Of a stretch of 64,000 nucleotides of DNA, positions 1 to 64,000 are shown in pieces. The notes beneath the pieces are model-generated. The model did not search any database. It had not been told where the DNA came from and worked only from the letters and a program-made list of their open reading frames with translations. The number at the start of each line of letters is the position of its first letter. Position 1 is the stretch's first letter. This DNA comes from Gelidibacter salicanalis (GTDB lineage Bacteria; Bacteroidota; Bacteroidia; Flavobacteriales; Flavobacteriaceae): contig NZ_VORX01000001.1 of the NCBI RefSeq assembly GCF_007997285.1, positions 620,001 to 684,000 of the forward strand, read 5' to 3'. Made by a program: the position numbers and the translations under genes.

Positions 1-1
1 C

Positions 2-685
2 TTGATTCAATGGCCGGAAAAAATTGATCCTAAAATTCTTAAAGATTTACTGCGGTATAAAGAAAATATTCTGAAATATTCTAAAGATACTATTCAAGTC
101 ATTAACACCTACAACGCTTTACTTCTTGCTTATAATACATTCGAACTTGATTATAAAAACGAGATTGAACGCTTAAAATCGCTGAGGAATAAGGTCATTG
201 CAAGTAAGCCGCTCCAATCTAAACTCTGGAAGATTCCTGTTTGTTATGATGTCAAATATGGGCTCGATTTAGAGGCATTAGCCGCCGCAAAAAATTGCTC
301 AATAGCTGAACTTATTCAATGGCACACTGAAGCTGTATACAAAGTTTATTTTATAGGATTTCTACCTGGGTTCTTATACTTAGGAGGCCTAGATAACCGA
401 CTTATCATGCCCAGGCGTCAGCGTCCGAGGCCTCACGTTTTAAAAGGTGCGGTTGGTATTGGTGGTGAACAGACGGGTATTTATCCAAACGCAAGTCCTG
501 GAGGTTGGAACATTATTGGGAATTCGCCCATTACATTTTTTGATCCTGAGAGTGAACATCCGTGTTTCGCAAATGCTGGAGATAGCATTCAGTTTGTAGC
601 TATAGATTTAGTGGGGCATGCTGCTATTATAGAACGTATTAAAAATGGCAATTATAAGCTAGAAAGCGAGGTGTATGATGGTTGA
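2..685 (+). CDS. pxpB: 5-oxoprolinase subunit PxpB (KipI family), 5' end missing
   Basis: PxpB acts with PxpA and PxpC in ATP-dependent cleavage of 5-oxoproline to glutamate in the cytoplasm. The C-terminal cyclophilin-like domain is clear: GFLPGFLYLGGL at about residues 119-130 of the visible part and GIYPNASPGGWNIIG at about 159-173 are family hallmarks. The frame is open to the window edge, and the first visible codon (TTG) is unlikely to be the true start because the usual N-terminal stretch is missing; about 20 residues probably lie outside. The 3' end overlaps pxpC, so the two are surely co-transcribed. pxpA is not in view and may lie upstream. Confidence 0.9.
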   Translation: MIQWPEKIDPKILKDLLRYKENILKYSKDTIQVINTYNALLLAYNTFELDYKNEIERLKSLRNKVIASKPLQSKLWKIPVCYDVKYGLDLEALAAAKNCSIAELIQWHTEAVYKVYFIGFLPGFLYLGGLDNRLIMPRRQRPRPHVLKGAVGIGGEQTGIYPNASPGGWNIIGNSPITFFDPESEHPCFANAGDSIQFVAIDLVGHAAIIERIKNGNYKLESEVYDG

Positions 686-1526
686 GGTTTTAAAAACGGG
701 TTTATATGATAGCATTCAGGATTTAGGTCGTTTTGGATATCAACATTTGGGAGTGCCATCTTCTGGTGTCATGGATCAGTATGCCGCTTCATTGGCAAAT
801 TCAATCTTAGGCAATCAGGACCATGCTGCTGTTTTAGAATTTACAGTATTGGCTCCAACCTTGAAATTTCACATCGCGACTGCCATTTGCATCACCGGAA
901 TGCAGAGTTACCCCAAATTAAACGGAGTGGCTATTGAGAATAATTCAGTTACCCACATCAAACAACAAGACGTCCTCACGTTTGGTCAACGTGTTTTGGG
1001 GTGTAGAGGCTATATTGCTGTTTTGGGAGGGTTTCAATCTCCGAATATTATGGGGAGTAGGAGCATGTGCCAACACATCACGCAGCAACAGCGCCTTACA
1101 AAAAATGATCAGCTAGACATTCTTGCACAACCTTTAGTAGATAACCATTCAAATGCCCATGTTAAAACACCGATTTCCCATTTTGAGACTGATAAACTCC
1201 ACGTTTTTAAAGGCGTGGAATTCGGAAAGCTTTCTAAATCCCAGCAGCAAGTTTTAGTACAGCAAGAATTCACGGTTTCAAAAGATAGTAACAGAATGGC
1301 CTATCCATTAGAAGGGGTTCTTGATAATTCATTGCAGAGCATCATAACAGGGCCTGTTTTACCCGGTACGGTGCAATTCACCCCAGCAGGACAAGTGATA
1401 ATTTTGATGCGCGATTGTCAAACTACTGGTGGATATCCAAGAATTTTACAGCTTACAGAAATGGCCATCAATCAGTTATCACAAAAAACACCAGGAGAAA
1501 AATTTACATTTAAAATTGCTCATTAA
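675..1526 (+). CDS. pxpC: 5-oxoprolinase subunit PxpC (KipA family, biotin-dependent carboxyltransferase fold)
   Basis: Second subunit of the prokaryotic 5-oxoprolinase. The N-terminus shows the family pattern SIQDLGRFG followed by GVPSSGVMDQYA (residues about 13-37), and the C-terminal half has GPVLPGTVQFTPAG and a DCQTTGGYPR segment, both typical of KipA/PxpC. At 283 aa it is in the usual range. Two start codons stand side by side (675 and 678); either overlaps the end of pxpB by about 10 bp, implying translational coupling. No gene of related function follows. Confidence 0.9.
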   Translation: MMVEVLKTGLYDSIQDLGRFGYQHLGVPSSGVMDQYAASLANSILGNQDHAAVLEFTVLAPTLKFHIATAICITGMQSYPKLNGVAIENNSVTHIKQQDVLTFGQRVLGCRGYIAVLGGFQSPNIMGSRSMCQHITQQQRLTKNDQLDILAQPLVDNHSNAHVKTPISHFETDKLHVFKGVEFGKLSKSQQQVLVQQEFTVSKDSNRMAYPLEGVLDNSLQSIITGPVLPGTVQFTPAGQVIILMRDCQTTGGYPRILQLTEMAINQLSQKTPGEKFTFKIAH

Positions 1527-1616
1527 TAGGATTAAAGCGTAAATCTTGATAGTTTAGAGGTCCATATTACGATTTCATTTCATTTTTAGTGTCTAACTAA
1601 CTTAAACCAACCAAAT

Positions 1617-2120
1617 ATGAAAAATTTACTCTTACTTATTATAGGAATTCTGATTGGCGCATTGGTAAGCTATGTTTATTTGTCCAAACCAGATACCGAT
1701 CTTACCATCAATGCTCCTAAAGGACTCATTTCTCCTGAACAAGCAAAAATTTTGGATGCCGCTTACAATACCCGCTACAAATTGATAAGTGATTCCATTG
1801 TAAACAGAAAAGGAGGTGATAACCGGTCGTCATGGTATGGCTTGGATCAAGTGCGCACCTATCTTAATTATGCTGAAAATCAGGCTAAGGAACAAGGCCA
1901 TACGATGGATGGTATCCGCATTTATTTAGGAGCACATCCTGATCTCAATGGGGAAGCTGGCTACACGACCATGTTTTTTGTACCTACCGGAATATCCCAT
2001 AAATCTAAAGCCGCCATGTTTAATTTCTCTATAGCTGATGGGAGCGGAGATTTACCTGATGGAGAGGGATTAGATATGGGAGGTAATGGCAATCCACCAA
2101 GTGCTAATTATCCTCAATAG
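1617..2120 (+). CDS. Hypothetical membrane-anchored protein
   Basis: I do not recognise this 167-aa protein. Residues 3-20 form one hydrophobic segment after MKN, with a short following YLSKP, so it is either a signal anchor or an uncleaved signal peptide with the rest outside the cytoplasm. The soluble part begins with a region rich in ISPEQAKILDAAYN, and the C-terminus is glycine-rich (DGEGLDMGGNGNP). It looks like the flavobacterial hypothetical proteins often found next to sensor kinases. It is followed after 8 bp by a membrane protein and a histidine kinase, so the three probably form one transcript. Confidence 0.7.
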   Translation: MKNLLLLIIGILIGALVSYVYLSKPDTDLTINAPKGLISPEQAKILDAAYNTRYKLISDSIVNRKGGDNRSSWYGLDQVRTYLNYAENQAKEQGHTMDGIRIYLGAHPDLNGEAGYTTMFFVPTGISHKSKAAMFNFSIADGSGDLPDGEGLDMGGNGNPPSANYPQ

Positions 2121-2128
2121 ATCAGAAA

Positions 2129-2833
2129 ATGGATGAATTTTTCAGGCAAAATTATTTCACAATCAATTATGCTGTCGAAATAATAGCGGCGTTGACCGGT
2201 CTGATTTGTTTTAAAAAATATAAAAAAACCGCTGTAAGCTATTTTATTGGATTCTTAGTTTATGCAGCCCTTGTGGATTGTTTGGGGAGTTACCCTGTAA
2301 TTTTTGCGCGTTTAAATGTCTATCATTTTATTGAAGGTACCGTATTTGAAAAAAACTATCTGTATTATACCCTATTATGGGGTATAGGCACGGCGCTATT
2401 TTTTATGTTTTTTTACAGCAAAATTTTGAGTCATCCCGGTAGAAAACGTTTTATGCGTGTGGCAGCGGCTTTGTTTTTTATTGGTGCATTAGTAGATTTA
2501 TTTTTAAATGTAGAAACTTTAGGCGCTAATAATCGGATAGGGATATTTGTAGCAGGTTCATTCTTGGTATTGTTATGTGTTTGTTTTTATTTTATTGAAG
2601 TTTTAGAGAGCGATAAAGTATTGACTTTTTACAAATCCATCTACTTTTGGATAAGTTCCGTCATTTTACTCTGGTATTTAATTACGACGCCGTTGTTGTT
2701 TTACGAAATTTATTTTTCCACGGCCGATTGGAACTTTGTCATCTTAAAATGGCAAATTTATTTGGCCGCTAATATATGTATGTATTTATCTTTTACTATT
2801 GCTTTATTATGGTGCAAACCGGAGAACAACTGA
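2129..2833 (+). CDS. Polytopic integral membrane protein, probable partner of the adjacent histidine kinase
   Basis: The 234-aa protein is almost wholly hydrophobic, with about seven predicted membrane segments (roughly residues 12-28, 35-53, 75-95, 108-125, 132-155, 170-190, 205-228) and short loops. No enzyme motif is visible. It begins 8 bp after the preceding gene and its last 25 bp overlap the downstream histidine kinase start at 2809, so the two are translationally coupled. The kinase has only one membrane segment, and I infer that this protein could be its sensory or input partner. Function otherwise unknown. Confidence 0.75.
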   Translation: MDEFFRQNYFTINYAVEIIAALTGLICFKKYKKTAVSYFIGFLVYAALVDCLGSYPVIFARLNVYHFIEGTVFEKNYLYYTLLWGIGTALFFMFFYSKILSHPGRKRFMRVAAALFFIGALVDLFLNVETLGANNRIGIFVAGSFLVLLCVCFYFIEVLESDKVLTFYKSIYFWISSVILLWYLITTPLLFYEIYFSTADWNFVILKWQIYLAANICMYLSFTIALLWCKPENN

Positions 2834-3639
2834 TTAGTACAGATGCCCAAAGGTATTTGTTAATATATATGATTGCCGTCTTGGTAATTGTAACCACACT
2901 CATTGTGGTCTTTTTTATCATTTTTCAACATCGAAAAAATAAATTGCTTTTGGATAAGGTAAAACAACAGAAGCTATTTGAGGAAGCCGTATCACAAACC
3001 CGTGTGGAAATACAGGAACAGACTCTAAAATATATTGGTCAGGAACTTCATGACAATATAGGGCAATTGCTGTCTTTGGCCAGTATGCAATTGGGAATGT
3101 TGGGCGTGAAAATTGGTGCAGATATTAAAGAACCATATATAGAAACCCAAAAGATTATTAAAGAAAGTTTGGGTGAGGTTAGAGCCTTATCCAAATCTTT
3201 AAATACGGAGGTGATTCAAAATAGAGGCTTTATGGAGTCCATTGCCTATGAATTAAAGCGGCTCAATAAATTGAAATTGATCAAGGCTGATCTTATGGTA
3301 ACTGGTGAAGTCAGAACATTTGAAAACAGTAAGGATAGCATTATCTTATTCAGAATTTTACAGGAATTTATCTCTAACACCGTAAAACACTCTAAAGCGA
3401 GCCAACTGACCATTACTTTAGATTATCAACCCGCCCTGTTGCAAATGAAGGCGTCCGATAATGGGGTGGGATTTTTGATGGACGCTGTTACTGAGCGTTC
3501 TGGGTTATTAAACATGAAGAGTAGGGCAGCGTTGGTAGAATCGGACTTTGAGTTGATTTCTTCGCCGGATCAAGGCACCGTGCTTTCTATTTCATATCCC
3601 ATCACCAAACGCGCATCAAAAGCTTTGGAACTGCTGTAA
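2809..3639 (+). CDS. Sensor histidine kinase, HisKA_3 / NarL-type
   Basis: From the ATG at 2809 (276 aa) the protein has one membrane segment (about residues 16-39), a short coiled linker, a HisKA_3 dimerisation domain with the phospho-acceptor in ELHDNIGQ (His about 81), and a HATPase_c domain with N-box (EFISNTVKHS) and G-box (SDNGVGF). A longer frame from 2776 is open, but its extra residues lie deep inside the upstream gene, so 2809 is preferred. Kinases of this class signal to LuxR/NarL-type response regulators; none is next to it here, since the following gene is a convergent pseudouridine synthase. It is therefore orphan within this window. Confidence 0.85.
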   Translation: MVQTGEQLISTDAQRYLLIYMIAVLVIVTTLIVVFFIIFQHRKNKLLLDKVKQQKLFEEAVSQTRVEIQEQTLKYIGQELHDNIGQLLSLASMQLGMLGVKIGADIKEPYIETQKIIKESLGEVRALSKSLNTEVIQNRGFMESIAYELKRLNKLKLIKADLMVTGEVRTFENSKDSIILFRILQEFISNTVKHSKASQLTITLDYQPALLQMKASDNGVGFLMDAVTERSGLLNMKSRAALVESDFELISSPDQGTVLSISYPITKRASKALELL

Positions 3640-3744
3640 GGATTCCCTTGTCAAGCTAAAGATTTTAATCTGATTGCACAAAAAGTGTTAGAAATGTCGA
3701 GCCTTTTTTGGTTTATACTGATGCATTTAAATTCATACAGCGCA

Positions 3745-4440
3745 TCACAAGCACGCATCCCAAAGTGGATCCTTTGGTAGCGGAGCTTCTACATGAATCA
3801 TGTCATTGGAAACAGGGTGCACAAAGGATAAGGTTCTGGCATGCAAAGAAATACTGGCATCCGGATTACTGCGATCAAAACCATATTTTAGATCGCCTTT
3901 AATAGGGCTGCCAATGCTCGATAATTGAGAGCGGATTTGATGGTGACGTCCGGTTTCTAAAGCCACTTCAATTAAATAATAATTGTCCAGCGTTTTTAAA
4001 ACTTTGTAGTGGAGTATGGCCTTTTTTCCATCAGAGATTTCTTTGGTATGAGCCGTAGATTTATTGTTTTTAGGATTTTTTTTGAGCCAATGCACCAGCG
4101 TGTCCTCCGTTTTTGGAGGCATTTGCTTCACCAATGCCCAATAAGTTTTTTTGGCGTCCTTTTCAGCAAATAATTTATTGAGTCGCGGTAATGCCTTGCT
4201 AGTTTTAGAAAACACAATTACACCTGTTGTAGGCCGATCTAATCGGTGTGCAACGCCCAAATAGACATTGCCAGGCTTGTTGTACTTCTCTTTGATGTAG
4301 GATTTAACAACTTCACTCAATGGCGTGTCCCCAGTTTTATCACCTTGAACAATATCGCCTGCACGCTTGTTAATGATGATAATATGGTTGTCTTCGTAAA
4401 GAACTTGGAGATTATCTTTATTTGAAAGTATTTTAGACAC
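3745..4440 (-). CDS. RluA-family pseudouridine synthase
   Basis: Isomerises uridine to pseudouridine in rRNA or tRNA. The catalytic motif HRLDRPTTG sits at residues 65-73 with the nucleophilic Asp at 68, preceded by the typical YEDNHIIIINKRAGDIVQ strand and followed by HQIRSQL (R-H-Q-I-R motif region). At 231 aa it has only the catalytic domain and no N-terminal S4 domain, like the short RluA/TruC class. The exact target RNA position cannot be read from sequence. It lies 3' of panB on the same strand, separated by an ACTG-type heptad array, and is convergent with the histidine kinase. Confidence 0.9.
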   Translation of the reverse strand: MSKILSNKDNLQVLYEDNHIIIINKRAGDIVQGDKTGDTPLSEVVKSYIKEKYNKPGNVYLGVAHRLDRPTTGVIVFSKTSKALPRLNKLFAEKDAKKTYWALVKQMPPKTEDTLVHWLKKNPKNNKSTAHTKEISDGKKAILHYKVLKTLDNYYLIEVALETGRHHQIRSQLSSIGSPIKGDLKYGFDRSNPDASISLHARTLSFVHPVSNDMIHVEAPLPKDPLWDACL

Positions 4441-4501
4441 TATATTTTTACGATTTTATGTTAAGACAATTTACACTAACACCAGCTCTCAATCACCTAC
4501 C

Positions 4502-4613
4502 CACTGCTTACAGCCAACTGCCAACTGTCAACTGTTTACTGCCTACTGCCTACTGAAAACTGCCAACTGAAAACTGTTTACTGCCTACTGAAAACTGAAA
4601 ACTGCCAACTAAA
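4502..4613. repeat. ACTG heptad array, 16 units
   Basis: Sixteen contiguous 7-bp units of form WACTGNN (for example AACTGCC, TACTGCC, AACTGAA, AACTGTT) fill most of the gap between panB and the pseudouridine synthase gene. The ACTG core is constant in nearly all units and the other three positions vary among a few words, so this is not a simple homopolymer microsatellite. The same class of array occurs at 33136-33212, 50684-50877 and 51275-51316. Confidence 0.9.
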
Positions 4614-4618
4614 AAACC

Positions 4619-5437
4619 CTAATACTGTTCGTCATCATTAGGAAAATCAACCGATTTCACATCTTTTACATATTGTGAAATAGAGCTGGTCATATCTTCG
4701 TATAAATTCATATAGCGGCGTAAGAATCGCGGGTGGAATTCGTGGGTCATTCCCAACATATCGTGCAATACCAATACCTGTCCGTCCACACCATTACCAG
4801 CACCAATCCCGATCACAGGAATAGAAATACTTTCGGCGACTTCTTTGGCTAATTTGGCTGGAATTTTTTCTAAAACAATGGCAAAACAACCAATGCGTTC
4901 GAGCATCAAAGCATCTTCTTTAAGTTTGTCTGCTTCCTCTTCTTCTTTGGCGCGCACCGTATAGGTTCCAAATTTATAGATAGATTGCGGAGTCAGACCT
5001 AAATGACCCATCACCGGAATTCCCGCATTTAGGATACGTTTGATGGATTCTTTCACTTCTTTTCCTCCTTCTAACTTGACCGCATGGCCGCCACTTTCCT
5101 TCATAATTCTGATTGCAGAACGCAAGGCTTCCTTGGGATCACTTTGGTAGCTTCCAAAAGGTAAATCGACCACCACTAATGAACGTTCAATGGCACGCAC
5201 TACGCCTGCAGCATGATAAATCATTTGATCCAAGGTAATGGGCAAGGTAGTTTCATGACCCGCCATGACATTACTTGCAGAATCGCCAACTAAAATCACA
5301 TCGACTCCCGCACCATCCACAATTTTGGCCATGGTATAATCATAAGCGGTAAGCATGGATATCTTTTCGCCGTTGGCTTTCATGTCTACCAAAGTTTTCA
5401 CGGTGATTCTTTTATAGTCTTTTTTTGCTACAGACAT
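4619..5437 (-). CDS. panB: 3-methyl-2-oxobutanoate hydroxymethyltransferase
   Basis: First committed step of pantothenate synthesis: transfers a hydroxymethyl group from methylene-tetrahydrofolate to alpha-ketoisovalerate, giving ketopantoate. The 272-aa length is normal. Visible hallmarks are [14 protein letters not shown], the metal-binding [10 protein letters not shown] (51-60), DLPFGSY (91-97), KLEGG, and [13 protein letters not shown]. It stands alone; panC and panD are not in the window. The minus-strand stretch upstream of the start contains a CACTATTTTTA sequence resembling a -7 box with one mismatch, which is weak evidence for its own promoter. Confidence 0.95.
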
Positions 5438-5559
5438 AGTATTTTGTTTTCTTGCTGTAAAAATAGTGAGATTATTTAAATGAAATCAGATTTAGAAAGG
5501 AAATCCCCAAGTAGCGCTAGTAAATGCACTCCTTTGTAACTAGAAATGGTTGCCGAATT

Positions 5560-7218
5560 TTAAAACTGAAAATAGATGAACGGTTGAAAATCTGAAGAAA
5601 ATGCTTGATAACAAATAATTCCCACACTGGCGGCAATCATCACTTTAGCAACTGGAGGACTTTTGGCGTATAAACTTTCGATGGTTGCTTTTGTAGATTC
5701 CGGCAACCAGTGGCTTATATACCCAAATAACATGACCCAAAACACCATTTGATAGTGCACTAAAATATCCAAAGCATAATGCCAATCCATGTGGTAGGCC
5801 ACCTGGTTGTACCACCTCGCAATATGATCCATGCTTTCTCCCCTAAAGTATATTCGGGTGAAGGTGATAAAGGTAAGGGTGACTAAAATTTTCCACCAGC
5901 GGGCATACCATTGGGTATTTGTTTCCCATGGACTTATTTTTCGCCAAAATTTATAAACCACAATCCCCAAACCGTTCAAACCGCCCCAAATTGCAAACTT
6001 CCATGACGCACCATGCCAGAGTCCGCCAATGAGCATGGTGAGCATCAAATTGATATTAGTATTAATTTGCGATTTTATAGTGGTGTTAAACAGCGATAAA
6101 ATATAGATGAGTAAAACGGTAGTCAGGACTACTGCCACCACAACTAAATCTTGATAGGCATAAAGCACGCCCAATAAAATAACACTTAAGATGATATAGG
6201 AAGCAGCGGTGCGTTTCCTATTACCACCCAACGGGATATACAAATAATCCCGTAGCCAAGTAGAGAGTGAAATGTGCCAACGTTTCCAAAAATCGCCCGC
6301 ATTAGTGGCTTTATAGGGCGAATTAAAGTTGATGGGCAATTTGAAGCCCATCAATAAGGCCAAGCCGATAGCGATGTCCGTATAGCCAGAAAAATCGCCA
6401 TAAATTTGCAACGAATAGCCAATCATTGCCATCACATTTGCAAAGCCAGAAAACATTTCAGGGGCATCAAATACCCGGTCTAAAAAATGCATGGCAATAA
6501 AATCAGCAAAGATCATTTTTTTGATCAATCCTTTTAAAATCATAAAGCTGCCAGCATTAAAATCTGCCTTGGTAATCACCGTGGGCTGAGAGATTTGAGG
6601 GACAAAATTTTCCGCTCTTACTATGGGTCCCGCGACTAATTGTGGAAAGAAACTGACATAGAATCCAAAGTCGAGAACAGATTTTAAAGGCACTAATTTT
6701 CTTCTAAAAATATCGACACTATAACTTATAGTTTGAAAAGTATAAAACGAAATTCCTACGGGTAAAATAATTTTATCTACCGTAAAATAATTCTGATCGT
6801 TAAAACTATTACCCCAATGGGCCAGCCAATTGACCACTTCAAAATTGGTCTGGAAAAGCATATTAAACGAATCGGTGAAAAAGTAGGCGTATTTAAAATA
6901 ACACAGCACCGTTAAGTTGATTACCACACTAATAGTGACCAAAATATAGCGTTTGGTTTGATGTTCACTTTTGTAAATACTCCGCCCGATGATATAGTCT
7001 ACGAGCGTACTGAAAATGAGAATTCCGATAAAAAACCCGCTGGTTTTATAGTAAAAGAAAAGCGAGATTAGGAAAAGATAAGAATTGCGCAGCGTTATTT
7101 TTTTATGCACCAGTGCGAACAAAAAATAGGCGACGGCAAAAAAGATCCAAAAATTTGCTTGGGTAAAAATCAGCGGAAAATCTTCCGAAAACGTAAAAAT
7201 ATCCTGTAACCTATTCAT
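5560..7218 (-). CDS. MBOAT-family O-acyltransferase (AlgI-like)
   Basis: Integral membrane acyltransferase of the AlgI/DltB group, which passes acetyl groups across the membrane to a polysaccharide acetylation machine. The 552-aa protein has about a dozen membrane segments. The conserved SPYKATNAGDFWKRWHISLSTWLRDYLY block and the catalytic histidine in GGLWHGASWKF are both present. Its start overlaps the end of the upstream SGNH gene by 8 bp, so three genes (this one and two SGNH proteins) form one operon read from 9978 down to 5560. The acceptor polymer is unknown; exopolysaccharide or cell-wall glycan is the likely target. Confidence 0.9.
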   Translation of the reverse strand: MNRLQDIFTFSEDFPLIFTQANFWIFFAVAYFLFALVHKKITLRNSYLFLISLFFYYKTSGFFIGILIFSTLVDYIIGRSIYKSEHQTKRYILVTISVVINLTVLCYFKYAYFFTDSFNMLFQTNFEVVNWLAHWGNSFNDQNYFTVDKIILPVGISFYTFQTISYSVDIFRRKLVPLKSVLDFGFYVSFFPQLVAGPIVRAENFVPQISQPTVITKADFNAGSFMILKGLIKKMIFADFIAMHFLDRVFDAPEMFSGFANVMAMIGYSLQIYGDFSGYTDIAIGLALLMGFKLPINFNSPYKATNAGDFWKRWHISLSTWLRDYLYIPLGGNRKRTAASYIILSVILLGVLYAYQDLVVVAVVLTTVLLIYILSLFNTTIKSQINTNINLMLTMLIGGLWHGASWKFAIWGGLNGLGIVVYKFWRKISPWETNTQWYARWWKILVTLTFITFTRIYFRGESMDHIARWYNQVAYHMDWHYALDILVHYQMVFWVMLFGYISHWLPESTKATIESLYAKSPPVAKVMIAASVGIICYQAFSSDFQPFIYFQF

Positions 7219-8506
7219 TTAATGTTTTGTAGTGCTTCAACAATTCCGCTTTGTTTCTGTGGGTTGATTGTGCCCAAGCACTAATAAAGGCCTCCATAAA
7301 TAAATCGGCTTTCAGGCTGTAGCCCAACTGTGTAAAATGGATCCGATCTTTGGGCATCAATTTATTTTGGTACCATTTATTTGAGGAACCCAGTCCGCCC
7401 ATAACATCGTATAAATCCCAAACCGCCATATTGTATTTTTTCGATAACTCCATGATTACTTGTTGTTGGGAGGCAGTATTGGGGTTGGGAATTTTTCGCT
7501 TATAATAATCGTCATTAGGAACTGTCAATAAAATAGCACAGTTAGGATTTGCTCTTTGGATCATTAGAATAAAAGCTTCGTAATAGGCACGAAATTTTTC
7601 GGGATCAAATTCGCTTTTAGGCATATACGCATCGTTGGTGCCAAGAGAAATAATAAATAAATCCGGTGTGTAAAGTTGCAATTGTTTTTCAAAGTAGGCC
7701 GCTCGGTTAAAATAAGCGAAACTTCCACCGTTTACGCCAATGCTGGTGTATTCAATGCCCTCATCGTCATTCATGAATTCCATGCCCATTAAGGCAAACT
7801 CAGGATCGGTTTGGGTGGAATCTTTTAATTCCAAACAAAAAGCGACTTCGTCAATCAATTTATTAAAGCGAAACTCCCGATACATTTTATCGAGATTTAA
7901 AGTGTCAGAGATGACCAGGTCAGGGTTAAGGACGGTCAAATTGTAATCTGATTTCCACGTATTATAGAATACCCTGAGCTTATTAAATTCATAAGGTTGA
8001 TTGGTGTAATTGCGGTAATTGGATTTGACATAAATTGTATCTGACTTCCCTCTGAATGCGGCAGTTATCCCTGCCAAACCCCAAGCAATGCTGTCTTTTC
8101 TAATTGAAGAACGGTATCCTTGCCATTTTGTTTTGGTAGCTTTTATCTCATAGTTGGTGGGATTGTTAGTGTGTGCAAGATGATACGGAAAAACAAAGCC
8201 CCGTTGGCCTTGAGAAACTGTATTGGTGTTTTGAAGGTAAGTCCTTATTTTATTGGAATAGATATCTGCTTGAATATGGGAACCACCAATATGAAAAATA
8301 TGCAATTTTTGCTTTTTCCCGGTATAAATGGAATCCATTTTAGCGAAGAACTGATGAAATGTCGGGGAGTTTTCCGCCATTTTAAAAGTATTCGCTTCAA
8401 AATTAATCAAGTGCCCAAATTTGGGAGTCAAACTATCCAGAATAAAATTCTGTCCGAAAAGAGTTGAGGTGAAGATTATAAAAAGGGTAATTATGATACG
8501 TTTCAT
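7211..8506 (-). CDS. Secreted SGNH/GDSL-like hydrolase, O-acetylation operon
   Basis: A signal peptide (about residues 1-19, ending FGQ) is followed by an SGNH-fold domain. Block I is FHIGGSH (71-77) with the probable nucleophile Ser76, block III is LGTND (288-292), and block V is DRIH (387-390), so Ser, Asn, Asp and His of the active site are all present. Such proteins act as periplasmic acetyltransferases or esterases beside AlgI-type MBOAT proteins, as AlgJ/AlgX do for alginate. Overlap with its neighbours by 4 bp upstream and 8 bp downstream shows tight coupling. Whether it adds or removes acetyl groups cannot be read here. Confidence 0.85.
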   Translation of the reverse strand: MKRIIITLFIIFTSTLFGQNFILDSLTPKFGHLINFEANTFKMAENSPTFHQFFAKMDSIYTGKKQKLHIFHIGGSHIQADIYSNKIRTYLQNTNTVSQGQRGFVFPYHLAHTNNPTNYEIKATKTKWQGYRSSIRKDSIAWGLAGITAAFRGKSDTIYVKSNYRNYTNQPYEFNKLRVFYNTWKSDYNLTVLNPDLVISDTLNLDKMYREFRFNKLIDEVAFCLELKDSTQTDPEFALMGMEFMNDDEGIEYTSIGVNGGSFAYFNRAAYFEKQLQLYTPDLFIISLGTNDAYMPKSEFDPEKFRAYYEAFILMIQRANPNCAILLTVPNDDYYKRKIPNPNTASQQQVIMELSKKYNMAVWDLYDVMGGLGSSNKWYQNKLMPKDRIHFTQLGYSLKADLFMEAFISAWAQSTHRNKAELLKHYKTLNE

Positions 8507-9978
8507 TGATGATCATTTAAATCTAAATACAAGGCCAAAAAGAACAATTCTGAGATGATTTTGGTGCCAGACGGCGAAAAATGGGTATAGTCATTGGCGG
8601 CCAAACCTTGGTCCACCCAATGTTGCATGGCATTTTCACCTCCCATCGCGTCAAACATGCTCCAAAATGCAATGCCAATTGTCGTGCAAATGTCTTTTAG
8701 AGTTTCATTGAGATAAGGAAGTAATGGGTATGTTTTCATCTGCCCATTGTCATTTGTGGTCATATCTGAAGGACCAATAAAAATAACACTGGCATTAGGA
8801 CTTTTACGTTTTACCCAATTGATATGGTTTTTAAGGTATCCTGCGTATTCATTGACTGCTAACGAATCTTTAAGATAAGGCACGGAATTACCGCCGTACT
8901 GAAAAATCAGTAGTTTGGGTTGTAACTGCTGCAGCATGTTTTGAAAATTGACGCTATTCGTTCCCGCAAAAATAGTTCCTGAAGAGCCTCTCATGGCAAC
9001 GTTATCCAAAGAGATCCCGCTATTGCCGTCGAGAGTGAGGCCGTAAAAATCTGGGCTGATCTTGCTCTCTAATTCAATTTTAAGGTTGGAAGGGGTGTTT
9101 GAGAGTTGGATGTTGAAGTTATGGTAAGCGCCGTCCGCAATTAAGTGTTCTGAGGCAATTAAGGCGCCGTCATTATACACTTTTATGGTGGTTGGTGCTA
9201 AGGCATTGCCATAATGCAATCCGATAGACGTGAAATTTCTTAACAGTGCATAGGATTTGCTGGGAATGCCAATTGTGATACTGGCTTTTCTAGTGGTTAA
9301 GGAATCTAACAGCAGCTCATCCACAAAATCATAAGCTTCCGTGAAACGTGACAGCGACGAATACACTCCGTATTTTTTATGTGAAAATTTTTCTTGGGTG
9401 GGATCAAAATAAGCGTGCCGCGTCCAGTTTTCAGAAGGCGTCACCTTAGCGCTTATTTGCTCATAAACCTGAACGATAGGCACAAATCCAGGACCCGATC
9501 CGCCATACATACTTTGCAGACGATTCCTGAGATATCCAGAAATACGGTCGCCCTCCAATTGCGAATCGCCATAATGAATGATGCGGGCGCGGCTATTTGT
9601 CAAATTTTCGCGCAATTGTGAAATAAAAGCTGATCGGTTATCAGGATAGTTGATGCGCTGTACTTTAGAGGTGTCAATTTTTTTAAAATCAGGAATGCTT
9701 GGTTTGGAAGTACTAGAATTTTTATCCAAATCTTTAACCAAATTCTCTACGTTGGTCACGATGCTGTCTAAACTTTTAATCTTAGCACGATCTTGACCTT
9801 GGTTTTCAAGAAAACTCTTGTGTGTGGGGAATTTGATATCAACATCACCCATAAAAAACCCTTCTTGGGTTTTTCCGTTGGGGAGACTTTTGGAGATGCT
9901 CAGATAAGTCACTCCAAACAATACCACTAGGGTGGCTATAATATAGAACACTATTTTAAAGGGTGAGTAACTCATCAA
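8503..9978 (-). CDS. Membrane-anchored SGNH/GDSL-like protein, O-acetylation operon
   Basis: First gene of the three-gene operon. The 491-aa protein has an N-terminal membrane anchor (about residues 8-27), a linker of about 90 residues, then an SGNH domain with YGDSQ (136-140) as block I, QYGGN (360-364) in the block III position and DYTH (463-466) as block V. Between blocks I and III lies a 200-residue insertion that looks like a beta-rich accessory or carbohydrate-binding module (about 230-335). It differs clearly from the following SGNH protein, so the operon has two non-redundant SGNH subunits, which is the usual plan for a transmembrane acetyl relay. Confidence 0.8.
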   Translation of the reverse strand: MMSYSPFKIVFYIIATLVVLFGVTYLSISKSLPNGKTQEGFFMGDVDIKFPTHKSFLENQGQDRAKIKSLDSIVTNVENLVKDLDKNSSTSKPSIPDFKKIDTSKVQRINYPDNRSAFISQLRENLTNSRARIIHYGDSQLEGDRISGYLRNRLQSMYGGSGPGFVPIVQVYEQISAKVTPSENWTRHAYFDPTQEKFSHKKYGVYSSLSRFTEAYDFVDELLLDSLTTRKASITIGIPSKSYALLRNFTSIGLHYGNALAPTTIKVYNDGALIASEHLIADGAYHNFNIQLSNTPSNLKIELESKISPDFYGLTLDGNSGISLDNVAMRGSSGTIFAGTNSVNFQNMLQQLQPKLLIFQYGGNSVPYLKDSLAVNEYAGYLKNHINWVKRKSPNASVIFIGPSDMTTNDNGQMKTYPLLPYLNETLKDICTTIGIAFWSMFDAMGGENAMQHWVDQGLAANDYTHFSPSGTKIISELFFLALYLDLNDHQ

Positions 9979-10095
9979 CTGTATTTGGGAAACGCTGCTT
10001 TTGGTGATCGAAATATAGTGTAAAAATAATTACAAACTAGTTTGAATTCATACAGCCACTCGTGTAAAGAATCCAATAGTACTAGGTTTATTTAA

Positions 10096-11520
10096 CTAAC
10101 AGTCCGATAAATTCACGCTTACGGCCAAACCGCCTTCGGAGGTTTCCTTATACTTTGTATTCATGTCCTTAGCAGTTTCCCACATGGTCTGCACCACTTT
10201 ATCCAAAGGCACTTTTACGTTTTTAGGATCGGTATTCAACGCCAGCTCTGCAGCATTGATTGCTTTTAAAGCGCCCATCGCATTGCGTTCTATACAGGGA
10301 ATTTGCACTAAGCCTCCAATGGGGTCACAGGTTAATCCGAGGTGATGTTCCATAGCAATTTCCGCGGCAATCAAAACTTGTTCAGGAGAACCTCCCAACA
10401 ATTCACATAATCCAGCTGCGGCCATGGCGGATGACACGCCAATTTCAGCCTGACACCCACCCATAGCTGCTGAAATAGTGGCATTTTTCTTGAAAATGCT
10501 ACCAATCTCTCCCGCAACTAAAAGAAATTTTTTGATATGCTCAAAATCACCTTCATGGTTTTCAATAACTAAATAGTACATGAGCACTGATGGAATTACG
10601 CCGGCACTACCGTTTGTAGGTGCTGTTACTACTCGCCCTAAGGCAGCATTGACCTCATTGACGCTTAAAGCAAAACAGCTGACCCATTTTAAAATCTGTC
10701 TGAATTTAACTTCTGTTTGTCTAATGGTTTCCAACCATTCCTGCGGATCGTTATAGGGGATGTCACCTTTTAAGTTTTCGTACATGTCATAGGCGCGTCG
10801 TCTGACATTTAAACCGCCGGGTAAATGCCCTTCAGTGTGACAACCAGTATACATACACTCCAACATGGTGTCCCAAATTCGGTGCAACTCAAAATCGATC
10901 GTGTCCATAGCTCTGATGGATTTCTCGTTTTCTAAGACCACACTGGACACGGGTAAATCTAATTCCTTACAATAGGCGAGGAGTTCTGTCCCCAACCGAA
11001 TTGGGTAAGGGAAGGTGTTTTCGAAAATCTTATGATTCTTTTTAGAAACCTTGCGTTCTTCTTTAACCACAAATCCGCCACCAATGGAATAGAAAGTCGA
11101 ACTTGTTTTTCGACCGTCAATGAGAGCGGTGAACTTCATACCATTGGCGTGAAAGGGTAAGAACTTTCGGTTGAAGACGATATCTGTTGCAGGGTCGAAT
11201 GTAATAGCAACTTCGTTATTAAATAATAAGGTATGGGTGCTTTTTACAGTGGCGATGATGGATTCCAGAGTATCGATGGGAATACGTTCAGGGTCGGCGC
11301 CATAAAGACCTAAAATAACAGCATAATCGGTGGCATGACCTTTACCGGTCAAGGACAAAGAGCCATAGAGGTCTACGGTGATACGTTCAACTTTATCAAA
11401 TTTTTTGCTGTCCTTTAATTCCTTAATCCAGCGTTCCGCAGCACGCCAAGGTCCTAAAGTATGGGAACTTGATGGGCCAACGCCGATTTTTAACATGTCG
11501 AATACTGAAATACACTCCAT
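10096..11520 (-). CDS. sdaA: L-serine ammonia-lyase, iron-sulfur dependent, single chain
   Basis: Deaminates L-serine to pyruvate and ammonia. The fused alpha-beta form is complete at 474 aa: [14 protein letters not shown] at 15-28 marks the beta-type N-terminal domain, and the catalytic domain has [13 protein letters not shown] plus three cysteines expected to bind the 4Fe-4S cluster, Cys356 (GGCQAE), Cys398 (TCDPIGG) and Cys409 (IPCIERN). It is a single-gene unit with a good -7 box just upstream of the start. Confidence 0.95.
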
Positions 11521-11542
11521 TAACGAAAACGATTTAGAGGTA

Positions 11543-11550
11543 CAAAGATA
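11543..11550 (-). promoter_or_regulatory. Candidate -7 box of the L-serine ammonia-lyase gene
   Basis: On the minus strand this reads TATCTTTG, a perfect match to the Bacteroidota TAnnTTTG element, about 22 bp upstream of the start codon. A TTTTG lies upstream but with only about 14 bp between the boxes, shorter than the usual 17-23, so the -33 part is uncertain. Confidence 0.5.
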
Positions 11551-11808
11551 GCCTCTTTTTACTTCAAAACGGAATTGAAATGCCCCAGAAATAAGAAGAC
11601 AATTTATCTGCTTGAAACTGTTTAAATTAGGTCAATTTACCTGACATTATTAAGGAGAAGATAGTAAAAAATAAACGCCATATAGTTTAAGCGAAAAGGC
11701 TTAATCTGCCGGAAAGAACAAGGTTTTACCAAAATTAAATAATAGTTAGTGATTTGGCATCATCATCATTACATTCACTTTTATGACCTTAAATTATATG
11801 TATAAAAA
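11551..11808. other. Gene-free AT-rich spacer
   Basis: Between the L-serine ammonia-lyase promoter and the terminator of the lipoprotein gene I see no reading frame, repeat or structured element. A short CATCATCATT run near 11760 is the only simple-sequence feature. Confidence 0.5.
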
Positions 11809-11835
11809 AAAGGATGCTTTTAAAAAACATCCTTT
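11809..11835 (-). terminator. Hairpin terminator of the collagen-like lipoprotein gene
   Basis: AAAGGATG and CATCCTTT form an 8-bp stem with an A/T loop, and the minus strand continues into a T-run, 24 bp beyond the stop of the minus-strand gene. Confidence 0.65.
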
Positions 11836-11858
11836 ACTAATATATAATGTATTTAAAA

Positions 11859-12362
11859 TTATTTCAGATCAAAATTCTTGATGTTATTCGCTTTCATGAC
11901 CTGGTCTAGATTAGAAACGTCAACGGCGTCCACATTATCAGCAGGAATGACTACCACTCTAAACACTTGGTTTTGGGTCCATTCTGCATCCAATGTATTT
12001 AAATCGACCGTGCCGTCTAAAAAGAAACGCACATCAGTTTGGGTGAAGTCGAAATTGTATACCAAAGTACCACTTTCAAAAGCGACGCTTTGTGGGAGTA
12101 AACGCCAGATGTCTGTGCCGTTATCGGTTTCCCATAAAATATAAACCAGTGCAACATCAGATGGTTTGACATCGAAGCCATAATTTTCAGTGATTGAAAA
12201 ATTATTAGCAGCATTAAAATTGACATCTATTTCAAAAGCAGATGATGTAATAATTCCGCCGTTAATACCATCCAGTCCTGGAGGTCCTGGAGGGCCTTGG
12301 TCGCCTGAACAGGCCGTGAATGTTAAGGCTATAACACATAATAAGGTTGCGATCTTTTTCAT
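11859..12362 (-). CDS. Lipoprotein with short collagen-like GPP segment
   Basis: The 167-aa protein has a lipoprotein signal: hydrophobic h-region then a lipobox-like FTAC with Cys18, so it is probably anchored in the outer membrane or periplasm. Right after it comes a short Gly-X-Y stretch with GPPGPPG (about residues 23-29), typical of the tiny collagen-like linkers found on Bacteroidota lipoproteins, followed by a beta-rich domain of about 130 residues that I do not recognise. It is transcribed away from dnaK, with which it shares the intergenic region. Confidence 0.75.
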   Translation of the reverse strand: MKKIATLLCVIALTFTACSGDQGPPGPPGLDGINGGIITSSAFEIDVNFNAANNFSITENYGFDVKPSDVALVYILWETDNGTDIWRLLPQSVAFESGTLVYNFDFTQTDVRFFLDGTVDLNTLDAEWTQNQVFRVVVIPADNVDAVDVSNLDQVMKANNIKNFDLK

Positions 12363-12443
12363 GAGATTTTTTTTTGGTGAATTGTAAAATTACGAATGTA
12401 TTGCGATAAAGGCTCATAACTATGCCAAAATATTTTGTAAAAA

Positions 12444-12484
12444 TGACACCTTGTCACATTTTCTGTCATGGCACAATGATTGAC
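12444..12484 (+). promoter_or_regulatory. dnaK control region: inverted repeat plus sigma-54-like -24/-12 element
   Basis: At 12444-12456 there is a perfect 5-bp inverted repeat TGACA-CCT-TGTCA, another TGTCA at 12464-12468, and at 12469-12484 TGGCACAATGATTGAC, which fits the sigma-54 pattern TGGCAC-N5-TTG with correct spacing but lacks the usual C after TTG. Transcription would start about 12495, some 40 bp before the start codon. No TAnnTTTG box is seen here. The function of the inverted repeat as an activator or repressor site is inference. Confidence 0.5.
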
Positions 12485-12533
12485 ATATACAAAGAGAAAT
12501 AAAAAATTAATAATTCAACACAAAACATATATT

Positions 12534-14441
12534 ATGAGTAAAATAATTGGAATCGATTTAGGTACAACCAACTCTTGCGTTTCGGTAATGGAAGGTAACG
12601 AGCCAGTTGTAATTCCTAATGCAGAAGGTAAAAGAACTACACCATCTGTCATTGCTTTCGTAGAAGGTGGTGAAATTAAAGTTGGTGATCCAGCAAAACG
12701 ACAAGCGGTAACAAACCCTACAAAAACGGTTTCTTCCATTAAACGTTTTATGGGTAATAAGTATTCTGAATCTAAAAAAGAAGCAGAACGTGTACCATAT
12801 AAAGTGGTAAAAGGAGATAATGATACGCCAAGAGTAGATATTGACGGTCGTTTATATACCCCACAAGAATTATCAGCAATGATTCTTCAAAAAATGAAGA
12901 AAACTGCTGAGGATTATTTAGGGACAACGGTTACTGAAGCTGTTATTACGGTACCAGCTTACTTTAATGACTCTCAACGTCAGGCTACAAAAGAAGCTGG
13001 TGAAATTGCAGGTTTAAAGGTGCGTCGTATTATTAACGAACCAACTGCTGCTGCTTTAGCTTACGGATTGGATAAAAAAGGAATTGATCAAAAAATAGTT
13101 GTTTTTGACTTTGGTGGTGGAACACATGATGTGTCTATCCTTGAGTTGGGTGATGGCGTTTTTGAAGTATTGTCAACAGAAGGAGATACTCACTTAGGTG
13201 GTGATGACGTAGATGAGAAAATCATCGATTGGTTAGCTGACGAATTCAAAAAAGAAGAAGATATCGATTTGCGTAAAGATCCTATGGCGCTTCAACGTTT
13301 AAAAGAAGCATCCGAGAAAGCTAAGATTGAATTATCATCTTCAGCACAAACTGAAATCAACTTACCTTATGTAACAGCTACAGCAAGCGGTCCTAAACAC
13401 TTGGTTAGAACGTTGAGCAGAGCTAAATTTGAGCAATTGATTGATGATTTGGTAAAACGTACTATTGAGCCATGTCAAAATGCAATGAAAGCTGCAGGTC
13501 TTTCAAAAGAAGATATTGATGAAGTTATCTTGGTTGGTGGTTCTACACGTATCCCAGCTGTACAAGAGGCGGTTGAAAAATTCTTCGGTAAAAAACCTAG
13601 TAAAGGTGTAAACGCTGATGAAGTTGTGGCCGTAGGTGCTGCAATTCAAGGTGGTGTATTGTCAGGAGATGTAAAAGATGTTTTATTACTTGATGTCACT
13701 CCGTTATCTCTAGGTATTGAAACTATGGGTAATGTGATGACGAAGTTAATTGAAGCGAACACGACAATTCCTACTAAGAAATCGCAAGTATTCTCAACAG
13801 CTGCAGATAATCAACCTTCAGTGGAGATCCACGTATTACAAGGTGAGCGTGCTATGGCTGCCGATAATAAAACTATTGGACGTTTCCATTTAGATGGTAT
13901 TCCACCAGCACAACGCGGAACGCCTCAAATTGAAGTAACGTTTGATATTGATGCCAATGGTATCATTCACGTAACTGCTGGCGATAAAGCGACAGGAAAA
14001 ACACAAGACATTCGTATTGAAGCGTCTTCTGGACTGACTGAAGAAGAAATCAAACGCATGAGAGCTGATGCTGAAGCAAATGCTGATGCTGATAAATTAG
14101 CGAAAGAAAAAGCAGACAAATTAAACGCTGCTGATGCTATGATTTTCCAAACGGAAAGTCAGTTGAAAGAATTTGGTGAAAAATTATCTGATGATAAGAA
14201 AAAACCAATTGAAGAAGCGTTAGAAGAATTGAAAACTGCTTTCGACTCTAAAGATATCGCAGTCATTGATCCTGCTCTTGAGAAAATCAATGAAGCTTGG
14301 AAAGTAGCTAGTGAAGAGATGTACAAAGCACAAGCAGATGCTCAGGGTGGTGGACAACCAGGACCTGATGCAGGAGCTGAAGGCGGACAGTCTAACGAAG
14401 GCAGTGATGTTGAAGACGTAGACTTTGAAGAAGTGAAATAG
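12534..14441 (+). CDS. dnaK: Chaperone DnaK (Hsp70)
   Basis: ATP-driven folding chaperone, working with DnaJ and GrpE in the cytoplasm. From the ATG at 12534 the protein is 635 aa and begins [15 protein letters not shown], the classic phosphate-1 motif; an in-frame extension to 12480 has no homology and runs into the promoter. The nucleotide-binding domain has [11 protein letters not shown] and VGGSTRIP; the substrate domain and the lid follow, and the tail ends in the conserved acidic [11 protein letters not shown]. The phosphate-2 loop reads GGGTHDVS rather than GGGTFDVS, which I believe is common in this family. A degraded duplicate of its 3' third lies at 18543-19079. No dnaJ or grpE is adjacent. 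Confidence 0.97.
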
Positions 14442-14512
14442 ATTTAAAAGTTAGCAGTAGGAGGGATGTCAAATTTACAATGAATTCCAACTACCTAAAC
14501 TATAGAAAATGG

Positions 14513-14545
14513 CCTGCAAGAATTAATTCTTGCAGGTTTTTTTTT
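14513..14545 (+). terminator. Rho-independent terminator of dnaK
   Basis: A perfect 24-bp palindrome (CCTGCAAGAATT and its complement) at 14513-14536 is followed by nine T residues. Confidence 0.9.
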
Positions 14546-15160
14546 GTAATTGCAATACATTGCTAAATGGAGGTACTTGTCTATAATGTAAAGTTTAAAT
14601 TATAAAAGAAATGGAAAAAAATAAATTGTAATAAATTGATTGTAAGTTGGTTGTAATTTATTATCTTTAATTATTCCCATTATTTATTACAAAATTATTT
14701 TTGTTTAATGCCATTTGATTGATAGCAAATATTCAGAATTGAAAAATTACATCTTTGAACTTTCAGGTTCGAGAGATTCTTTTTCATGAGTTATCAACCA
14801 AGTCACGGCATGTGTTGGATTATTATTTAAATTGATATTAAATACAAAATCTAATGAAACAAAATTATCTTCTCAACCTTTTACACAAATGTGGCCAAGT
14901 CATACATTTTGATGACCAAAATTGCTTGGCATCTTTTGATTTTCTACTTCTTCTTTCGGATGACACATTTTACAGGCGTTTCTGTATTCAGAATTAATCG
15001 CTATCTCCACACAAAAAATCTTACATTTTAAATTAGCCTTTATTATCTGCCTAGAATTTTGAAAACTGATTTTTAAGTATCTAAACTGTTACTTTTAAAC
15101 TTCAGCAACTTACATATTGTTATAAAAACTGATTTATTATTAAGTTAAAACAATGATGTG
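14546..15160. other. Long AT-rich gene-free region, possible gene relic on the minus strand
   Basis: No plausible full gene is found. On the minus strand around 14920-15080 one frame stays open for about 50 codons, has no convincing start, and carries a CKMCH (CxxCH haem- or metal-binding-like) motif at 14960-14974 before a stop. This could be a decayed gene remnant or chance. The remainder is promoter-rich AT sequence ahead of the secreted protein gene. Confidence 0.35.
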
Positions 15161-17770
15161 ATGTTATCTAAAAACTTTACTATTTCTAGTAGAAAAGGGA
15201 TTTCTACTAAAAATGCAATATCCTTCGGGAATTGTTCTTCGACATTTTGTAATCGCATAATAGGCTTTACCTTCTTTATGCTTTTATGTGTTATGTCAAA
15301 TGAGCTTACTGCTCAAATTAATATTTTTGACAACTTAATTGGTGATTGGGTGCCTGTCTTAAATGATGCATCTAATTCGGCAAAATCATTTTCTAGAGAT
15401 GCCAATTCGTCTAATGACACTCAATTTACTCAAGGTTCTCAAGATCCCGATTATATTGCTGACTGGGGTTGGGAATTTGGGAATACCAATGATAAAGGTG
15501 ACATTTCCAATGCGGGAGCTGCCCTAATTGGTGAAACTTTATACTTTTTTAGCGATAGAACGGCAATTAATGGTGATGCGTCAATTGGATTTTGGTTCTT
15601 TCAAAATAGGGTGTCAAGAAATCCGGATGGCACTTTCTCTGGAACACACACAGTAGGTGACATTTTAGTATTAAGTAATTTTACAAATGGAGGGGGTAAT
15701 TCAGATTTATTAATCTATACTTGGATAGGTGATGTTCCCGGTGGCCCTTTAAAATTTGAAAGAACAACCACGAATGCACATGTAAACACAATACCAATTG
15801 TAATTCCTAGTGAAGGTCCATTTGATGCCTCACGTAATGGAGGACTTGTGAATGGCGATATGTGGACCTATCAAGGGAAAAACGTACCTAGCGTAGGGAC
15901 GCCTTCACCTAATAACTATCACACTGGTGCCTTTTTTGAAGGATTTGTGAATTTAAGCGCTATAAGTGACAAATGTTTTACAACATTTATGGTAGAAACT
16001 AGAAATTCTCAATCCATTAACGCAGCACTTCAAGATTTCGTAATGGATGAGTTTGGCGGAATTCCAAGCGCTCCTGTAACAAGTCCAATGGAATACTGTA
16101 TGGGAGAGATCGCCTCGCAATTAAGTGCTACGGGATCAAATTTATTATGGTACGATTCTATAATTGATTCTACGGGAGATACCACTGCACCAACACCAAA
16201 TACAAGTGTTGCAGGTGTTTATGATTTTTACGTTTCTCAAAGTACGGACCGAGGATGTGAGAGTGAGAGAGCATTATTAAGAGTCACCGTAAATCCTAAA
16301 CCTTCCTGTTCTATCTCAAGTAGTACTGACCCAAGTTGTAATGGTGGATCTGATGGTTCATTGACTTCGGTAGGAAGTGGAGGTACCGCTCCATACTCTT
16401 ACAGTCTAAATGGTGGCACTTCCCAAGCTGATGGTACGTTCAGTGGATTATCAGCCAATGTTTTATACACAATTGAAGTCACTGATGCTAAAGGTTGTAA
16501 ATCCACCTGTAGTAAAACTTTAACTCAACCGAATAGCTTAAGTTGTTCTATCTCAAGTAGTACTGACCCAAGTTGTAATGGTGGATCAGATGGCTCCTTA
16601 ACATCGGCTGGAAGTGGAGGCACCACACCATATTCCTACAGTTTAAATGGTGGCATTTCTCAAGCGAGTGGCACATTCAGTGGGTTATCAGCCAATGTTT
16701 TATACACAATTGAAGTCACTGATGCTAAAGGGTGTAAAACTACCTGTAGTGTAACCTTAAACCAACCGAATAGCTTAAGTTGTTCAATAACAATTAACAA
16801 CAATGACACTTGTGCTGAGGGTGCAGATGGAAGTGCGACCGTTGTTGCAACGGGTGGAACCGCTCCATATTCATATGTTTGGGATAATGGAGAAACTTTA
16901 GCTACAGCCGTAGCTCTTGGTCCAGGCCCGCATTCTGTGGTTGTAACAGATAAGAATGGATGTAAAACCACTTGTGAGACTACAGTGATGGTTGATGATT
17001 GTATGCAGTGTGAAACCGTTTTTGGTTATAATTCAAATTATTCATCATGTTTTCTCCAAGATCAGATTCCAAATAACCGTTGGGGTTGGACAAACCTAAT
17101 TTCAGGTGAGGGTACATATTCGTTTAATTTATATGAAGGAGCAGCGCAATGCGATATCTCAAAGGGTATTTTAGCGGGAACTGCTACTGTAGTTTATAGC
17201 GGTGGACAGGTTACAGTTACTTATAATATGAATCCAGGGTACGTATTGAGTGAAATACATGTATATATAGGTAAGGAGAAATATCCAAGAAAAAATGGCA
17301 AAATTACTGTTGCTCCAGGACAATATAATATTAATCCAGATTTAGGTGGCAATTATGTGTCTACTTATCAAATAGGTCCAGTGCCGATAACAGCACCATT
17401 TTATGTCATACTTCACGGCGTGAGTTGCAGCTCAAGCTCTATACCTGTATTAGCGAAAGAATCAATTATCGAAACAGATCCTGCGGTGCTTCAAGACATA
17501 AAAAATCAAAACATCTCCGTGTCGCCTAATCCATTTATAAATGAGATTAATGTTAAATATTCTTATAATTTTGACACTGATGTTCGAATTGAAATTAGGG
17601 ATTTGAATGGAATCTTAATTAAAACCATCCATGACAAAAACTATAAGAAAGGTTCGATCTCTGAGGTGAATGTAAACTTAGTCAAATATCTTGATAGGCT
17701 ATTATTTGTGAAAGTAACAAGCAATCAAGGAAGTGTCGTTAAAAAAATTATTTCTACAAATAGACGTTAA
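15161..17770 (+). CDS. Secreted SprB-repeat protein with type IX secretion sorting domain
   Basis: The ATG at 15161 gives 869 aa (a GTG just before it is the other option). An N-terminal signal with a long basic n-region and hydrophobic FTFFMLLCVMS segment ends at about ELTAQ, so export by Sec is expected. Residues about 30-300 form a beta-rich domain of unknown function; then an Ig-like CMGEIASQLSATG segment; then three SprB-type repeats of about 79 aa (PF13573-like, each with paired cysteines, DGSLTS and GTAPYSYS); a cysteine-containing domain; and a C-terminal SVSPNPF-type sorting tail of about 85 aa (TIGR04183 class). SprB-like proteins serve in adhesion and gliding. It is a monocistronic unit with its own terminator. 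Confidence 0.85.
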   Translation: MLSKNFTISSRKGISTKNAISFGNCSSTFCNRIIGFTFFMLLCVMSNELTAQINIFDNLIGDWVPVLNDASNSAKSFSRDANSSNDTQFTQGSQDPDYIADWGWEFGNTNDKGDISNAGAALIGETLYFFSDRTAINGDASIGFWFFQNRVSRNPDGTFSGTHTVGDILVLSNFTNGGGNSDLLIYTWIGDVPGGPLKFERTTTNAHVNTIPIVIPSEGPFDASRNGGLVNGDMWTYQGKNVPSVGTPSPNNYHTGAFFEGFVNLSAISDKCFTTFMVETRNSQSINAALQDFVMDEFGGIPSAPVTSPMEYCMGEIASQLSATGSNLLWYDSIIDSTGDTTAPTPNTSVAGVYDFYVSQSTDRGCESERALLRVTVNPKPSCSISSSTDPSCNGGSDGSLTSVGSGGTAPYSYSLNGGTSQADGTFSGLSANVLYTIEVTDAKGCKSTCSKTLTQPNSLSCSISSSTDPSCNGGSDGSLTSAGSGGTTPYSYSLNGGISQASGTFSGLSANVLYTIEVTDAKGCKTTCSVTLNQPNSLSCSITINNNDTCAEGADGSATVVATGGTAPYSYVWDNGETLATAVALGPGPHSVVVTDKNGCKTTCETTVMVDDCMQCETVFGYNSNYSSCFLQDQIPNNRWGWTNLISGEGTYSFNLYEGAAQCDISKGILAGTATVVYSGGQVTVTYNMNPGYVLSEIHVYIGKEKYPRKNGKITVAPGQYNINPDLGGNYVSTYQIGPVPITAPFYVILHGVSCSSSSIPVLAKESIIETDPAVLQDIKNQNISVSPNPFINEINVKYSYNFDTDVRIEIRDLNGILIKTIHDKNYKKGSISEVNVNLVKYLDRLLFVKVTSNQGSVVKKIISTNRR
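16307..16780 (+). repeat. Near-identical tandem 237-bp duplication encoding SprB repeats
   Basis: Units 16307-16543 and 16544-16780 are almost identical at DNA level, each 79 codons; a third, much more diverged unit follows to about 17000. The frame is kept. This points to recent unit duplication by recombination or slippage. Confidence 0.85.
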
Positions 17771-17800
17771 AGAATTGTTTTAACGATCTGAATTATTGAT

Positions 17801-17828
17801 AAAAGCTGCCTTTCGGGGCAGTTTTTTA
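17801..17828 (+). terminator. Terminator of the SprB-repeat gene
   Basis: CTGCC and GGCAG form a short stem round a TTTCGG loop, with AAAA before and a T-run after, 30 bp past the stop codon. Confidence 0.75.
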
Positions 17829-18027
17829 TTGATTTATGTTATTAAATGGAGATTGCTATTTAATGTTCAGTGGTTAATTAAATTGTCCATTGCATTATGA
17901 TATAATTAAGTAATGCAGAAGGTGTTATTTTAAATAATATAAAAGACAATCAAACAATATAGGGCTCTTTTATAAGAGTATATTCATTAAATTTCACAGT
18001 TGTTTTCATTAGGACACTTATATTTTA
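17829..18027. other. Gene-free AT-rich spacer before repeat copy A
   Basis: No reading frame or structured element is seen. A CATTAGGACACTTA sequence near 18008 vaguely resembles the end of the adjacent repeat element. Confidence 0.4.
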
Positions 18028-18257
18028 AATCATTGTTGTCCGATAAAGAATCAAGACCGCTGCGCTTCTAGAATCAAGAACAAAGACTTGCTTGCAACTA
18101 ACTAACAAACAACGATCATGTAAATTAAAATCACCCAGTCACTCTCGGTAAAAATAGCTTCTGAAAAGCAAGGTGTTATATTGAGAATCTCGTAATGTCT
18201 CTTGCTTTAAATGGGTTTGTTAAGTTATTTTTTATTTTTACCGGACACTAATGATTT
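18028..18257 (-). mobile_element. ~225-bp MITE-like element, copy A
   Basis: One of three similar copies (others at 20032-20251 and 46532-46756); this one lies in the opposite orientation. Ends are imperfect inverted repeats: ATCATTAGTGTCC at one side and ATCATTGTTGTCC at the other. Shared internal blocks include an ACCGAGAGTG-like motif and an AGCGCAGCGGTC motif close to one end. There is no transposase frame, so it is either a miniature element or an internally deleted insertion sequence that would need a transposase from elsewhere. Confidence 0.8.
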
Positions 18258-18371
18258 TAAATTATAAACTTAACATAAATAAGGAAATTTTTAAAACATT
18301 ATATTTTATAATAACTCTCTTATAATAGGCTACAGCAACGCAAGATGCTGAAATTCCGACGGGGAAGCTAT

Positions 18372-18547
18372 TTTTTATGCATGTATAATAATTAGTATAT
18401 TAATGAATTATAATACTTTAAATATGCGAATTAAACTTACCGAACTTCTCAATAATATACATCAAATCATTCAAGCACTAATACTCTTGGTGTCAATGCC
18501 TCAATGGTTATCGAGGCAATGAAAAAAGGGATCCCAGTTTTAATTCC
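18372..18547 (+). pseudogene. Degraded 5' fragment of a nitronate monooxygenase gene
   Basis: This stretch aligns with 21088-21257, the upstream region and first ~40 codons of the intact nitronate monooxygenase gene. The upstream ATGCATGTATAATAATT matches ATGCATGCATAATAATT at the intact locus. A start at 18424 gives [11 protein letters not shown] then IIQA, against MSRLNQLLNIK then IIQA in the intact gene. A frameshift near 18500 moves the match ([10 protein letters not shown] versus MVIEAMKGGI) to another frame. It then fuses to a dnaK fragment at a shared ATTCC. Confidence 0.75.
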
Positions 18548-19079
18548 ACCATCAAAATGTGGAACACCACAAATTGAAGTAATGTTTGATATTGATGCCT
18601 ATGGTATCATTCACGCTGGAGATAAAGCTACAGGAAAAACACAAGACATTCGTATTGAGACGTCTTCTAGATTAACTGAAGAAGAAATCAAACGCATGAG
18701 AGCTGATGCTGAAGCAAATGCTGAAAGTGATAAATTAGCGAAAGAGAAAGCAGAAAAATTAAATGCTGCTGATGCTATGATTTTCCAAACAGAAAGTCAA
18801 TTAAAAGAATTTGGTGATAAATTATCTGACGATAAGAAAAAACCGATTGAAGAAGCGTTAGAAGAATTGAAAACAGCTTTCGAATCTAAGGATATCGCAG
18901 TAATTGATCCAGCTCTTGAGTAAATCAATGAAGCTTGGAAAGTTGCTAGTGAAGAAATGTACAAAGCACAAGCAGATGCTCAGGGTGGTGCACAACCAGG
19001 ACCTTATGCAGGAGCTGAAGGCGGACAGTCTAACGAAGGCAATGATGTTGAAGACGTAGACTTTGAAGAAGTGAAGTAA
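18543..19079 (+). pseudogene. Truncated dnaK 3' copy, fused and broken
   Basis: Aligns with the last ~180 codons of the intact dnaK (13899-14441), including the IEVxFDIDAxGIIH block, the lid helices and the acidic tail ending at a TAA at 19077. It lacks the entire ATPase domain and most of the substrate domain. Damage includes a 6-bp in-frame deletion after GIIH (two codons lost), an AAA-to-TAA nonsense change at 18921-18923 within the lid, and scattered substitutions. The rest stays in frame past the stop, so the duplication is not very old. It cannot make a working chaperone. Confidence 0.9.
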
Positions 19080-19120
19080 TCCCGATGTAATTGGGTTCAC
19101 TTAAGTTTATTTTACATATA

Positions 19121-19148
19121 AAACGCAACCTTTTTTAAGGTTGCGTTT
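19121..19148. terminator. Bidirectional terminator between the dnaK relic and the PepSY-like gene
   Basis: AAACGCAACCTT and AAGGTTGCGTTT form a 12-bp stem with a TTTT loop, with A/T runs on both sides, between two convergent units. Confidence 0.85.
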
Positions 19149-19180
19149 CTAGTTTCTAACAACTTGTAAATGCGCTGTTC

Positions 19181-19732
19181 TCAAAGATTTTTCGGATTTA
19201 AAATAAGACCGTTACAATCTACTTTTAAGTTCATTTTCTGACCATCTTTTATCAGTTGTACTTCATACAATCGTTTAATATCTTTATTCAAATTGTATTT
19301 TACCCGATATTCAGTAGTATTAAGTCTCCAATCTGGATAGGTATCTCTAAGTGATATTCTGACGACTTCCGGTAATCGAATGCCTTCAAATTTCTCATTA
19401 GAATTTAATAATTCACCTTCGCCACTAAATGACGCTAAAATACTTCCGTAGTTAGATTCGAATTTTACTTCGTAATTGTTGATGTTTTTAGAATATACAG
19501 TAGCACTTTTAATATCATATTTACCAACTTCATATTCTAAATGTTTGGCCTGGCTAGGCGCAGTAGGATCATTTACTAAATTGAAATAATGTGCGTTTTT
19601 AAGAGAGGAAACAACAACTTCTTTTAGTGCCACTTCATTACCCGGATTGGCATCATTTGCCATTTTAGTAAAATTTTGGGAGTACATTAGGCTGGTCAGA
19701 CCTAGACAGAGACCAATCATTAAAGTTTTCAT
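19181..19732 (-). CDS. Secreted PepSY-like / beta-lactamase-inhibitor-like protein
   Basis: A signal peptide (MKTLMIGLCLGLTSLMYSQ) is followed by about 160 residues with the mixed alpha-beta spacing seen in the putative beta-lactamase-inhibitor-like PepSY family of Bacteroidota: a segment on YEVKFESNYGSILASFSGEGEL, then a helix LPEVVRISLRDTYPDW, then YEVQLIKDGQKMNLKVD. Family assignment is by appearance only. It is likely exported to the periplasm. It lies inside the island bounded by the two inverted MITE-like copies and is convergent with the chimeric pseudogene. Confidence 0.65.
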   Translation of the reverse strand: MKTLMIGLCLGLTSLMYSQNFTKMANDANPGNEVALKEVVVSSLKNAHYFNLVNDPTAPSQAKHLEYEVGKYDIKSATVYSKNINNYEVKFESNYGSILASFSGEGELLNSNEKFEGIRLPEVVRISLRDTYPDWRLNTTEYRVKYNLNKDIKRLYEVQLIKDGQKMNLKVDCNGLILNPKNL

Positions 19733-20031
19733 AATATATTGTTTTTAGAAGCAGGTAGTTTCCAAATTCCAGTCCATCTCAAAGCTACTCAAAGATTAAC
19801 TGTATTCCGTTAACAGTTCACTGCAGAATTAGGGCATTATGGTGTAGTAGCAAGGTCACAAAAAAGTGTGCTTACTAACTGAATTTTATAATGGCTATTG
19901 AAAATAATACTAGGGAATTTTTTTGATTTGGTTGTGTGGGGAAGTTTAATATGGTAAAGGTAATGGATTGTTAGAGAGGGTTTTGCTACTCTAATAGCAT
20001 TCCGTGCTTTTTAACACTTCTTTTAAAAAAT
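19733..20031. other. Gene-free spacer inside the MITE-bounded island
   Basis: The spacer presumably holds the promoter of the PepSY-like gene at its left end. I see no reading frame or clear repeat in the rest. Confidence 0.4.
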
Positions 20032-20251
20032 ATCATTAGTGTCCAATAATAATAAATTAACAAACTCATTTAAACTAAGGGACATTAATAGATATCCGAA
20101 ATGAGACCTTACATTTTAGAAACTGTTTCTACCGAGAGGGAATGTGCGATTTTAATTTAAATGATCGTTGTTTGTCAGTTAGTTGCAAACAAGTCTTAAT
20201 TCTTTATTCTAACAGCGCAGCGGTCTTGATTCTTTATCGGACAGCAATGAT
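20032..20251 (+). mobile_element. ~225-bp MITE-like element, copy B
   Basis: Begins ATCATTAGTGTCC and ends with the complement of ATCATTGCTGTCC. Internal blocks shared with copy A (reverse complement) and copy C include CTACCGAGAGG, a GTTAGTTGCAA block and AGCGCAGCGGTC. Copies A and B face each other in inverted orientation 1.8 kb apart. Confidence 0.8.
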
Positions 20252-20264
20252 AAAATATATGACT

Positions 20265-20975
20265 TTAGGAAAATGGATCTCGGGTCTGGCTCTGTGCTTC
20301 CAGTAACTTAACATTAAGAATTTTGATGTGTTTCCGGCTGACGTCTATAATGCCTTCTTTTTTTAAGCGCTGAATATGCCGATTGATGACTGCTCTGGAA
20401 GTGCCTATCAGTTGTGCCAACTCATCGTGCGGTAAGTTGTCAATATTTTCTATGCGCTTGGTTTCTTTATTATAATGTTGCAACAATAAGTTAGCCACCC
20501 GTGCAGTAATAGTATTGGTGCCCACATCTAAAAGCTGCGATTCCAGCAATTTAAACTTCTCCATAGTATATTGAAAAAAAGCACTGAGCGTCTCTGGGTT
20601 GTTCTTTAACCATTCCCGCATCACATCTGTTGAGATAACCAACAATTGTAAATCTTCCAAAATGTCATAACACACATTATGTTGTACGGTGTTAATTAAA
20701 GAAAAGACATCAAAAATATCATTTTTTGAAAGTATGAATAACGTAAAATGCTTGTCGCACTCATTAAGATTGTAGACTTTAATTTTTCCCTTGATGATAA
20801 AGTGAAATTTGTAGAGATTATTTTCTTTATCAATAGTATGCGTCCCTTTAATAAAATGTTTCAAATTGCAACTAGCTACCAAATTTTCAAGTGATTGTTG
20901 AGTAGTGGTTTCGAATATTGAATTGTTTTTTAAAAGGTCGACATAAAAATCTGAATTATTTTGGTCTGCGTCCAT
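20265..20975 (-). CDS. Crp/Fnr-family transcriptional regulator
   Basis: The 236-aa protein has an N-terminal cyclic-nucleotide-binding-like beta roll (about residues 25-130), a long connecting helix, and a C-terminal Crp-type winged helix with LAQLIGTSRAVINRHIQRLKKEG as the recognition part (about 180-205). No FNR-type cysteine cluster is apparent and the phosphate-binding cassette of true CRP is not obvious, so the ligand is unknown. It is divergent from the nitronate monooxygenase gene, which it may control; that is inference from position. Copy B of the MITE-like repeat lies 13 bp beyond its stop. Confidence 0.85.
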   Translation of the reverse strand: MDADQNNSDFYVDLLKNNSIFETTTQQSLENLVASCNLKHFIKGTHTIDKENNLYKFHFIIKGKIKVYNLNECDKHFTLFILSKNDIFDVFSLINTVQHNVCYDILEDLQLLVISTDVMREWLKNNPETLSAFFQYTMEKFKLLESQLLDVGTNTITARVANLLLQHYNKETKRIENIDNLPHDELAQLIGTSRAVINRHIQRLKKEGIIDVSRKHIKILNVKLLEAQSQTRDPFS

Positions 20976-21108
20976 TTTGAAAAAATTTGCAAGCAGCCGT
21001 TAGTAAGAAGGGGAAGTTTTAGAAAAGCTATCAAAATTACGTAAATAATTTGAATTCAATAAGTTATCTTAAACTTATTTTGAAATACTATGCATGCATA
21101 ATAATTGT

Positions 21109-21116
21109 TATATTTG
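21109..21116 (+). promoter_or_regulatory. Candidate -7 box of the nitronate monooxygenase gene
   Basis: TATATTTG matches TAnnTTTG exactly, 20 bp before the start codon. A TTTTG at 21078-21082 is farther upstream than normal (26 bp gap), so the -33 box is unclear. Confidence 0.55.
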
Positions 21117-21135
21117 TGAAAATTCAAGCTTATAC

Positions 21136-22080
21136 ATGTCAAGACTAAATCAACTTCTCAACATAAAATATCCAATAATTCAGGCACCAATGTTTTTGGT
21201 ATCCAATACGGCCATGGTCATTGAAGCCATGAAAGGGGGCATTGCTGGGTGCATTCCTGCTTTAAATTACAGAACCTTACCTGAATTAAAAACGGCTATA
21301 CACGAGTTGAAAGCGGCCAAAGTGGAAGGCGGTTCTTTTGGATTTAATTTAATCGTCAATAAATCGAATCTTAAATACAAAGAGCAGTTGCGCGTGCTGT
21401 GTGAAGAAGGCTGTGATTTTATCATTACATCTTTGGGAAGTCCGGAAGAAACAATCAAACAAGCACATCAATCAGGCATTAAGGTATTTTGCGATGTTAC
21501 TGATCTGAAATTCGCCAAAAAAGTGGAAGCCTTGGGTGCTGATGCAATTATTGCAGTTAATAATGAAGCTGGCGGACATCGTGGTGAGATCGCTCCAAAA
21601 GATTTTATAGAACTTTTAAAAACCAACTGTAATATCCCCATAATTTCTGCGGGCGGCGTAGGTACTAAAGCCGATCTAGACCAAATGTTAGCCTATGGTG
21701 CAGATGGCGTATCTATTGGCAGTCCGTTTATTGCCTCAGTAGAAGCAGGGGTGACGGATGAGTATAAACAAGCTTGTGTAGATTATGGCGCGGATGATAT
21801 TGTCATGACCCAACGCATCTCCGGAACACCTTGCACGGTAATCAATACTCCTTACGTTCAGAAAATTGGAACCAAGGAATCGTGGTTGGAAACGGTATTG
21901 AATAAAAACAAAAAGCTTAAAAAATGGGTAAAAATGATTCGTTTTTCAATTGGGATGAAAGCCACTGAAAAAGCGGCCAAAGAAGCCACTTATAAAACAG
22001 TTTGGGTTGCCGGTCCTAGTATCGAACACACTACCGCAATTCTGCCCCTTAAAACAATTATTCATAATTTAACGGTTTAA
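21136..22080 (+). CDS. Nitronate monooxygenase (2-nitropropane dioxygenase family)
   Basis: FMN enzyme with TIM-barrel fold that oxidises alkyl nitronates such as propionate-3-nitronate. From the ATG at 21136 the protein is 314 aa and starts MSRLNQLLNIKYPIIQAPM; an upstream ATG at 21094 overlaps the promoter box and adds no homology. Family motifs include the flavin-binding AGGHRGE (about 145-151), IISAGGVGT, and GADGVSIGSPF. It is divergent from a Crp/Fnr-type regulator. Related enoyl reductases of the same fold (FabK type) are the main alternative. A degraded copy of its 5' end lies at 18372-18547. Confidence 0.85.
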   Translation: MSRLNQLLNIKYPIIQAPMFLVSNTAMVIEAMKGGIAGCIPALNYRTLPELKTAIHELKAAKVEGGSFGFNLIVNKSNLKYKEQLRVLCEEGCDFIITSLGSPEETIKQAHQSGIKVFCDVTDLKFAKKVEALGADAIIAVNNEAGGHRGEIAPKDFIELLKTNCNIPIISAGGVGTKADLDQMLAYGADGVSIGSPFIASVEAGVTDEYKQACVDYGADDIVMTQRISGTPCTVINTPYVQKIGTKESWLETVLNKNKKLKKWVKMIRFSIGMKATEKAAKEATYKTVWVAGPSIEHTTAILPLKTIIHNLTV

Positions 22081-22157
22081 AATATTGGTTTTGCGTTAAT
22101 ATTTTGAGGATATGATAGAGTGATAAGGACTAATTTTGTCATCCAAAACACATCGCT

Positions 22158-23363
22158 ATGCGCTTAACATCTTCAGAACCCTTTTGGTTAGTTAAAAACG
22201 GAATTATTAATTCTTATCCATCTTTAGATCAGGATATTGAAACGGATATTGTTATTGTTGGAGCAGGGATTACCGGCAGTTTAATTGCCCATCAATGTAT
22301 AGCCGATGGTTATAAAACAGTGCTGATTGATAAAAGGGAAGTGTGCCACGGCAGTACCTCTGCTACAACCTCTATGCTGCAATATGAAATTGATAAACCT
22401 TTATACGAGCTCATTCATTTGATTGGTGAAAAAGGTGCTGTGCTTAGCTATAAAACCTGCTATGATTCTATTGATCAGTTGGGAGACCTTTCTAAAACTA
22501 TTAAATCCTCTTGCGGTTTTACAAAAAAAGAGTCGCTGTATTTTACTTCTAGAAAGAAAGATGTGTCCTGGCTAAAAAAGGAATTCGAAGCGCGTCAAAA
22601 ACACGGATTTCCGGTAAAATGGTTAGAACCAGAAGAAATTAAAAAAGCATATCAACTAGAACACGCCTATGGGGGTATTTTGTCAGACCAAGGTGGTAGT
22701 ATTGATGCTTTTCAAATGGCACATGATGTTATGGGCTACAATCATAAAAAAGGCTTGCAAATTTTCGATAAAACAGATGTTGATTCTATTAAATATCGCA
22801 AAAGTGACGTGGTTATCACCACAGAATATGGGAATACTATTACAGCCAAAAAAGTAATTTTTTGCAATGGTTTTGAAAGCGTCGATATTATTCCTGAGAA
22901 AATAGTTAATCTTCTATCAACCTACGCTATTGTGGGTGAACAGAATAAAACAGAACAATCGCACCTAAAGAACACCCTTTTTTGGAATACATCTGAACCT
23001 TATAACTATATGCGGACCACTGATGATAATCGGTTATTAATGGGGGGCGAAGATGAAGATTTTGTCGATGCTAATAAACGCGATTCATTGCTCAAAAAGA
23101 AATCTGATAAATTGGAAAAGGTCGTCCATAAAATACTTCCTAATTACAATTTTAGAGTGGATTTTGGTTGGGCTGGAACTTTTGGAGAAACAAAAGATGG
23201 CCTTCCATATATTGGAAAACATCCCGACTTTAAAAACGCCTATTTTGTTTTAGGATTTGGTGGTAACGGCATTACATTTTCTGCCATTGGCATGGCTATG
23301 GTGTCTGCAATGCTCAAAGGCGAAACGCATGAGCTTTCAGAATTTTTTAAGTTTGGGAGATGA
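22158..23363 (+). CDS. FAD-dependent oxidoreductase, DAO (glycine/D-amino-acid oxidase) family
   Basis: The 401-aa protein has an N-terminal Rossmann motif VGAGITG (34-40) followed by the acidic end of strand two (VLIDKREVC), and a C-terminal GLPYIGKHP then GFGGNGITFSAIGM, typical of the DAO superfamily. No Rieske domain follows, unlike some longer homologues. The GSTSATTSMLQYE segment after the FAD motif fits the subgroup common in Bacteroidota. It begins 77 bp after the nitronate monooxygenase gene on the same strand and could share its transcript. Substrate unknown. Confidence 0.85.
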   Translation: MRLTSSEPFWLVKNGIINSYPSLDQDIETDIVIVGAGITGSLIAHQCIADGYKTVLIDKREVCHGSTSATTSMLQYEIDKPLYELIHLIGEKGAVLSYKTCYDSIDQLGDLSKTIKSSCGFTKKESLYFTSRKKDVSWLKKEFEARQKHGFPVKWLEPEEIKKAYQLEHAYGGILSDQGGSIDAFQMAHDVMGYNHKKGLQIFDKTDVDSIKYRKSDVVITTEYGNTITAKKVIFCNGFESVDIIPEKIVNLLSTYAIVGEQNKTEQSHLKNTLFWNTSEPYNYMRTTDDNRLLMGGEDEDFVDANKRDSLLKKKSDKLEKVVHKILPNYNFRVDFGWAGTFGETKDGLPYIGKHPDFKNAYFVLGFGGNGITFSAIGMAMVSAMLKGETHELSEFFKFGR

Positions 23364-23412
23364 TTTAACTCTTAACTTTTAAAAAACACTCATGACATTA
23401 GAGTTTGTAAAT

Positions 23413-24066
23413 TTATATGCCACCAGCTAATTTGGTAATGAAATTTTTATTCACCACATGTCCACCGTCAAAAGGAGTGATTTTTAAATCGCAATGTCCA
23501 AATAATTCAAAAGCTCTATTTTTTTCAGAGACGAGGCGGTCTTCATCCAGATATTCATCAGAAGTTCCGTAGATTAAAGAAACTTTGGTATTTGAATTTA
23601 AAAATTGAAAATCTGTAGCACTAAGTTCTTTAGGGATGCCACCCGACATCATTACAATTTGAGCACAATTTAATTGTCTTTTTGCAATATATCTTAAGGC
23701 TACTGAAACACCTTGGGAATATCCTAAAACAATTAGATTTAAATCTGAGTAGATAGCTTCTGCCTCAAAAACGGCGTCGAAATAACGAAGGACATTTTCT
23801 GTTTCTTTTATAGTATGTTCTTTAGTTAACCAACTTGCGCCGACATGTTTAAATTTTGGTGGCGTATAATATTTACTTTGCGCTTGTGGGGCTATGATAT
23901 AATTTTCATCAGAATTTAAATCGTTAAAATAGTTTAGAAAATAACGGCTTAAATAGCCCATACCATGACATACAAACCAAACGTTCTTGGTTTTATCCGA
24001 TAACGTATGTAAAGTAGAGTAGGTGTTTGTAGTTTGGTATGTAATTTCTTTTTCGTTTGACGTCAT
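23413..24066 (-). CDS. Alpha/beta hydrolase, phospholipase/carboxylesterase type
   Basis: Cytoplasmic 217-aa esterase. The nucleophile elbow GYSQG is at 115-119 (Ser117), the acid is probably the Asp in the GTSDEYLD segment, and the base is His in DGGHVV near the C-terminus, so the triad is complete in the order usual for the family. No signal peptide. It is convergent with the FAD oxidoreductase gene and divergent from the menaquinone locus. It is too unlike MenH to be called the menaquinone SHCHC synthase on this evidence. Confidence 0.8.
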   Translation of the reverse strand: MTSNEKEITYQTTNTYSTLHTLSDKTKNVWFVCHGMGYLSRYFLNYFNDLNSDENYIIAPQAQSKYYTPPKFKHVGASWLTKEHTIKETENVLRYFDAVFEAEAIYSDLNLIVLGYSQGVSVALRYIAKRQLNCAQIVMMSGGIPKELSATDFQFLNSNTKVSLIYGTSDEYLDEDRLVSEKNRAFELFGHCDLKITPFDGGHVVNKNFITKLAGGI

Positions 24067-24160
24067 GTTGCTTAATATTTTAAATGTAAAGGTAATCAGA
24101 AGAAAATAGAATCATAAAAATTGTGCATTTCCATAAACGGCTGTGAGCATTCATGGTAAT

Positions 24161-24193
24161 TTTGGTCACATCTCATATTGTTTTGTACCTTTA
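24161..24193 (+). promoter_or_regulatory. Candidate promoter of the menI-menF unit
   Basis: TTTG at 24161-24164 and TACCTTTA at 24186-24193 (seven of eight matches to TAnnTTTG) are 21 bp apart, the normal Bacteroidota spacing, 28 bp before the start codon. Confidence 0.55.
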
Positions 24194-24221
24194 CTTTTGG
24201 TAAATCATAAACAGAAAATTC

Positions 24222-24647
24222 ATGCAATTAACTAAAGCAGACGTGTTGGCAAAAGCAAATGCGGCCAGTAAAAACACCCTAATGGAAACTTTAAATATTG
24301 AAATGGTGGATTATGGTTCCGATTTTTTAGTTGCTAAAATGCCAGTTAACTCTAGGGTTTACCAACCAGATGGCGTGCTACATGGTGGTGCCACGGCAGC
24401 TTTAGCCGAAAGTGTTGGGAGTTTCGCTTCGCATATATTTCTTGATACAGAACATTTATTTGTACGCGGACTTGAAATTACGGCTAATCATTTGAAATCG
24501 GTTAAGGACGGTCATGTCTATGCTAAAGCAACTTTCCTTCATAAGGGGCGCACTACTCAACTTTTAGATATCAGAATTACGGACGATCACGATAATTTAG
24601 TGTCTATTTGTAGATTGACTACCATCAGTTTACCAAAAAATAAATAA
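24222..24647 (+). CDS. Hotdog-fold thioesterase, probable DHNA-CoA hydrolase (MenI-like)
   Basis: The 141-aa PaaI-type hotdog protein has the active-site signature HGGATAALAE (54-63) with Glu63 as likely catalytic residue. Its gene ends one base before menF, in a cluster with menD, menB, menA, menC and menE, so release of 1,4-dihydroxy-2-naphthoate from its CoA ester is the best-supported role. That substrate assignment comes from context; the fold alone only says acyl-CoA thioesterase. Confidence 0.8.
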   Translation: MQLTKADVLAKANAASKNTLMETLNIEMVDYGSDFLVAKMPVNSRVYQPDGVLHGGATAALAESVGSFASHIFLDTEHLFVRGLEITANHLKSVKDGHVYAKATFLHKGRTTQLLDIRITDDHDNLVSICRLTTISLPKNK

Positions 24648-24648
24648 G

Positions 24649-25788
24649 ATGCTTTCAGATCATTTTTTTGAGCAGCTTAAGGCACAATGGGATCTGCAAC
24701 TGCCGTTTGTAGCCTATAAAAAGCCAGATACTTCCACAGTAAAAGGTTGGCTTCAAAAAGATGATGCCCTACATTGCAGCAGGGACTTTACCGAAAGTGG
24801 TTTTGTATTTGCGCCTTTTGATTCGCAACGGGAATCTTTTCTAATTCCGTTTGAAAATACAGCATTACTGACCCATAATTTTGTAGCATCGGATAGCGCC
24901 GAGTATGCCATTGTAGTCACTCCCATGAATACTGACCAAAGGGAATTTCATGTAAATCTTGTTCAAAAGGGAATTGCAGCTATCAAACAGGACCAATTTA
25001 AAAAAGTGGTGCTTTCTAGACGAGAAACTGTAGAGACAACCCATGCTGATCCCATTCCTATTTTTGAACGGTTATTAAATACCTACCCCACAGCATTTGT
25101 ATATTGTTGGTACCACCCGAAAGTAGGATTATGGTTAGGCGCAACGCCAGAAACTTTAGTAAAAATTCGTGGAAACCGACTCAATACCATGGCGCTTGCA
25201 GGGACTCAGCCTTTTAAAGGTGAAACTGATGTGATTTGGAAAGACAAAGAGCGGGAAGAACAGCAAATTGTCACTGACTTCATTGTAGCACAGTTGCGAA
25301 ATTCTATGGGCGATGCTACATCTAATTTAAAGATGGAGGTGTCTTCGCAACATACAGTCAGGGCAGGAAATTTATTGCATTTAAAGACGGACATCGCACT
25401 GCAATTAGCACCCGGTACAAAAGCTTTGAAACCTATTTTAGAGGCTTTGCATCCCACTCCAGCAGTCTGTGGATTTCCAAAGGATAAAGCCAAAGATTTT
25501 ATCATTGCAAATGAAGGATATCCGCGAGAATTTTATGCAGGATTTCTAGGTGAATTAAATCTGAAAGAAACCAAAACCCGAAACACCAACCGACGCAATG
25601 TAGAAAATAACGCTTATGGTGTTTCAAAAGTGGTGTCAAATTTATACGTGAATTTGAGGTGCATGCAACTCAAGGATTCTAAGGTAAATCTTTATGTTGG
25701 TGGTGGCATTACTAAAGATTCTGACCCTGTGTCAGAATGGGAGGAGACCGTGCATAAATCTCAAATAATAAAGCGGGTGATTTTTTAG
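24649..25788 (+). CDS. menF: Isochorismate synthase (menaquinone type)
   Basis: Converts chorismate to isochorismate, the entry step to menaquinone. The 379-aa protein has the chorismate-binding domain with KVVLSRRE, LGATPETLVKIRG, LAGTQPFKGE, the HTVRAGNLLHL block and the C-terminal HPTPAVCGFPK and YPREFYAGFLG motifs. Starting just after the menI-like stop, it is coupled to it. The N-terminal third is short and divergent, as is normal for Bacteroidota MenF. EntC-type enzymes for siderophores share the fold, but the neighbours decide for MenF. Confidence 0.92.
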   Translation: MLSDHFFEQLKAQWDLQLPFVAYKKPDTSTVKGWLQKDDALHCSRDFTESGFVFAPFDSQRESFLIPFENTALLTHNFVASDSAEYAIVVTPMNTDQREFHVNLVQKGIAAIKQDQFKKVVLSRRETVETTHADPIPIFERLLNTYPTAFVYCWYHPKVGLWLGATPETLVKIRGNRLNTMALAGTQPFKGETDVIWKDKEREEQQIVTDFIVAQLRNSMGDATSNLKMEVSSQHTVRAGNLLHLKTDIALQLAPGTKALKPILEALHPTPAVCGFPKDKAKDFIIANEGYPREFYAGFLGELNLKETKTRNTNRRNVENNAYGVSKVVSNLYVNLRCMQLKDSKVNLYVGGGITKDSDPVSEWEETVHKSQIIKRVIF

Positions 25789-25954
25789 GTTCTACCTATA
25801 ACTAATATTGCTTAGCTGTTTTTCCTACAGTACAATCCGGAATTTCAAATATAAATTTTCCAATTCTGTGATAAACCAATTCTTAATTTTTTCAAATCGA
25901 TAAAGCCTATTTAGCTGTCCTAATTTTGTATTTTTGTGACAAGATAAGTTATGA

Positions 25955-27712
25955 ATGAAATATCCTAAAATTCCCCTTGCTCAAACTGTAATCCAGCTTT
26001 GTAAAGCAAAAAACATTAAGCATATAGTAATTTCTCCCGGAAGTAGAAACGCTCCGCTGACCATTGGTTTTTCCAACGATCCGTTTTTTAAATGCTACAG
26101 TATTGTCGATGAGCGTTGCGCAGCTTTTTTCGCATTAGGGATTGCACAACAAATTAAATTGCCGGTAGCGGTAGTCTGCACTTCAGGCAGCGCTTTGCTG
26201 AATTATTATCCAGCCGTCGCTGAGGCATTTTACAGTGAAATTCCGTTGATTGTCCTTTCAGCAGATCGTCCAAAACATCTTCAAAATATTGGTGACGGGC
26301 AAACCATCAATCAGAAAAATGTTTTTGAAAACCACATCTTGCATTCGGCCAACTTAAAGTTGGATTTGAAAGATGAACTGAATATTCCTGTGTCAGAGGA
26401 CATTCCTATTTTTAAAAATATTGAAGATAAGTTGGAACGTTTATTAGGTCTGCAAAAAGATATCCAAAAACATAATGAGCAGGAGTTAAATGACGCGCTG
26501 AATAAGGCGGTCTTTAAAAAAGGTCCGGTACATATCAATGTGCCTTTTGATGAGCCCTTATACGAGATGGTAGATGCGTTAAAAGTAGCACCAAAAAATA
26601 TACCCATTGAAAAAGAGGAGCCTAAAATGGATACCTATATCTTGGATCAATGTTTAAATGATTGGCGGAAAGCAAAGCGTAAAATGGTGTTGGTTGGGGA
26701 GTTTGAGCCCAATCAAATAGAGCAAAAATGGTTAAACACATTGGCAAAAGACGAGAGTGTCATTGTGCTGACGGAAACCACCTCTAATCTCGATCATGGT
26801 ACGTTTATTACAAGTATTGATAAGCTAATTGCACCATTAAAAAAGGATGATTTCTTAAAATTACAACCGGAAATTCTCATTACGTTTGGCGGGATGATTG
26901 TTTCCAAAAAAATTAAAGCATTTTTGAGAGAGTATCAACCTAAAGAGCATTGGCATATCAGCGAAACTAGAGCTTATGATACCTTCTTCTGTTTGACGCA
27001 GCATATTAAGGAAACTCCAAATTACTTTTTTAGTGAGTTTTTGCCAAAAGCCAAGGAAGTTAAAACCTCTTATAAAAACTATTGGACAGGCATTAAGCTG
27101 GACCGCGCTAAAAAGCATTTGAGTTATGTAGAAAACTTACCGTTTTCTGATTTCAAGGCCTTTGACATCCTATTTAAAAATTTGCCAAACGACACCATTC
27201 TACAGGTTGGGAATAGCTCCGCCATTAGGTATGCACAGCTATTTGACATCCATAAGTCTATAGAAGTGTTTTGTAATAGAGGGACGAGCGGAATTGATGG
27301 CAGCACTTCTACCGCGATAGGTTGTGCGGTGGCACACAAACGTCAGACGACCTTTGTCACTGGCGATTTAAGTTTTTTCTATGACAGCAATGCGCTTTGG
27401 AACAATTATATTCCTGCATCCTTCAGAATTATCATCATCAATAATGGCGGTGGGGGTATTTTCAGAATTCTTCCGGGCCATAAAGACACGGAAAATTTTG
27501 ATACTTTTTTTGAAACTAAACATACTTTAACCGCACAACATTTAGCTGAAATGTACAATTTCAAATACAAGCGTGTGTCTACCCAGAGTGATCTGGCCAA
27601 TGCGCTACCTTTGTTTTTTAAAGAAAGTAATCAACCAAAAATTCTCGAAATCAATACTGCTGGTCAGCCTAATGACGAGATTCTGCTTAATTATTTTAAA
27701 CATGTCAAATAG
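25955..27712 (+). CDS. menD: 2-succinyl-5-enolpyruvyl-6-hydroxy-3-cyclohexene-1-carboxylate synthase
   Basis: Thiamine-diphosphate enzyme joining isochorismate and 2-oxoglutarate. At 585 aa it is slightly longer than the E. coli protein. ISPGSRNAPLT and VDERCAAFFALG near the N-terminus, CTSGSALLNYYPAV, and the C-terminal GTSGIDGSTSTA, TGDLSFFYDSNALW and IIIINNGGGGIF (the ThDP-Mg site) are diagnostic. An ATG at 25951 hits a stop at once, so 25955 is the start. A TATTTTTG box at 25929-25936 may give it its own promoter. Confidence 0.95.
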   Translation: MKYPKIPLAQTVIQLCKAKNIKHIVISPGSRNAPLTIGFSNDPFFKCYSIVDERCAAFFALGIAQQIKLPVAVVCTSGSALLNYYPAVAEAFYSEIPLIVLSADRPKHLQNIGDGQTINQKNVFENHILHSANLKLDLKDELNIPVSEDIPIFKNIEDKLERLLGLQKDIQKHNEQELNDALNKAVFKKGPVHINVPFDEPLYEMVDALKVAPKNIPIEKEEPKMDTYILDQCLNDWRKAKRKMVLVGEFEPNQIEQKWLNTLAKDESVIVLTETTSNLDHGTFITSIDKLIAPLKKDDFLKLQPEILITFGGMIVSKKIKAFLREYQPKEHWHISETRAYDTFFCLTQHIKETPNYFFSEFLPKAKEVKTSYKNYWTGIKLDRAKKHLSYVENLPFSDFKAFDILFKNLPNDTILQVGNSSAIRYAQLFDIHKSIEVFCNRGTSGIDGSTSTAIGCAVAHKRQTTFVTGDLSFFYDSNALWNNYIPASFRIIIINNGGGGIFRILPGHKDTENFDTFFETKHTLTAQHLAEMYNFKYKRVSTQSDLANALPLFFKESNQPKILEINTAGQPNDEILLNYFKHVK

Positions 27713-27802
27713 GAGAGGAATAAGTTCGGAGATTATTATGGAAGTAAATCAAATTTTATTATCTTGAAAACTCGATAAATAATTAACTATAAAAATTTAG
27801 AA

Positions 27803-28144
27803 ATGAGCAAAAGAGATGAATTAATTACAAAATACGCGGCAGATTTGAAAGAAAAATGCGGTGTAAACGCTGATATGGACTTATTGACCAAAGTAGTTAT
27901 TGGTTGTGGTCCTTCCATTTATAATGCAGATGCTGCAACCGTTTCTGGTTCAGACCCTGCTGAATTGGCAACTGTAAAAAACAACTTTTTGATCAAAAAA
28001 TTGGGTTTGAAAGATAGCGAAGATTTAGATAAAGGCATTGCTGCCGTTATGGAAACCTACGGCAAATCCAACAGAAATAAATACAGAGCTGTAGTGTATT
28101 ATTTATTGGCTACACATTTTAAAAAAGAATCAGTTTATAAATAA
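27803..28144 (+). CDS. DUF2853 family small protein
   Basis: The 113-aa soluble protein matches my memory of the DUF2853 family, with the opening MSKRDELITKYAADLKEK, a GCGPSIYNADAATVS segment and the C-terminal KYRAVVYYLLATHF. It has no signal or membrane segment and no recognised function. Its gene sits within the menaquinone locus between menD and menB, but it has its own terminator, so a metabolic link is not implied. Confidence 0.8.
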   Translation: MSKRDELITKYAADLKEKCGVNADMDLLTKVVIGCGPSIYNADAATVSGSDPAELATVKNNFLIKKLGLKDSEDLDKGIAAVMETYGKSNRNKYRAVVYYLLATHFKKESVYK

Positions 28145-28166
28145 GATTTTTTAACATTATTAAATT

Positions 28167-28208
28167 AAAGCGATACCTCTGAAATCACAGAACTGTATCG
28201 CTTTTTTT
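28167..28208 (+). terminator. Terminator of the DUF2853 gene
   Basis: AAAGCGATAC (28167-28176) pairs with GTATCGCTTT (28195-28204), with a TCTG/CAGA inner stem and a following T-run. Confidence 0.85.
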
Positions 28209-28210
28209 TA

Positions 28211-28239
28211 TTGGATGAACACTAATATTCTTACCTTTG
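28211..28239 (+). promoter_or_regulatory. Promoter of the CvfB-menB-menA unit, abutting the start codon
   Basis: TTG at 28211-28213 and a perfect TACCTTTG at 28232-28239 are 18 bp apart. The -7 box ends only four bases before the ATG at 28244, so the transcript should start at or next to the start codon. Confidence 0.65.
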
Positions 28240-28243
28240 CAGC

Positions 28244-29074
28244 ATGATACATATTGGAGAATTCAACACCCTAGAAATACTACGCGAAGCCGAGCAAGGC
28301 CTATATATTGCAGATAATGAAGGCAATGAAGTCTTGCTGCCAAATAGATATGTGCCCGAAACCTTTCAAATTTGGGAAAAAATTGAAGTATTTGTGTATT
28401 TAGACAACGAGGAACGCCTTGTTGCCGTTACGGACAGACCTTACATCACGCGTGGTGAATTTGCCATGTTACGCTGTAATCAAGTTACCGGACATGGTGC
28501 TTTCTTAGATTGGGGCATGGTTAAGGAATTGTTCTGTCCGTTTAAAGAACAAGCATTTAAAATGAAAGCTGGTGGCTGGTATTTGGTGCATTGCTATTTA
28601 GATGAAAAAACTGGTCGTTTAGCAGCTTCTAGTAAAACGAATCATTTTCTTGATAATAAAGAATTGACGGTAACTCAATTTGAAGAAGTTGATGTGATTA
28701 TTTCCCATCCTTCTGAAATTGGGATGAACGTTATTGTAAATAATAAACATGCCGGGCTGATCTTTCAAGATGATATTTATAAGGAATTGAGTATTGGAGA
28801 CCGCATGAAAGGTGTGGTTAAGAAAATCAGACCTGATAATAAATTGGATATTACCTTAGAGAAAATCGGCTATAGAAAGATTGAACCTAATGCTGATGCT
28901 ATTATGTATGAGTTGGAAGATAATGGTGGCTACATCAATTTGACCGATAAATCAAATCCTGAAGACATTAAAGCGGTTTTACAAATGAGTAAGAAAACCT
29001 TTAAAAAGGCTATCGGGACACTATACAAACAACGATTAATAGAAATTAAGGACGACGGGATCTACCTTATTTAA
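28244..29074 (+). CDS. S1-domain RNA-binding protein, CvfB family
   Basis: The 276-aa protein shows several S1-like OB-fold modules (about residues 1-60, 66-130, 140-205) and a C-terminal winged-helix domain from about 215 (AVLQMSKKTFKKAIGTLYKQRLIEI). This order is that of CvfB/YitL, an RNA-binding regulator of virulence gene expression in staphylococci. The GHGAFLDWGM segment is a family signature. Its role in this organism is unknown; the gene lies 20 bp before menB and is probably co-transcribed. Confidence 0.85.
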   Translation: MIHIGEFNTLEILREAEQGLYIADNEGNEVLLPNRYVPETFQIWEKIEVFVYLDNEERLVAVTDRPYITRGEFAMLRCNQVTGHGAFLDWGMVKELFCPFKEQAFKMKAGGWYLVHCYLDEKTGRLAASSKTNHFLDNKELTVTQFEEVDVIISHPSEIGMNVIVNNKHAGLIFQDDIYKELSIGDRMKGVVKKIRPDNKLDITLEKIGYRKIEPNADAIMYELEDNGGYINLTDKSNPEDIKAVLQMSKKTFKKAIGTLYKQRLIEIKDDGIYLI

Positions 29075-29094
29075 TCTATATAAACACATATTAC

Positions 29095-29934
29095 ATGAGT
29101 CAAATTATATGGGAAACTGTAAAGGAATACCAAGATATCACCTATAAAAAATGTAACGGCGTAGCCCGAATAGCGTTCAACAGACCTGACGTCAGAAATG
29201 CTTTTAGACCAAAAACCACTAGCGAACTTTATGATGCGCTTTACAACGCTAATGAAGATGTAAATATCGGTGTGGTATTATTATCTGCTGAAGGGCCATC
29301 GTCTAAAGATGGCGTGTATTCATTTTGTAGTGGTGGCGACCAAAAAGCGAGAGGACATCAAGGCTATGTAGGCGAAGATGGCTATCACCGCTTAAATATT
29401 TTAGAAGTCCAACGTCTGATCAGATTCATGCCTAAGGCAGTTATTGCGGTAGTTTCGGGATGGGCAGTTGGTGGCGGCCATAGTTTACACGTGGTTTGCG
29501 ATTTAACTTTGGCGAGTAAAGAACATGCTATTTTTAAGCAAACTGATGCTGACGTAACTAGTTTTGACGGTGGTTATGGTTCAGCGTATTTAGCAAAAAT
29601 GGTGGGGCAGAAAAAAGCGCGAGAAATCTTTTTCTTAGGAAGAAACTATTCAGCTCAAGAAGCTTTTGAAATGGGCATGGTCAATGCTGTCATTCCGCAC
29701 GATGATTTAGAAGATACGGCTTACGAATGGGCGCAAGAAATATTGGCAAAATCGCCAACCTCCATAAAAATGCTAAAATTCGCTATGAACATGACTGATG
29801 ATGGCATGGTAGGGCAGCAGGTATTTGCAGGCGAAGCGACTCGCTTGGCTTATATGACGGATGAAGCTACCGAAGGTCGAAACGCCTTTTTGGAAAAACG
29901 GAAACCGAACTTCGAGAAAAAATGGATTCCATAA
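29095..29934 (+). CDS. menB: 1,4-dihydroxy-2-naphthoyl-CoA synthase
   Basis: Crotonase-fold enzyme closing the second ring of menaquinone. The 279-aa protein carries the oxyanion-hole segments FCSGGDQKARG (about 82-92) and SGWAVGGGHSLHVVCD, then TDADVTSFDGGYGSAYLA, which distinguishes MenB from other crotonases, and a C-terminal AYMTDEATEGRNAFLEKR. Nearby menF, menD, menA, menC and menE confirm it. It follows the CvfB-like gene by 20 bp and precedes menA by 18 bp. Confidence 0.96.
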   Translation: MSQIIWETVKEYQDITYKKCNGVARIAFNRPDVRNAFRPKTTSELYDALYNANEDVNIGVVLLSAEGPSSKDGVYSFCSGGDQKARGHQGYVGEDGYHRLNILEVQRLIRFMPKAVIAVVSGWAVGGGHSLHVVCDLTLASKEHAIFKQTDADVTSFDGGYGSAYLAKMVGQKKAREIFFLGRNYSAQEAFEMGMVNAVIPHDDLEDTAYEWAQEILAKSPTSIKMLKFAMNMTDDGMVGQQVFAGEATRLAYMTDEATEGRNAFLEKRKPNFEKKWIP

Positions 29935-29952
29935 TCCAATCAGAAACATAGA

Positions 29953-30855
29953 ATGAACAATTTAAAACTCTGGTTATCGGCGTTCAGACTACGGACGCTG
30001 CCATTATCTATTTCAGGAATTATCATTGGGGGATGTTTTGCGGCTTACAATGGATTTTTCGATCCGTTAGTGTTCGTTTTAGCTTTATTGGTTACGGTGG
30101 CATTGCAAGTGCTTTCTAACTTAGCCAATGACTATGGCGATGGGGTTAAAGGTACAGATAATGAAAACAGGGTAGGGCCAATGCGTGCCATTCAGAGTGG
30201 TAAAATTACCCCAGAACAAATGTTTGAAGGGCTAAAAATTAATGTGCTCATTGTCATTTTTTTAACTGTGTTACTTATTTATTTCGCCTTCGGTCATGGT
30301 TATTTTTTATATTCGTTGTTCTTTTTTGTTTTAGGTGGACTTTCGGTTTATGCTGCACTAAAATATACTATGGGCGACTCAGCTTATGGCTACCGCGGTT
30401 TAGGCGATCTCTTTGTATTCGTGTTCTTCGGACTCGTCAGCGTGGTGGGGAGTTATTTTTTGTTCGCTAAACAATTGGATCATATCGTCACGCTACCGGC
30501 AATTGCGGTAGGGTTACTAAGTGTTGGAGTACTGAATCTGAATAATATTAGAGATATTGAATCAGATACACTTTCTAATAAAATTACTATGGCAGTAAAA
30601 TTGGGCAAAGCCAAAACGAAAACCTACCATTTATTTTTAGTCATTGCATCCATGGTGCTAGGGCTTGTTTTTGCGATTTTGTATTATACCTCTCCTTGGA
30701 ATTTTTTATTCTTACTATCTTATATCCCACTAAGTATTCATATAATCAAAATTAGCAAGGCAGAGCATTCGTCCGATTTTGATTCACAATTAAAAGTATT
30801 GGCGCTTTCAACCTTCCTTTTTTCCTTGTTGTTGGGCATCGGCTATATTTTATAA
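29953..30855 (+). CDS. menA: 1,4-dihydroxy-2-naphthoate polyprenyltransferase
   Basis: UbiA-family membrane enzyme attaching the polyprenyl chain to 1,4-dihydroxy-2-naphthoate. The 300-aa protein has about eight or nine membrane segments. The first aspartate-rich motif lies in NLANDYGDGVKGTDNENR (about 56-73), and the second in NLNNIRDIESD (about 196-206), both expected for prenyl-diphosphate binding. It lies directly behind menB in one unit. Confidence 0.95.
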   Translation: MNNLKLWLSAFRLRTLPLSISGIIIGGCFAAYNGFFDPLVFVLALLVTVALQVLSNLANDYGDGVKGTDNENRVGPMRAIQSGKITPEQMFEGLKINVLIVIFLTVLLIYFAFGHGYFLYSLFFFVLGGLSVYAALKYTMGDSAYGYRGLGDLFVFVFFGLVSVVGSYFLFAKQLDHIVTLPAIAVGLLSVGVLNLNNIRDIESDTLSNKITMAVKLGKAKTKTYHLFLVIASMVLGLVFAILYYTSPWNFLFLLSYIPLSIHIIKISKAEHSSDFDSQLKVLALSTFLFSLLLGIGYIL

Positions 30856-30983
30856 GTAATCATTAAAGTAAGCTAGGTTTCTGCTATAAAGCTTATCATT
30901 TTTACTAGGCTCAGATAGGGTACACCAAAAATTTTGAATATATTTAAGTCATTTATAAATTAAGACATCAAATTTCCAGCTTT

Positions 30984-31661
30984 ATGAAAATTACATATTA
31001 CGGTCACGCCTGTTTAGGCATTGAGGTTAATGAAGTTAACATCTTGGTTGATCCATTTATTTCTGCTAATGAAAAGGCCGCACACATCGATATTAACACC
31101 TTAAAAGCCGACTATATTTTACTGACCCATGCACATCAAGATCATATTTTAGATGTGGAAGCCATTGCTGAACGTACCAATGCGATGATCGTTTCCAATT
31201 TTGAAATCGCCAGTCATTTTGAAGCGATGGGTTTTGAGGTGCACCCAATGAACCATGGTGGCTCGTGGGATTTTGAATTCGGGAATGTAAAATATGTCAA
31301 TGCGATCCATACTTCATCTTTTCCTGACGGGAAGTATGGCGGACAACCAGGCGGTTTTGTAATTGAAGGCGAACGTAAAACTATTTATATTGCCGGCGAT
31401 ACTGCCCTGACGATGGATATGAAACTCATACCGATGTTTGTTAAGCTCGATTTGGCAATACTTCCAATTGGCGACAATTTTACCATGGGGATTGATGATG
31501 CCATTATTGCTAGCGATTTTATCCAATGCGATAAAATTATGGGCTATCATTACGATACGTTTGGTTATATTGAAATTGATCACGAAGAAGCAAAACGCAA
31601 ATTCTTTGATAAGAATAAAGATTTGATGTTGTTGGAGATTGGGGAGGATATTGAACTTTAA
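30984..31661 (+). CDS. Metallo-beta-lactamase-fold hydrolase, UPF0173 type
   Basis: The 225-aa cytoplasmic protein begins MKITYYGHACLGIE and has the binuclear metal motif THAHQDH (HxHxDH) at about residues 48-54, GDTALTMDMK, and a C-terminal MGYHYDTFGYIE histidine. This is the UPF0173 pattern, resembling UlaG-like hydrolases; the substrate is unknown. It follows menA by about 130 bp. A related but exported protein is encoded at 47137-47922. Confidence 0.85.
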   Translation: MKITYYGHACLGIEVNEVNILVDPFISANEKAAHIDINTLKADYILLTHAHQDHILDVEAIAERTNAMIVSNFEIASHFEAMGFEVHPMNHGGSWDFEFGNVKYVNAIHTSSFPDGKYGGQPGGFVIEGERKTIYIAGDTALTMDMKLIPMFVKLDLAILPIGDNFTMGIDDAIIASDFIQCDKIMGYHYDTFGYIEIDHEEAKRKFFDKNKDLMLLEIGEDIEL

Positions 31662-31725
31662 AAGTATTCAGAAATCTCAGTGCTTAATTTTACTGTGTTC
31701 ACTAACATCTCATTATCCCATAAAT

Positions 31726-32244
31726 ATGGACCGATTTAGCACCGAAATTGTTAAAACAAAAACCTATAGCAAGACTTTTAGGACTGTTTTTTCAATTTAT
31801 TACGCATTGGCTGGTTTTTATAGCTTTTTTTTAATTGGACACTATCTAAACCTAATTTTAAAATACGCATCTATAGTGATTTTGTTATATGGTGTTTATT
31901 ATTTAATCGCACAGTCTTTTCTGAAGCCAAAATCAATCGGTATTTTAGAAATTGCTAACGATGCAATTCATGTGAAATTAGGTGACATAACTAAAATAAT
32001 TCCGGTTAATCAGCTAGAAGCTATTGTTTTAAAATATTCAAGTTTTGGGAGTTGGAGCGCTCATTCCATTTATGGGAATAAGAATTTTTTACAAATTATA
32101 GATAAAGATGATCACACCTATGATTTAGAAATTCTTCTCAAAAACAGAAGTTCAAAAAACATTTTTAAGAGATTGATGAACGTTGATGAGTTATCTGAAA
32201 AATTTCATTGGAGTAAAATGAAGCAGAGTAATTCCGAATTTTAA
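31726..32244 (+). CDS. Hypothetical membrane protein, PH-like
   Basis: The start at 31726 (172 aa) is chosen over a longer frame from 31639 that overlaps the upstream gene and has no helpful sequence. Two membrane segments lie at about residues 23-42 and 46-66, and the soluble remainder, about 100 residues, alternates beta strands and ends in a helical RSSKNIFKRLMNVDEL region. This build suggests a PH-like domain protein but I do not recognise the family. It is convergent with the SDR gene. Confidence 0.6.
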   Translation: MDRFSTEIVKTKTYSKTFRTVFSIYYALAGFYSFFLIGHYLNLILKYASIVILLYGVYYLIAQSFLKPKSIGILEIANDAIHVKLGDITKIIPVNQLEAIVLKYSSFGSWSAHSIYGNKNFLQIIDKDDHTYDLEILLKNRSSKNIFKRLMNVDELSEKFHWSKMKQSNSEF

Positions 32245-32267
32245 AAAATTTTATTTTTAAGAACTTT

Positions 32268-33059
32268 TTACCTCACCGTACTTCTCAGTACATACCAATG
32301 CAAGACCTTAGGAAAAAATCGTTTTAAGTACACGCCTAAGATTTCCTTTTTTCCAATATAAGCTTCAAACTTTTCGTGCTCAATTGCTTTTAACATGCGC
32401 TTTACAAATTCATCTACATGCAAACCGTTTTCTGTAGCCTCATCCTGATATTTTTGTGTGCTACCATCACCAGTTAAGGCATTTTTAGCAACATCAGTAT
32501 TCACAAAACCCGGACAAATCATGGTCACTTTAATATTGTCTTTGTCATGTTCTAATCTTAAGGCATCAAAAAAACCGTGTAAAGCATGTTTAGCGCCACA
32601 ATATCCTGATCGATATGGACTGCTGAATTTCCCCATTACACTACTAACTGTCACAAAATGGCCGCTTTTTCGATCTACAAAATGAGGGAGTAAAGCTTTC
32701 GAAAGGGCAACAGGTCCGAAATAATCCACTGACATCAATTTCTCGTCCACGCTAATATCTGTATCGATCACTAACGACCGTTGACTAATTCCACCATTAT
32801 TTACAAGCATATCAATTTTACCAAAAAGCTTAATGGCCTTGCCAACAAACGGTTTCATCTCCTTATAATCTGCTAAATCGAATGGCAAAATGGCCACCTG
32901 CTCTGAACGTTGACATTGATTTTTGACGTCTTCTAGGGCTTCTTTACGTCTAGAAGATAATATCAATTGACAATTCTGCTGAGATAATGCTAAAGCTAAT
33001 GCTTTGCCAATACCGCTGGAAGCGCCAGTAATCCAGATCACTTTATTGTTGAAATTCAT
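32268..33059 (-). CDS. Short-chain dehydrogenase/reductase
   Basis: NAD(P)-dependent oxidoreductase of the classical SDR family, 263 aa. The coenzyme motif TGASSGIG is at 11-18, LVNNGG at about 86-91, the catalytic Ser lies in TVSSVMG and the YCGAK (YxxxK) motif is at about 154-158. The basic residues after strand two (SSRRKEAL) suggest NADPH. The C-terminal tail with GVYLKRFFPKVLHWYVLR resembles the DHRS7/YqjQ-type membrane-associated subgroup. Its start codon follows directly on a TTCAAT-type hexad tract. Substrate unknown. Confidence 0.88.
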   Translation of the reverse strand: MNFNNKVIWITGASSGIGKALALALSQQNCQLILSSRRKEALEDVKNQCQRSEQVAILPFDLADYKEMKPFVGKAIKLFGKIDMLVNNGGISQRSLVIDTDISVDEKLMSVDYFGPVALSKALLPHFVDRKSGHFVTVSSVMGKFSSPYRSGYCGAKHALHGFFDALRLEHDKDNIKVTMICPGFVNTDVAKNALTGDGSTQKYQDEATENGLHVDEFVKRMLKAIEHEKFEAYIGKKEILGVYLKRFFPKVLHWYVLRSTVR

Positions 33060-33063
33060 GGAT

Positions 33064-33093
33064 GAAATTGAAGTTGAAGTTGAAATTGAATAA
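33064..33093 (-). repeat. Hexad repeat tract in the leader of the SDR gene
   Basis: Five contiguous 6-bp units (GAAATT, GAAGTT, GAAGTT, GAAATT, GAATAA on the plus strand) end four bases before the SDR start codon. On the mRNA strand these are TTCAAY words. A similar tract precedes hutI at 63670-63711. Confidence 0.7.
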
Positions 33094-33127
33094 CAGAACT
33101 ATTATTGAGCTAATAAAGTGAAACAAC

Positions 33128-34084
33128 TCATTCACCCACTGAAGACTGCCCACTGCCAACTGAGGACTGCCCGCTGCCAACTGCAGACTGAGCACTGCCA
33201 ACTGAAGACCGCCATTCCCTCCGTAAATCGTCGCTTGATTTCCCGGTGCCATCGTGTTTCCATCCTGGGGGTTTTACGATGTATTTTACACGATCTCGCA
33301 ATGATTTTTTACCAGAAAACACATCCTTTCCCATGGCTATCCATTCATGGAATGCTACCTTAATAGGGTTGTGAGTTTCAATATTTGTAACTAAACCATA
33401 TACTACTTTTTCTTCTTTGAGTTCTGGTTGAAATGAACCAAACAACTTATCCCAAATAATGAAGATTCCAGCATAATTTCTATCTAAATATAGCGGATTA
33501 CTACCATGGTGCACACGGTGGTGTGAAGGTGTATTCATGACGGCCTCAAACCATTTTGGCATTTTGTCAATTGCTTCGGTATGAATCCAAAATTGATAGA
33601 GTAAACTCACTGACATTTGTAAGAGGATCATTCCCGGGTGAAACCCAATTAAGGGTAACCATAACCAAAATATAAAAGTGTAGAATCCGCCAGACCAGGT
33701 TTGACGCAACGCCGTACTTAAATTATAATGTTCTGAGGAATGGTGCACTACATGCGAGGCCCAAAATAATCTGTTTTCATGAGAAATACGATGAAACCAA
33801 TAATAGGCAAAATCATCTGCAAATAACAATAGGATAAAACTCCACCAGGCAAATGGGATGGTGAAAATTCGGAAGTTTTCATAAATCAGCATAAATGCAA
33901 ACAACACCACGCCTTTACTTAATAAGCTTAACATCGTATTTCCCAATCCCATGGTAATTGAAGTTAATGCATCTTTAGTGTTGTATGATATCTTGTTATC
34001 TTTAATACTGCCATAGATTTCCAACCCAATAGAAATCACAAAAAAAGGGATGGCATATAAAATGATATCTGGAAATTCAGGCAT
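33128..34084 (-). CDS. Sterol desaturase / fatty acid hydroxylase family membrane protein
   Basis: Di-iron membrane oxygenase family, 318 aa. The three histidine clusters are visible: FHRISH, then HVVHHSSEH, then HRVHHG, spread across four or more membrane segments. Substrate is unknown; carotenoids, sterol-like lipids or fatty acids are possible. The last ~26 residues are encoded by an ACTG-type heptad array and read SVGSAQ/SVGSGQ-like repeats ending SSVGE; this tail is low-complexity and probably not part of the fold, so the ancestral stop was likely near 33214. Confidence 0.85.
   Translation of the reverse strand: MPEFPDIILYAIPFFVISIGLEIYGSIKDNKISYNTKDALTSITMGLGNTMLSLLSKGVVLFAFMLIYENFRIFTIPFAWWSFILLLFADDFAYYWFHRISHENRLFWASHVVHHSSEHYNLSTALRQTWSGGFYTFIFWLWLPLIGFHPGMILLQMSVSLLYQFWIHTEAIDKMPKWFEAVMNTPSHHRVHHGSNPLYLDRNYAGIFIIWDKLFGSFQPELKEEKVVYGLVTNIETHNPIKVAFHEWIAMGKDVFSGKKSLRDRVKYIVKPPGWKHDGTGKSSDDLRREWRSSVGSAQSAVGSGQSSVGSGQSSVGE
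33136..33212. repeat. ACTG heptad array, 11 units, inside the 3' end of the sterol desaturase gene
   Basis: Eleven contiguous 7-bp units such as CAACTGA, AGACTGC and CCACTGC. Read on the minus strand (period 21 bp, seven codons) they give a heptapeptide repeat in the protein tail. Confidence 0.88.
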
Positions 34085-34237
34085 GTGGACTTATGAGTTC
34101 TAAATAGTGAGTATTTATACAGGGCGTCATTAAATTACGATGTTTATTTCTAAAGAATGAAGTTCATGGAAATACCCCATTTTCATTCTTTTCATTTCTT
34201 AAAAATACAACATTTTTTGACTATTTTTGACAAGAAT

Positions 34238-35272
34238 ATGACAGCGACTTACCAAAAATACACCCTCAACTTCAAACAACCTAGTGGCACTTCCCGTGGC
34301 GTTCTGAAAACCAAGGATACCTGGTTCATAACATTAGAATCTGACGGTAAAAAAGGTATTGGAGAATGTGGCATGTTTAAAGGTCTGTCTGTTGACGATC
34401 GGCCAGATTTTGAGTTGGTTCTAGAATGGACTTGTAACAATATTTTTTTAGGAAAAAAAGTGTTGCTCTCAAAGTTGAAAGAGTTTCCAAGCATTCAATT
34501 TGGATTGGAAATGGCATTTTTAGATCTTGAGGCTGACGCGCCTTTTGAGTTATTTCCATCAGAATTTACAAAAGGTGAAGCGTCTATTCCCATTAATGGA
34601 TTGATCTGGATGGGAACGGAAGCTTTTATGAAGGAGCAAATCACTTCAAAAATTGATGCCGGATTTAACTGCATCAAGCTTAAAATAGGTGCTATCGATT
34701 TTCAAACGGAACTCGATCTTCTAAAATCTATCCGAACACATTTTTCCGCAAAAGACATCGAATTACGTGTAGATGCCAATGGTGCTTTTAAACCAGAAGA
34801 AGCCTTAGAAAAATTAAAGCGTTTATCCGACTATCAGTTGCATTCCATTGAACAACCTATAAAACAGGGGCAAGTGGAGGAGATGGCTAAACTTTGCGAA
34901 AGCACGCCGTTGCCTATTGCTTTGGATGAAGAGCTTATTGGTATTTTTAACCTTACAGACAAATATCAATTGCTAGAAACCGTAAAGCCTCAATACATCA
35001 TTTTAAAACCAACGTTAGTGGGTGGATTTCAGGGTAGTAATGAGTGGATTGCTGCTGCAAATTCAAACAATATTGGCCATTGGATAACCAGCGCGTTAGA
35101 GAGTAACGTTGGGTTGAATGCGATTGCCCAATGGACTTATACTTTAAATAATAATCTACCGCAAGGTCTTGGCACTGGAAGTTTGTTTACCAACAATTTT
35201 ACCAGTTCCTTGGTGGTTGAACGGGGTCACTTAAAATACGATCAGAACATTAATTGGAATATTAATTTATAA
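34238..35272 (+). CDS. menC: o-Succinylbenzoate synthase
   Basis: Enolase-superfamily dehydratase in menaquinone synthesis. The start at 34238 gives 344 aa beginning MTATYQKYTLNF; an earlier ATG at 34157 would add about 27 residues without homology. Catalytic lysines lie in CIKLKIG (KxK), metal ligands in RVDANGAF, SIEQPI and LDEEL, and the second lysine in ILKPTLVGG. A TATTTTTG box at 34222-34229 stands just upstream. The divergent gene is the sterol desaturase; CPBP and menE follow on the same strand. Confidence 0.92.
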   Translation: MTATYQKYTLNFKQPSGTSRGVLKTKDTWFITLESDGKKGIGECGMFKGLSVDDRPDFELVLEWTCNNIFLGKKVLLSKLKEFPSIQFGLEMAFLDLEADAPFELFPSEFTKGEASIPINGLIWMGTEAFMKEQITSKIDAGFNCIKLKIGAIDFQTELDLLKSIRTHFSAKDIELRVDANGAFKPEEALEKLKRLSDYQLHSIEQPIKQGQVEEMAKLCESTPLPIALDEELIGIFNLTDKYQLLETVKPQYIILKPTLVGGFQGSNEWIAAANSNNIGHWITSALESNVGLNAIAQWTYTLNNNLPQGLGTGSLFTNNFTSSLVVERGHLKYDQNINWNINL

Positions 35273-35278
35273 TTACAT

Positions 35279-36265
35279 ATGTACATAGCTCAAGCGTTTA
35301 AAGGATTACATGATTGGTGGCGGTATATTCTGGGAATCGTTATTTCCCTTGTCGGATTGGTACTGTTTTCCGTTCCGCACGCCTTAGGTGTGTTTCTCAA
35401 AAGTATGGAAGGTGGAAGCCTTGATCAGTCTAAAATGGACGATACGGCCTACCTCATGGGTTTGTTTGAACCCAATTTAAACCTCATCTTTATATTGCTA
35501 CCATTTGCCGGCGGCTTGCTTTTTTTACTGCTCGCTGTAAAATGGCTTCATAAACAAACCTTTACTTCACTGACCACTGCACGACCAAAAATAGACTGGA
35601 AACGCTTTTGGGTTATCTTTTTTGGATGGGGGGTTTTATCAACTGGTTTAGTACTAGTAGATTATATGATGTCTCCTGAAGATTACGTCTTTAATTTTAA
35701 CCTACAACCCTTTGTAATCCTTTGTGTGATTGCGGTTATTTTAGTGCCGATACAAACGAGTTTTGAAGAGTATTTATTTAGAGGCTATATTATGCAAGGC
35801 CTTGGTGTTGTTACACGATACAAAGTGGTTCCATTAATTTTCACTTCGGTAGTATTCGGATTATTGCACATTGCCAACCCTGAAGTAGACAAACTCGGAC
35901 CCATTATTATGGTATATTATATTGGGACTGGATTGTTTTTAGGAATTATGACCTTGATGGATGATGGTTTAGAATTGGCTTTGGGTTTTCATGCCGCAAA
36001 TAATTTATTTACGGCTTTATTAGTTACTGCAGATTGGACCGCGTTTCAAACCCATTCCATATTAAAAGACACGTCAGATCCATCAGTAGCAGGCTTCACC
36101 GATGTTCTAGTACCTGTATTTGTAATGTTTCCAATCATCCTTTTTATTCTTTCAAAAATGTACAATTGGACCGATTGGAAAGGTAAATTATTCGGTAAGG
36201 TAATAGAACCACCTAAAGAAAATTATAAGGTATTAGAAGAGATCGATACCATTGGTAGTGAATAA
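35279..36265 (+). CDS. CPBP-family intramembrane metalloprotease
   Basis: The 328-aa protein has about eight membrane segments and the three family motifs: EEYLFRG (EExxxR, about 162-168), FGLLHIANP, and GFHAANNLF, which provide the glutamates and histidines of the putative metal site. The family (Abi/CAAX protease and bacteriocin-processing enzyme) includes prenyl-protein proteases and self-immunity proteins; the substrate here is unknown. Its gene is six bases after menC and 96 bp before menE, so it is probably part of the men transcript without an evident pathway role. Confidence 0.85.
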   Translation: MYIAQAFKGLHDWWRYILGIVISLVGLVLFSVPHALGVFLKSMEGGSLDQSKMDDTAYLMGLFEPNLNLIFILLPFAGGLLFLLLAVKWLHKQTFTSLTTARPKIDWKRFWVIFFGWGVLSTGLVLVDYMMSPEDYVFNFNLQPFVILCVIAVILVPIQTSFEEYLFRGYIMQGLGVVTRYKVVPLIFTSVVFGLLHIANPEVDKLGPIIMVYYIGTGLFLGIMTLMDDGLELALGFHAANNLFTALLVTADWTAFQTHSILKDTSDPSVAGFTDVLVPVFVMFPIILFILSKMYNWTDWKGKLFGKVIEPPKENYKVLEEIDTIGSE

Positions 36266-36361
36266 GTAACAATTATTAGCCATAGCGCACCTTGGTTACT
36301 TAAGAAACTTTTACCTTGGCTCGCGATTAACGCTTAGATTATCATAAATAAAAATATAAAA

Positions 36362-37435
36362 ATGACGCCAACATACGATAAAATTCATTTTAAATTTAAA
36401 TTAAACGGGAACTCCTATGATATTGAAGATCTTAAGGAAGTGGCCTATAGTTTGGTTAAAGAAGGCGCGCCGTATGAAAAAGTAATGGGCGACTTCCTTA
36501 TGGATTGGTTAGATACCAAAGATCATATCAACGTAAGAACATCAGGTTCAACCGGTCAACCAAAGTTGATGAAAGTCAGTAAACAGGCCATGGTCAATTC
36601 GGCTATTGCCACTGGAAATTATTTTAATATGGAACCTGGACAAAAAGCATTGTTGTGTTTGCCCACCCATTATATTGCCGGAAAAATGATGTTAGTGAGA
36701 GCCATGGTTTTGGGTCTGGAACTCGATTTTGTAGATCCTTCTTCACAACCTGTGTTTGATTATGGCCAAGTTTATGATTTCAGTGCCATGATTCCATTAC
36801 AACTAAAAAACACGGTGGATTATATCTACAATATCAAAACCTTGATCATTGGAGGTGCATCCATCGCTCAGCCCTTAGAAGATGCTATTCAGGGGTTGGA
36901 TACCAAAATATATGCTACCTATGGTATGACGGAAACGGTGAGCCATGTAGCGGTTAAAGCGATGAATGGTGAGCATAAAATGAAGTATTTTACGGTATTT
37001 CCTGAGGTGACAATTTCTCAAGATGATAGAGGCTGTCTGATAATTGATGCGCCAAAAGTGGCGTCAGAACGTTTAGTGACCAATGATGTGGTAAAACTCC
37101 ATTCAGATACTGAATTTGAACTGATTGGGCGTTTGGATAACAGTATCAACTCAGGTGGGGTGAAATTGTTTCCAGAACAAATAGAAGCCAAATTGGCGAG
37201 TAAAATTAAAGAACGCTTTATCATCGCATCTAAGCCGGATGAAACCTTAGGAGAAAAATTAATTCTCGTTTTGGAAGGTGAAACCAACACCATAGACAAA
37301 ACGGTATTTGAAGGCTTGGAAAAATTTGAAATTCCCAAAGAAATTTATGCAACCCCGAAGTTTAAGGAAACTGCTACTGGAAAGATTCAGCGAAAAGGCA
37401 CTTTAAAACTGCTTGGAAAAGATATCGTGAAATAA
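36362..37435 (+). CDS. menE: AMP-binding enzyme, probable o-succinylbenzoate-CoA ligase
   Basis: Activates o-succinylbenzoate with ATP and CoA. The adenylation signature RTSGSTGQPKLMK (about 59-71), CLPTHYIAGKMMLVRA, ATYGMTETVSH and the C-terminal GRLDNSINSGGVKLFP and TATGKIQRK motifs are all visible. At 357 aa it lacks about 100 N-terminal residues compared with E. coli MenE; this short form is, to my knowledge, usual in Bacteroidota. Context with menC and the rest supports the assignment. Confidence 0.9.
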   Translation: MTPTYDKIHFKFKLNGNSYDIEDLKEVAYSLVKEGAPYEKVMGDFLMDWLDTKDHINVRTSGSTGQPKLMKVSKQAMVNSAIATGNYFNMEPGQKALLCLPTHYIAGKMMLVRAMVLGLELDFVDPSSQPVFDYGQVYDFSAMIPLQLKNTVDYIYNIKTLIIGGASIAQPLEDAIQGLDTKIYATYGMTETVSHVAVKAMNGEHKMKYFTVFPEVTISQDDRGCLIIDAPKVASERLVTNDVVKLHSDTEFELIGRLDNSINSGGVKLFPEQIEAKLASKIKERFIIASKPDETLGEKLILVLEGETNTIDKTVFEGLEKFEIPKEIYATPKFKETATGKIQRKGTLKLLGKDIVK

Positions 37436-37463
37436 ATCAATTTTCATAGGATTAAACCACACT

Positions 37464-37497
37464 AAGGAGTGAAACTAATACGTTTTCGCTCCTTTTA
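37464..37497. terminator. Terminator downstream of menE
   Basis: AAGGAGTGAAA pairs with TTTTCGCTCCTT (one G-U), followed by a T-rich run, between menE and the convergent gene at 37546. Confidence 0.7.
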
Positions 37498-37545
37498 TTT
37501 TACAGTTAAATTGATAAATTAGCGCTTCATCTCATGAGGTTGTTT

Positions 37546-38436
37546 TTATTTACCAGCTTCATCTCCGGTAAGATGAAGAAAATACATCCGTTGTCCCGTT
37601 TTTTGTAATACTTCTTGTGCTCTTGCGTGCTGTTCGTCAAAAGTTTTGAGGTCAGTCCCTTTACATATTCCATAAGAATAGTGATACTTTAAAAGTTCCA
37701 AATCCATAGCCGTCAACTTTTTATTCGGTGAATAACAATTGGAGAAATAACTATCACAGTCAAAGTCACCGATAAATTTAAAATGTCCAAGAGATTTGAT
37801 GAAGAATTCTCGCATTTTAAATTGCAATAAGTCTTCACTTGAGTGCTCATCTCTATCTAACCGTAGGGCACCTCTATAAATCTTATTGTGGTTCCAAGAA
37901 ATATAATAATCAGACCTTTTATTAGTATACATTCGCGGTTCGTATTCATAATCACCAGCATAATAGATGGCGTAATTGGAATCTTCTAACTTTTTTACCG
38001 TCTTAATTTGTAAAGAATCCACGGCCTTGTCAATCTGTTTCACAAAGGACATAAACTCCTTTTTAGTTTTTCGAGAAACACTTTCTGAAAAGAAGATATT
38101 GATGTCATTTTTCCAATATTTCATTGCAGTTTTATTGCTATACCTGTTATTCTTATGTTGAAAGGCTACCTTTCTATAATAAGAGAGAAATGTAGAATCC
38201 TTTGGCTCATAAGGCACTCTAACGCCTTCGGGAAGTGATTGATCTGCTAACAATACCAAAGTATCATTCTCAATAATTCTGAAATTTAGCGTATCATTTT
38301 TAGTCAATGGTTCCTTGAATTGAGTTTTGTAGATGTGTATTGGCATGTACCTTTTGACAACAGATATGGTTTGAGTTTGAGCAAAAACAATGGAAGTAAA
38401 GATAAGTACGGTAATTGTTATTATAGACTGTTTCAT
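37546..38436 (-). CDS. Secreted hypothetical protein, possibly DUF2927-like
   Basis: The 296-aa protein has a clear signal peptide (MKQSIITITVLIFTSIVFAQ) and no membrane segment after it. About residues 105-270 show NDINIFFSESVS, an IYYAGDYEYEPRMYTNK segment and a C-terminal region with two cysteines (DCDSYFSNCYSP) and MDLELLKYHYSYGICKG. This resembles the DUF2927 type of secreted protease-like proteins, but I cannot confirm it. It stands alone between convergent menE and a divergent-looking spacer. Confidence 0.6.
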   Translation of the reverse strand: MKQSIITITVLIFTSIVFAQTQTISVVKRYMPIHIYKTQFKEPLTKNDTLNFRIIENDTLVLLADQSLPEGVRVPYEPKDSTFLSYYRKVAFQHKNNRYSNKTAMKYWKNDINIFFSESVSRKTKKEFMSFVKQIDKAVDSLQIKTVKKLEDSNYAIYYAGDYEYEPRMYTNKRSDYYISWNHNKIYRGALRLDRDEHSSEDLLQFKMREFFIKSLGHFKFIGDFDCDSYFSNCYSPNKKLTAMDLELLKYHYSYGICKGTDLKTFDEQHARAQEVLQKTGQRMYFLHLTGDEAGK

Positions 38437-38522
38437 GAGTATAAAGGTAAGTGAACGGAGTTCAATTTCATTTTTTATCTTATATGTTGAGATCCTAAAA
38501 TTTCAAAAAAAGAACGGTAAAA

Positions 38523-39815
38523 TCACCGCACTGATTCAGCGAATCTATTTTTTTTTCTGGTCACTACCGAGAATGCCAAAGCCGCGGCGAAACCAATCAC
38601 TGAAAAAGCGGCCATTCCTAAAAATACATGCTGATGTCCTAATTCTCCCGGCGAATTATCTAACAGTAAGCCGATCAATGGACCAGCAAAAATATCAGGA
38701 GTATAGCCCACTACTGAAATAAATCCGACAGCAGTGCCAGTGATGACTAGTGGCAAATTGGCTTCTTCCATTATGGCAAAATAGAGCACTCGGGTGGCAT
38801 ACACTCCAATGGCCATGAAAATTATTGAAATGACAAAAAGGCCAATGGTAGCATCTGAAATTATGCCTGACGCAAATAACAAACTGCTCAGTAGCATGAT
38901 AACAAATCCGATAATGATCCATAAAGAAGCGCGTGTTCTATCAGCCAAAAAGCCTATGGCAACGCCAGTAACAGGGCGTACATAGAGTAGGTAAGTGCCA
39001 ATTTGGGCCGATTTGACGGCATCAAATTTTAAAACATCCTTGGCGTACAGACTAAAAATATCGGTCACTTTATAGCCTACATAAGCGCATAAAATGATCA
39101 GCATCATCAACCATACGGATGGATATTTTAAAACTGCTTTAAAATTTTCTAAAGAATAAACCTTATGCGGAGAACTTGCTGATTCAAGATTGTCCGATAA
39201 CGGTTTAAGGAAATAAAACACTAAGATTCCAATCAGTGTCACCATTCCAGAGGAGATCCAAATCACATACTTAAAAGCGTTTTGCCGCTCTAATAGTGAG
39301 GCTGAAGACACGTCAACCGTCAGCATATAAGAAAAAACCAAGACGCCTAATGAGCCAAAACTGGCTGCTACAAGTCCTCTGCCGCCATCTAAAAATCCGA
39401 AAGCTAATCCTTGTTTACTTTGTCCGCCCCAAACTCGGGTAGCTTTAATCATAGGGGCCCAAAACAAGAAAATGGTCGTAAAACCATAGTAACCGTAAAG
39501 TATTTTCAGGGTGTTATAGGACGGAAAGGTTGCCATGTAAAATCCGCCCAATGCAGTCATAAACAAGGCAACAGCCATCAAAGTTCTTGGCGCATATTTG
39601 TCGGCTAATGAACCGCCAAAAAAGTAGGAGAGTAGTGCAACAACACCGTACACAGAGAAGCAACTGCCAAGTTCAAAATTATTGATGTCAAAGACCTCCA
39701 GAAATGTAGGTCTAAAAATTCGGGCTAAAACAAAGGGAAGCACAAAAATGGCTTCCCCTGCTAATATGAGTAATAGGATAATGTATAATGATTGCTTAGG
39801 TTTTGTAGCCTCCAT
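38523..39815 (-). CDS. Major facilitator superfamily transporter
   Basis: The 430-aa protein has about twelve membrane segments. An MFS loop 2-3 motif is present (GGSLADKYAPR), with a related motif between TM8 and TM9 (GFLADRTRA). The pattern resembles organic-anion or sugar-phosphate transporters, but the substrate cannot be assigned. Its start codon overlaps the stop of the acyl-CoA carboxylase beta gene by one base (TAATG type), so both are coupled; transport of an organic acid connected with branched-chain acyl-CoA metabolism is a possible link. Confidence 0.85.
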   Translation of the reverse strand: MEATKPKQSLYIILLLILAGEAIFVLPFVLARIFRPTFLEVFDINNFELGSCFSVYGVVALLSYFFGGSLADKYAPRTLMAVALFMTALGGFYMATFPSYNTLKILYGYYGFTTIFLFWAPMIKATRVWGGQSKQGLAFGFLDGGRGLVAASFGSLGVLVFSYMLTVDVSSASLLERQNAFKYVIWISSGMVTLIGILVFYFLKPLSDNLESASSPHKVYSLENFKAVLKYPSVWLMMLIILCAYVGYKVTDIFSLYAKDVLKFDAVKSAQIGTYLLYVRPVTGVAIGFLADRTRASLWIIIGFVIMLLSSLLFASGIISDATIGLFVISIIFMAIGVYATRVLYFAIMEEANLPLVITGTAVGFISVVGYTPDIFAGPLIGLLLDNSPGELGHQHVFLGMAAFSVIGFAAALAFSVVTRKKNRFAESVR

Positions 39816-41443
39816 TACACCTGGAGTACCCCCATATTGAATTTCTTTTCAACAGGAGCATGGTTGGCGGCTTCAATACCCATACTGATCCAAGTTCGTG
39901 TATCTAAAGGATCAATGATACCGTCCGTCCAAATGCGAGCCGCCGCGTAATAAGGAGATACTTGATCATCATAACGGTCTTTTATTTTTTTGAAAAGTTC
40001 GTCTTCCTGCTCTTTAGTGATGGTTTTACCTTTCTTTTTAAGCGAGGCGGTTTCAATTTGCAGCAAAACTTTAGCGGCACTATTGCCACTCATTACGGCT
40101 AATTCTGCACTTGGCCATGCCGCAATCAATCGTGGATCATAAGCTTTGCCACACATGGCGTAATTACCAGCACCGTAACTGTTGCCAATGATAATGGTGA
40201 ATTTTGGAACCACCGAGTTGCTTACCGCGTTTACCATTTTAGCGCCATCCTTAATTATTCCACCGTGTTCACTTTTACTGCCCACCATAAAACCGGTCAC
40301 GTCTTGTAAAAAAACTAACGGAATTTTTTTCTGATTACAATTCGCTATAAATCGCGTGGCTTTGTCAGCGGAGTCGTTATAAATCACACCACCAAATTGC
40401 ATTTCGCCTTTGGCAGTTTTTACGAGTTGACGCTGATTGGCGACAATTCCCACGGCCCAGCCGTCAATTCGGGCATAAGCGGTTATGATGGTTTGTCCGT
40501 AGCCTGCTTTATATTCATCATATTCTGAATTATCAACCAAGCGTTTGATAATCTCATACATATCGTACTGTTCCGCACGACTTTTTGGAAGAATTCCGTA
40601 AATGTCTTCAGGATTTTCCTTTGGCTTGATGGCTTTAGCGCGGTTAAAACCCGCTTTGTCATAATCGCCAATCTTGTCCATGATATTTTTAATGGTATCT
40701 AAAGCGTCTTTATCATCTTTGGCTTTATAATCTGTTACCCCAGAAATTTCGCAATGGGTAGTGGCACCACCCAAAGTTTCGTTATCAATAGTTTCACCAA
40801 TAGCCGCCTTCACCAAATAACTTCCTGCAAGAAAAATACTTCCCGTTTTATCAACAATTAAGGCTTCATCGCTCATGATTGGTAAATACGCACCACCGGC
40901 AACGCAACTGCCCATGACCGCAGAAATTTGAGTTATGCCCATGCTGCTCATAATGGCGTTATTTCTAAAAATACGTCCGAAGTGTTCTTTATCAGGGAAA
41001 ATTTCATCTTGCATTGGTAGATAAACACCTGCAGAATCTACTAAATAAATGATTGGTAATCGGTTTTCAATAGCAATTTCCTGAGCCCTTAAATTTTTCT
41101 TTGCCGTAATAGGAAACCAAGCGCCTGCCTTAACAGTGGCATCATTAGCCACCACTAAACACTGTACGCCTCTAACATAACCCATTTTTATGACAACACC
41201 ACCAGACGGACAGCCTCCGTGTTCTTCATACATACCTTCCCCAGCAAAAGCGGCAATTTCAATCGATTTCGCTTTAGGGTCTAAAAGATAATTTATGCGC
41301 TCGCGAGCGGTCATTTTACCTTTTTCATGATGTTTATCGATGCCTTTTTGTCCGCCACCTAATTTTACTTTGGCAAGGCGTTGACGTAAAGCAGAGAGCA
41401 AGAGTTTGTTGTGATCTTCGTTTTTATTGAAGTTAAGGTCCAT
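39815..41443 (-). CDS. Acyl-CoA carboxylase beta subunit, methylcrotonyl-CoA carboxylase type
   Basis: Carboxyltransferase half of a biotin-dependent carboxylase, most like MCC-beta of leucine degradation. The start at 41443 (MDLNFNKNEDH, 542 aa) is used; an open frame to 41623 gives a hydrophobic, non-homologous extension running into the neighbouring promoter. Conserved parts include GKMTARERI, the long MQDEIFPDKEHFGRIF block with IMSSMGI, MGSCVAGGAY, GSIFLAGSYLVKAA and the C-terminal GNSYGAGNYAM. The biotin carboxylase/carrier partner is not adjacent. Propionyl-CoA carboxylase beta is the main alternative. Confidence 0.88.
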   Translation of the reverse strand: MDLNFNKNEDHNKLLLSALRQRLAKVKLGGGQKGIDKHHEKGKMTARERINYLLDPKAKSIEIAAFAGEGMYEEHGGCPSGGVVIKMGYVRGVQCLVVANDATVKAGAWFPITAKKNLRAQEIAIENRLPIIYLVDSAGVYLPMQDEIFPDKEHFGRIFRNNAIMSSMGITQISAVMGSCVAGGAYLPIMSDEALIVDKTGSIFLAGSYLVKAAIGETIDNETLGGATTHCEISGVTDYKAKDDKDALDTIKNIMDKIGDYDKAGFNRAKAIKPKENPEDIYGILPKSRAEQYDMYEIIKRLVDNSEYDEYKAGYGQTIITAYARIDGWAVGIVANQRQLVKTAKGEMQFGGVIYNDSADKATRFIANCNQKKIPLVFLQDVTGFMVGSKSEHGGIIKDGAKMVNAVSNSVVPKFTIIIGNSYGAGNYAMCGKAYDPRLIAAWPSAELAVMSGNSAAKVLLQIETASLKKKGKTITKEQEDELFKKIKDRYDDQVSPYYAAARIWTDGIIDPLDTRTWISMGIEAANHAPVEKKFNMGVLQV

Positions 41444-41537
41444 TACAAATGTTTTAGTTGTCGCTAAAATACGAACTTTAAAAGTTATATAAAAGAAGGA
41501 GATGGGCTTATACCTAAATAATTCTCCTATTAAGTAA

Positions 41538-41585
41538 CCTAGGTAATATATTCCTAGGTAAATAAATATTTTTAGTCTATATTTG
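41538..41585 (+). promoter_or_regulatory. Promoter with twin CCTAGG operator of the doxX-marR operon
   Basis: A perfect -7 box TATATTTG lies at 41578-41585. Upstream, the palindrome CCTAGG occurs twice (41538-41543 and 41553-41558), each followed by TAA, with 15 bp from one to the other. The second copy falls where the -33 box would be. The last gene of the operon encodes a MarR regulator, so autoregulation through these sites is a reasonable inference. Confidence 0.6.
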
Positions 41586-41609
41586 CATCTTGAAATAATA
41601 TAAAACATT

Positions 41610-41966
41610 ATGAAGACTAACAAAATAATTTATTACGCGTCCACAGGATTGTTAACTGCCCTACTACTGTTTTCAGCAGGAATGTACTTTTTTAACTATG
41701 ATGAAGTTTCAAAAATGTTCATCAGTTTTGGCTATCCAACCTATCTCATTTATCCCTATGCTGTTATTAAATTGTTAGGTCTGATTGCCTTGTGGAGTGT
41801 CAGTTTAAAAGTAGTTAAAGAATGGGCATATGCAGGGTATTTCTTTGCTTTTGTCTTAGCATTTTTTGCGCATTATATGATTGGTGATGGCGAGCAAATG
41901 GCTGCAATTATAGCCTTAGTTTTGTTGGTGGTTTCTTATATTTACAACAAAAAAATAGCAAAATAA
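41610..41966 (+). CDS. DoxX-like membrane protein
   Basis: The 118-aa protein has four membrane segments (about residues 8-28, 44-64, 70-88, 92-112) with the GYPTYLIYPYAVIKLLG segment seen in DoxX-like (DoxX_2) proteins. These are linked to redox and oxidative stress protection in several bacteria. It opens a three-gene operon with an FMN reductase two bases downstream and a MarR regulator. Confidence 0.8.
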   Translation: MKTNKIIYYASTGLLTALLLFSAGMYFFNYDEVSKMFISFGYPTYLIYPYAVIKLLGLIALWSVSLKVVKEWAYAGYFFAFVLAFFAHYMIGDGEQMAAIIALVLLVVSYIYNKKIAK

Positions 41967-41967
41967 T

Positions 41968-42534
41968 ATGAAGCATATCATCGCATTCGCAGGAAGTAAC
42001 AGTTCAGAGTCCATAAACAAACAGTTGGCTACCTATGCTGCCGGATTAGTTGACGAGGTAGAAACTACTATTTTAGACCTTAATGATTTTGAATTGCCAC
42101 TATTTGGAGTAGATCTTGAAAAGAAAATAGGAATCCCTGAGAATGCTCATAATTTTCTGAATCAGATTAGAAATGCAGATGGGATTATCTTATCACTTGC
42201 AGAACACAATGGTGCCTATTCCACCGCGTTTAAAAACCTATTTGATTGGATGTCTCGTGCTGAGCAAAAGACCTTTATGGGCAAACCCATGTTATTGATG
42301 GCGGCGTCACCAGGAGGTAGAGGGGGAGCCTCTGTTTTGGCAATTGCGAAAGATCGGTTTCCAAGGCATAACGCAGAAATTGTAGCAACGTTTTCATTAC
42401 CAAATTTTAAAGAGAATTTTAATGAGGGTAAAGTGACCAATAGCAGCTTGAATTCTGAATTATTAGAAGCTGTTAACGCTTTCCATGATGCGATTTTTAA
42501 GAGTGAATTGAAAGGCACAAAGACTGATATATAA
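41968..42534 (+). CDS. NADPH-dependent FMN reductase / flavodoxin-like quinone reductase
   Basis: The 188-aa flavodoxin-fold protein begins with the FMN phosphate loop AFAGSNSSESINKQLA (about 6-21), continues with ILSLAEHNGAYSTAFKNLFDW (the family AEYNGS position reads AEHNGA), and has a SPGGRGGASV loop. It should reduce flavins or quinones with NAD(P)H in the cytoplasm. It follows the DoxX gene by one base and shares its operator-bearing promoter. Confidence 0.87.
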   Translation: MKHIIAFAGSNSSESINKQLATYAAGLVDEVETTILDLNDFELPLFGVDLEKKIGIPENAHNFLNQIRNADGIILSLAEHNGAYSTAFKNLFDWMSRAEQKTFMGKPMLLMAASPGGRGGASVLAIAKDRFPRHNAEIVATFSLPNFKENFNEGKVTNSSLNSELLEAVNAFHDAIFKSELKGTKTDI

Positions 42535-42570
42535 AGATCCAAATAACAATTATATAGTATCTACTGAAGC

Positions 42571-43008
42571 ATGGGTGATTTATCAAAAGAGCTGAATTCT
42601 AAATTTTCCAATGCCAAAATTAAGGCAATGATTAATGTCCTGTACACGGCAAATTGGATTACAAATTTTCAGAATGAATTTTTTAAACCTTTTGGAATCT
42701 CGCCGCAACAGTATAATATCCTAAAAATTTTAAAGGGAGCCAATGAGCCTTTAAAAGTACAGAGTATTAAAGACCGGATGATTGATCGTTCTCCAAATGC
42801 CACACGGTTAATGGATAAGTTACATGCCAAAGACCTGATAAAAAGGTCACCATCCTCTGATGATAGGCGTGTCGTTCTTATTGAAATCACAGAGTTAGGT
42901 AAGACCTTATTGGGCTCTATTTCGGGCGATTTTAATGACGATTTGGTCAAAAACATCACTGAAGATGAAGCGCAATTATTAAGCGATTTATTGGATAAAA
43001 TGCGATAG
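42571..43008 (+). CDS. MarR-family transcriptional regulator
   Basis: The 145-aa protein has the winged helix-turn-helix of MarR: ISPQQYNILKILKG, then SIKDRMIDRSPNATRLMDKL as the recognition helix region and RSPSSDDRRVVLIEITELG as the wing. It ends the DoxX/FMN-reductase operon. MarR proteins often repress their own stress or efflux operon and are released by phenolic or oxidising ligands. The twin CCTAGG site is its probable operator, and the convergent MFS efflux gene could be another target. Confidence 0.88.
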   Translation: MGDLSKELNSKFSNAKIKAMINVLYTANWITNFQNEFFKPFGISPQQYNILKILKGANEPLKVQSIKDRMIDRSPNATRLMDKLHAKDLIKRSPSSDDRRVVLIEITELGKTLLGSISGDFNDDLVKNITEDEAQLLSDLLDKMR

Positions 43009-43030
43009 TAGCATTAATAATAATGATGGC

Positions 43031-44218
43031 TTATTCCGGAATGCGCGCTGATGACAGTGCTACTTTTTTGGACTTACTTTTCTTTAACAGGACTATGCCA
43101 ATCGCAATCAAAACTCCCGTTCCAGCCATGGCCGCACCAACCCAATCCGCAGAGGTATACCCATAACCCATAGCGATAGGCAACCCTGCAAAATAAGCAC
43201 CGGAAGCATTTCCAATATTAAAAGCACTTTGATTTAATGAAGAACCTAGTGTTTCTGAACCCTTTGATGCTTTTATGATCAGCATCTGTATAGGTGTAGA
43301 AATGGAGAACGTCACGATACCAATGATAAACGTCATTACTAAGACCATAACTTTATCACTGGCGATTAAGGCGTTTATGGACAAACATATGGCCATTAAT
43401 ACCAGTACTAGCGTTACAGTATACAATGGCGAAAATTTCTCCGTAAGTTTGGCGCCGACAAAATTACCAATCACCATTCCCAATCCCGCCAGTACCATGG
43501 CGTAGGCCACCACATTGTCAGCATGTCCGGCCACTTCAGTTATTAAAGGTGAGATATAGCTGTACCATGCGAAAAATCCGCCAGTGCCAATGGTTGTTAG
43601 TAATATGATGAGCCAAAGCTCTAAGCGTTTAAATATTTTTAATTCGCTTAAAAATTTAGTTTCTGACGATTTCTCTAATAAAGGCATCCAAAATTTAACG
43701 CCTAAAACGGCAGCCACACCCACAACACCAACTAATAGGAAAGACATGCTCCAATCGAGATTTTTACCCAAATACGTGCCTAATGGTACACCTAAAAGGT
43801 TCGCAAAGGTCAATCCGCTAAACATAATGGCGATGCCCTGTGCCTCTTTACCTTTTTTGGATAATTTACCAGCTACAACAGCGCCAATTCCAAAAAATGC
43901 ACCGTGAGGTAATCCTGATAAAAATCGTAATACCATAAAGGAATTATATCCTGTCGCAAAAGCTGAAAGTGTATTAAACACGGTAAACCACAACATGAGT
44001 ACCAATAAAACCTTGTTAGCAGGCCACTTGCTTCCAAATCCGGTTAGGATTGGAGCACCAACGACGACGCCTAGAGCGTAGGCTGAAATGAAATGTCCAG
44101 CTTCGGGAATGCTAATGTTAAACGCATTAGCTACATCTGGTAAAATACCCATGATGACAAATTCCGTTAGTCCTATTCCGAACCCACCAATAGCTAAGGC
44201 TAATAAAGCTTTATTCAT
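43031..44218 (-). CDS. MFS efflux transporter, AraJ/drug-H+ antiporter-like
   Basis: The 395-aa, twelve-segment transporter opens MNKALLALAIGGFGIGLTEFVIMGILPDVA, typical of the DHA1 AraJ/YdhP-like group, and includes the motif C-like GLPHGAFFGIGAVVAGKLSKKGK. It probably exports drugs or sugars. It is convergent with the MarR gene, 22 bp apart, so read-through antisense is possible. Confidence 0.88.
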   Translation of the reverse strand: MNKALLALAIGGFGIGLTEFVIMGILPDVANAFNISIPEAGHFISAYALGVVVGAPILTGFGSKWPANKVLLVLMLWFTVFNTLSAFATGYNSFMVLRFLSGLPHGAFFGIGAVVAGKLSKKGKEAQGIAIMFSGLTFANLLGVPLGTYLGKNLDWSMSFLLVGVVGVAAVLGVKFWMPLLEKSSETKFLSELKIFKRLELWLIILLTTIGTGGFFAWYSYISPLITEVAGHADNVVAYAMVLAGLGMVIGNFVGAKLTEKFSPLYTVTLVLVLMAICLSINALIASDKVMVLVMTFIIGIVTFSISTPIQMLIIKASKGSETLGSSLNQSAFNIGNASGAYFAGLPIAMGYGYTSADWVGAAMAGTGVLIAIGIVLLKKSKSKKVALSSARIPE

Positions 44219-44528
44219 GTCCTATTAAATTTTAATGCTGAGAAAAATAAGCGGCAAATTTAAGGTCTTGCATGTTATTAGTAGCACGATTCCGGATAAT
44301 AAAAAGTTAATTTAAGAGTTGGTAAAATTACGTTGTTGAAATTATGGGATACACAGTTAAATAGCTATTATTTTAAATAAATGTAATTTTTAGTACGCTA
44401 GAAAGCATTTAATAATTATAACTTTAATGAAGATCGGTTTTTTATAAAAATCCTTTTAAAATCCCACTTTAAGAGCATTTTTATGTTAAAATAATCGATA
44501 TTTGTAATTCCCATAAAAATGAAGATTT
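44219..44528. other. Gene-free AT-rich region
   Basis: It contains the promoter side of the MFS gene and the leader of the small membrane protein gene. A GATATTTG near 44500 is a seven-of-eight match to the -7 box. No frame, repeat or hairpin of note is visible. Confidence 0.45.
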
Positions 44529-44711
44529 ATGTCAATGAATAAAAATACGGTGTTGGCTTGGGCCACAACAATCATGATTATAGTTGGAGTTGCATTAATC
44601 GCTCTTGGCGCATTCAGATATGATGATGTCGCTGGATACGGTTTTGCATCAGTGGGTATTGGCTTCTTTGCCATCGCTTGGGTATTCAACGCACTGAAGG
44701 GACGGGTTTAA
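44529..44711 (+). CDS. Small two-segment membrane protein
   Basis: The 60-aa protein has two hydrophobic segments (about 9-28 and 34-54) and a basic end (LKGRV). Its gene lies 79 bp before ettA. I recall a conserved flavobacterial small membrane family of this look (CAL67264 type) in this position, which supports a real gene, but that is memory, not a search. Either ATG at 44529 or the one at 44535 may be used. Function unknown. Confidence 0.72.
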   Translation: MSMNKNTVLAWATTIMIIVGVALIALGAFRYDDVAGYGFASVGIGFFAIAWVFNALKGRV

Positions 44712-44789
44712 CATTACTAGTTTCAATCCCTACCAAACATTTAGGCCATAAAAGCCTAATTACATATTAACTACTAACTTATTTTAGAA

Positions 44790-46481
44790 ATGAGCGACGA
44801 CAAAAAAATAATTTTTTCGATGCGAGGTCTTACAAAGACTTTTAAAGGTGCAGATACACCGGTGTTGAAAAATATTCACTTGAGCTTCTTCTATGGAGCT
44901 AAAATTGGAATTTTAGGACTTAACGGTTCAGGAAAATCTACACTTTTAAAAATTATTGCAGGACAGGATAAAAACTATCAAGGAGACGTCACGTTTCTTC
45001 AGGATTATTCTGTAGGATTCTTAGAGCAAGAGCCACAATTAGATGATGATAAAACAGTGATGGAAGTGGTGCGTGAAGGTGCTGCTGAAACCGTTGCTAT
45101 TCTTGATGAGTACAACAAAATCAACGATATGTTTGGTTTGGAAGAAGTCTATTCTGATCCGGACAAGATGGAGAAGTTGATGAACCGTCAAGCAGAATTA
45201 CAAGATAAAATTGACGCTTCTGATGCGTGGGAATTAGATACCAAGTTGGAAATAGCCATGGATGCTTTAAGAACTCCAGATGGCGATAAGAAAATTGGTG
45301 TCCTTTCCGGTGGTGAGCGTCGCCGAGTAGCATTATGTAGACTATTATTGCAAGAGCCAGATGTGCTACTTTTAGATGAGCCTACCAACCACTTGGACGC
45401 TGAGTCTGTGCATTGGTTAGAGCAACATTTATCACAATATAAAGGAACAATCATTGCCGTAACCCACGATAGATACTTCTTGGATAACGTGGCAGGTTGG
45501 ATTTTAGAATTAGATAGAGGTGAGGGGATTCCGTGGAAAGGAAACTATTCGTCTTGGCTTGAGCAAAAATCGACCCGTATGGCGCAAGAAAGTAAAACAG
45601 CTTCCAAACGTCAAAAAACATTGGAACGTGAGTTGGATTGGGTACGTCAAGGAGCTAAAGGTCGTCAAACCAAGCAAAAAGCGCGTTTGAACAACTACGA
45701 CAAATTGATGAATCAAGATCAGAAACAACTTGACGAAAAATTAGAGATTTACATTCCTAATGGTCCGCGTTTGGGAACTAATGTTATTGAAGCGGTTGGT
45801 GTTAGTAAAGGTTTTGAAGATAAATTGCTTTATGAAGATTTAAATTTCAACTTGCCTCAGGCAGGAATTGTTGGTGTGATCGGTCCGAATGGTGCTGGTA
45901 AAACCACCATTTTCAAAATGATTATGGGTGAGGAAAAGCCAGATAAAGGCGAATTTGTAGTAGGGGAAACTGCAAAATTGGCTTATGTAGATCAAAAACA
46001 TTCCAATATTGATCCTGAAAAATCAATCTGGCAAAACTTTAGCGATGAGCAAGAGTTAATTCTGATGGGTGGCAAACAGGTCAATTCAAGAGCTTACTTA
46101 AGCCGATTCAATTTCTCGGGAAGTGAGCAAAACAAAAAAGTAAAATTGCTTTCTGGTGGTGAACGTAACCGTTTGCATTTAGCGATGACGCTAAGGGAAG
46201 AAGGTAACGTATTGCTTTTAGATGAGCCTACTAACGACTTGGATGTTAATACATTACGCGCTTTGGAAGAGGGTCTTGAAAACTTTGCTGGTTGTGCGGT
46301 AGTGATAAGTCACGACAGATGGTTCTTAGATAGAATTTGTACGCATATTCTAGCATTTGAAGGCTATTCGCAAGTCTATTTCTTTGAAGGTAGTTTTAGT
46401 GAATACGAAGAAAATAAGAAAAAACGTTTGGGTGGCGATTTGACACCAAAACGAATTAAGTATAAAAAATTAGTTCGCTAA
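44790..46481 (+). CDS. ettA: Energy-dependent translational throttle protein EttA (ABC-F)
   Basis: ABC-F ATPase that binds the ribosomal E site and gates early elongation by energy state. The 563-aa protein has two ABC domains: Walker A GLNGSGKST (about 49-57) and GPNGAGKTT, signatures LSGGERRR and LSGGERNR, Walker B LLLDEPTNHLD and LLLDEPTNDLD. Between them lies the P-site tRNA interaction motif region (WVRQGAKGRQTKQKAR). No membrane domain, as expected. Length is near the E. coli protein (555 aa). Confidence 0.96.
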   Translation: MSDDKKIIFSMRGLTKTFKGADTPVLKNIHLSFFYGAKIGILGLNGSGKSTLLKIIAGQDKNYQGDVTFLQDYSVGFLEQEPQLDDDKTVMEVVREGAAETVAILDEYNKINDMFGLEEVYSDPDKMEKLMNRQAELQDKIDASDAWELDTKLEIAMDALRTPDGDKKIGVLSGGERRRVALCRLLLQEPDVLLLDEPTNHLDAESVHWLEQHLSQYKGTIIAVTHDRYFLDNVAGWILELDRGEGIPWKGNYSSWLEQKSTRMAQESKTASKRQKTLERELDWVRQGAKGRQTKQKARLNNYDKLMNQDQKQLDEKLEIYIPNGPRLGTNVIEAVGVSKGFEDKLLYEDLNFNLPQAGIVGVIGPNGAGKTTIFKMIMGEEKPDKGEFVVGETAKLAYVDQKHSNIDPEKSIWQNFSDEQELILMGGKQVNSRAYLSRFNFSGSEQNKKVKLLSGGERNRLHLAMTLREEGNVLLLDEPTNDLDVNTLRALEEGLENFAGCAVVISHDRWFLDRICTHILAFEGYSQVYFFEGSFSEYEENKKKRLGGDLTPKRIKYKKLVR

Positions 46482-46485
46482 TTAA

Positions 46486-46510
46486 AAATGCCGCTCAATG
46501 AGCGGCATTT
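46486..46510 (+). terminator. Terminator of ettA
   Basis: AAATGCCGCT pairs perfectly with AGCGGCATTT around a five-base loop, directly after the stop codon. Confidence 0.88.
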
Positions 46511-46531
46511 ATTTTATGTAGGAGTATCAAA

Positions 46532-46756
46532 ATCATTAGTGTCCAGTAAAATAAAAAACAAACTAACAAACCAATTTTAAGCAAGAGACAATACATTTAA
46601 AAAATGACACTTTGCTTTTTAGAAACTATTTCTACCGAGAGTGTTTGGGTGAATTTAAATTAAATTGACATTGCTTGTCAATTAGTTGCAACAAGTCTTT
46701 GTTCTTGATTCTAGAAGCGCAGCGGTCTTACTTCTTTAATGGACAACGTAGTATCA
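46532..46756 (+). mobile_element. ~225-bp MITE-like element, copy C
   Basis: Begins ATCATTAGTGTCC; the far end is more diverged (a TTGTCC is still readable on the opposite strand). It has the internal TTTCTACCGAGAGTG and GAAGCGCAGCGGTC blocks in the same order as copies A and B. No coding capacity. It sits between the ettA terminator and a minus-strand gene. Confidence 0.78.
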
Positions 46757-46775
46757 AAATAATTATTTATAGTGC

Positions 46776-47009
46776 TTACTTATTATCATACAAATGACCT
46801 TCCGTGAAATCTTTATAGCCTTCATCTACTTCTGCTTTAAAAGCATCACTCTCTGTCAGGCGTTTATTTTCCGCTTTTAATTTGTACATCTTAATCACTG
46901 CTATGGCAATAAAAAACAAGAATACAGCAGCAGTAATAAGAAGGACAACGGTAAGTTGTTCTGTGCTTACCAGCAACGGACGATTGATAATATATTGGAT
47001 AGCAGGCAT
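46776..47009 (-). CDS. Small membrane protein, hypothetical
   Basis: The 77-aa protein has one strong hydrophobic segment (about residues 20-42) and then a helical charged tail (KMYKLKAENKRLTESDAFKAEVDEGYKDFTEG). I recognise no family. The tail could be a short coiled coil. A real gene is likely from codon use and the clean start, but support is modest. Confidence 0.6.
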   Translation of the reverse strand: MPAIQYIINRPLLVSTEQLTVVLLITAAVFLFFIAIAVIKMYKLKAENKRLTESDAFKAEVDEGYKDFTEGHLYDNK

Positions 47010-47136
47010 GATTTTAATGTAATTCGATTTGCTTTGATGACCAAATATACACTATTAATTAATTGACTAACTGTTTCATCTTAAAAACTTTATGAAATAA
47101 AAGTGTTTTTAATCGTCAGGATTGTTTGTTTAACGA

Positions 47137-47922
47137 TTACTTATACCACTCTATTTGAACCACTTCAATGTCAGAATTTTCTTTATTTACCAATGCTTTA
47201 AATTGCTTCACATCGCTCATACCATCAGTACCTCTAAAGTGATATGGATACACTTTTTTGGGTTTGAAGTCCAGCACGGCACTTGCCGCACTTTCAACGG
47301 TCATCGTATAAGGTAAATTCATGCATACAAAAGCGATATCGATATTTTTAAGTTGTCGCATCTCCGGAATATCTTCAGTGTCTCCAGAAATGTAAATTCG
47401 CTGTTCCCCTAAAGATAGCACATAACCATTTCCTCTTCCTTTTTCATGAAATTTTAAGGATTCTGGTCTCAAATTGTACATCGGGATCGCTTCAATAGAG
47501 TAATTCTTAAAATCTTTAGTATCACCATTATGCATTACAACAATTTCATTAACGTTAAGCTTGGGTAATTTATCTTTTACAGCTTGAGGGACGACAAGTA
47601 TGGTCGAGTCTAAAGTCATTCCTTGTAAGGTATTGACATCTAAATGATCGCCGTGAATATCTGTAATCAATATGTAATCTGGCTTTTCTTGATCAACAAA
47701 TGCTTCAGCTCCGCCAACAGGATCTACGTAAATAACCACATCCTTATAAGCTAAAATCAATGATGCATGTTCAATGGGGATGACACTTACGGAATCCACC
47801 GCAGTAGTTTTGTGCATATCATTCGCCGTTTCAGATGCCATTTCTACAACTTTTTCAGTGCTGTCTTTACAGCTGACCGTTAAAAGGATTGCCATAATGG
47901 CGATAGGGAATAGTCGTTTCAT
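47137..47922 (-). CDS. Exported metallo-beta-lactamase-fold lipoprotein
   Basis: The start at 47922 gives a lipoprotein signal: MKRLFPIAIMAILLTVSC with the lipid-bearing Cys at 18. A longer frame from 47961 hides that signal and is not used. The domain has ITDIHGDHLD (HxDH metal motif), ISGDTEDIPEMRQ and a C-terminal KKVYPYHFRGTDG, similar to UPF0173/UlaG-like hydrolases. It is probably a periplasmic or outer-membrane enzyme; substrate unknown. The gene at 30984 encodes a cytoplasmic relative. Confidence 0.83.
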   Translation of the reverse strand: MKRLFPIAIMAILLTVSCKDSTEKVVEMASETANDMHKTTAVDSVSVIPIEHASLILAYKDVVIYVDPVGGAEAFVDQEKPDYILITDIHGDHLDVNTLQGMTLDSTILVVPQAVKDKLPKLNVNEIVVMHNGDTKDFKNYSIEAIPMYNLRPESLKFHEKGRGNGYVLSLGEQRIYISGDTEDIPEMRQLKNIDIAFVCMNLPYTMTVESAASAVLDFKPKKVYPYHFRGTDGMSDVKQFKALVNKENSDIEVVQIEWYK

Positions 47923-48096
47923 TTTATAAGTTTTTGTTTGCTTAAAGATACTGACTTTCAAAGATATTTAAGAAGTGTGTAACATATTTGTAAAATCACT
48001 ACTAATAATTAAAGGAGTAATAATTTTGAAACCCATATTTTTTAACGAAATTGCTACTTACTAAAATATGTCCAACGCACTAAAACAAATTACCAT

Positions 48097-49440
48097 ATGT
48101 CTGATGATTTTGATTTATTAGAAACCAATTCCAACGAAAAAACAGGAAAAGTAGATGTCAATTGGGGAAAAGCAATTGATACGATGAAATCTAAATTGGC
48201 TCAAGAAGATGATCCGCAATCGCGTCAAAAAATTCTCAATGCTACCTTGGATGATGTCGTGCATATGGCCGAAAAAGATAGAACAACCTTGTTGGATGCC
48301 ATTAAGGATTTAACTGATTATCAGGATGAAGTTGGTATCATATTCGAAAAATTCTCTTCCCTAAATCCCGATGAACAACGCGTTATTGATGAGGCTCAGA
48401 AAGCTTTAGAACGTGCCCGTATTGAATTGGAGGACGCTCGTAATAAACCAGATACCTGGTGGAACAACCTATGGGGTCGTAAAAGTAGAATTCAAAAAGA
48501 GGAACAAGAATTTAAAGAAGCAGAAAAAGTACGTGCCGGCGCTGATAATAAAGCCAAGGCAATGTTTCAGGAGCGTATTGAAAGTGCCGATGTACAAACC
48601 TTGTTAAGCGAATTATCATTTAAAAGTCAAGCTGCAGTTTCTCGCTTAAAAAATAGAGAAGTTGAAATAAAAGAAGTTGAGGAAAAACTTCAAGTCGCTA
48701 TTGTGGAAGCGACTAAAAATCATACCCGCGCCTTAGAAAAGAAAAAGGAAGTAGAAGGAAAGCTTGATGAAAATTATGCGTTGTTGAGACAGGCACGTCA
48801 GGAGTTGGAAGAAATTGTAGATAAACAATCCGCTGATTACGCCCAAGCCGTAGGGAAAGTAACAACCCTAGAACAAAAAATTGAGGAGTTGGAAGGTCTT
48901 AAAAACGCCTACACCACGCTGGCAGCCAGTAAAGACAGTTTTGTACACAAGCATAATCTGACCATAAAAGTATTGACTTCTTTACGTAGTAATTTACAAA
49001 CACACCGTGCCAAATTAAAAAGTGATACAGAAGAGCGTCTGAAATATTATGACGGTTATGTGGTAGCTTTAAAAGCGCGTACCGATCAGGAATTTGCCGC
49101 TATTTTAGAACATTTGGGAGTAAAGACCGATGAGCATATTGGTGAAACTTTAGCTTCAATGCATACTGCAAGTGCTAAAGCGCGTCAGGAAATGATGGAA
49201 AACATTCCGGTGCACGAAAAAGTGATGCAAGGTGTGTACAGCAGTTATGCTGAAGCATTGCAAGAAATTCGCGCTAAGGATAGTGATATCCAAAAGAATT
49301 TTGCTGAGCGTTATGGCATCGACATGAAAGAGATTTTTGAAGATTACTATAAAGCGGATGCTACTAAACCTTCAGGAACTCCGGAGCCTGGCAAACCAAC
49401 GCCTAAATCTGAAAATTCAGGCGACGAGCTGTTATCTTAA
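48097..49440 (+). CDS. Long coiled-coil protein heading the AAA operon
   Basis: The 447-aa protein has no signal or membrane segment. About residues 100-290 are heptad-rich (ARIELEDARNK, EEKLQVAIVEATKNHTRALEKKKEVEGKLDEN, VTTLEQKIEELEGLKN), so it should form a long coiled coil. The C-terminal half ends in a DIKxIFEDYY-like segment and a Pro/Ser/Thr-rich tail. Homologues are, as I recall, sometimes labelled microtubule-binding or TelA-like, which is not a function. As first gene of a nine-gene run with an AAA ATPase, it may be a scaffold or remodelling partner. Confidence 0.75.
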   Translation: MSDDFDLLETNSNEKTGKVDVNWGKAIDTMKSKLAQEDDPQSRQKILNATLDDVVHMAEKDRTTLLDAIKDLTDYQDEVGIIFEKFSSLNPDEQRVIDEAQKALERARIELEDARNKPDTWWNNLWGRKSRIQKEEQEFKEAEKVRAGADNKAKAMFQERIESADVQTLLSELSFKSQAAVSRLKNREVEIKEVEEKLQVAIVEATKNHTRALEKKKEVEGKLDENYALLRQARQELEEIVDKQSADYAQAVGKVTTLEQKIEELEGLKNAYTTLAASKDSFVHKHNLTIKVLTSLRSNLQTHRAKLKSDTEERLKYYDGYVVALKARTDQEFAAILEHLGVKTDEHIGETLASMHTASAKARQEMMENIPVHEKVMQGVYSSYAEALQEIRAKDSDIQKNFAERYGIDMKEIFEDYYKADATKPSGTPEPGKPTPKSENSGDELLS

Positions 49441-49472
49441 AAGTAAAGCAGGAATGGTTGCTGGTTTAATTT

Positions 49473-49562
49473 GGGCGTTCCCACGCAAAAAAGCGTGGTC
49501 AGGTTTTCCGCTGTATCTTTTTTCTGAAATAGAAAAAAGGATGCCGCTCCAACCCTTAACGC
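49473..49562 (+). repeat. Structured intergenic element with two hairpins
   Basis: GCGTT at the left pairs with AACGC at the right; inside are a CCACGC/GCGTGG hairpin (49481-49498) and an A/T-rich ATCTTTTTTCT/AGAAAAAAGGAT hairpin (49515-49542). The sequence resembles a dispersed element I remember from many Bacteroidota genomes. It may be a structured RNA (a check against the Flavo-1 motif would tell) or a REP-like repeat. Confidence 0.55.
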
Positions 49563-49632
49563 AGCTCAGGATTGAAGATGCAATTCAGGCTTCTATTACT
49601 TAACTTTCAATACTCATTTTAACCCTACTAAA

Positions 49633-50703
49633 GTGTCCATAAATCACATTGTAACACCATTAGATTCTGCCTACCTCGATTCTAAGTCGCAGTATGTATT
49701 CTATCATAAAATGGTCGATTTTGCTTTGAAGGAATTAATTGTAACTGCTCAACACAATCAGTTGTGTACCACGCAAGAAATTATTTTCTTTAAACAATAT
49801 GCTGATTTGTTGTTGTATTCCATTGAAGCCATGCGGGTCAAATACATGTATGACGAAGAGGAGAATATGAAAGTGGATTTAACAGAGTCTGGTTTTCCAA
49901 ACTATTTAGAGTTCCGTTATCTATTTAACGACCTGTCCTTAAAGGAGAACTACGTCAATAAACTTAAAGATGTCAGCGAACTTCAAGAAGAGTTTTTAGA
50001 TTCGTTATTGAGAAAAAAAGAACCCGTTAGCCGAACTAAATTGTTCCAAGCGGCTTCAATTATGTATTACACCTCTGTAGAACAAAAATTTATTTTCAAT
50101 CGGTTTGTTCAGGGTAAAATCATTAAAGCACCCGAAGGTTCAGAAGGTGCATTTATGACCAGTTGGAGTTTCTTTGATGTGGGTTGTAACCGTCCGTTTG
50201 TGTGCTATATGTATTTCGATTTTGAAGGCAGTACTATAGACGCCGTAAAAGAATTAGTGTATGAAGTGCTAAAGACCACTGCAGATAGAGAAATGAATCT
50301 GGATGTGATGGCCTACGGGATTGACAGAAAATTAAAAGATATCAAACCAAAACACATCAAACGTATTGATTTAGGACCTTTCCATAACGTATTTGCTAAA
50401 GACGAAAACCTGATTACACATACGATTTTAGAAAGTATTGCAGCAAAAGATGTGCCTTTAGAATCCTATGCTTTGTCACTAAAAATTGATGAAGTAACGT
50501 CGGGAGGCGAATTTACAGAAGGGGGTTATTTCTCAAAGCAAACTTTACAAAGATGGAATCAACCTGTCAATAAAAGTTACGTATTGGCGCCACATCGCAT
50601 CATTCAATTGCTATATAGTAAAAGACCAGAAATTATGAATGGATTGGAAAAACCGCCTATTCAGATTGCGGATTTGCAAAATTCAGTAGGCAGTAGGCAG
50701 TAA
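49633..50703 (+). CDS. Hypothetical protein of the AAA operon
   Basis: A GTG start at 49633 gives 356 aa; no good ATG is available near it. The protein is soluble, without signal or membrane segments; the N-terminal half is mainly helical, and the second half mixes strands and helices ([23 protein letters not shown], then [22 protein letters not shown]). I do not recognise the family. The last residues, NSVGSRQ, are encoded by the first units of a CAGT heptad array, so the native C-terminus may have been shorter. It lies between the coiled-coil gene and the AAA gene. Confidence 0.68.
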
Positions 50704-50775
50704 ACAGTAGGCAGTAAACAGTAAAACAGTTGGCAGTAAATAGTAGGCAGTAAGAAGTATACAGTTGGCAGTACG
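50684..50775. repeat. CAGT-orientation heptad array, 13 units
   Basis: Units such as CAGTAGG, CAGTAAA and CAGTTGG, one of them 8 bp long. This is the reverse complement form of the ACTG array. It begins inside the 3' end of the upstream gene. Confidence 0.9.
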
Positions 50776-50814
50776 CAATATGAACAGTAATATTAAATTT
50801 AAATTAACCCGGTA

Positions 50815-50877
50815 AACTGAATACTGAAAACTGAGGACTGAGGACTGAATACTGAAGACTGAGGACTGCTAACTGAA
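50815..50877. repeat. ACTG-orientation heptad array, 9 units
   Basis: Units such as AACTGAA, TACTGAA, GACTGAG and GACTGCT run up to 16 bp before the four-helix-bundle gene, facing the CAGT array in inverted orientation across about 40 bp. Confidence 0.9.
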
Positions 50878-50893
50878 AAAACTACTAAACAAA

Positions 50894-51259
50894 ATGAGTT
50901 TTAAAAAGCTATTGGCATATCAAAAAGGATTTGATTTAGCGATGGAAATTTTTCATCTAACCAAAGGCTTTCCCAATTCAGAGCAGTTTATGCTAACATC
51001 GCAAATGGTGCGATCGAGTAGAGCGGTATGTTCGGCGATTGCTGAAGCTTATAGGAAAAGGCCATATGAAAAGCATTTCAAAAGCAAATTAACTGATGCT
51101 GACAGTGAAAATTCTGAAACCCAATTGTGGTTAGACTTTGCATTCGCTTGCCACTATATAGATGCGCAAAAGAGAGAAGCGTTACAATTGAAAAGTGAAG
51201 AAATTGGAAAACTTTTGAATTATATGATAAATCATCCAGAAAAGTTTGGATCTAATTAA
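50894..51259 (+). CDS. Four-helix-bundle protein, S23/IVP-like
   Basis: The 121-aa protein matches the family of proteins encoded in 23S rRNA intervening sequences (S23/IVP): LLAYQKGFDLAMEIFHLTKGFP, then QMVRSSRAVCSAIAEAYRKR, then a C-terminal helix EIGKLLNYMINHPEKF. No membrane segment. The family also resembles the Avd accessory protein of diversity-generating retroelements, but no reverse transcriptase is near. The gene is bracketed by ACTG arrays at 50815-50877 and 51275-51316, so it looks inserted between the hypothetical gene and the AAA gene. Confidence 0.88.
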   Translation: MSFKKLLAYQKGFDLAMEIFHLTKGFPNSEQFMLTSQMVRSSRAVCSAIAEAYRKRPYEKHFKSKLTDADSENSETQLWLDFAFACHYIDAQKREALQLKSEEIGKLLNYMINHPEKFGSN

Positions 51260-51274
51260 TAACGGCAGTCTTAA

Positions 51275-51316
51275 TACTGAAAACTGAAAACTGAAGACTG
51301 CCAACTGAGGACTTAA
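51275..51316. repeat. ACTG heptad array, 6 units, right of the IVP-like gene
   Basis: TACTGAA, AACTGAA, AACTGAA, GACTGCC, AACTGAG, GACTTAA, ending eight bases before the AAA gene start. Confidence 0.88.
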
Positions 51317-51323
51317 TAAAACT

Positions 51324-53282
51324 ATGCAACAAAACTCCACATTCCCCATAAAACAGAACGAACTCGATATGCTTCGCGATGAAGCAGCATCGTACCTTAA
51401 AAGTATTCAATGGGAGCAAGGGCAACGCGCCAAAAACAAAGATAAGGAAGCGAAAGACGAATCAATTCTCCTGTATCTTTCTCGTGCTAATAACGGCTCT
51501 AATGTTGCAGAAACCACATCTGTTTCTAAGACCATTTTAGAGCTTAAAAAACGGTTGTTGCCAGATTCTATTGCAATCCCTGTATTGCTAAATCAAACCT
51601 TGTATGCGGTTCAGGAAGGGTTGACGCTTGGCGTATGGATAAAGGATAGTTATTATGATGCCTCCGGTTTGTCTAGCTTAAATGAGCGCAAAGCGTCTTT
51701 GGACAGTATGGGGAAACGGGAATATGAAAGCAAAATGCACACAGCAACTGCGTTTATGTTGTTTTCAGCCGCTTACCATATTTTGCACCAATTAAAACCG
51801 TATGCATCTGACGATTTAAGCGTCATGAAACAAAAATTTGCGGGTATTCCTGAGATTTCCCTGTTATCACCGTTAAAAGGTGTGGCGTGTATCTTATTTT
51901 ATTACGACAAGTATTTGGGACATCCTGATATTATTAAAAGTGATAAAGATGTGGCCGATTTTACAGTCGTGTTTTTCGATGCGTTGATCGACGAAATCCA
52001 AATGCGGAAAGCCACATTGGATCATCAGGAAACTATTTTGGACAGAACCTATAAATTGGAGCATTCAGAGTTTGCGATTTCGGGATGGAATAATGTATTT
52101 GCTGGAGCTGCTAAAAGTGTCGAGTTTAACAAGATTCAATTTGAACAGATTGTAGGTAATAAAGATGCGAAACATTTTGCCCGTCGATTGACCGAGCGTA
52201 TGTTGAGTTATGATTTTACCGCAAAAAAGAATCCTTTTCAAGAATTGGGTGGCTTTATGCCCGTATTTATGGGGTATGGAATTCCGGGAACAGGAAAAAG
52301 TATGCTTATCGCAGCCACTGCGACGCGGTTAAAAGAACACTGTGACCATTTGGAGCTACCGTTTTTGTTTCACCCAATGCCAGACACTTTAATATCTACA
52401 TTTCAAGGGGGTTCTGCAGAAAAGATGGTAGAATGGATGAAACCCATGCAAGATCCTACAAAACTAATTTTTGCTCCAATTGATGACGCTGAAAATAATT
52501 TGCAAGAGCGCACCGCGCAAGGTGTTTCTGCAGGTGTGAAGGAAGTCATCGGTGTGTTTTTGAGATATACTGAAGGCGCTTATGCGGTAAATTATGGGAA
52601 TAGTGCTATCGGTCTATTTACTAATTTACCTGAAATGTTGGATAAGGCGGTGATTTCGCGGGTGCAAGGCCGATTCGAAATTGACGGCGCACAGTCGGAA
52701 CACGACTTTTTAGATCAAGATCATTTATGGTGGCGTAAATTGCAACAAACGATGCCAGATTTCATCAACATGAAAAATCCGGAACAATACCAATACCTTC
52801 AAGATCAAGGCTTGGCTAAAAATATGGGAGAGATTCTCAAATCGGTGGGTAAACCCTCGGAGGAACGCGTTCATGCGGTTTATGACAATGTCGAACGTCA
52901 ATTTCAAACTAACGAGCATCAATTTTACGCCAATTTATATAAAGAAATGCAGCGTGTGTTTCCATTCTTTTCGTCTAGGGACGTTAGGAATATCCAATCG
53001 GCCATTTCATTGCGACTTACTGATTTCGATTTGGAGGGCTCGTGGTTTGAAAATCCTGAAGTGTATTTTAAGCAGGATTATGAGACCAAGTTTAATATGT
53101 TACAAGAATTGATGCGTGCCAATATGAAAGGCCTCGATTTTTCTGAAATACGACGTCAGGAGGTGGTGCGTTATCTAGATAATGTGGCCACAATTGCGGA
53201 TACCGATTTCAAGCGTCAGGTAGATTCGAGAGTTAACGACCTCAATATTGAATTGGCAGCACGACGTCAGTTTGATAATTAA
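51324..53282 (+). CDS. AAA-family ATPase
   Basis: The 652-aa cytoplasmic protein has an uncharacterised, mainly helical N-terminal region (1-300) and a single AAA module. Walker A is GYGIPGTGKS (317-326), Walker B LIFAPIDDAE (381-390, with DDAE where DE is usual), sensor 1 and arginine-finger region LFTNLPEMLDKAVISRVQGRF (431-451, with Arg446 and Arg450). A C-terminal region of about 200 residues follows. It is not a known ClpX, FtsH or MoxR form. With a coiled-coil protein and two membrane proteins in the same run, remodelling of a membrane-linked complex is a plausible but unproven role. Confidence 0.85.
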   Translation: MQQNSTFPIKQNELDMLRDEAASYLKSIQWEQGQRAKNKDKEAKDESILLYLSRANNGSNVAETTSVSKTILELKKRLLPDSIAIPVLLNQTLYAVQEGLTLGVWIKDSYYDASGLSSLNERKASLDSMGKREYESKMHTATAFMLFSAAYHILHQLKPYASDDLSVMKQKFAGIPEISLLSPLKGVACILFYYDKYLGHPDIIKSDKDVADFTVVFFDALIDEIQMRKATLDHQETILDRTYKLEHSEFAISGWNNVFAGAAKSVEFNKIQFEQIVGNKDAKHFARRLTERMLSYDFTAKKNPFQELGGFMPVFMGYGIPGTGKSMLIAATATRLKEHCDHLELPFLFHPMPDTLISTFQGGSAEKMVEWMKPMQDPTKLIFAPIDDAENNLQERTAQGVSAGVKEVIGVFLRYTEGAYAVNYGNSAIGLFTNLPEMLDKAVISRVQGRFEIDGAQSEHDFLDQDHLWWRKLQQTMPDFINMKNPEQYQYLQDQGLAKNMGEILKSVGKPSEERVHAVYDNVERQFQTNEHQFYANLYKEMQRVFPFFSSRDVRNIQSAISLRLTDFDLEGSWFENPEVYFKQDYETKFNMLQELMRANMKGLDFSEIRRQEVVRYLDNVATIADTDFKRQVDSRVNDLNIELAARRQFDN

Positions 53283-53313
53283 AACCAAATCTAAATCAGA
53301 CAAAAATTTTAGA

Positions 53314-53913
53314 ATGTCAGAAAACATAAAAAATATTACAATAACAACGCTTTCTAAAGCTTGGGCAACCTTGTCAGAAATCAATTATGATTACCAATTT
53401 ACAAACGGTTCTTGGAAGCGCGTCTCTCGCGAAAGTTATGATCGTGGGCACGGCACCGGAATTTTATTATACAATGTAGAAAAAGGAGCGGTCATTTTAA
53501 CCCGACAATTTCGGATGCCAATTTATCAAACCAATAAGGACGAAGGCATGTCTATTGAAGTCTGCGCTGGCGCTATCGATGATAACGACACGCCAGAAGC
53601 TACAATTATAAGAGAAGTGGAAGAGGAAGTCGGTTATAGAATCACCGAAGTCAAAAAAGTGATGGAAGCCTACCCTTCACCTGGAGCCTTGACTGAAAAA
53701 ATGTACTTGTTTGTTGCACCCTATTCCGACACTATGAAAGTGCATGAAGGCGGAGGAGTTGCGGGGGAGCATGAAGAAATTGAAGTGATGGAATTACCGT
53801 TCTCAAAAGCTTTACAAATGATAGCATCCACTGAAATTCGAGATGCGAAAACTATTATGTTATTGCAGTATGCGCAGATACATGGATTATTTGGAGGAGA
53901 AAATAGAGAATAG
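53314..53913 (+). CDS. nudK: NUDIX hydrolase, NudK-like
   Basis: The start at 53314 gives 199 aa; the longer frame from 53248 overlaps the AAA gene. It closely follows E. coli NudK (GDP-mannose pyrophosphatase): YDRGHGTGILLYN, VILTRQFRMP, CAGAIDDNDTPEATIIREVEEEVGY (Nudix box with catalytic glutamates), SPGALTEKMYLFVA, and EIEVMELPFSKAL. It should cleave a nucleoside-diphosphate sugar or similar substrate. It lies 31 bp past the AAA gene; its last codons run into a GA-rich heptad tract. Confidence 0.88.
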   Translation: MSENIKNITITTLSKAWATLSEINYDYQFTNGSWKRVSRESYDRGHGTGILLYNVEKGAVILTRQFRMPIYQTNKDEGMSIEVCAGAIDDNDTPEATIIREVEEEVGYRITEVKKVMEAYPSPGALTEKMYLFVAPYSDTMKVHEGGGVAGEHEEIEVMELPFSKALQMIASTEIRDAKTIMLLQYAQIHGLFGGENRE

Positions 53914-53947
53914 AAAATAGAATAGAGAGAAGAGAATAGAGAGAAAT
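53899..53947 (+). repeat. GA-rich heptad tract
   Basis: Seven contiguous 7-bp words (GAAAATA, GAGAATA, GAAAATA, GAATAGA, GAGAAGA, GAATAGA, GAGAAAT). The stop codon of the NudK-like gene is within the second unit. Confidence 0.65.
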
Positions 53948-53973
53948 TCTTACCAAGAAACAAGAAATAGAGA

Positions 53974-53991
53974 TTCCCACTTTCGTGGGAA
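53974..53991 (+). promoter_or_regulatory. Hairpin just upstream of a start codon
   Basis: TTCCCAC-TTTC-GTGGGAA, a perfect 7-bp stem with a 4-base loop, ends six bases before the ATG at 53998. It covers the place where ribosomes would bind. The word resembles the small palindromic repeats common in Flavobacteria. Confidence 0.6.
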
Positions 53992-53997
53992 GTAAAC

Positions 53998-55233
53998 ATG
54001 GAAAAATTAAAAGCAGCACATTTATACAGAGATGAACTCATTCCCATTAGTGGGAAATTGGTTGAGCGTTACAATCAGTGCCTTAAAATATTAGGATTTA
54101 CTGAAACAAAACTCACTAATTTTTCTATCGATGGAATTGGTTGGAGTCCTGAAATTGCTGAGGAGAAGCAGGAAATTCATTATCTGAATAATGGTGAAGC
54201 CAATCCGAATGCTATTATCATTACCCCGTTGCAAAAAGGAAAACCGGTCTATGTGCCGTTTCATACATTCGATCGGGAAATGATGCAGCATGTGTTCAGA
54301 ACTCATGGCGATAAAATTAATGATATTACGAGAGACTGCGCCATTTGTGTGCACTTTGACCAGCATATTGATGCATTTTATGAGCCTTTAGATGTCTTGA
54401 AATATGGCGATATTTCCATTACTTTTAAGCTAATTAACAATCTAGATAAATTACAAAAGCAGCAGCTTGAGTTGGTTGATAAATTTAAACAGGGCCATAA
54501 TTTTATCGACGAAGGTCTGCACCAACAGTTGTTGGAATCGGCTCAAACGTATGGCGATTTAAGACATCGAAATCTTGAGCTCCCAGAATTGTATTACACC
54601 ACAGATTCGTTTTATACCAAAGCCTTTGGAGGTGTGTTCGTGTTGCGCGATTTTATTTCGCCAATCGTTGTTTTTCAAGACGAAAAGTGGCACAAAGAGG
54701 CCATTAAGGACACGACTTATGATGTGTTGATCTATCATATTTCTCAGCCAGAATTGATGGATAAATTGCGCGATCATTTAATTGTTGGGTATGATTTAGA
54801 TGCCGCCGTAAAAACACCACGGTACAGCCGAATCAAAAAATTTATGTTTGCTAAATATCTCAAAAACACGGCGCATCCTATTCAAGATATTTTGGAAGAC
54901 AATGTGTTATTTAAAGGATATTTGAATAAACTAAGTATTGAAGATCGGAAAATGGTAATGAGTGTTGAGCTCTATTTGGAAAAAATGGAAATCAGCAATC
55001 AGCATAAATTAGCGGATATTGTAGATGTGGAATTGTTTGAAGCATTAAATGAACCCCATTCATCTTTACATGTCAAACATCAAGATTTAATCTGGAAATT
55101 GTTAGTCAATATTGCGCCTTTAGATGTTTTATTTTTGTATTGGTATGATAAAGAACTGTTTTATAAAAACTACGACACCTGGGATGATTCCTTGAAAGAT
55201 TGGGTAATTGCAACGATTCGTAACAATATTTAA
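53998..55233 (+). CDS. Hypothetical protein of the AAA operon
   Basis: The 411-aa soluble protein is unknown to me; I have a faint memory of a DUF6638 label for such proteins. It has no signal and no membrane segment. The first 200 residues hold mixed alpha-beta sequence with IIITPLQKGKPVYVPFHTFD and CAICVHFDQHID; the C-terminal part is helical with LIWKLLVNIAPLDVLFLYWYDKELF. Its start is preceded by a strong hairpin, so translation may be limited. It belongs to the run through strand and spacing. Confidence 0.7.
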   Translation: MEKLKAAHLYRDELIPISGKLVERYNQCLKILGFTETKLTNFSIDGIGWSPEIAEEKQEIHYLNNGEANPNAIIITPLQKGKPVYVPFHTFDREMMQHVFRTHGDKINDITRDCAICVHFDQHIDAFYEPLDVLKYGDISITFKLINNLDKLQKQQLELVDKFKQGHNFIDEGLHQQLLESAQTYGDLRHRNLELPELYYTTDSFYTKAFGGVFVLRDFISPIVVFQDEKWHKEAIKDTTYDVLIYHISQPELMDKLRDHLIVGYDLDAAVKTPRYSRIKKFMFAKYLKNTAHPIQDILEDNVLFKGYLNKLSIEDRKMVMSVELYLEKMEISNQHKLADIVDVELFEALNEPHSSLHVKHQDLIWKLLVNIAPLDVLFLYWYDKELFYKNYDTWDDSLKDWVIATIRNNI

Positions 55234-55284
55234 AAAATAAGTGGGAAGCACGAAGAATGAAGTTTACCTTTATCCATAAAGAAT

Positions 55285-55644
55285 ATGCATTTTAAATTTG
55301 AAGATTTACTAATTTGGCAAAAGGCCATGGATTTAGGTGAAAACATGAATCAAATGGCCTATAAGTTCCCACAAGTGGAGTTGTATAATTTATCATCTCA
55401 AATTAGAAGAGCTTCAGATTCTATTGCATTAAATATTTCCGAAGGATCTATTCTACAATCTAACGCAGAATATAGAAAATTTTTAGGTTATGCAATTCGA
55501 TCAACGGCTGAAGTCGTAACATATTTACATAAAGCTAAACGTAGAAATTATATAACAGAAGAACAATTCTTATCGTATTACAAGAATTGTTTTGATTTGC
55601 TAAATATGACAATTGCATTTAGAAATAAAATTAAGGTGGTATAA
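55285..55644 (+). CDS. Second four-helix-bundle protein, S23/IVP-like
   Basis: The 119-aa protein is a clear relative of the one at 50894: FEDLLIWQKAMDLGENM, LSSQIRRASDSIALNISEGS, then KFLGYAIRSTAEVVTYLHKAK. Sequence identity to the first is low, so they are separate family branches, not a local duplication. Upstream is a three-unit GAAG heptad tract (TGGGAAG, CACGAAG, AATGAAG at 55242-55262) and downstream an AAGCTTC heptad tract. Function unknown. Confidence 0.88.
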   Translation: MHFKFEDLLIWQKAMDLGENMNQMAYKFPQVELYNLSSQIRRASDSIALNISEGSILQSNAEYRKFLGYAIRSTAEVVTYLHKAKRRNYITEEQFLSYYKNCFDLLNMTIAFRNKIKVV

Positions 55645-55725
55645 ATATATTTTACTAAATGAAATTTTATACAATTTTTTTTATCAATAAGTGAATGTTA
55701 AATATTTTCAATTTATTATAAATCC

Positions 55726-55760
55726 AAGCTTCAAGCTTCGTTCTTCAAGCTTCAAACTCA
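55726..55760 (+). repeat. AAGCTTC heptad tract
   Basis: Five contiguous units: AAGCTTC, AAGCTTC, GTTCTTC, AAGCTTC, AAACTCA, ending five bases before the start at 55766. Confidence 0.75.
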
Positions 55761-55765
55761 ACATC

Positions 55766-56290
55766 ATGACACTAGAAATCATTGTTTTCATCGGCTCCAT
55801 ATTATTCGGAATCTTGTTATATTGGCGTGAATCAACCGGCAACGGACTCTATCGATTTATAAATAAGATGATGTATTCCAAAAAGTTGCAAATGTCACCA
55901 GACAATCCAAGGGGTTTTGTATACCAACAAAAATTTCTATTACGTTTGGTATTCATCACGATGATTTTTTTGGTTGGAATTTTAATCGCTCGATTTTTAA
56001 TTCCAATTGATATAGCAACCATTTCAGTATTCGCTTCAAGTATTGTCGGGACGCTTATTGGGACTTATATTGGCGGTTTTGTGCTGAAATCTGAAAAAGT
56101 AATCGATGCCCATAGTGATTCCATTGAAGAAAAATTTGATCATGCAATAGATCAAGGTCGCGATTTTATTCAGGATATCACCTCTAGAGAACCAAAAGTG
56201 GTGGAGGAAGCTAAAAAGGAAATCGAAGAAAATCCTGTTGAGCCTAAGAAGAGTGCTAGAGAGCGATTGAAGGACAAAGGTTTGATGTAG
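55766..56290 (+). CDS. Small membrane protein of the AAA operon
   Basis: The start at 55766 gives 174 aa; a GTG frame from 55691 is rejected because it would translate the repeat tract. Membrane segments are at about 4-20, 54-72 and 76-98, the last with GTLIGTYIGGFVL. The cytoplasmic tail is acidic and helical (EEAKKEIEENPVEPKK), ending LKDKGLM. Not recognised. It may anchor the AAA/coiled-coil proteins to the membrane, which is inference only. Confidence 0.68.
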   Translation: MTLEIIVFIGSILFGILLYWRESTGNGLYRFINKMMYSKKLQMSPDNPRGFVYQQKFLLRLVFITMIFLVGILIARFLIPIDIATISVFASSIVGTLIGTYIGGFVLKSEKVIDAHSDSIEEKFDHAIDQGRDFIQDITSREPKVVEEAKKEIEENPVEPKKSARERLKDKGLM

Positions 56291-56295
56291 ATAGG

Positions 56296-56330
56296 TGTGA
56301 GGTTTGAGGAATGAGGTTTGAGTTTGATGT
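56296..56330 (+). repeat. TGAGG heptad tract
   Basis: TGTGAGG, TTTGAGG, AATGAGG, TTTGAGT, TTGATGT in the gap before the last gene of the run. Confidence 0.7.
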
Positions 56331-56361
56331 TTTAAAAGTTTAATAATAGAACAGAGTAATT

Positions 56362-58059
56362 ATGATAAAGAACTATTGGAATAGAGGCAGTAGACAAAAA
56401 ACAATAACCATCGTTGTCACTTTGGTTTTAGTGCTGTTATTGTTTTTTCTTCGGGATGATTACCAACCATTTTTACTATGGATAAGAAAATATATTTTCC
56501 TTATTCTCGTAATTGGTTTGGTCTTGTTTTTCGGATTGCGGAGCTTTAGAAGTTCGGTAGGCGTAGGACGTCGCATCATGATTCTTGTTTTATTGGTACT
56601 CTTTTTTGGATTGGTTTATATCATTGGCGGACACTTTAAAATGTACGATTATGTAAAAACCTACAATGTGTTTAACAATTTGAATAAAGTTCAAATAAAC
56701 AAATTACCGCTCACCCAAAATGAACGCATTCAGCCGTTGCGGAATATCTTTTCCATGGCCAACGAATCCGTTGGAGAAACTAAAGATGTCTCTTTACCGC
56801 ACTTGGTAAGGGTGGATGGTGAAAACAAATGGACTATGGCCATTCAGCCATCAGAGAAATACACCATGCAACAAATCAGTGAAAATACGGAGGAGGTTTT
56901 TGCGGTATCCAGTACATCGCCATTTCCAAGGTTTTCTAATGAAAACCGTATTCCAGTAACCTTTTCAATTGGCGAATCTCTTAAATTCAGCAGAAACACC
57001 TATAATGCGGTGGTGCAACGTTTCAATATTTGGCAATTGTTTACCATGGAACCTGGCGATACGTTTTATATGAAAAATGATGCCGGTAAATGGGTGCAAG
57101 TGGTGAGTTTAATCAAATGGAAAGGCTTCTTTTTTCCTTATCCGACTTTTGGTGGCGTAATGATTATCGATAGTGGCGAACATGATTTTAACGACTATAT
57201 GGAGCGGGTTTTAATTGGGAAAGGAACCTATGTCAGCCCTGAGAATATGAAAAATTACCCATTTTTAACCAAACAAAACACGCTATCTGAAAAAGTATCT
57301 CGATTACAAGCCGAGTCTTTAAAGTTTTTAGGCGGATTTACCGATCCATTACCATGGAAGATGGAAACTGCTGTGAAAATTCCTGACTTACCAGAAGATC
57401 AGAATCAGCAGCCTTTTGTTACCGATTTCGATTTTTCATCTGTGGATGCTAAAGCGTATAACGGATTATACCACTGGTTTGGATTGGAGCCTATTGGAGA
57501 AGAACGCACGAGTTTAACTTATAGTGTGTTTGTGCCTGCAGATGGTACCGATAAGTTGTTTTATTATGATCACGCTGCTAAGAAACAAGGCTATGCTGGA
57601 GTCTCAGCAATGCCTTTGAAAATAATTGAATCTCGTAAGGAATATGATTGGTCGGTTAATAAACCTGTAGAGTTCAGGCCGTATATTAAAGACATCGCCG
57701 GCCGCAGACGTATGTTTTTCTTAGGAACGGTTTCGGCCGTTAAAGATGGATCAGCAAAATTTGATGGATCAGCAACTCCAGATTTGGCATTGGTTGATAG
57801 TGAGTATCGCGATGTGATTTGGATCGATGTCAAACGTCCAAGCACTTGGGATAAAACCGTATACGATCAGCTCAATGAAGCTTGGAGAGCTAGTGAAGGC
57901 ATTGGATATTTCTATGAAGAAGACAACCGAACTTCTGATTTAGACTTGATGCAACGGGAAATGGATTCAATACGATCGATTCCAAAGGTTAATGCGAATG
58001 CTCAAGAAATTGAGAAGTTACAACGTAGAATTGATTCTTTGAATTCAGCTGGGAATTAA
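56362..58059 (+). CDS. Large membrane protein of the AAA operon
   Basis: The 565-aa protein has three N-terminal membrane segments (about 15-31, 43-61, 71-91) and a large soluble region (95-565). The latter mixes beta strands and ends in a short coiled coil (NANAQEIEKLQRRIDSLNSAG). It has no recognised motif. Presence in the run with the AAA ATPase, a small membrane protein and a coiled-coil protein suggests it is part of a membrane-bound assembly. It is the last gene; two palindromic repeats follow. Confidence 0.68.
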   Translation: MIKNYWNRGSRQKTITIVVTLVLVLLLFFLRDDYQPFLLWIRKYIFLILVIGLVLFFGLRSFRSSVGVGRRIMILVLLVLFFGLVYIIGGHFKMYDYVKTYNVFNNLNKVQINKLPLTQNERIQPLRNIFSMANESVGETKDVSLPHLVRVDGENKWTMAIQPSEKYTMQQISENTEEVFAVSSTSPFPRFSNENRIPVTFSIGESLKFSRNTYNAVVQRFNIWQLFTMEPGDTFYMKNDAGKWVQVVSLIKWKGFFFPYPTFGGVMIIDSGEHDFNDYMERVLIGKGTYVSPENMKNYPFLTKQNTLSEKVSRLQAESLKFLGGFTDPLPWKMETAVKIPDLPEDQNQQPFVTDFDFSSVDAKAYNGLYHWFGLEPIGEERTSLTYSVFVPADGTDKLFYYDHAAKKQGYAGVSAMPLKIIESRKEYDWSVNKPVEFRPYIKDIAGRRRMFFLGTVSAVKDGSAKFDGSATPDLALVDSEYRDVIWIDVKRPSTWDKTVYDQLNEAWRASEGIGYFYEEDNRTSDLDLMQREMDSIRSIPKVNANAQEIEKLQRRIDSLNSAGN

Positions 58060-58087
58060 TAAGGAACTTCTCATTCCGGTTGAGTTT

Positions 58088-58315
58088 GTCATTCCGACAC
58101 AGTTTTGTCATTCCGAGGTCAGGAGGAATCCCAAAACAGTGCAATCGTGGACTATGATGATGCGATGTCTCATTGCATTCGACATGACAAAACAATCATT
58201 CGTCATTCCAACCCAGTTTTGTCATTCTGACGATGGGAGGAATCCCATAACAGTAATCATCGGTTAATTTGCGTTATGCGATGTCTCATTATATTCGACA
58301 TGACAAAACAGACCT
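58088..58315. repeat. Two tandem ~114-bp palindromic intergenic elements
   Basis: Units 58088-58201 and 58202-58315 both begin GTCATTCC and contain a TTTTGTCATT, a GGAGGAATCCC block, a TGCGATGTCTCATT block and end CGACATGACAAAAC. TTTTGTCAT and ATGACAAAA are inverted repeats, so each unit can fold on itself. The words are of the GTCATTCCGA...GGAATC type well known in Bacteroidota intergenic repeats. Confidence 0.85.
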
Positions 58316-58334
58316 ACCACAAAACAAAATCACC

Positions 58335-59147
58335 CTACCCTAACCGCTTCTGTAAATCCGCGACCACAGTCTCAATCTGCGCATTTTTGTTTTTCCGTTC
58401 CAATAAAATTGGTGGCGCTTGTCTCACCTCACAATCGGTAATCGCACAACGTTCACACGTCACGCCAACCTTTGTGGTTTTGATTTTAGGGTCATTCAAA
58501 AAACCAATTTTTCGTTGCAAGTGTTTGTTGATCAACAGCCCAATACTGATGCTTCTGTACTGATTATCTCTAAAGGGATCTTTTGTAGCGGATGATAATA
58601 GTAAATATTTCATATCATCATCAGGATAATCCGATATTTGAAGATCAAAAACATGATCCTCTTTGGTGCTGCTTATAGTTTTTAAAACTCTTAAAGAAAC
58701 CCAACGGCGACAATAATGTTCGTTAGTTTCATTGGCGCGTGGGGAATGCTGATGCGACAAATGCAATTCTTTTTTTAGATGAAAACGTTCACTGCCTGCA
58801 CGATGTGTAAAGCGCAAGAAAAATAAATCTTGAATATTAAACTCTTTAGGAAGCACATTGGTCAAGCGTTGATAAAACGATTCTGGCGATGCATTGTAGG
58901 AGTTTATAATTTCTAAAAACAAGTGTTCATCAAACGTCTCATTTTCAAATAAGGTGGTAAGTTGTTCGGTAATCTTGGCTTTAGGTAAAATCAGCGCCCC
59001 AGCAAAATACGATGCGTAAAAATTATTCAATACCTGGTCAAAATTTTCAAATTTAATCCATGAAAAGGTGTAAAGCCGTTCTTTGTATTGCAGAAAATTA
59101 TAAGCCAGTTCTTTGGCATAAATGAACGTCCGTTGTGCATCATCCAT
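58335..59147 (-). pseudogene. RamB/ScfR-type XRE regulator, N-terminal half deleted
   Basis: The 270 codons match the C-terminal part of the short-chain-acyl-responsive XRE regulators that control the glyoxylate shunt: RTFIYAKELAYNFL, YTFSWIKFENFDQVLNNF, ASYFAGALILP, NEHYCRRWVSLR and a terminal cysteine cluster (CERCAITDCEVRQAPP). Full-length members are about 480-500 aa and start with a helix-turn-helix; here the DNA-binding domain and roughly 200 residues are gone. Homology stops at 59147, exactly where the isocitrate lyase remnant begins. The frame is intact but without DNA binding it is probably not functional. Confidence 0.85.
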
Positions 59148-59447
59148 TTGATTACGTTACCTACATATCATACAACCGCTTTGCACATGAATGATTTAAC
59201 TGAAGGATACTTTGGAGAAGAAGGGATGTTGGCGTATGTAAGAGGCGTTCAGAGGCAAGAAATCCGTAAAGGTGTCGCTTGTGTAAAGCACCAACGTATG
59301 GCAAGATCTAACCTTGGAGACGATCACAAAACGTTTTTTGCTGGTGAAAAAGCGTTAAAAGCAGATGGCGAAAAGAATACGTCAAATCAGTTTGAAGCCA
59401 TTGCGGAAGCTACTGCTGTTGAGCAACCCTTAAGTGTTGTCGCTTAA
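59148..59447 (+). pseudogene. aceA: Isocitrate lyase, 3' remnant
   Basis: About 100 codons match the C-terminal end of the flavobacterial isocitrate lyase: ITLPTYHTTALHMNDLTEGYFG, MLAYVRGVQRQEIRKG, CVKHQRMA, GDDHKTFFAGEKALKA and NTSNQFEA. The first ~430 residues, with the active site, are missing. An in-frame ATG at 59088 lies inside the regulator's opposite strand and adds no homology. The frame and the downstream terminator are still intact, so the deletion is fairly recent. The usual partner, malate synthase, is absent here. Confidence 0.88.
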
Positions 59448-59474
59448 TAGCAAATCACTATTAAATGATACTAA

Positions 59475-59502
59475 AAAACTCCAGAAGTCATTCTGGAGTT
59501 TT
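59475..59502 (+). terminator. Terminator retained behind the isocitrate lyase remnant
   Basis: AAAACTCCAGAA pairs with TTCTGGAGTTTT around GTCA, with T-run. Confidence 0.85.
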
Positions 59503-59535
59503 TGAATTAGGTAAGAATCTGATATTTTTTAATTC

Positions 59536-60009
59536 CTATTGTTCCTTAAATTTTAATAGCATTTTAATGTCACTACGCTTATAAATGCAATTCGGTTCCA
59601 TAGGAACTTCTATAAACCCATACTTTTTATAAATGTAAATAGCGTTCTCAAGTTTGGTACTGGAATAGAGGAGTAACGAGTTAAATCTGTTCGCTTTGGC
59701 AAAGTCAATACAATGCTGCATCAACTGCTGTCCAATTTTATAACCCCTATGTTCAGGAGACACGGCCATTTTAGTAAGTTCAAAAATCTCAGCATCTTCA
59801 GTGGACATTAAGGCAACAGTTCCGACAATGTCCTCATGAAGCTTTGCGAAGAAAATATAACCACCCTTTTCAATGATGTATTCTTCAGGTTTGCTTAAGA
59901 CTTCGTCATCAAAAGGTTCTATTACAAAAAACTTTTTGAGCCATTCTGAATTAAGCTTATAAAAATCCTTCGCGTATACTTTATCAAAAGGGATAATATT
60001 TATCATCAT
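59536..60009 (-). CDS. GNAT-family N-acetyltransferase
   Basis: The 157-aa protein has the acetyl-CoA binding motif VSPEHRGYKIGQQLMQHCIDFA (about 88-109), a GTVALMSTEDAEIFELTKMAV strand before it, and a YKKYGF motif near the C-terminus, as in classical GNAT enzymes. Substrate unknown. Its start overlaps the stop of the preceding membrane protein gene by four bases, making it the last gene of a hutG-led unit. Confidence 0.88.
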   Translation of the reverse strand: MMINIIPFDKVYAKDFYKLNSEWLKKFFVIEPFDDEVLSKPEEYIIEKGGYIFFAKLHEDIVGTVALMSTEDAEIFELTKMAVSPEHRGYKIGQQLMQHCIDFAKANRFNSLLLYSSTKLENAIYIYKKYGFIEVPMEPNCIYKRSDIKMLLKFKEQ

Positions 60010-60299
60010 AATAATGTGGTATAGCCTATTAAAAAGGCGGTCAATAATGAAAAAAGCATGGTCAAGATGGCCAAACTCTTACTTTCAGTCTTTTTAGAAA
60101 TCCCCCTAAATATGACAATTAACGGAATAAAAGCGCCAACGCTAAAAATAAAAATGGTAATCATCTCCATAGTATCTTTAAAGTTGGTGTTGCTATATGC
60201 ATTATCAAACATTACATTGATTAATAACAGATATAGGAGCACAATCACACTGCCAATAAATATCCATAAATCAATTCGGTATTGTCTGTCTGCTTTCAT
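60006..60299 (-). CDS. Small three-segment membrane protein
   Basis: The 97-aa protein has three hydrophobic segments (about 9-27, 41-62, 77-95) and no soluble domain. I do not recognise it. The 5' end overlaps hutG by 29 bp and the 3' end overlaps the GNAT gene by four, so it is translated as part of this operon. A role in histidine or formamide export is conceivable but not shown. Confidence 0.65.
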   Translation of the reverse strand: MKADRQYRIDLWIFIGSVIVLLYLLLINVMFDNAYSNTNFKDTMEMITIFIFSVGAFIPLIVIFRGISKKTESKSLAILTMLFSLLTAFLIGYTTLL

Positions 60300-61317
60300 A
60301 AATAGATTGATTAGCTCTTATAAAATCCGTAATCAGATAGGTGATCAATTTCCCAACGATGACTTCAGTATCTGCTGTAGGAGCCGCTTCACAAATGTGC
60401 AAATAGGCGGCGTTTTCGTGAGTTCCAAAATAGGTAACGAAAGCGCGTGCTTTTTTGACGCTAAAACCACTCGGAGTGATAGCGCTACTAGGGATGAACT
60501 TAATAGCGTCACAATCTACTTCTACACCAAACGCCTTCTCCGTAACATGTTTTGCTGCACGTTCCAATTCTGATTTAAATTTTTTGTCTTTTCTAATGGT
60601 AATGGCTTCAAAGGTATTATACTTTAAAGCCTTGAATTTGTCCAAGGTTTTAAAAATTAAATGCGACGTGTAGTTTTCGTGCAGTCCGAAGATAAAGTAG
60701 TTTTTTAGGAAGCCTTCAGCGTAAGCATAACTGAACCCATTGCCGCTATGCCGACCTTCTTCTTTTCTAAAATCAGAATGGGCATCAAAATTAACCACGT
60801 TAATCGGTTTTTTATAGGCCAAAGAGGTGCCCTTGATATTGCCGTAAGCGTTATTATGACCGCCGCCAATAATTATAGGTTTTTTGCCGGCACTGACAAT
60901 GGTGTGTACCAGTTCAGTGACGTGCCGGTCAATTTTTTCTGTAAGCTTTCTGGCCTTAGCAATATTCTTATCGGAATTATCGAGATGGTCAATCTTTTCC
61001 ATTTCCTTGGAAAAATCTAAGTGACCAAGCACCAAAACCTTGTTGGCTTTGGTATGGATGTTACTTTGGATGTTCAACAACACCTTTAAAGTGGCTTCCC
61101 AAGCTTTAGCCGTACCTCGGTGGCCATAGTTAGCAAATACACCAATGTCTTCGGGAATTCCGAATATAACGTAGCTAACGTCTAAAGTTCTTAAAGATTC
61201 GTATATATTGGTAGTGTTAGAAAGAATTTTGATATGCTCTCCAAATTTAGATTCATTTGGTCTTTTTTTCAAGAATGTGTCTAAATCGTTTATATTAAAT
61301 AGAACAAGTTTGTTCAT
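60271..61317 (-). CDS. hutG: Formimidoylglutamase (arginase family)
   Basis: Ureohydrolase-fold enzyme of about 348 aa. The dinuclear manganese ligands are seen in GGGHNNAYG, NFDAHSDFR and EVDCDAIK, all in normal order. Arginase, agmatinase and formimidoylglutamase share these motifs; hutI on the same strand 1.1 kb upstream makes formimidoylglutamase, the last step of histidine degradation to glutamate and formamide, the best call. hutU and hutH are not in the window. Confidence 0.82.
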   Translation of the reverse strand: MNKLVLFNINDLDTFLKKRPNESKFGEHIKILSNTTNIYESLRTLDVSYVIFGIPEDIGVFANYGHRGTAKAWEATLKVLLNIQSNIHTKANKVLVLGHLDFSKEMEKIDHLDNSDKNIAKARKLTEKIDRHVTELVHTIVSAGKKPIIIGGGHNNAYGNIKGTSLAYKKPINVVNFDAHSDFRKEEGRHSGNGFSYAYAEGFLKNYFIFGLHENYTSHLIFKTLDKFKALKYNTFEAITIRKDKKFKSELERAAKHVTEKAFGVEVDCDAIKFIPSSAITPSGFSVKKARAFVTYFGTHENAAYLHICEAAPTADTEVIVGKLITYLITDFIRANQSIYESRQTIPN

Positions 61318-61432
61318 TGTGAAGTTTAATTTTAAATTTGAAGTATTAAAAATACATTATTATTTAATTCTATCATTAAAATCAGAGTATAACCAGTGTT
61401 AATTTAAGTATCAATAACTAAAATCAAAACTT

Positions 61433-62326
61433 ATGGAAAGTTCAACTAGTAACAATAGTAACAAAAATACCGGATTAAAAATTGCTTTAGGCATCTTATT
61501 GGCCTTGTTTATCGGGACAGGATTCTACACCTCGAAACTATACAATGAGAAAAAAGAAAATGAAGCCACATTGGCTAAGGAGAAACAATTGGTCATGACC
61601 GATTTAAATAATATGGCCAAGCAATATGATATTGCCATTGGTGAGAATAAAGTTGCAAACGAAGATTTGATTGACGCGAGAAATAGAATTCAAAATTTAA
61701 TGGATTCTTTGAAAATTTCGCAGAATAGTGTAAACAGTTTGTGGAATTATAAAAAGAAATATTTGTCGTTGCAAGAAGAGATGAATGTACTCTTAACTGA
61801 AAATGATAAGTTGAAAATTGAAAACTCTCTATTGGCAAATTCATTGGACAGTACCAATGTTAAGTTGGCAGAACGCAACATGTTTACGGATTCGTTACTA
61901 GTGCAAAATACGGAATTGGCTTCAGTAGTGGAAAGTGCAGCTGTTTTACAAACAGTAGGATTAAAAGCGTTTGGAGTGATTGAAAGAAGTTCAGGAAAGT
62001 TGATTCCTACTGAAAGAGCACGTCGTAGTGATAAAATCAGAATCTGTTATACCGTAGCAAAAAACACGTTAGTGGGTGCTGGTGATAAAGAATTGTATGT
62101 GCAAGTATTGGATCCTAAGGACAACGTTTTAGGGGCTAATGAGCAAATTCAATTTGGTGACACTGTTTTAAACTATAGCATTGTTAGTAAATTTAACTAC
62201 GAAAACAGAAATTTAAATATCTGTGAGTTTGTTTCTCCTAGAGGAGAATTCGCTGAAGGACGTTACACGGTTAATGTTTACAATAAAAAAGAACTCGTAT
62301 CTAGCACAGAGTTTACTTTAGAATAA
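61433..62326 (+). CDS. Membrane-anchored coiled-coil protein
   Basis: The 297-aa protein has a short Ser/Asn-rich cytoplasmic start, one membrane segment (about 14-32), then a long coiled coil (about 35-160) and a C-terminal beta-rich domain (about 180-297) with KIRICYTVAKNTLV and DTVLNYSIVSKF. The layout resembles flavobacterial chromosome-partition-annotated hypotheticals. It should face the periplasm. It is divergent from hutG and convergent with hutI; no functional link is visible. Confidence 0.72.
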   Translation: MESSTSNNSNKNTGLKIALGILLALFIGTGFYTSKLYNEKKENEATLAKEKQLVMTDLNNMAKQYDIAIGENKVANEDLIDARNRIQNLMDSLKISQNSVNSLWNYKKKYLSLQEEMNVLLTENDKLKIENSLLANSLDSTNVKLAERNMFTDSLLVQNTELASVVESAAVLQTVGLKAFGVIERSSGKLIPTERARRSDKIRICYTVAKNTLVGAGDKELYVQVLDPKDNVLGANEQIQFGDTVLNYSIVSKFNYENRNLNICEFVSPRGEFAEGRYTVNVYNKKELVSSTEFTLE

Positions 62327-62346
62327 GCGCAAATTACACGAATTAA

Positions 62347-62380
62347 AAACCCGAAAGTCATATGGCTTTCGGGTTTTTTT
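62347..62380. terminator. Terminator between the coiled-coil gene and hutI
   Basis: AAACCCGAAAG pairs with CTTTCGGGTTT around a GTCATATGG loop, then a T-run. Confidence 0.88.
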
Positions 62381-62416
62381 ATGGTGTCTAGTGTAATGGA
62401 AATGCTTGGTTTATCG

Positions 62417-63664
62417 CTATACTTCTTTTTTAAGAATTTTTCCTCTAACAATAACGGTCTCAATTAAATTGTCTCCAAATGCATAAGGGAGATTATTATA
62501 ACTCGCGATTTCTTTGGTGATGATGATATTCGCTTTTTTGCCTCTACAGATGCTACCGTATTGATTAGATAAGCCCATCGCATATGCCCCATTTATGGTG
62601 GCAGCATTAATAGCTTCTTCAGGAGTCATTCTGAGTTTGATACAGGCGGTGCTGACCACGAAGTTCATATTGCCACTTGGAGTAGACCCCGGATTATAAT
62701 CGGTAGCCAAAGCCAATGGAAGGCCTGCATCTATAATTTGTCGTGCTGGCGAATAAGGAATGCTTAAAAAATAAGAACAGGAGGGAAGTGCCACCGGCAT
62801 TGTATCAGAGCCTTTTAAGGCTTCAATATCCTCTGGTCTCATTTCTTCTAAATGATCTACAGAACGGGCATTGTGTTCTACGGCAAGCGCAACGCCTCCA
62901 AAAGCATTAAATTGATTGACGTGAATTTTCGGGGTCATGCCATGTACTGTTCCAGCGGCTAAAATACGATCGGTATCTTCCAAATCGAAATAGCCTTTTT
63001 CACAAAACACATCCACAAAATCAGCAAGATTGGCTTTTGCAACCTCAGGTATCATTTCCGAAACAATAAGATCGACATATTTTGTTTTATTAGCTTTATA
63101 CTCTCTGGGTACAGCGTGGGCGGCGAGTAACGTGGTTTTTATAGCTGCTAAAGACTCTTTCTTTAAGCGTTTTATAACGCGAAGCATTTTCATCTCAGCC
63201 TCAACAGTAAGGCCATAACCTGATTTTATTTCTATAGCGCCTGTGCCTAATTGCATTACTCTATTTAAGCGCACCAAGGATTGTTGATACAGTTCTTCTT
63301 CTGAGGTGTTTTGTAAGACTTCAGCAGAATTAAGAATGCCGCCACCGCGTTCAGCAATTTCTTCATATGTTAGCCCATTGATGCGGTCAACAAACTCTTG
63401 CGATCTATCTCCAGCATAGACAATATGAGTATGGGAATCACACCAGGCAGGAAGTACAATTTTGCCTGTCGCGTCGATAACCTCTTCGGCTTCATACTCG
63501 GTATATTCTGACATCGGACCATATTCTACAATAGTATCATTTTCAATGATGAGATACGCGTTCTTGAGCGTAGGAAGTGTTTTCATGTCTTCACCCTTTA
63601 CAATGGTCACGTTGGTTTCTCTAACTTGAAGCAGTTCCTTTATATTTTTGATGAGTATGGACAT
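62417..63664 (-). CDS. hutI: Imidazolonepropionase
   Basis: Amidohydrolase cleaving 4-imidazolone-5-propionate to N-formimidoyl-glutamate, third step of histidine degradation. The 415-aa protein has the metal motif DSHTHIVYAGDR (HxH, about 77-88), AHAVPREYK, HVNQFNAFGG and ATDYNPGSTPSGNM with the catalytic Asp. Product feeds hutG at 60271. Its mRNA leader is a hexad tract (63670-63711) with no clear Shine-Dalgarno site. Confidence 0.94.
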   Translation of the reverse strand: MSILIKNIKELLQVRETNVTIVKGEDMKTLPTLKNAYLIIENDTIVEYGPMSEYTEYEAEEVIDATGKIVLPAWCDSHTHIVYAGDRSQEFVDRINGLTYEEIAERGGGILNSAEVLQNTSEEELYQQSLVRLNRVMQLGTGAIEIKSGYGLTVEAEMKMLRVIKRLKKESLAAIKTTLLAAHAVPREYKANKTKYVDLIVSEMIPEVAKANLADFVDVFCEKGYFDLEDTDRILAAGTVHGMTPKIHVNQFNAFGGVALAVEHNARSVDHLEEMRPEDIEALKGSDTMPVALPSCSYFLSIPYSPARQIIDAGLPLALATDYNPGSTPSGNMNFVVSTACIKLRMTPEEAINAATINGAYAMGLSNQYGSICRGKKANIIITKEIASYNNLPYAFGDNLIETVIVRGKILKKEV

Positions 63665-63669
63665 AGCGT

Positions 63670-63711
63670 GAAATTGAAATTGAAATTGAAATTGAATTTG
63701 AACTTGAACTT
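63670..63711 (-). repeat. Hexad repeat tract in the leader of hutI
   Basis: Seven contiguous 6-bp units on the plus strand: GAAATT four times, GAATTT, then GAACTT twice. On the mRNA strand these are TTCAAY words and end six bases before the hutI start. Confidence 0.78.
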
Positions 63712-63726
63712 GAAAAAAATGAAATA

Positions 63727-63759
63727 AAAAAGCAAGTTATTAAATTTAACTTGCTTTTT
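63727..63759 (-). terminator. Terminator of the fumarase gene
   Basis: AAAAAGCAAGTTA pairs with TAACTTGCTTTTT, 38 bp beyond the fumarase stop on the minus strand. Confidence 0.82.
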
Positions 63760-63796
63760 ATAGGATTGATTCCGCTTTATAACTTTTGAAGCGTTC

Positions 63797-64000
63797 TTAT
63801 TTTAGTCCGCCAACCATCTCTTCAGGTTTTACCCATTCGTCATAGTCTTCGGCAGTAACGTAGCCTAAATTGACCGCTTCCTGTTTTAAGGTTGTACCAT
63901 TTTTATGCGCTGTATTGGCGATTTCAGCAGCTTTGTAATAGCCAATTTTAGTGTTTAACGCTGTCACCAACATTAATGAATTATTCAAAAGGTGCTTAAT
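63797..64000 (-). CDS. fumC: Class II fumarate hydratase, C-terminal end
   Basis: The frame is open to the right edge and shows only the last ~68 residues: [22 protein letters not shown], then the C-terminal [32 protein letters not shown], typical of class II fumarases. The closely related aspartate ammonia-lyase is an alternative, but the short tail and the [15 protein letters not shown] ending favour fumarase of the TCA cycle. The 5' portion lies outside the window. Confidence 0.85.

Follow-up and report, generated by a model that had tools for sequence, protein, structure and literature searches.

Genes and Features at the Locus

The window analysed here is a stretch of 64,000 nt from the marine bacterium Gelidibacter salicanalis (Flavobacteriaceae), positions 620,001-684,000 of the forward strand of NZ_VORX01000001.1 (assembly GCF_007997285.1). 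It carries the 3' parts of two genes placed back to back, one for a regulator of the ScfR/RamB type and the other the isocitrate lyase gene aceA (Table 1). A sequence-only reading had let the regulator homology begin at 59147 on the minus strand and the lyase homology at 59148 on the plus strand, and had described both frames as open; profile matches confirm the two start points, and the frames extend over 270 aa and 99 aa, respectively. The main intact reference is an uncultured Gelidibacter sp. (G006), which was aligned across the join together with three further relatives: G. sediminis (G004), G001 and G002.

Table 1. Features on either side of the join in the G. salicanalis window.
Feature	Position	Strand	Remarks
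ScfR/RamB-like regulator, C-terminal 270 residues	58335..59147	-	Residues 224-493 of the intact G006 protein; HTH half missing
Join CATTTGATTA, single remaining direct-repeat copy	59145..59154		10 bases, at both breakpoints in G. sediminis
Isocitrate lyase aceA, last 99 codons	59148..59447	+	Residues 445-543 of 543 in G006
Terminator-like hairpin after aceA, retained	59474..59503	+	By folding; similar hairpin 3' of aceA in G006
GNAT acetyltransferase, right-hand neighbour	59536..60009	-	Also on the intact-aceA stretch of G006, G004 and G001; absent from the G002 stretch

The intact G006 regulator is a protein of 493 aa with an HTH_3 domain at residues 16-68 (37.3 bits, cut-off 23). As the window fragment begins at residue 224, the front with the DNA-binding half is missing, just as the earlier reading had it, and the profile scan returned no HTH match in the fragment. 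What remains scores narrowly above the cut-off of 24 for Pfam ScfRs (PF09856), with 25.1 bits against 25.7 for the intact protein, and matches positions 38-123 of 123 of the IrrE-like Peptidase_M78 domain with 15.3 bits, below the 22-bit cut-off. The RamB equivalog NF038139, for which the fragment alone was scanned, gave 18.2 bits against a curated 700. The stop-to-stop frame measures 273 aa here vs 501-557 aa in ten relatives (eight Gelidibacter, G017 and G025), and in all of the named loci (the best 80 of the 142 found) the match to the regulator starts at residue 1-3 and extends to residue 472 or beyond.

The lyase fragment matches positions 446-526 of 526 of ICL (PF00463; 40.8 bits, cut-off 26) and positions 449-531 of 531 of NF005074 (PRK06498) with 141.5 bits, the fragment alone having been scored with this model; a score below the curated 446 is expected of a fragment. 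Isocitrate lyases carry the catalytic motif K-K/Q-C-G-H; the intact G006 enzyme (543 aa) has it as KQCGH from residue 216, hence outside the part kept in the window. The stop-to-stop frame is 127 aa long vs 544-583 aa in the ten relatives. A loss at the 5' end of about 430 residues had been proposed; the loss stands, while its size comes to about 444 codons, since the fragment begins at residue 445 of G006. At residue 53 of the tail there is an arginine, where a glycine is found in 40/40 loci with the same type of lyase, a count that omits the other 40 of the 80 in which aceA was not covered or the tail was less than 60% identical or unmatched. The best structural chain for this site (6g1o) aligned only to G006 residue 482, short of the changed glycine at 497. 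Downstream, the hairpin folds at -17.3 kcal/mol (z -6.05), its G006 counterpart at -17.8 kcal/mol (z -5.82), so that the terminator looks intact by folding, in line with the earlier description; a consensus terminator scan listed no terminator, a miss that the pairing of the T run within the stem would probably explain.

Intergenic repeats that contain GTCATTCCGA or GTCATTCTGA occur in the window at 58088, 58107 and 58221 (region 58088-58320) and again at 62625. In G006 (L024, 515-1198) such repeats form a tandem array with a 115-base unit and 5.4 copies, and one match lies on the G. sediminis stretch.

Ancestral Layout and Origin of the Join

Both fragments were searched for in 39 genomes, including that of G. 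salicanalis and eight other Gelidibacter. Matches were found in 11 of these, an identical set for the two fragments: G. salicanalis itself, all eight congeners and the two more distant genomes G017 and G025. No match to the G. salicanalis type of lyase tail was seen in 28 of the 31 genera sampled; given that a second, unlike type of lyase exists, this is no proof that the shunt is absent there. The two types are about 30% identical and lie downstream of the same aceB, one in 40 and the other in 36 of the 80 named loci, which suggests replacement in place.

The regulator had been said to lie usually divergent from aceB-aceA, and this is borne out: aceB is divergent and adjoins the regulator in 78 of the 80 named loci (best 80 of 142) and in 8/8 other Gelidibacter, in four of which the available stretch ends inside aceB. 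A full-length aceA frame is present in all eight congeners. Among the named loci aceA follows in 76; the exceptions are two records that end there (L060, L074) and two Xanthomarina without aceB and aceA (L038, L042).

When the window is aligned to the four relatives, the left-hand match continues up to 59153/59154 and the right-hand match starts from 59140-59145, with 3797-3807 bp more between the breakpoints in every one of the four. With the breakpoints mapped in this way, a single deletion, as first proposed, explains the join, and the relatives' frames are full length instead of starting at the same points. The longest run shared by the two breakpoints measures 10 bases in G. sediminis, 9 in G001, 7 in G006 and 6 in G002, vs 2-3 in the four more distant Gelidibacter; among 400,000 random pairs of positions 3-5 kb apart on the G. 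sediminis stretch, at least 10 shared bases were found in 16. A repeat at both breakpoints of which one copy is kept is, as read from these alignments, the trace that a deletion between short direct repeats typically leaves behind. The repeat seems to have arisen in the clade of the nearer species, "nearer" being ranked by sequence identity and not by a tree, and then to have served the deletion.

A join that sits exactly on a short repeat, in the single assembly by which the species is represented, is also what would be seen if contigs or read ends had been joined wrongly, or if a laboratory subclone had lost the DNA. The repeat is just 10 bases long, however, far shorter than the overlaps commonly used in assembly, and some 59 kb of sequence separates the join from the end of its contig (737,818 bp). 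Neither aceB nor the front of aceA was found anywhere in the genome, whose listed completeness is 99.97%. The arginine in the lyase tail fits a gene that has been dead for some time better than a new laboratory event, although a single change is thin evidence. An assembly error is unlikely, and we regard an artefact of assembly or culture as very improbable.

We suggest that a single 3.8-kb deletion took the whole of aceB together with codons 1-444 of aceA, codons 1-223 of the regulator and the divergent promoter region, which holds the likely operator (see below). It would have proceeded by slippage or end-joining between repeats of 6-10 bp, with no need for homologous recombination. This deletion between short repeats, late on the G. 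salicanalis lineage, with dead remnants and loss of the shunt, is the explanation that we hold with high confidence.

Age of the Deletion and Fate of the Remnants

In the regulator tail, changes unique to the G. salicanalis lineage are synonymous or replacements in a ratio of 19:6 (one codon holding two of the six replacements), and the sisters G006 and G004 show 14:0 and 13:2. The corresponding ratio in the lyase tail is 6:1, vs 1:2 and 10:4 in the same sisters. The excess of replacements in the regulator tail over the two sisters pooled (27:2) is not significant (Fisher p = 0.125) and disappears once both tails are pooled (p = 0.77). A dating model was applied in which constraint ends at the deletion and the pre-deletion ratios come from the two sisters, with small counts throughout. 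For the tails combined it gives f = 0.06, which would place the event within roughly the final 6% of the branch, with a rough range of 0.005-0.18 (0.5-18%). The model rejects relaxation along the whole branch (19 log units) as well as its absence (2.3 log units); taken by itself, the lyase tail fits f = 0 (no relaxation). The mostly synonymous change, albeit in small numbers, supports the earlier view of a recent event, which is probably not a brand-new one.

The regulator tail, with 97% identity to G006, an open frame, an in-frame ATG at the join (59147) and a ScfRs domain still over the Pfam cut-off, could instead have been retained in a new role, that of a stand-alone protein which senses acyl-CoA, lacks the DNA-binding domain and starts at this internal ATG. 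The high identity is accounted for equally well by a recent deletion, and the native promoter region has been deleted. The Bacteroidota promoter pattern has five matches in the window vs 5.5 expected by chance, none of them at the join and the nearest at 55916 and 61309, and the sole sigma-70-like match within 58900-59700 falls inside the regulator frame. The cut through the IrrE-like domain speaks against such a role as well, as does residue 209 of the tail, a histidine found in 0/80 relatives. We rate retention for a new role as even less probable than an artefact. Under the deletion that we favour, both remnants would be non-functional pseudogenes and the glyoxylate shunt would be gone.

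Consequences for Acetate Metabolism

The deletion would have taken most of the genes on which growth on acetate usually depends. The remainder of the genome was searched for another aceA or aceB, and neither was found. In the G. salicanalis genome, ICL is matched by the aceA tail and by nothing else (the control was positive in 8/14 genomes), and no match to malate synthase was obtained there (control positive in 6/14). A transfer of the deleted DNA to another place was considered and rejected, as the deleted G006 segment has no match elsewhere in the genome in a search run without a positive control. The ethylmalonyl-CoA route was likewise rejected as a substitute, the three matches to crotonyl-CoA carboxylase/reductase lying far below the cut-off (best 72 of 378 bits). 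With regard to light-driven use of the shunt, the rhodopsin family was matched neither in the G. salicanalis genome nor in any of the 14 control genomes, which deprives this negative of weight.

Acetyl-CoA synthetase (acs) is present (958 bits). The cell could thus presumably activate acetate, and would be unable to make net C4 acids from it; from the gene content we predict that net growth on acetate alone is absent. The predicted phenotype, a failure to grow when only acetate or fatty acids are supplied, would separate the species from its congeners. As an observation apart, an acyl-CoA-ligase-like frame with one internal TGA lies at G000:C23:40369-41937, near similarly matching frames of 1384 and 1330 codons, and this region is possibly a peptide-synthetase cluster.

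A Candidate Operator of the Regulator

Upstream of the regulator, at roughly -61 to -70 when counted from residue 1 of the G006 frame, the palindrome GCGAACGTTCGC is present in exact form in 72 of the 80 named loci. Two of the remaining loci, both from Xanthomarina without aceBA, have its 10-base core only, and six from Flavobacterium have neither. In a genome-wide search for exact copies, every one of the eight other Gelidibacter has a single GCGAACGTTCGC, at the regulator-aceB locus, and G. salicanalis has none; a reversed control pattern was found in 0/9 genomes. Weaker sites may exist elsewhere in these genomes. GCGAACGTTCGC is likely to be the operator of the glyoxylate-shunt regulator. 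Among the literature matches listed for the exact string, only CpG oligonucleotides or adjuvanted vaccines appeared.

The same upstream region holds three TTCGC boxes, 16-19 bases apart, in 29/80 loci. These are reminiscent of the PrpR/RamB motif TTTGC(A/G)AA, as given in PMC6765138, and of the paired boxes of Paracoccus denitrificans RamB, where PMC10370305 describes a site made up of two nearly identical boxes 18 bp apart; the latter likeness is by description and not letter by letter.

With one GCGAACGTTCGC operator per genome, the regulator may serve a single site in Gelidibacter and perhaps in flavobacteria at large, a proposal that we make tentatively and consider somewhat doubtful. In that case the regulator, its operator and the shunt would constitute a self-contained module, removable as a whole without leaving another promoter unregulated. 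If true, the shunt could be lost easily, as in G. salicanalis and, through another cut, in Xanthomarina.

Parallel Loss and Comparison with Known Systems

In Xanthomarina spongicola and X. gelatinilytica (L038, L042), aceB and aceA are unmatched both at the locus and genome-wide, and in control searches both genes were matched in the genomes of X. sp. F1114 (L034) and G. sediminis (L030). Relative to the intact L034, about 3.8 or 3.4 kb with aceBA is missing in L038 or L042 (around 7230-7340), and no aceA remnant was detected in either by tblastn at 1e-10. In contrast to G. salicanalis, the Xanthomarina regulator is full-length and its promoter region is kept, with the palindrome cut to the 10-bp core; with regulator and promoter kept and aceBA gone, the loss of the shunt there goes back to a different cut, which spared the regulator.

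The G. salicanalis locus is an ordinary pathway loss with an unusually clear scar. It offers a little-weathered case of a whole pathway lost at a single stroke, for which ancestor-like relatives are available for comparison, and the comparison around the scar has pointed to a candidate operator for the regulators of the flavobacterial glyoxylate shunt. Among the literature matches listed for the Gelidibacter or flavobacterial glyoxylate shunt, acetate, microhomology deletions and proteorhodopsin/Dokdonia, no title dealt with this locus.

The proposed event resembles the direct-repeat deletion studied in mycobacteria, in which DNA between two direct repeats is lost; the deletion there is described as independent of homologous recombination, of end-joining and of single-strand annealing (PMC3519483). 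It differs in being a natural event, with a shared run of 6-10 bp and 3.8 kb between the copies.

The closest parallel to the ancestral layout is found in P. denitrificans, where, according to PMC10370305, a ScfR-family ramB lies reversed and directly upstream of malate synthase and icl and controls the glyoxylate cycle, and where a regulator mutant has a growth defect resembling that of an icl mutant. The same arrangement, a ScfR-family regulator divergent from malate synthase and isocitrate lyase, is intact in the Gelidibacter relatives. Unlike P. denitrificans, which by the same account has an intact locus and the ethylmalonyl-CoA pathway too, G. salicanalis retains a scar at this position, and its ccr matches are under the cut-off.
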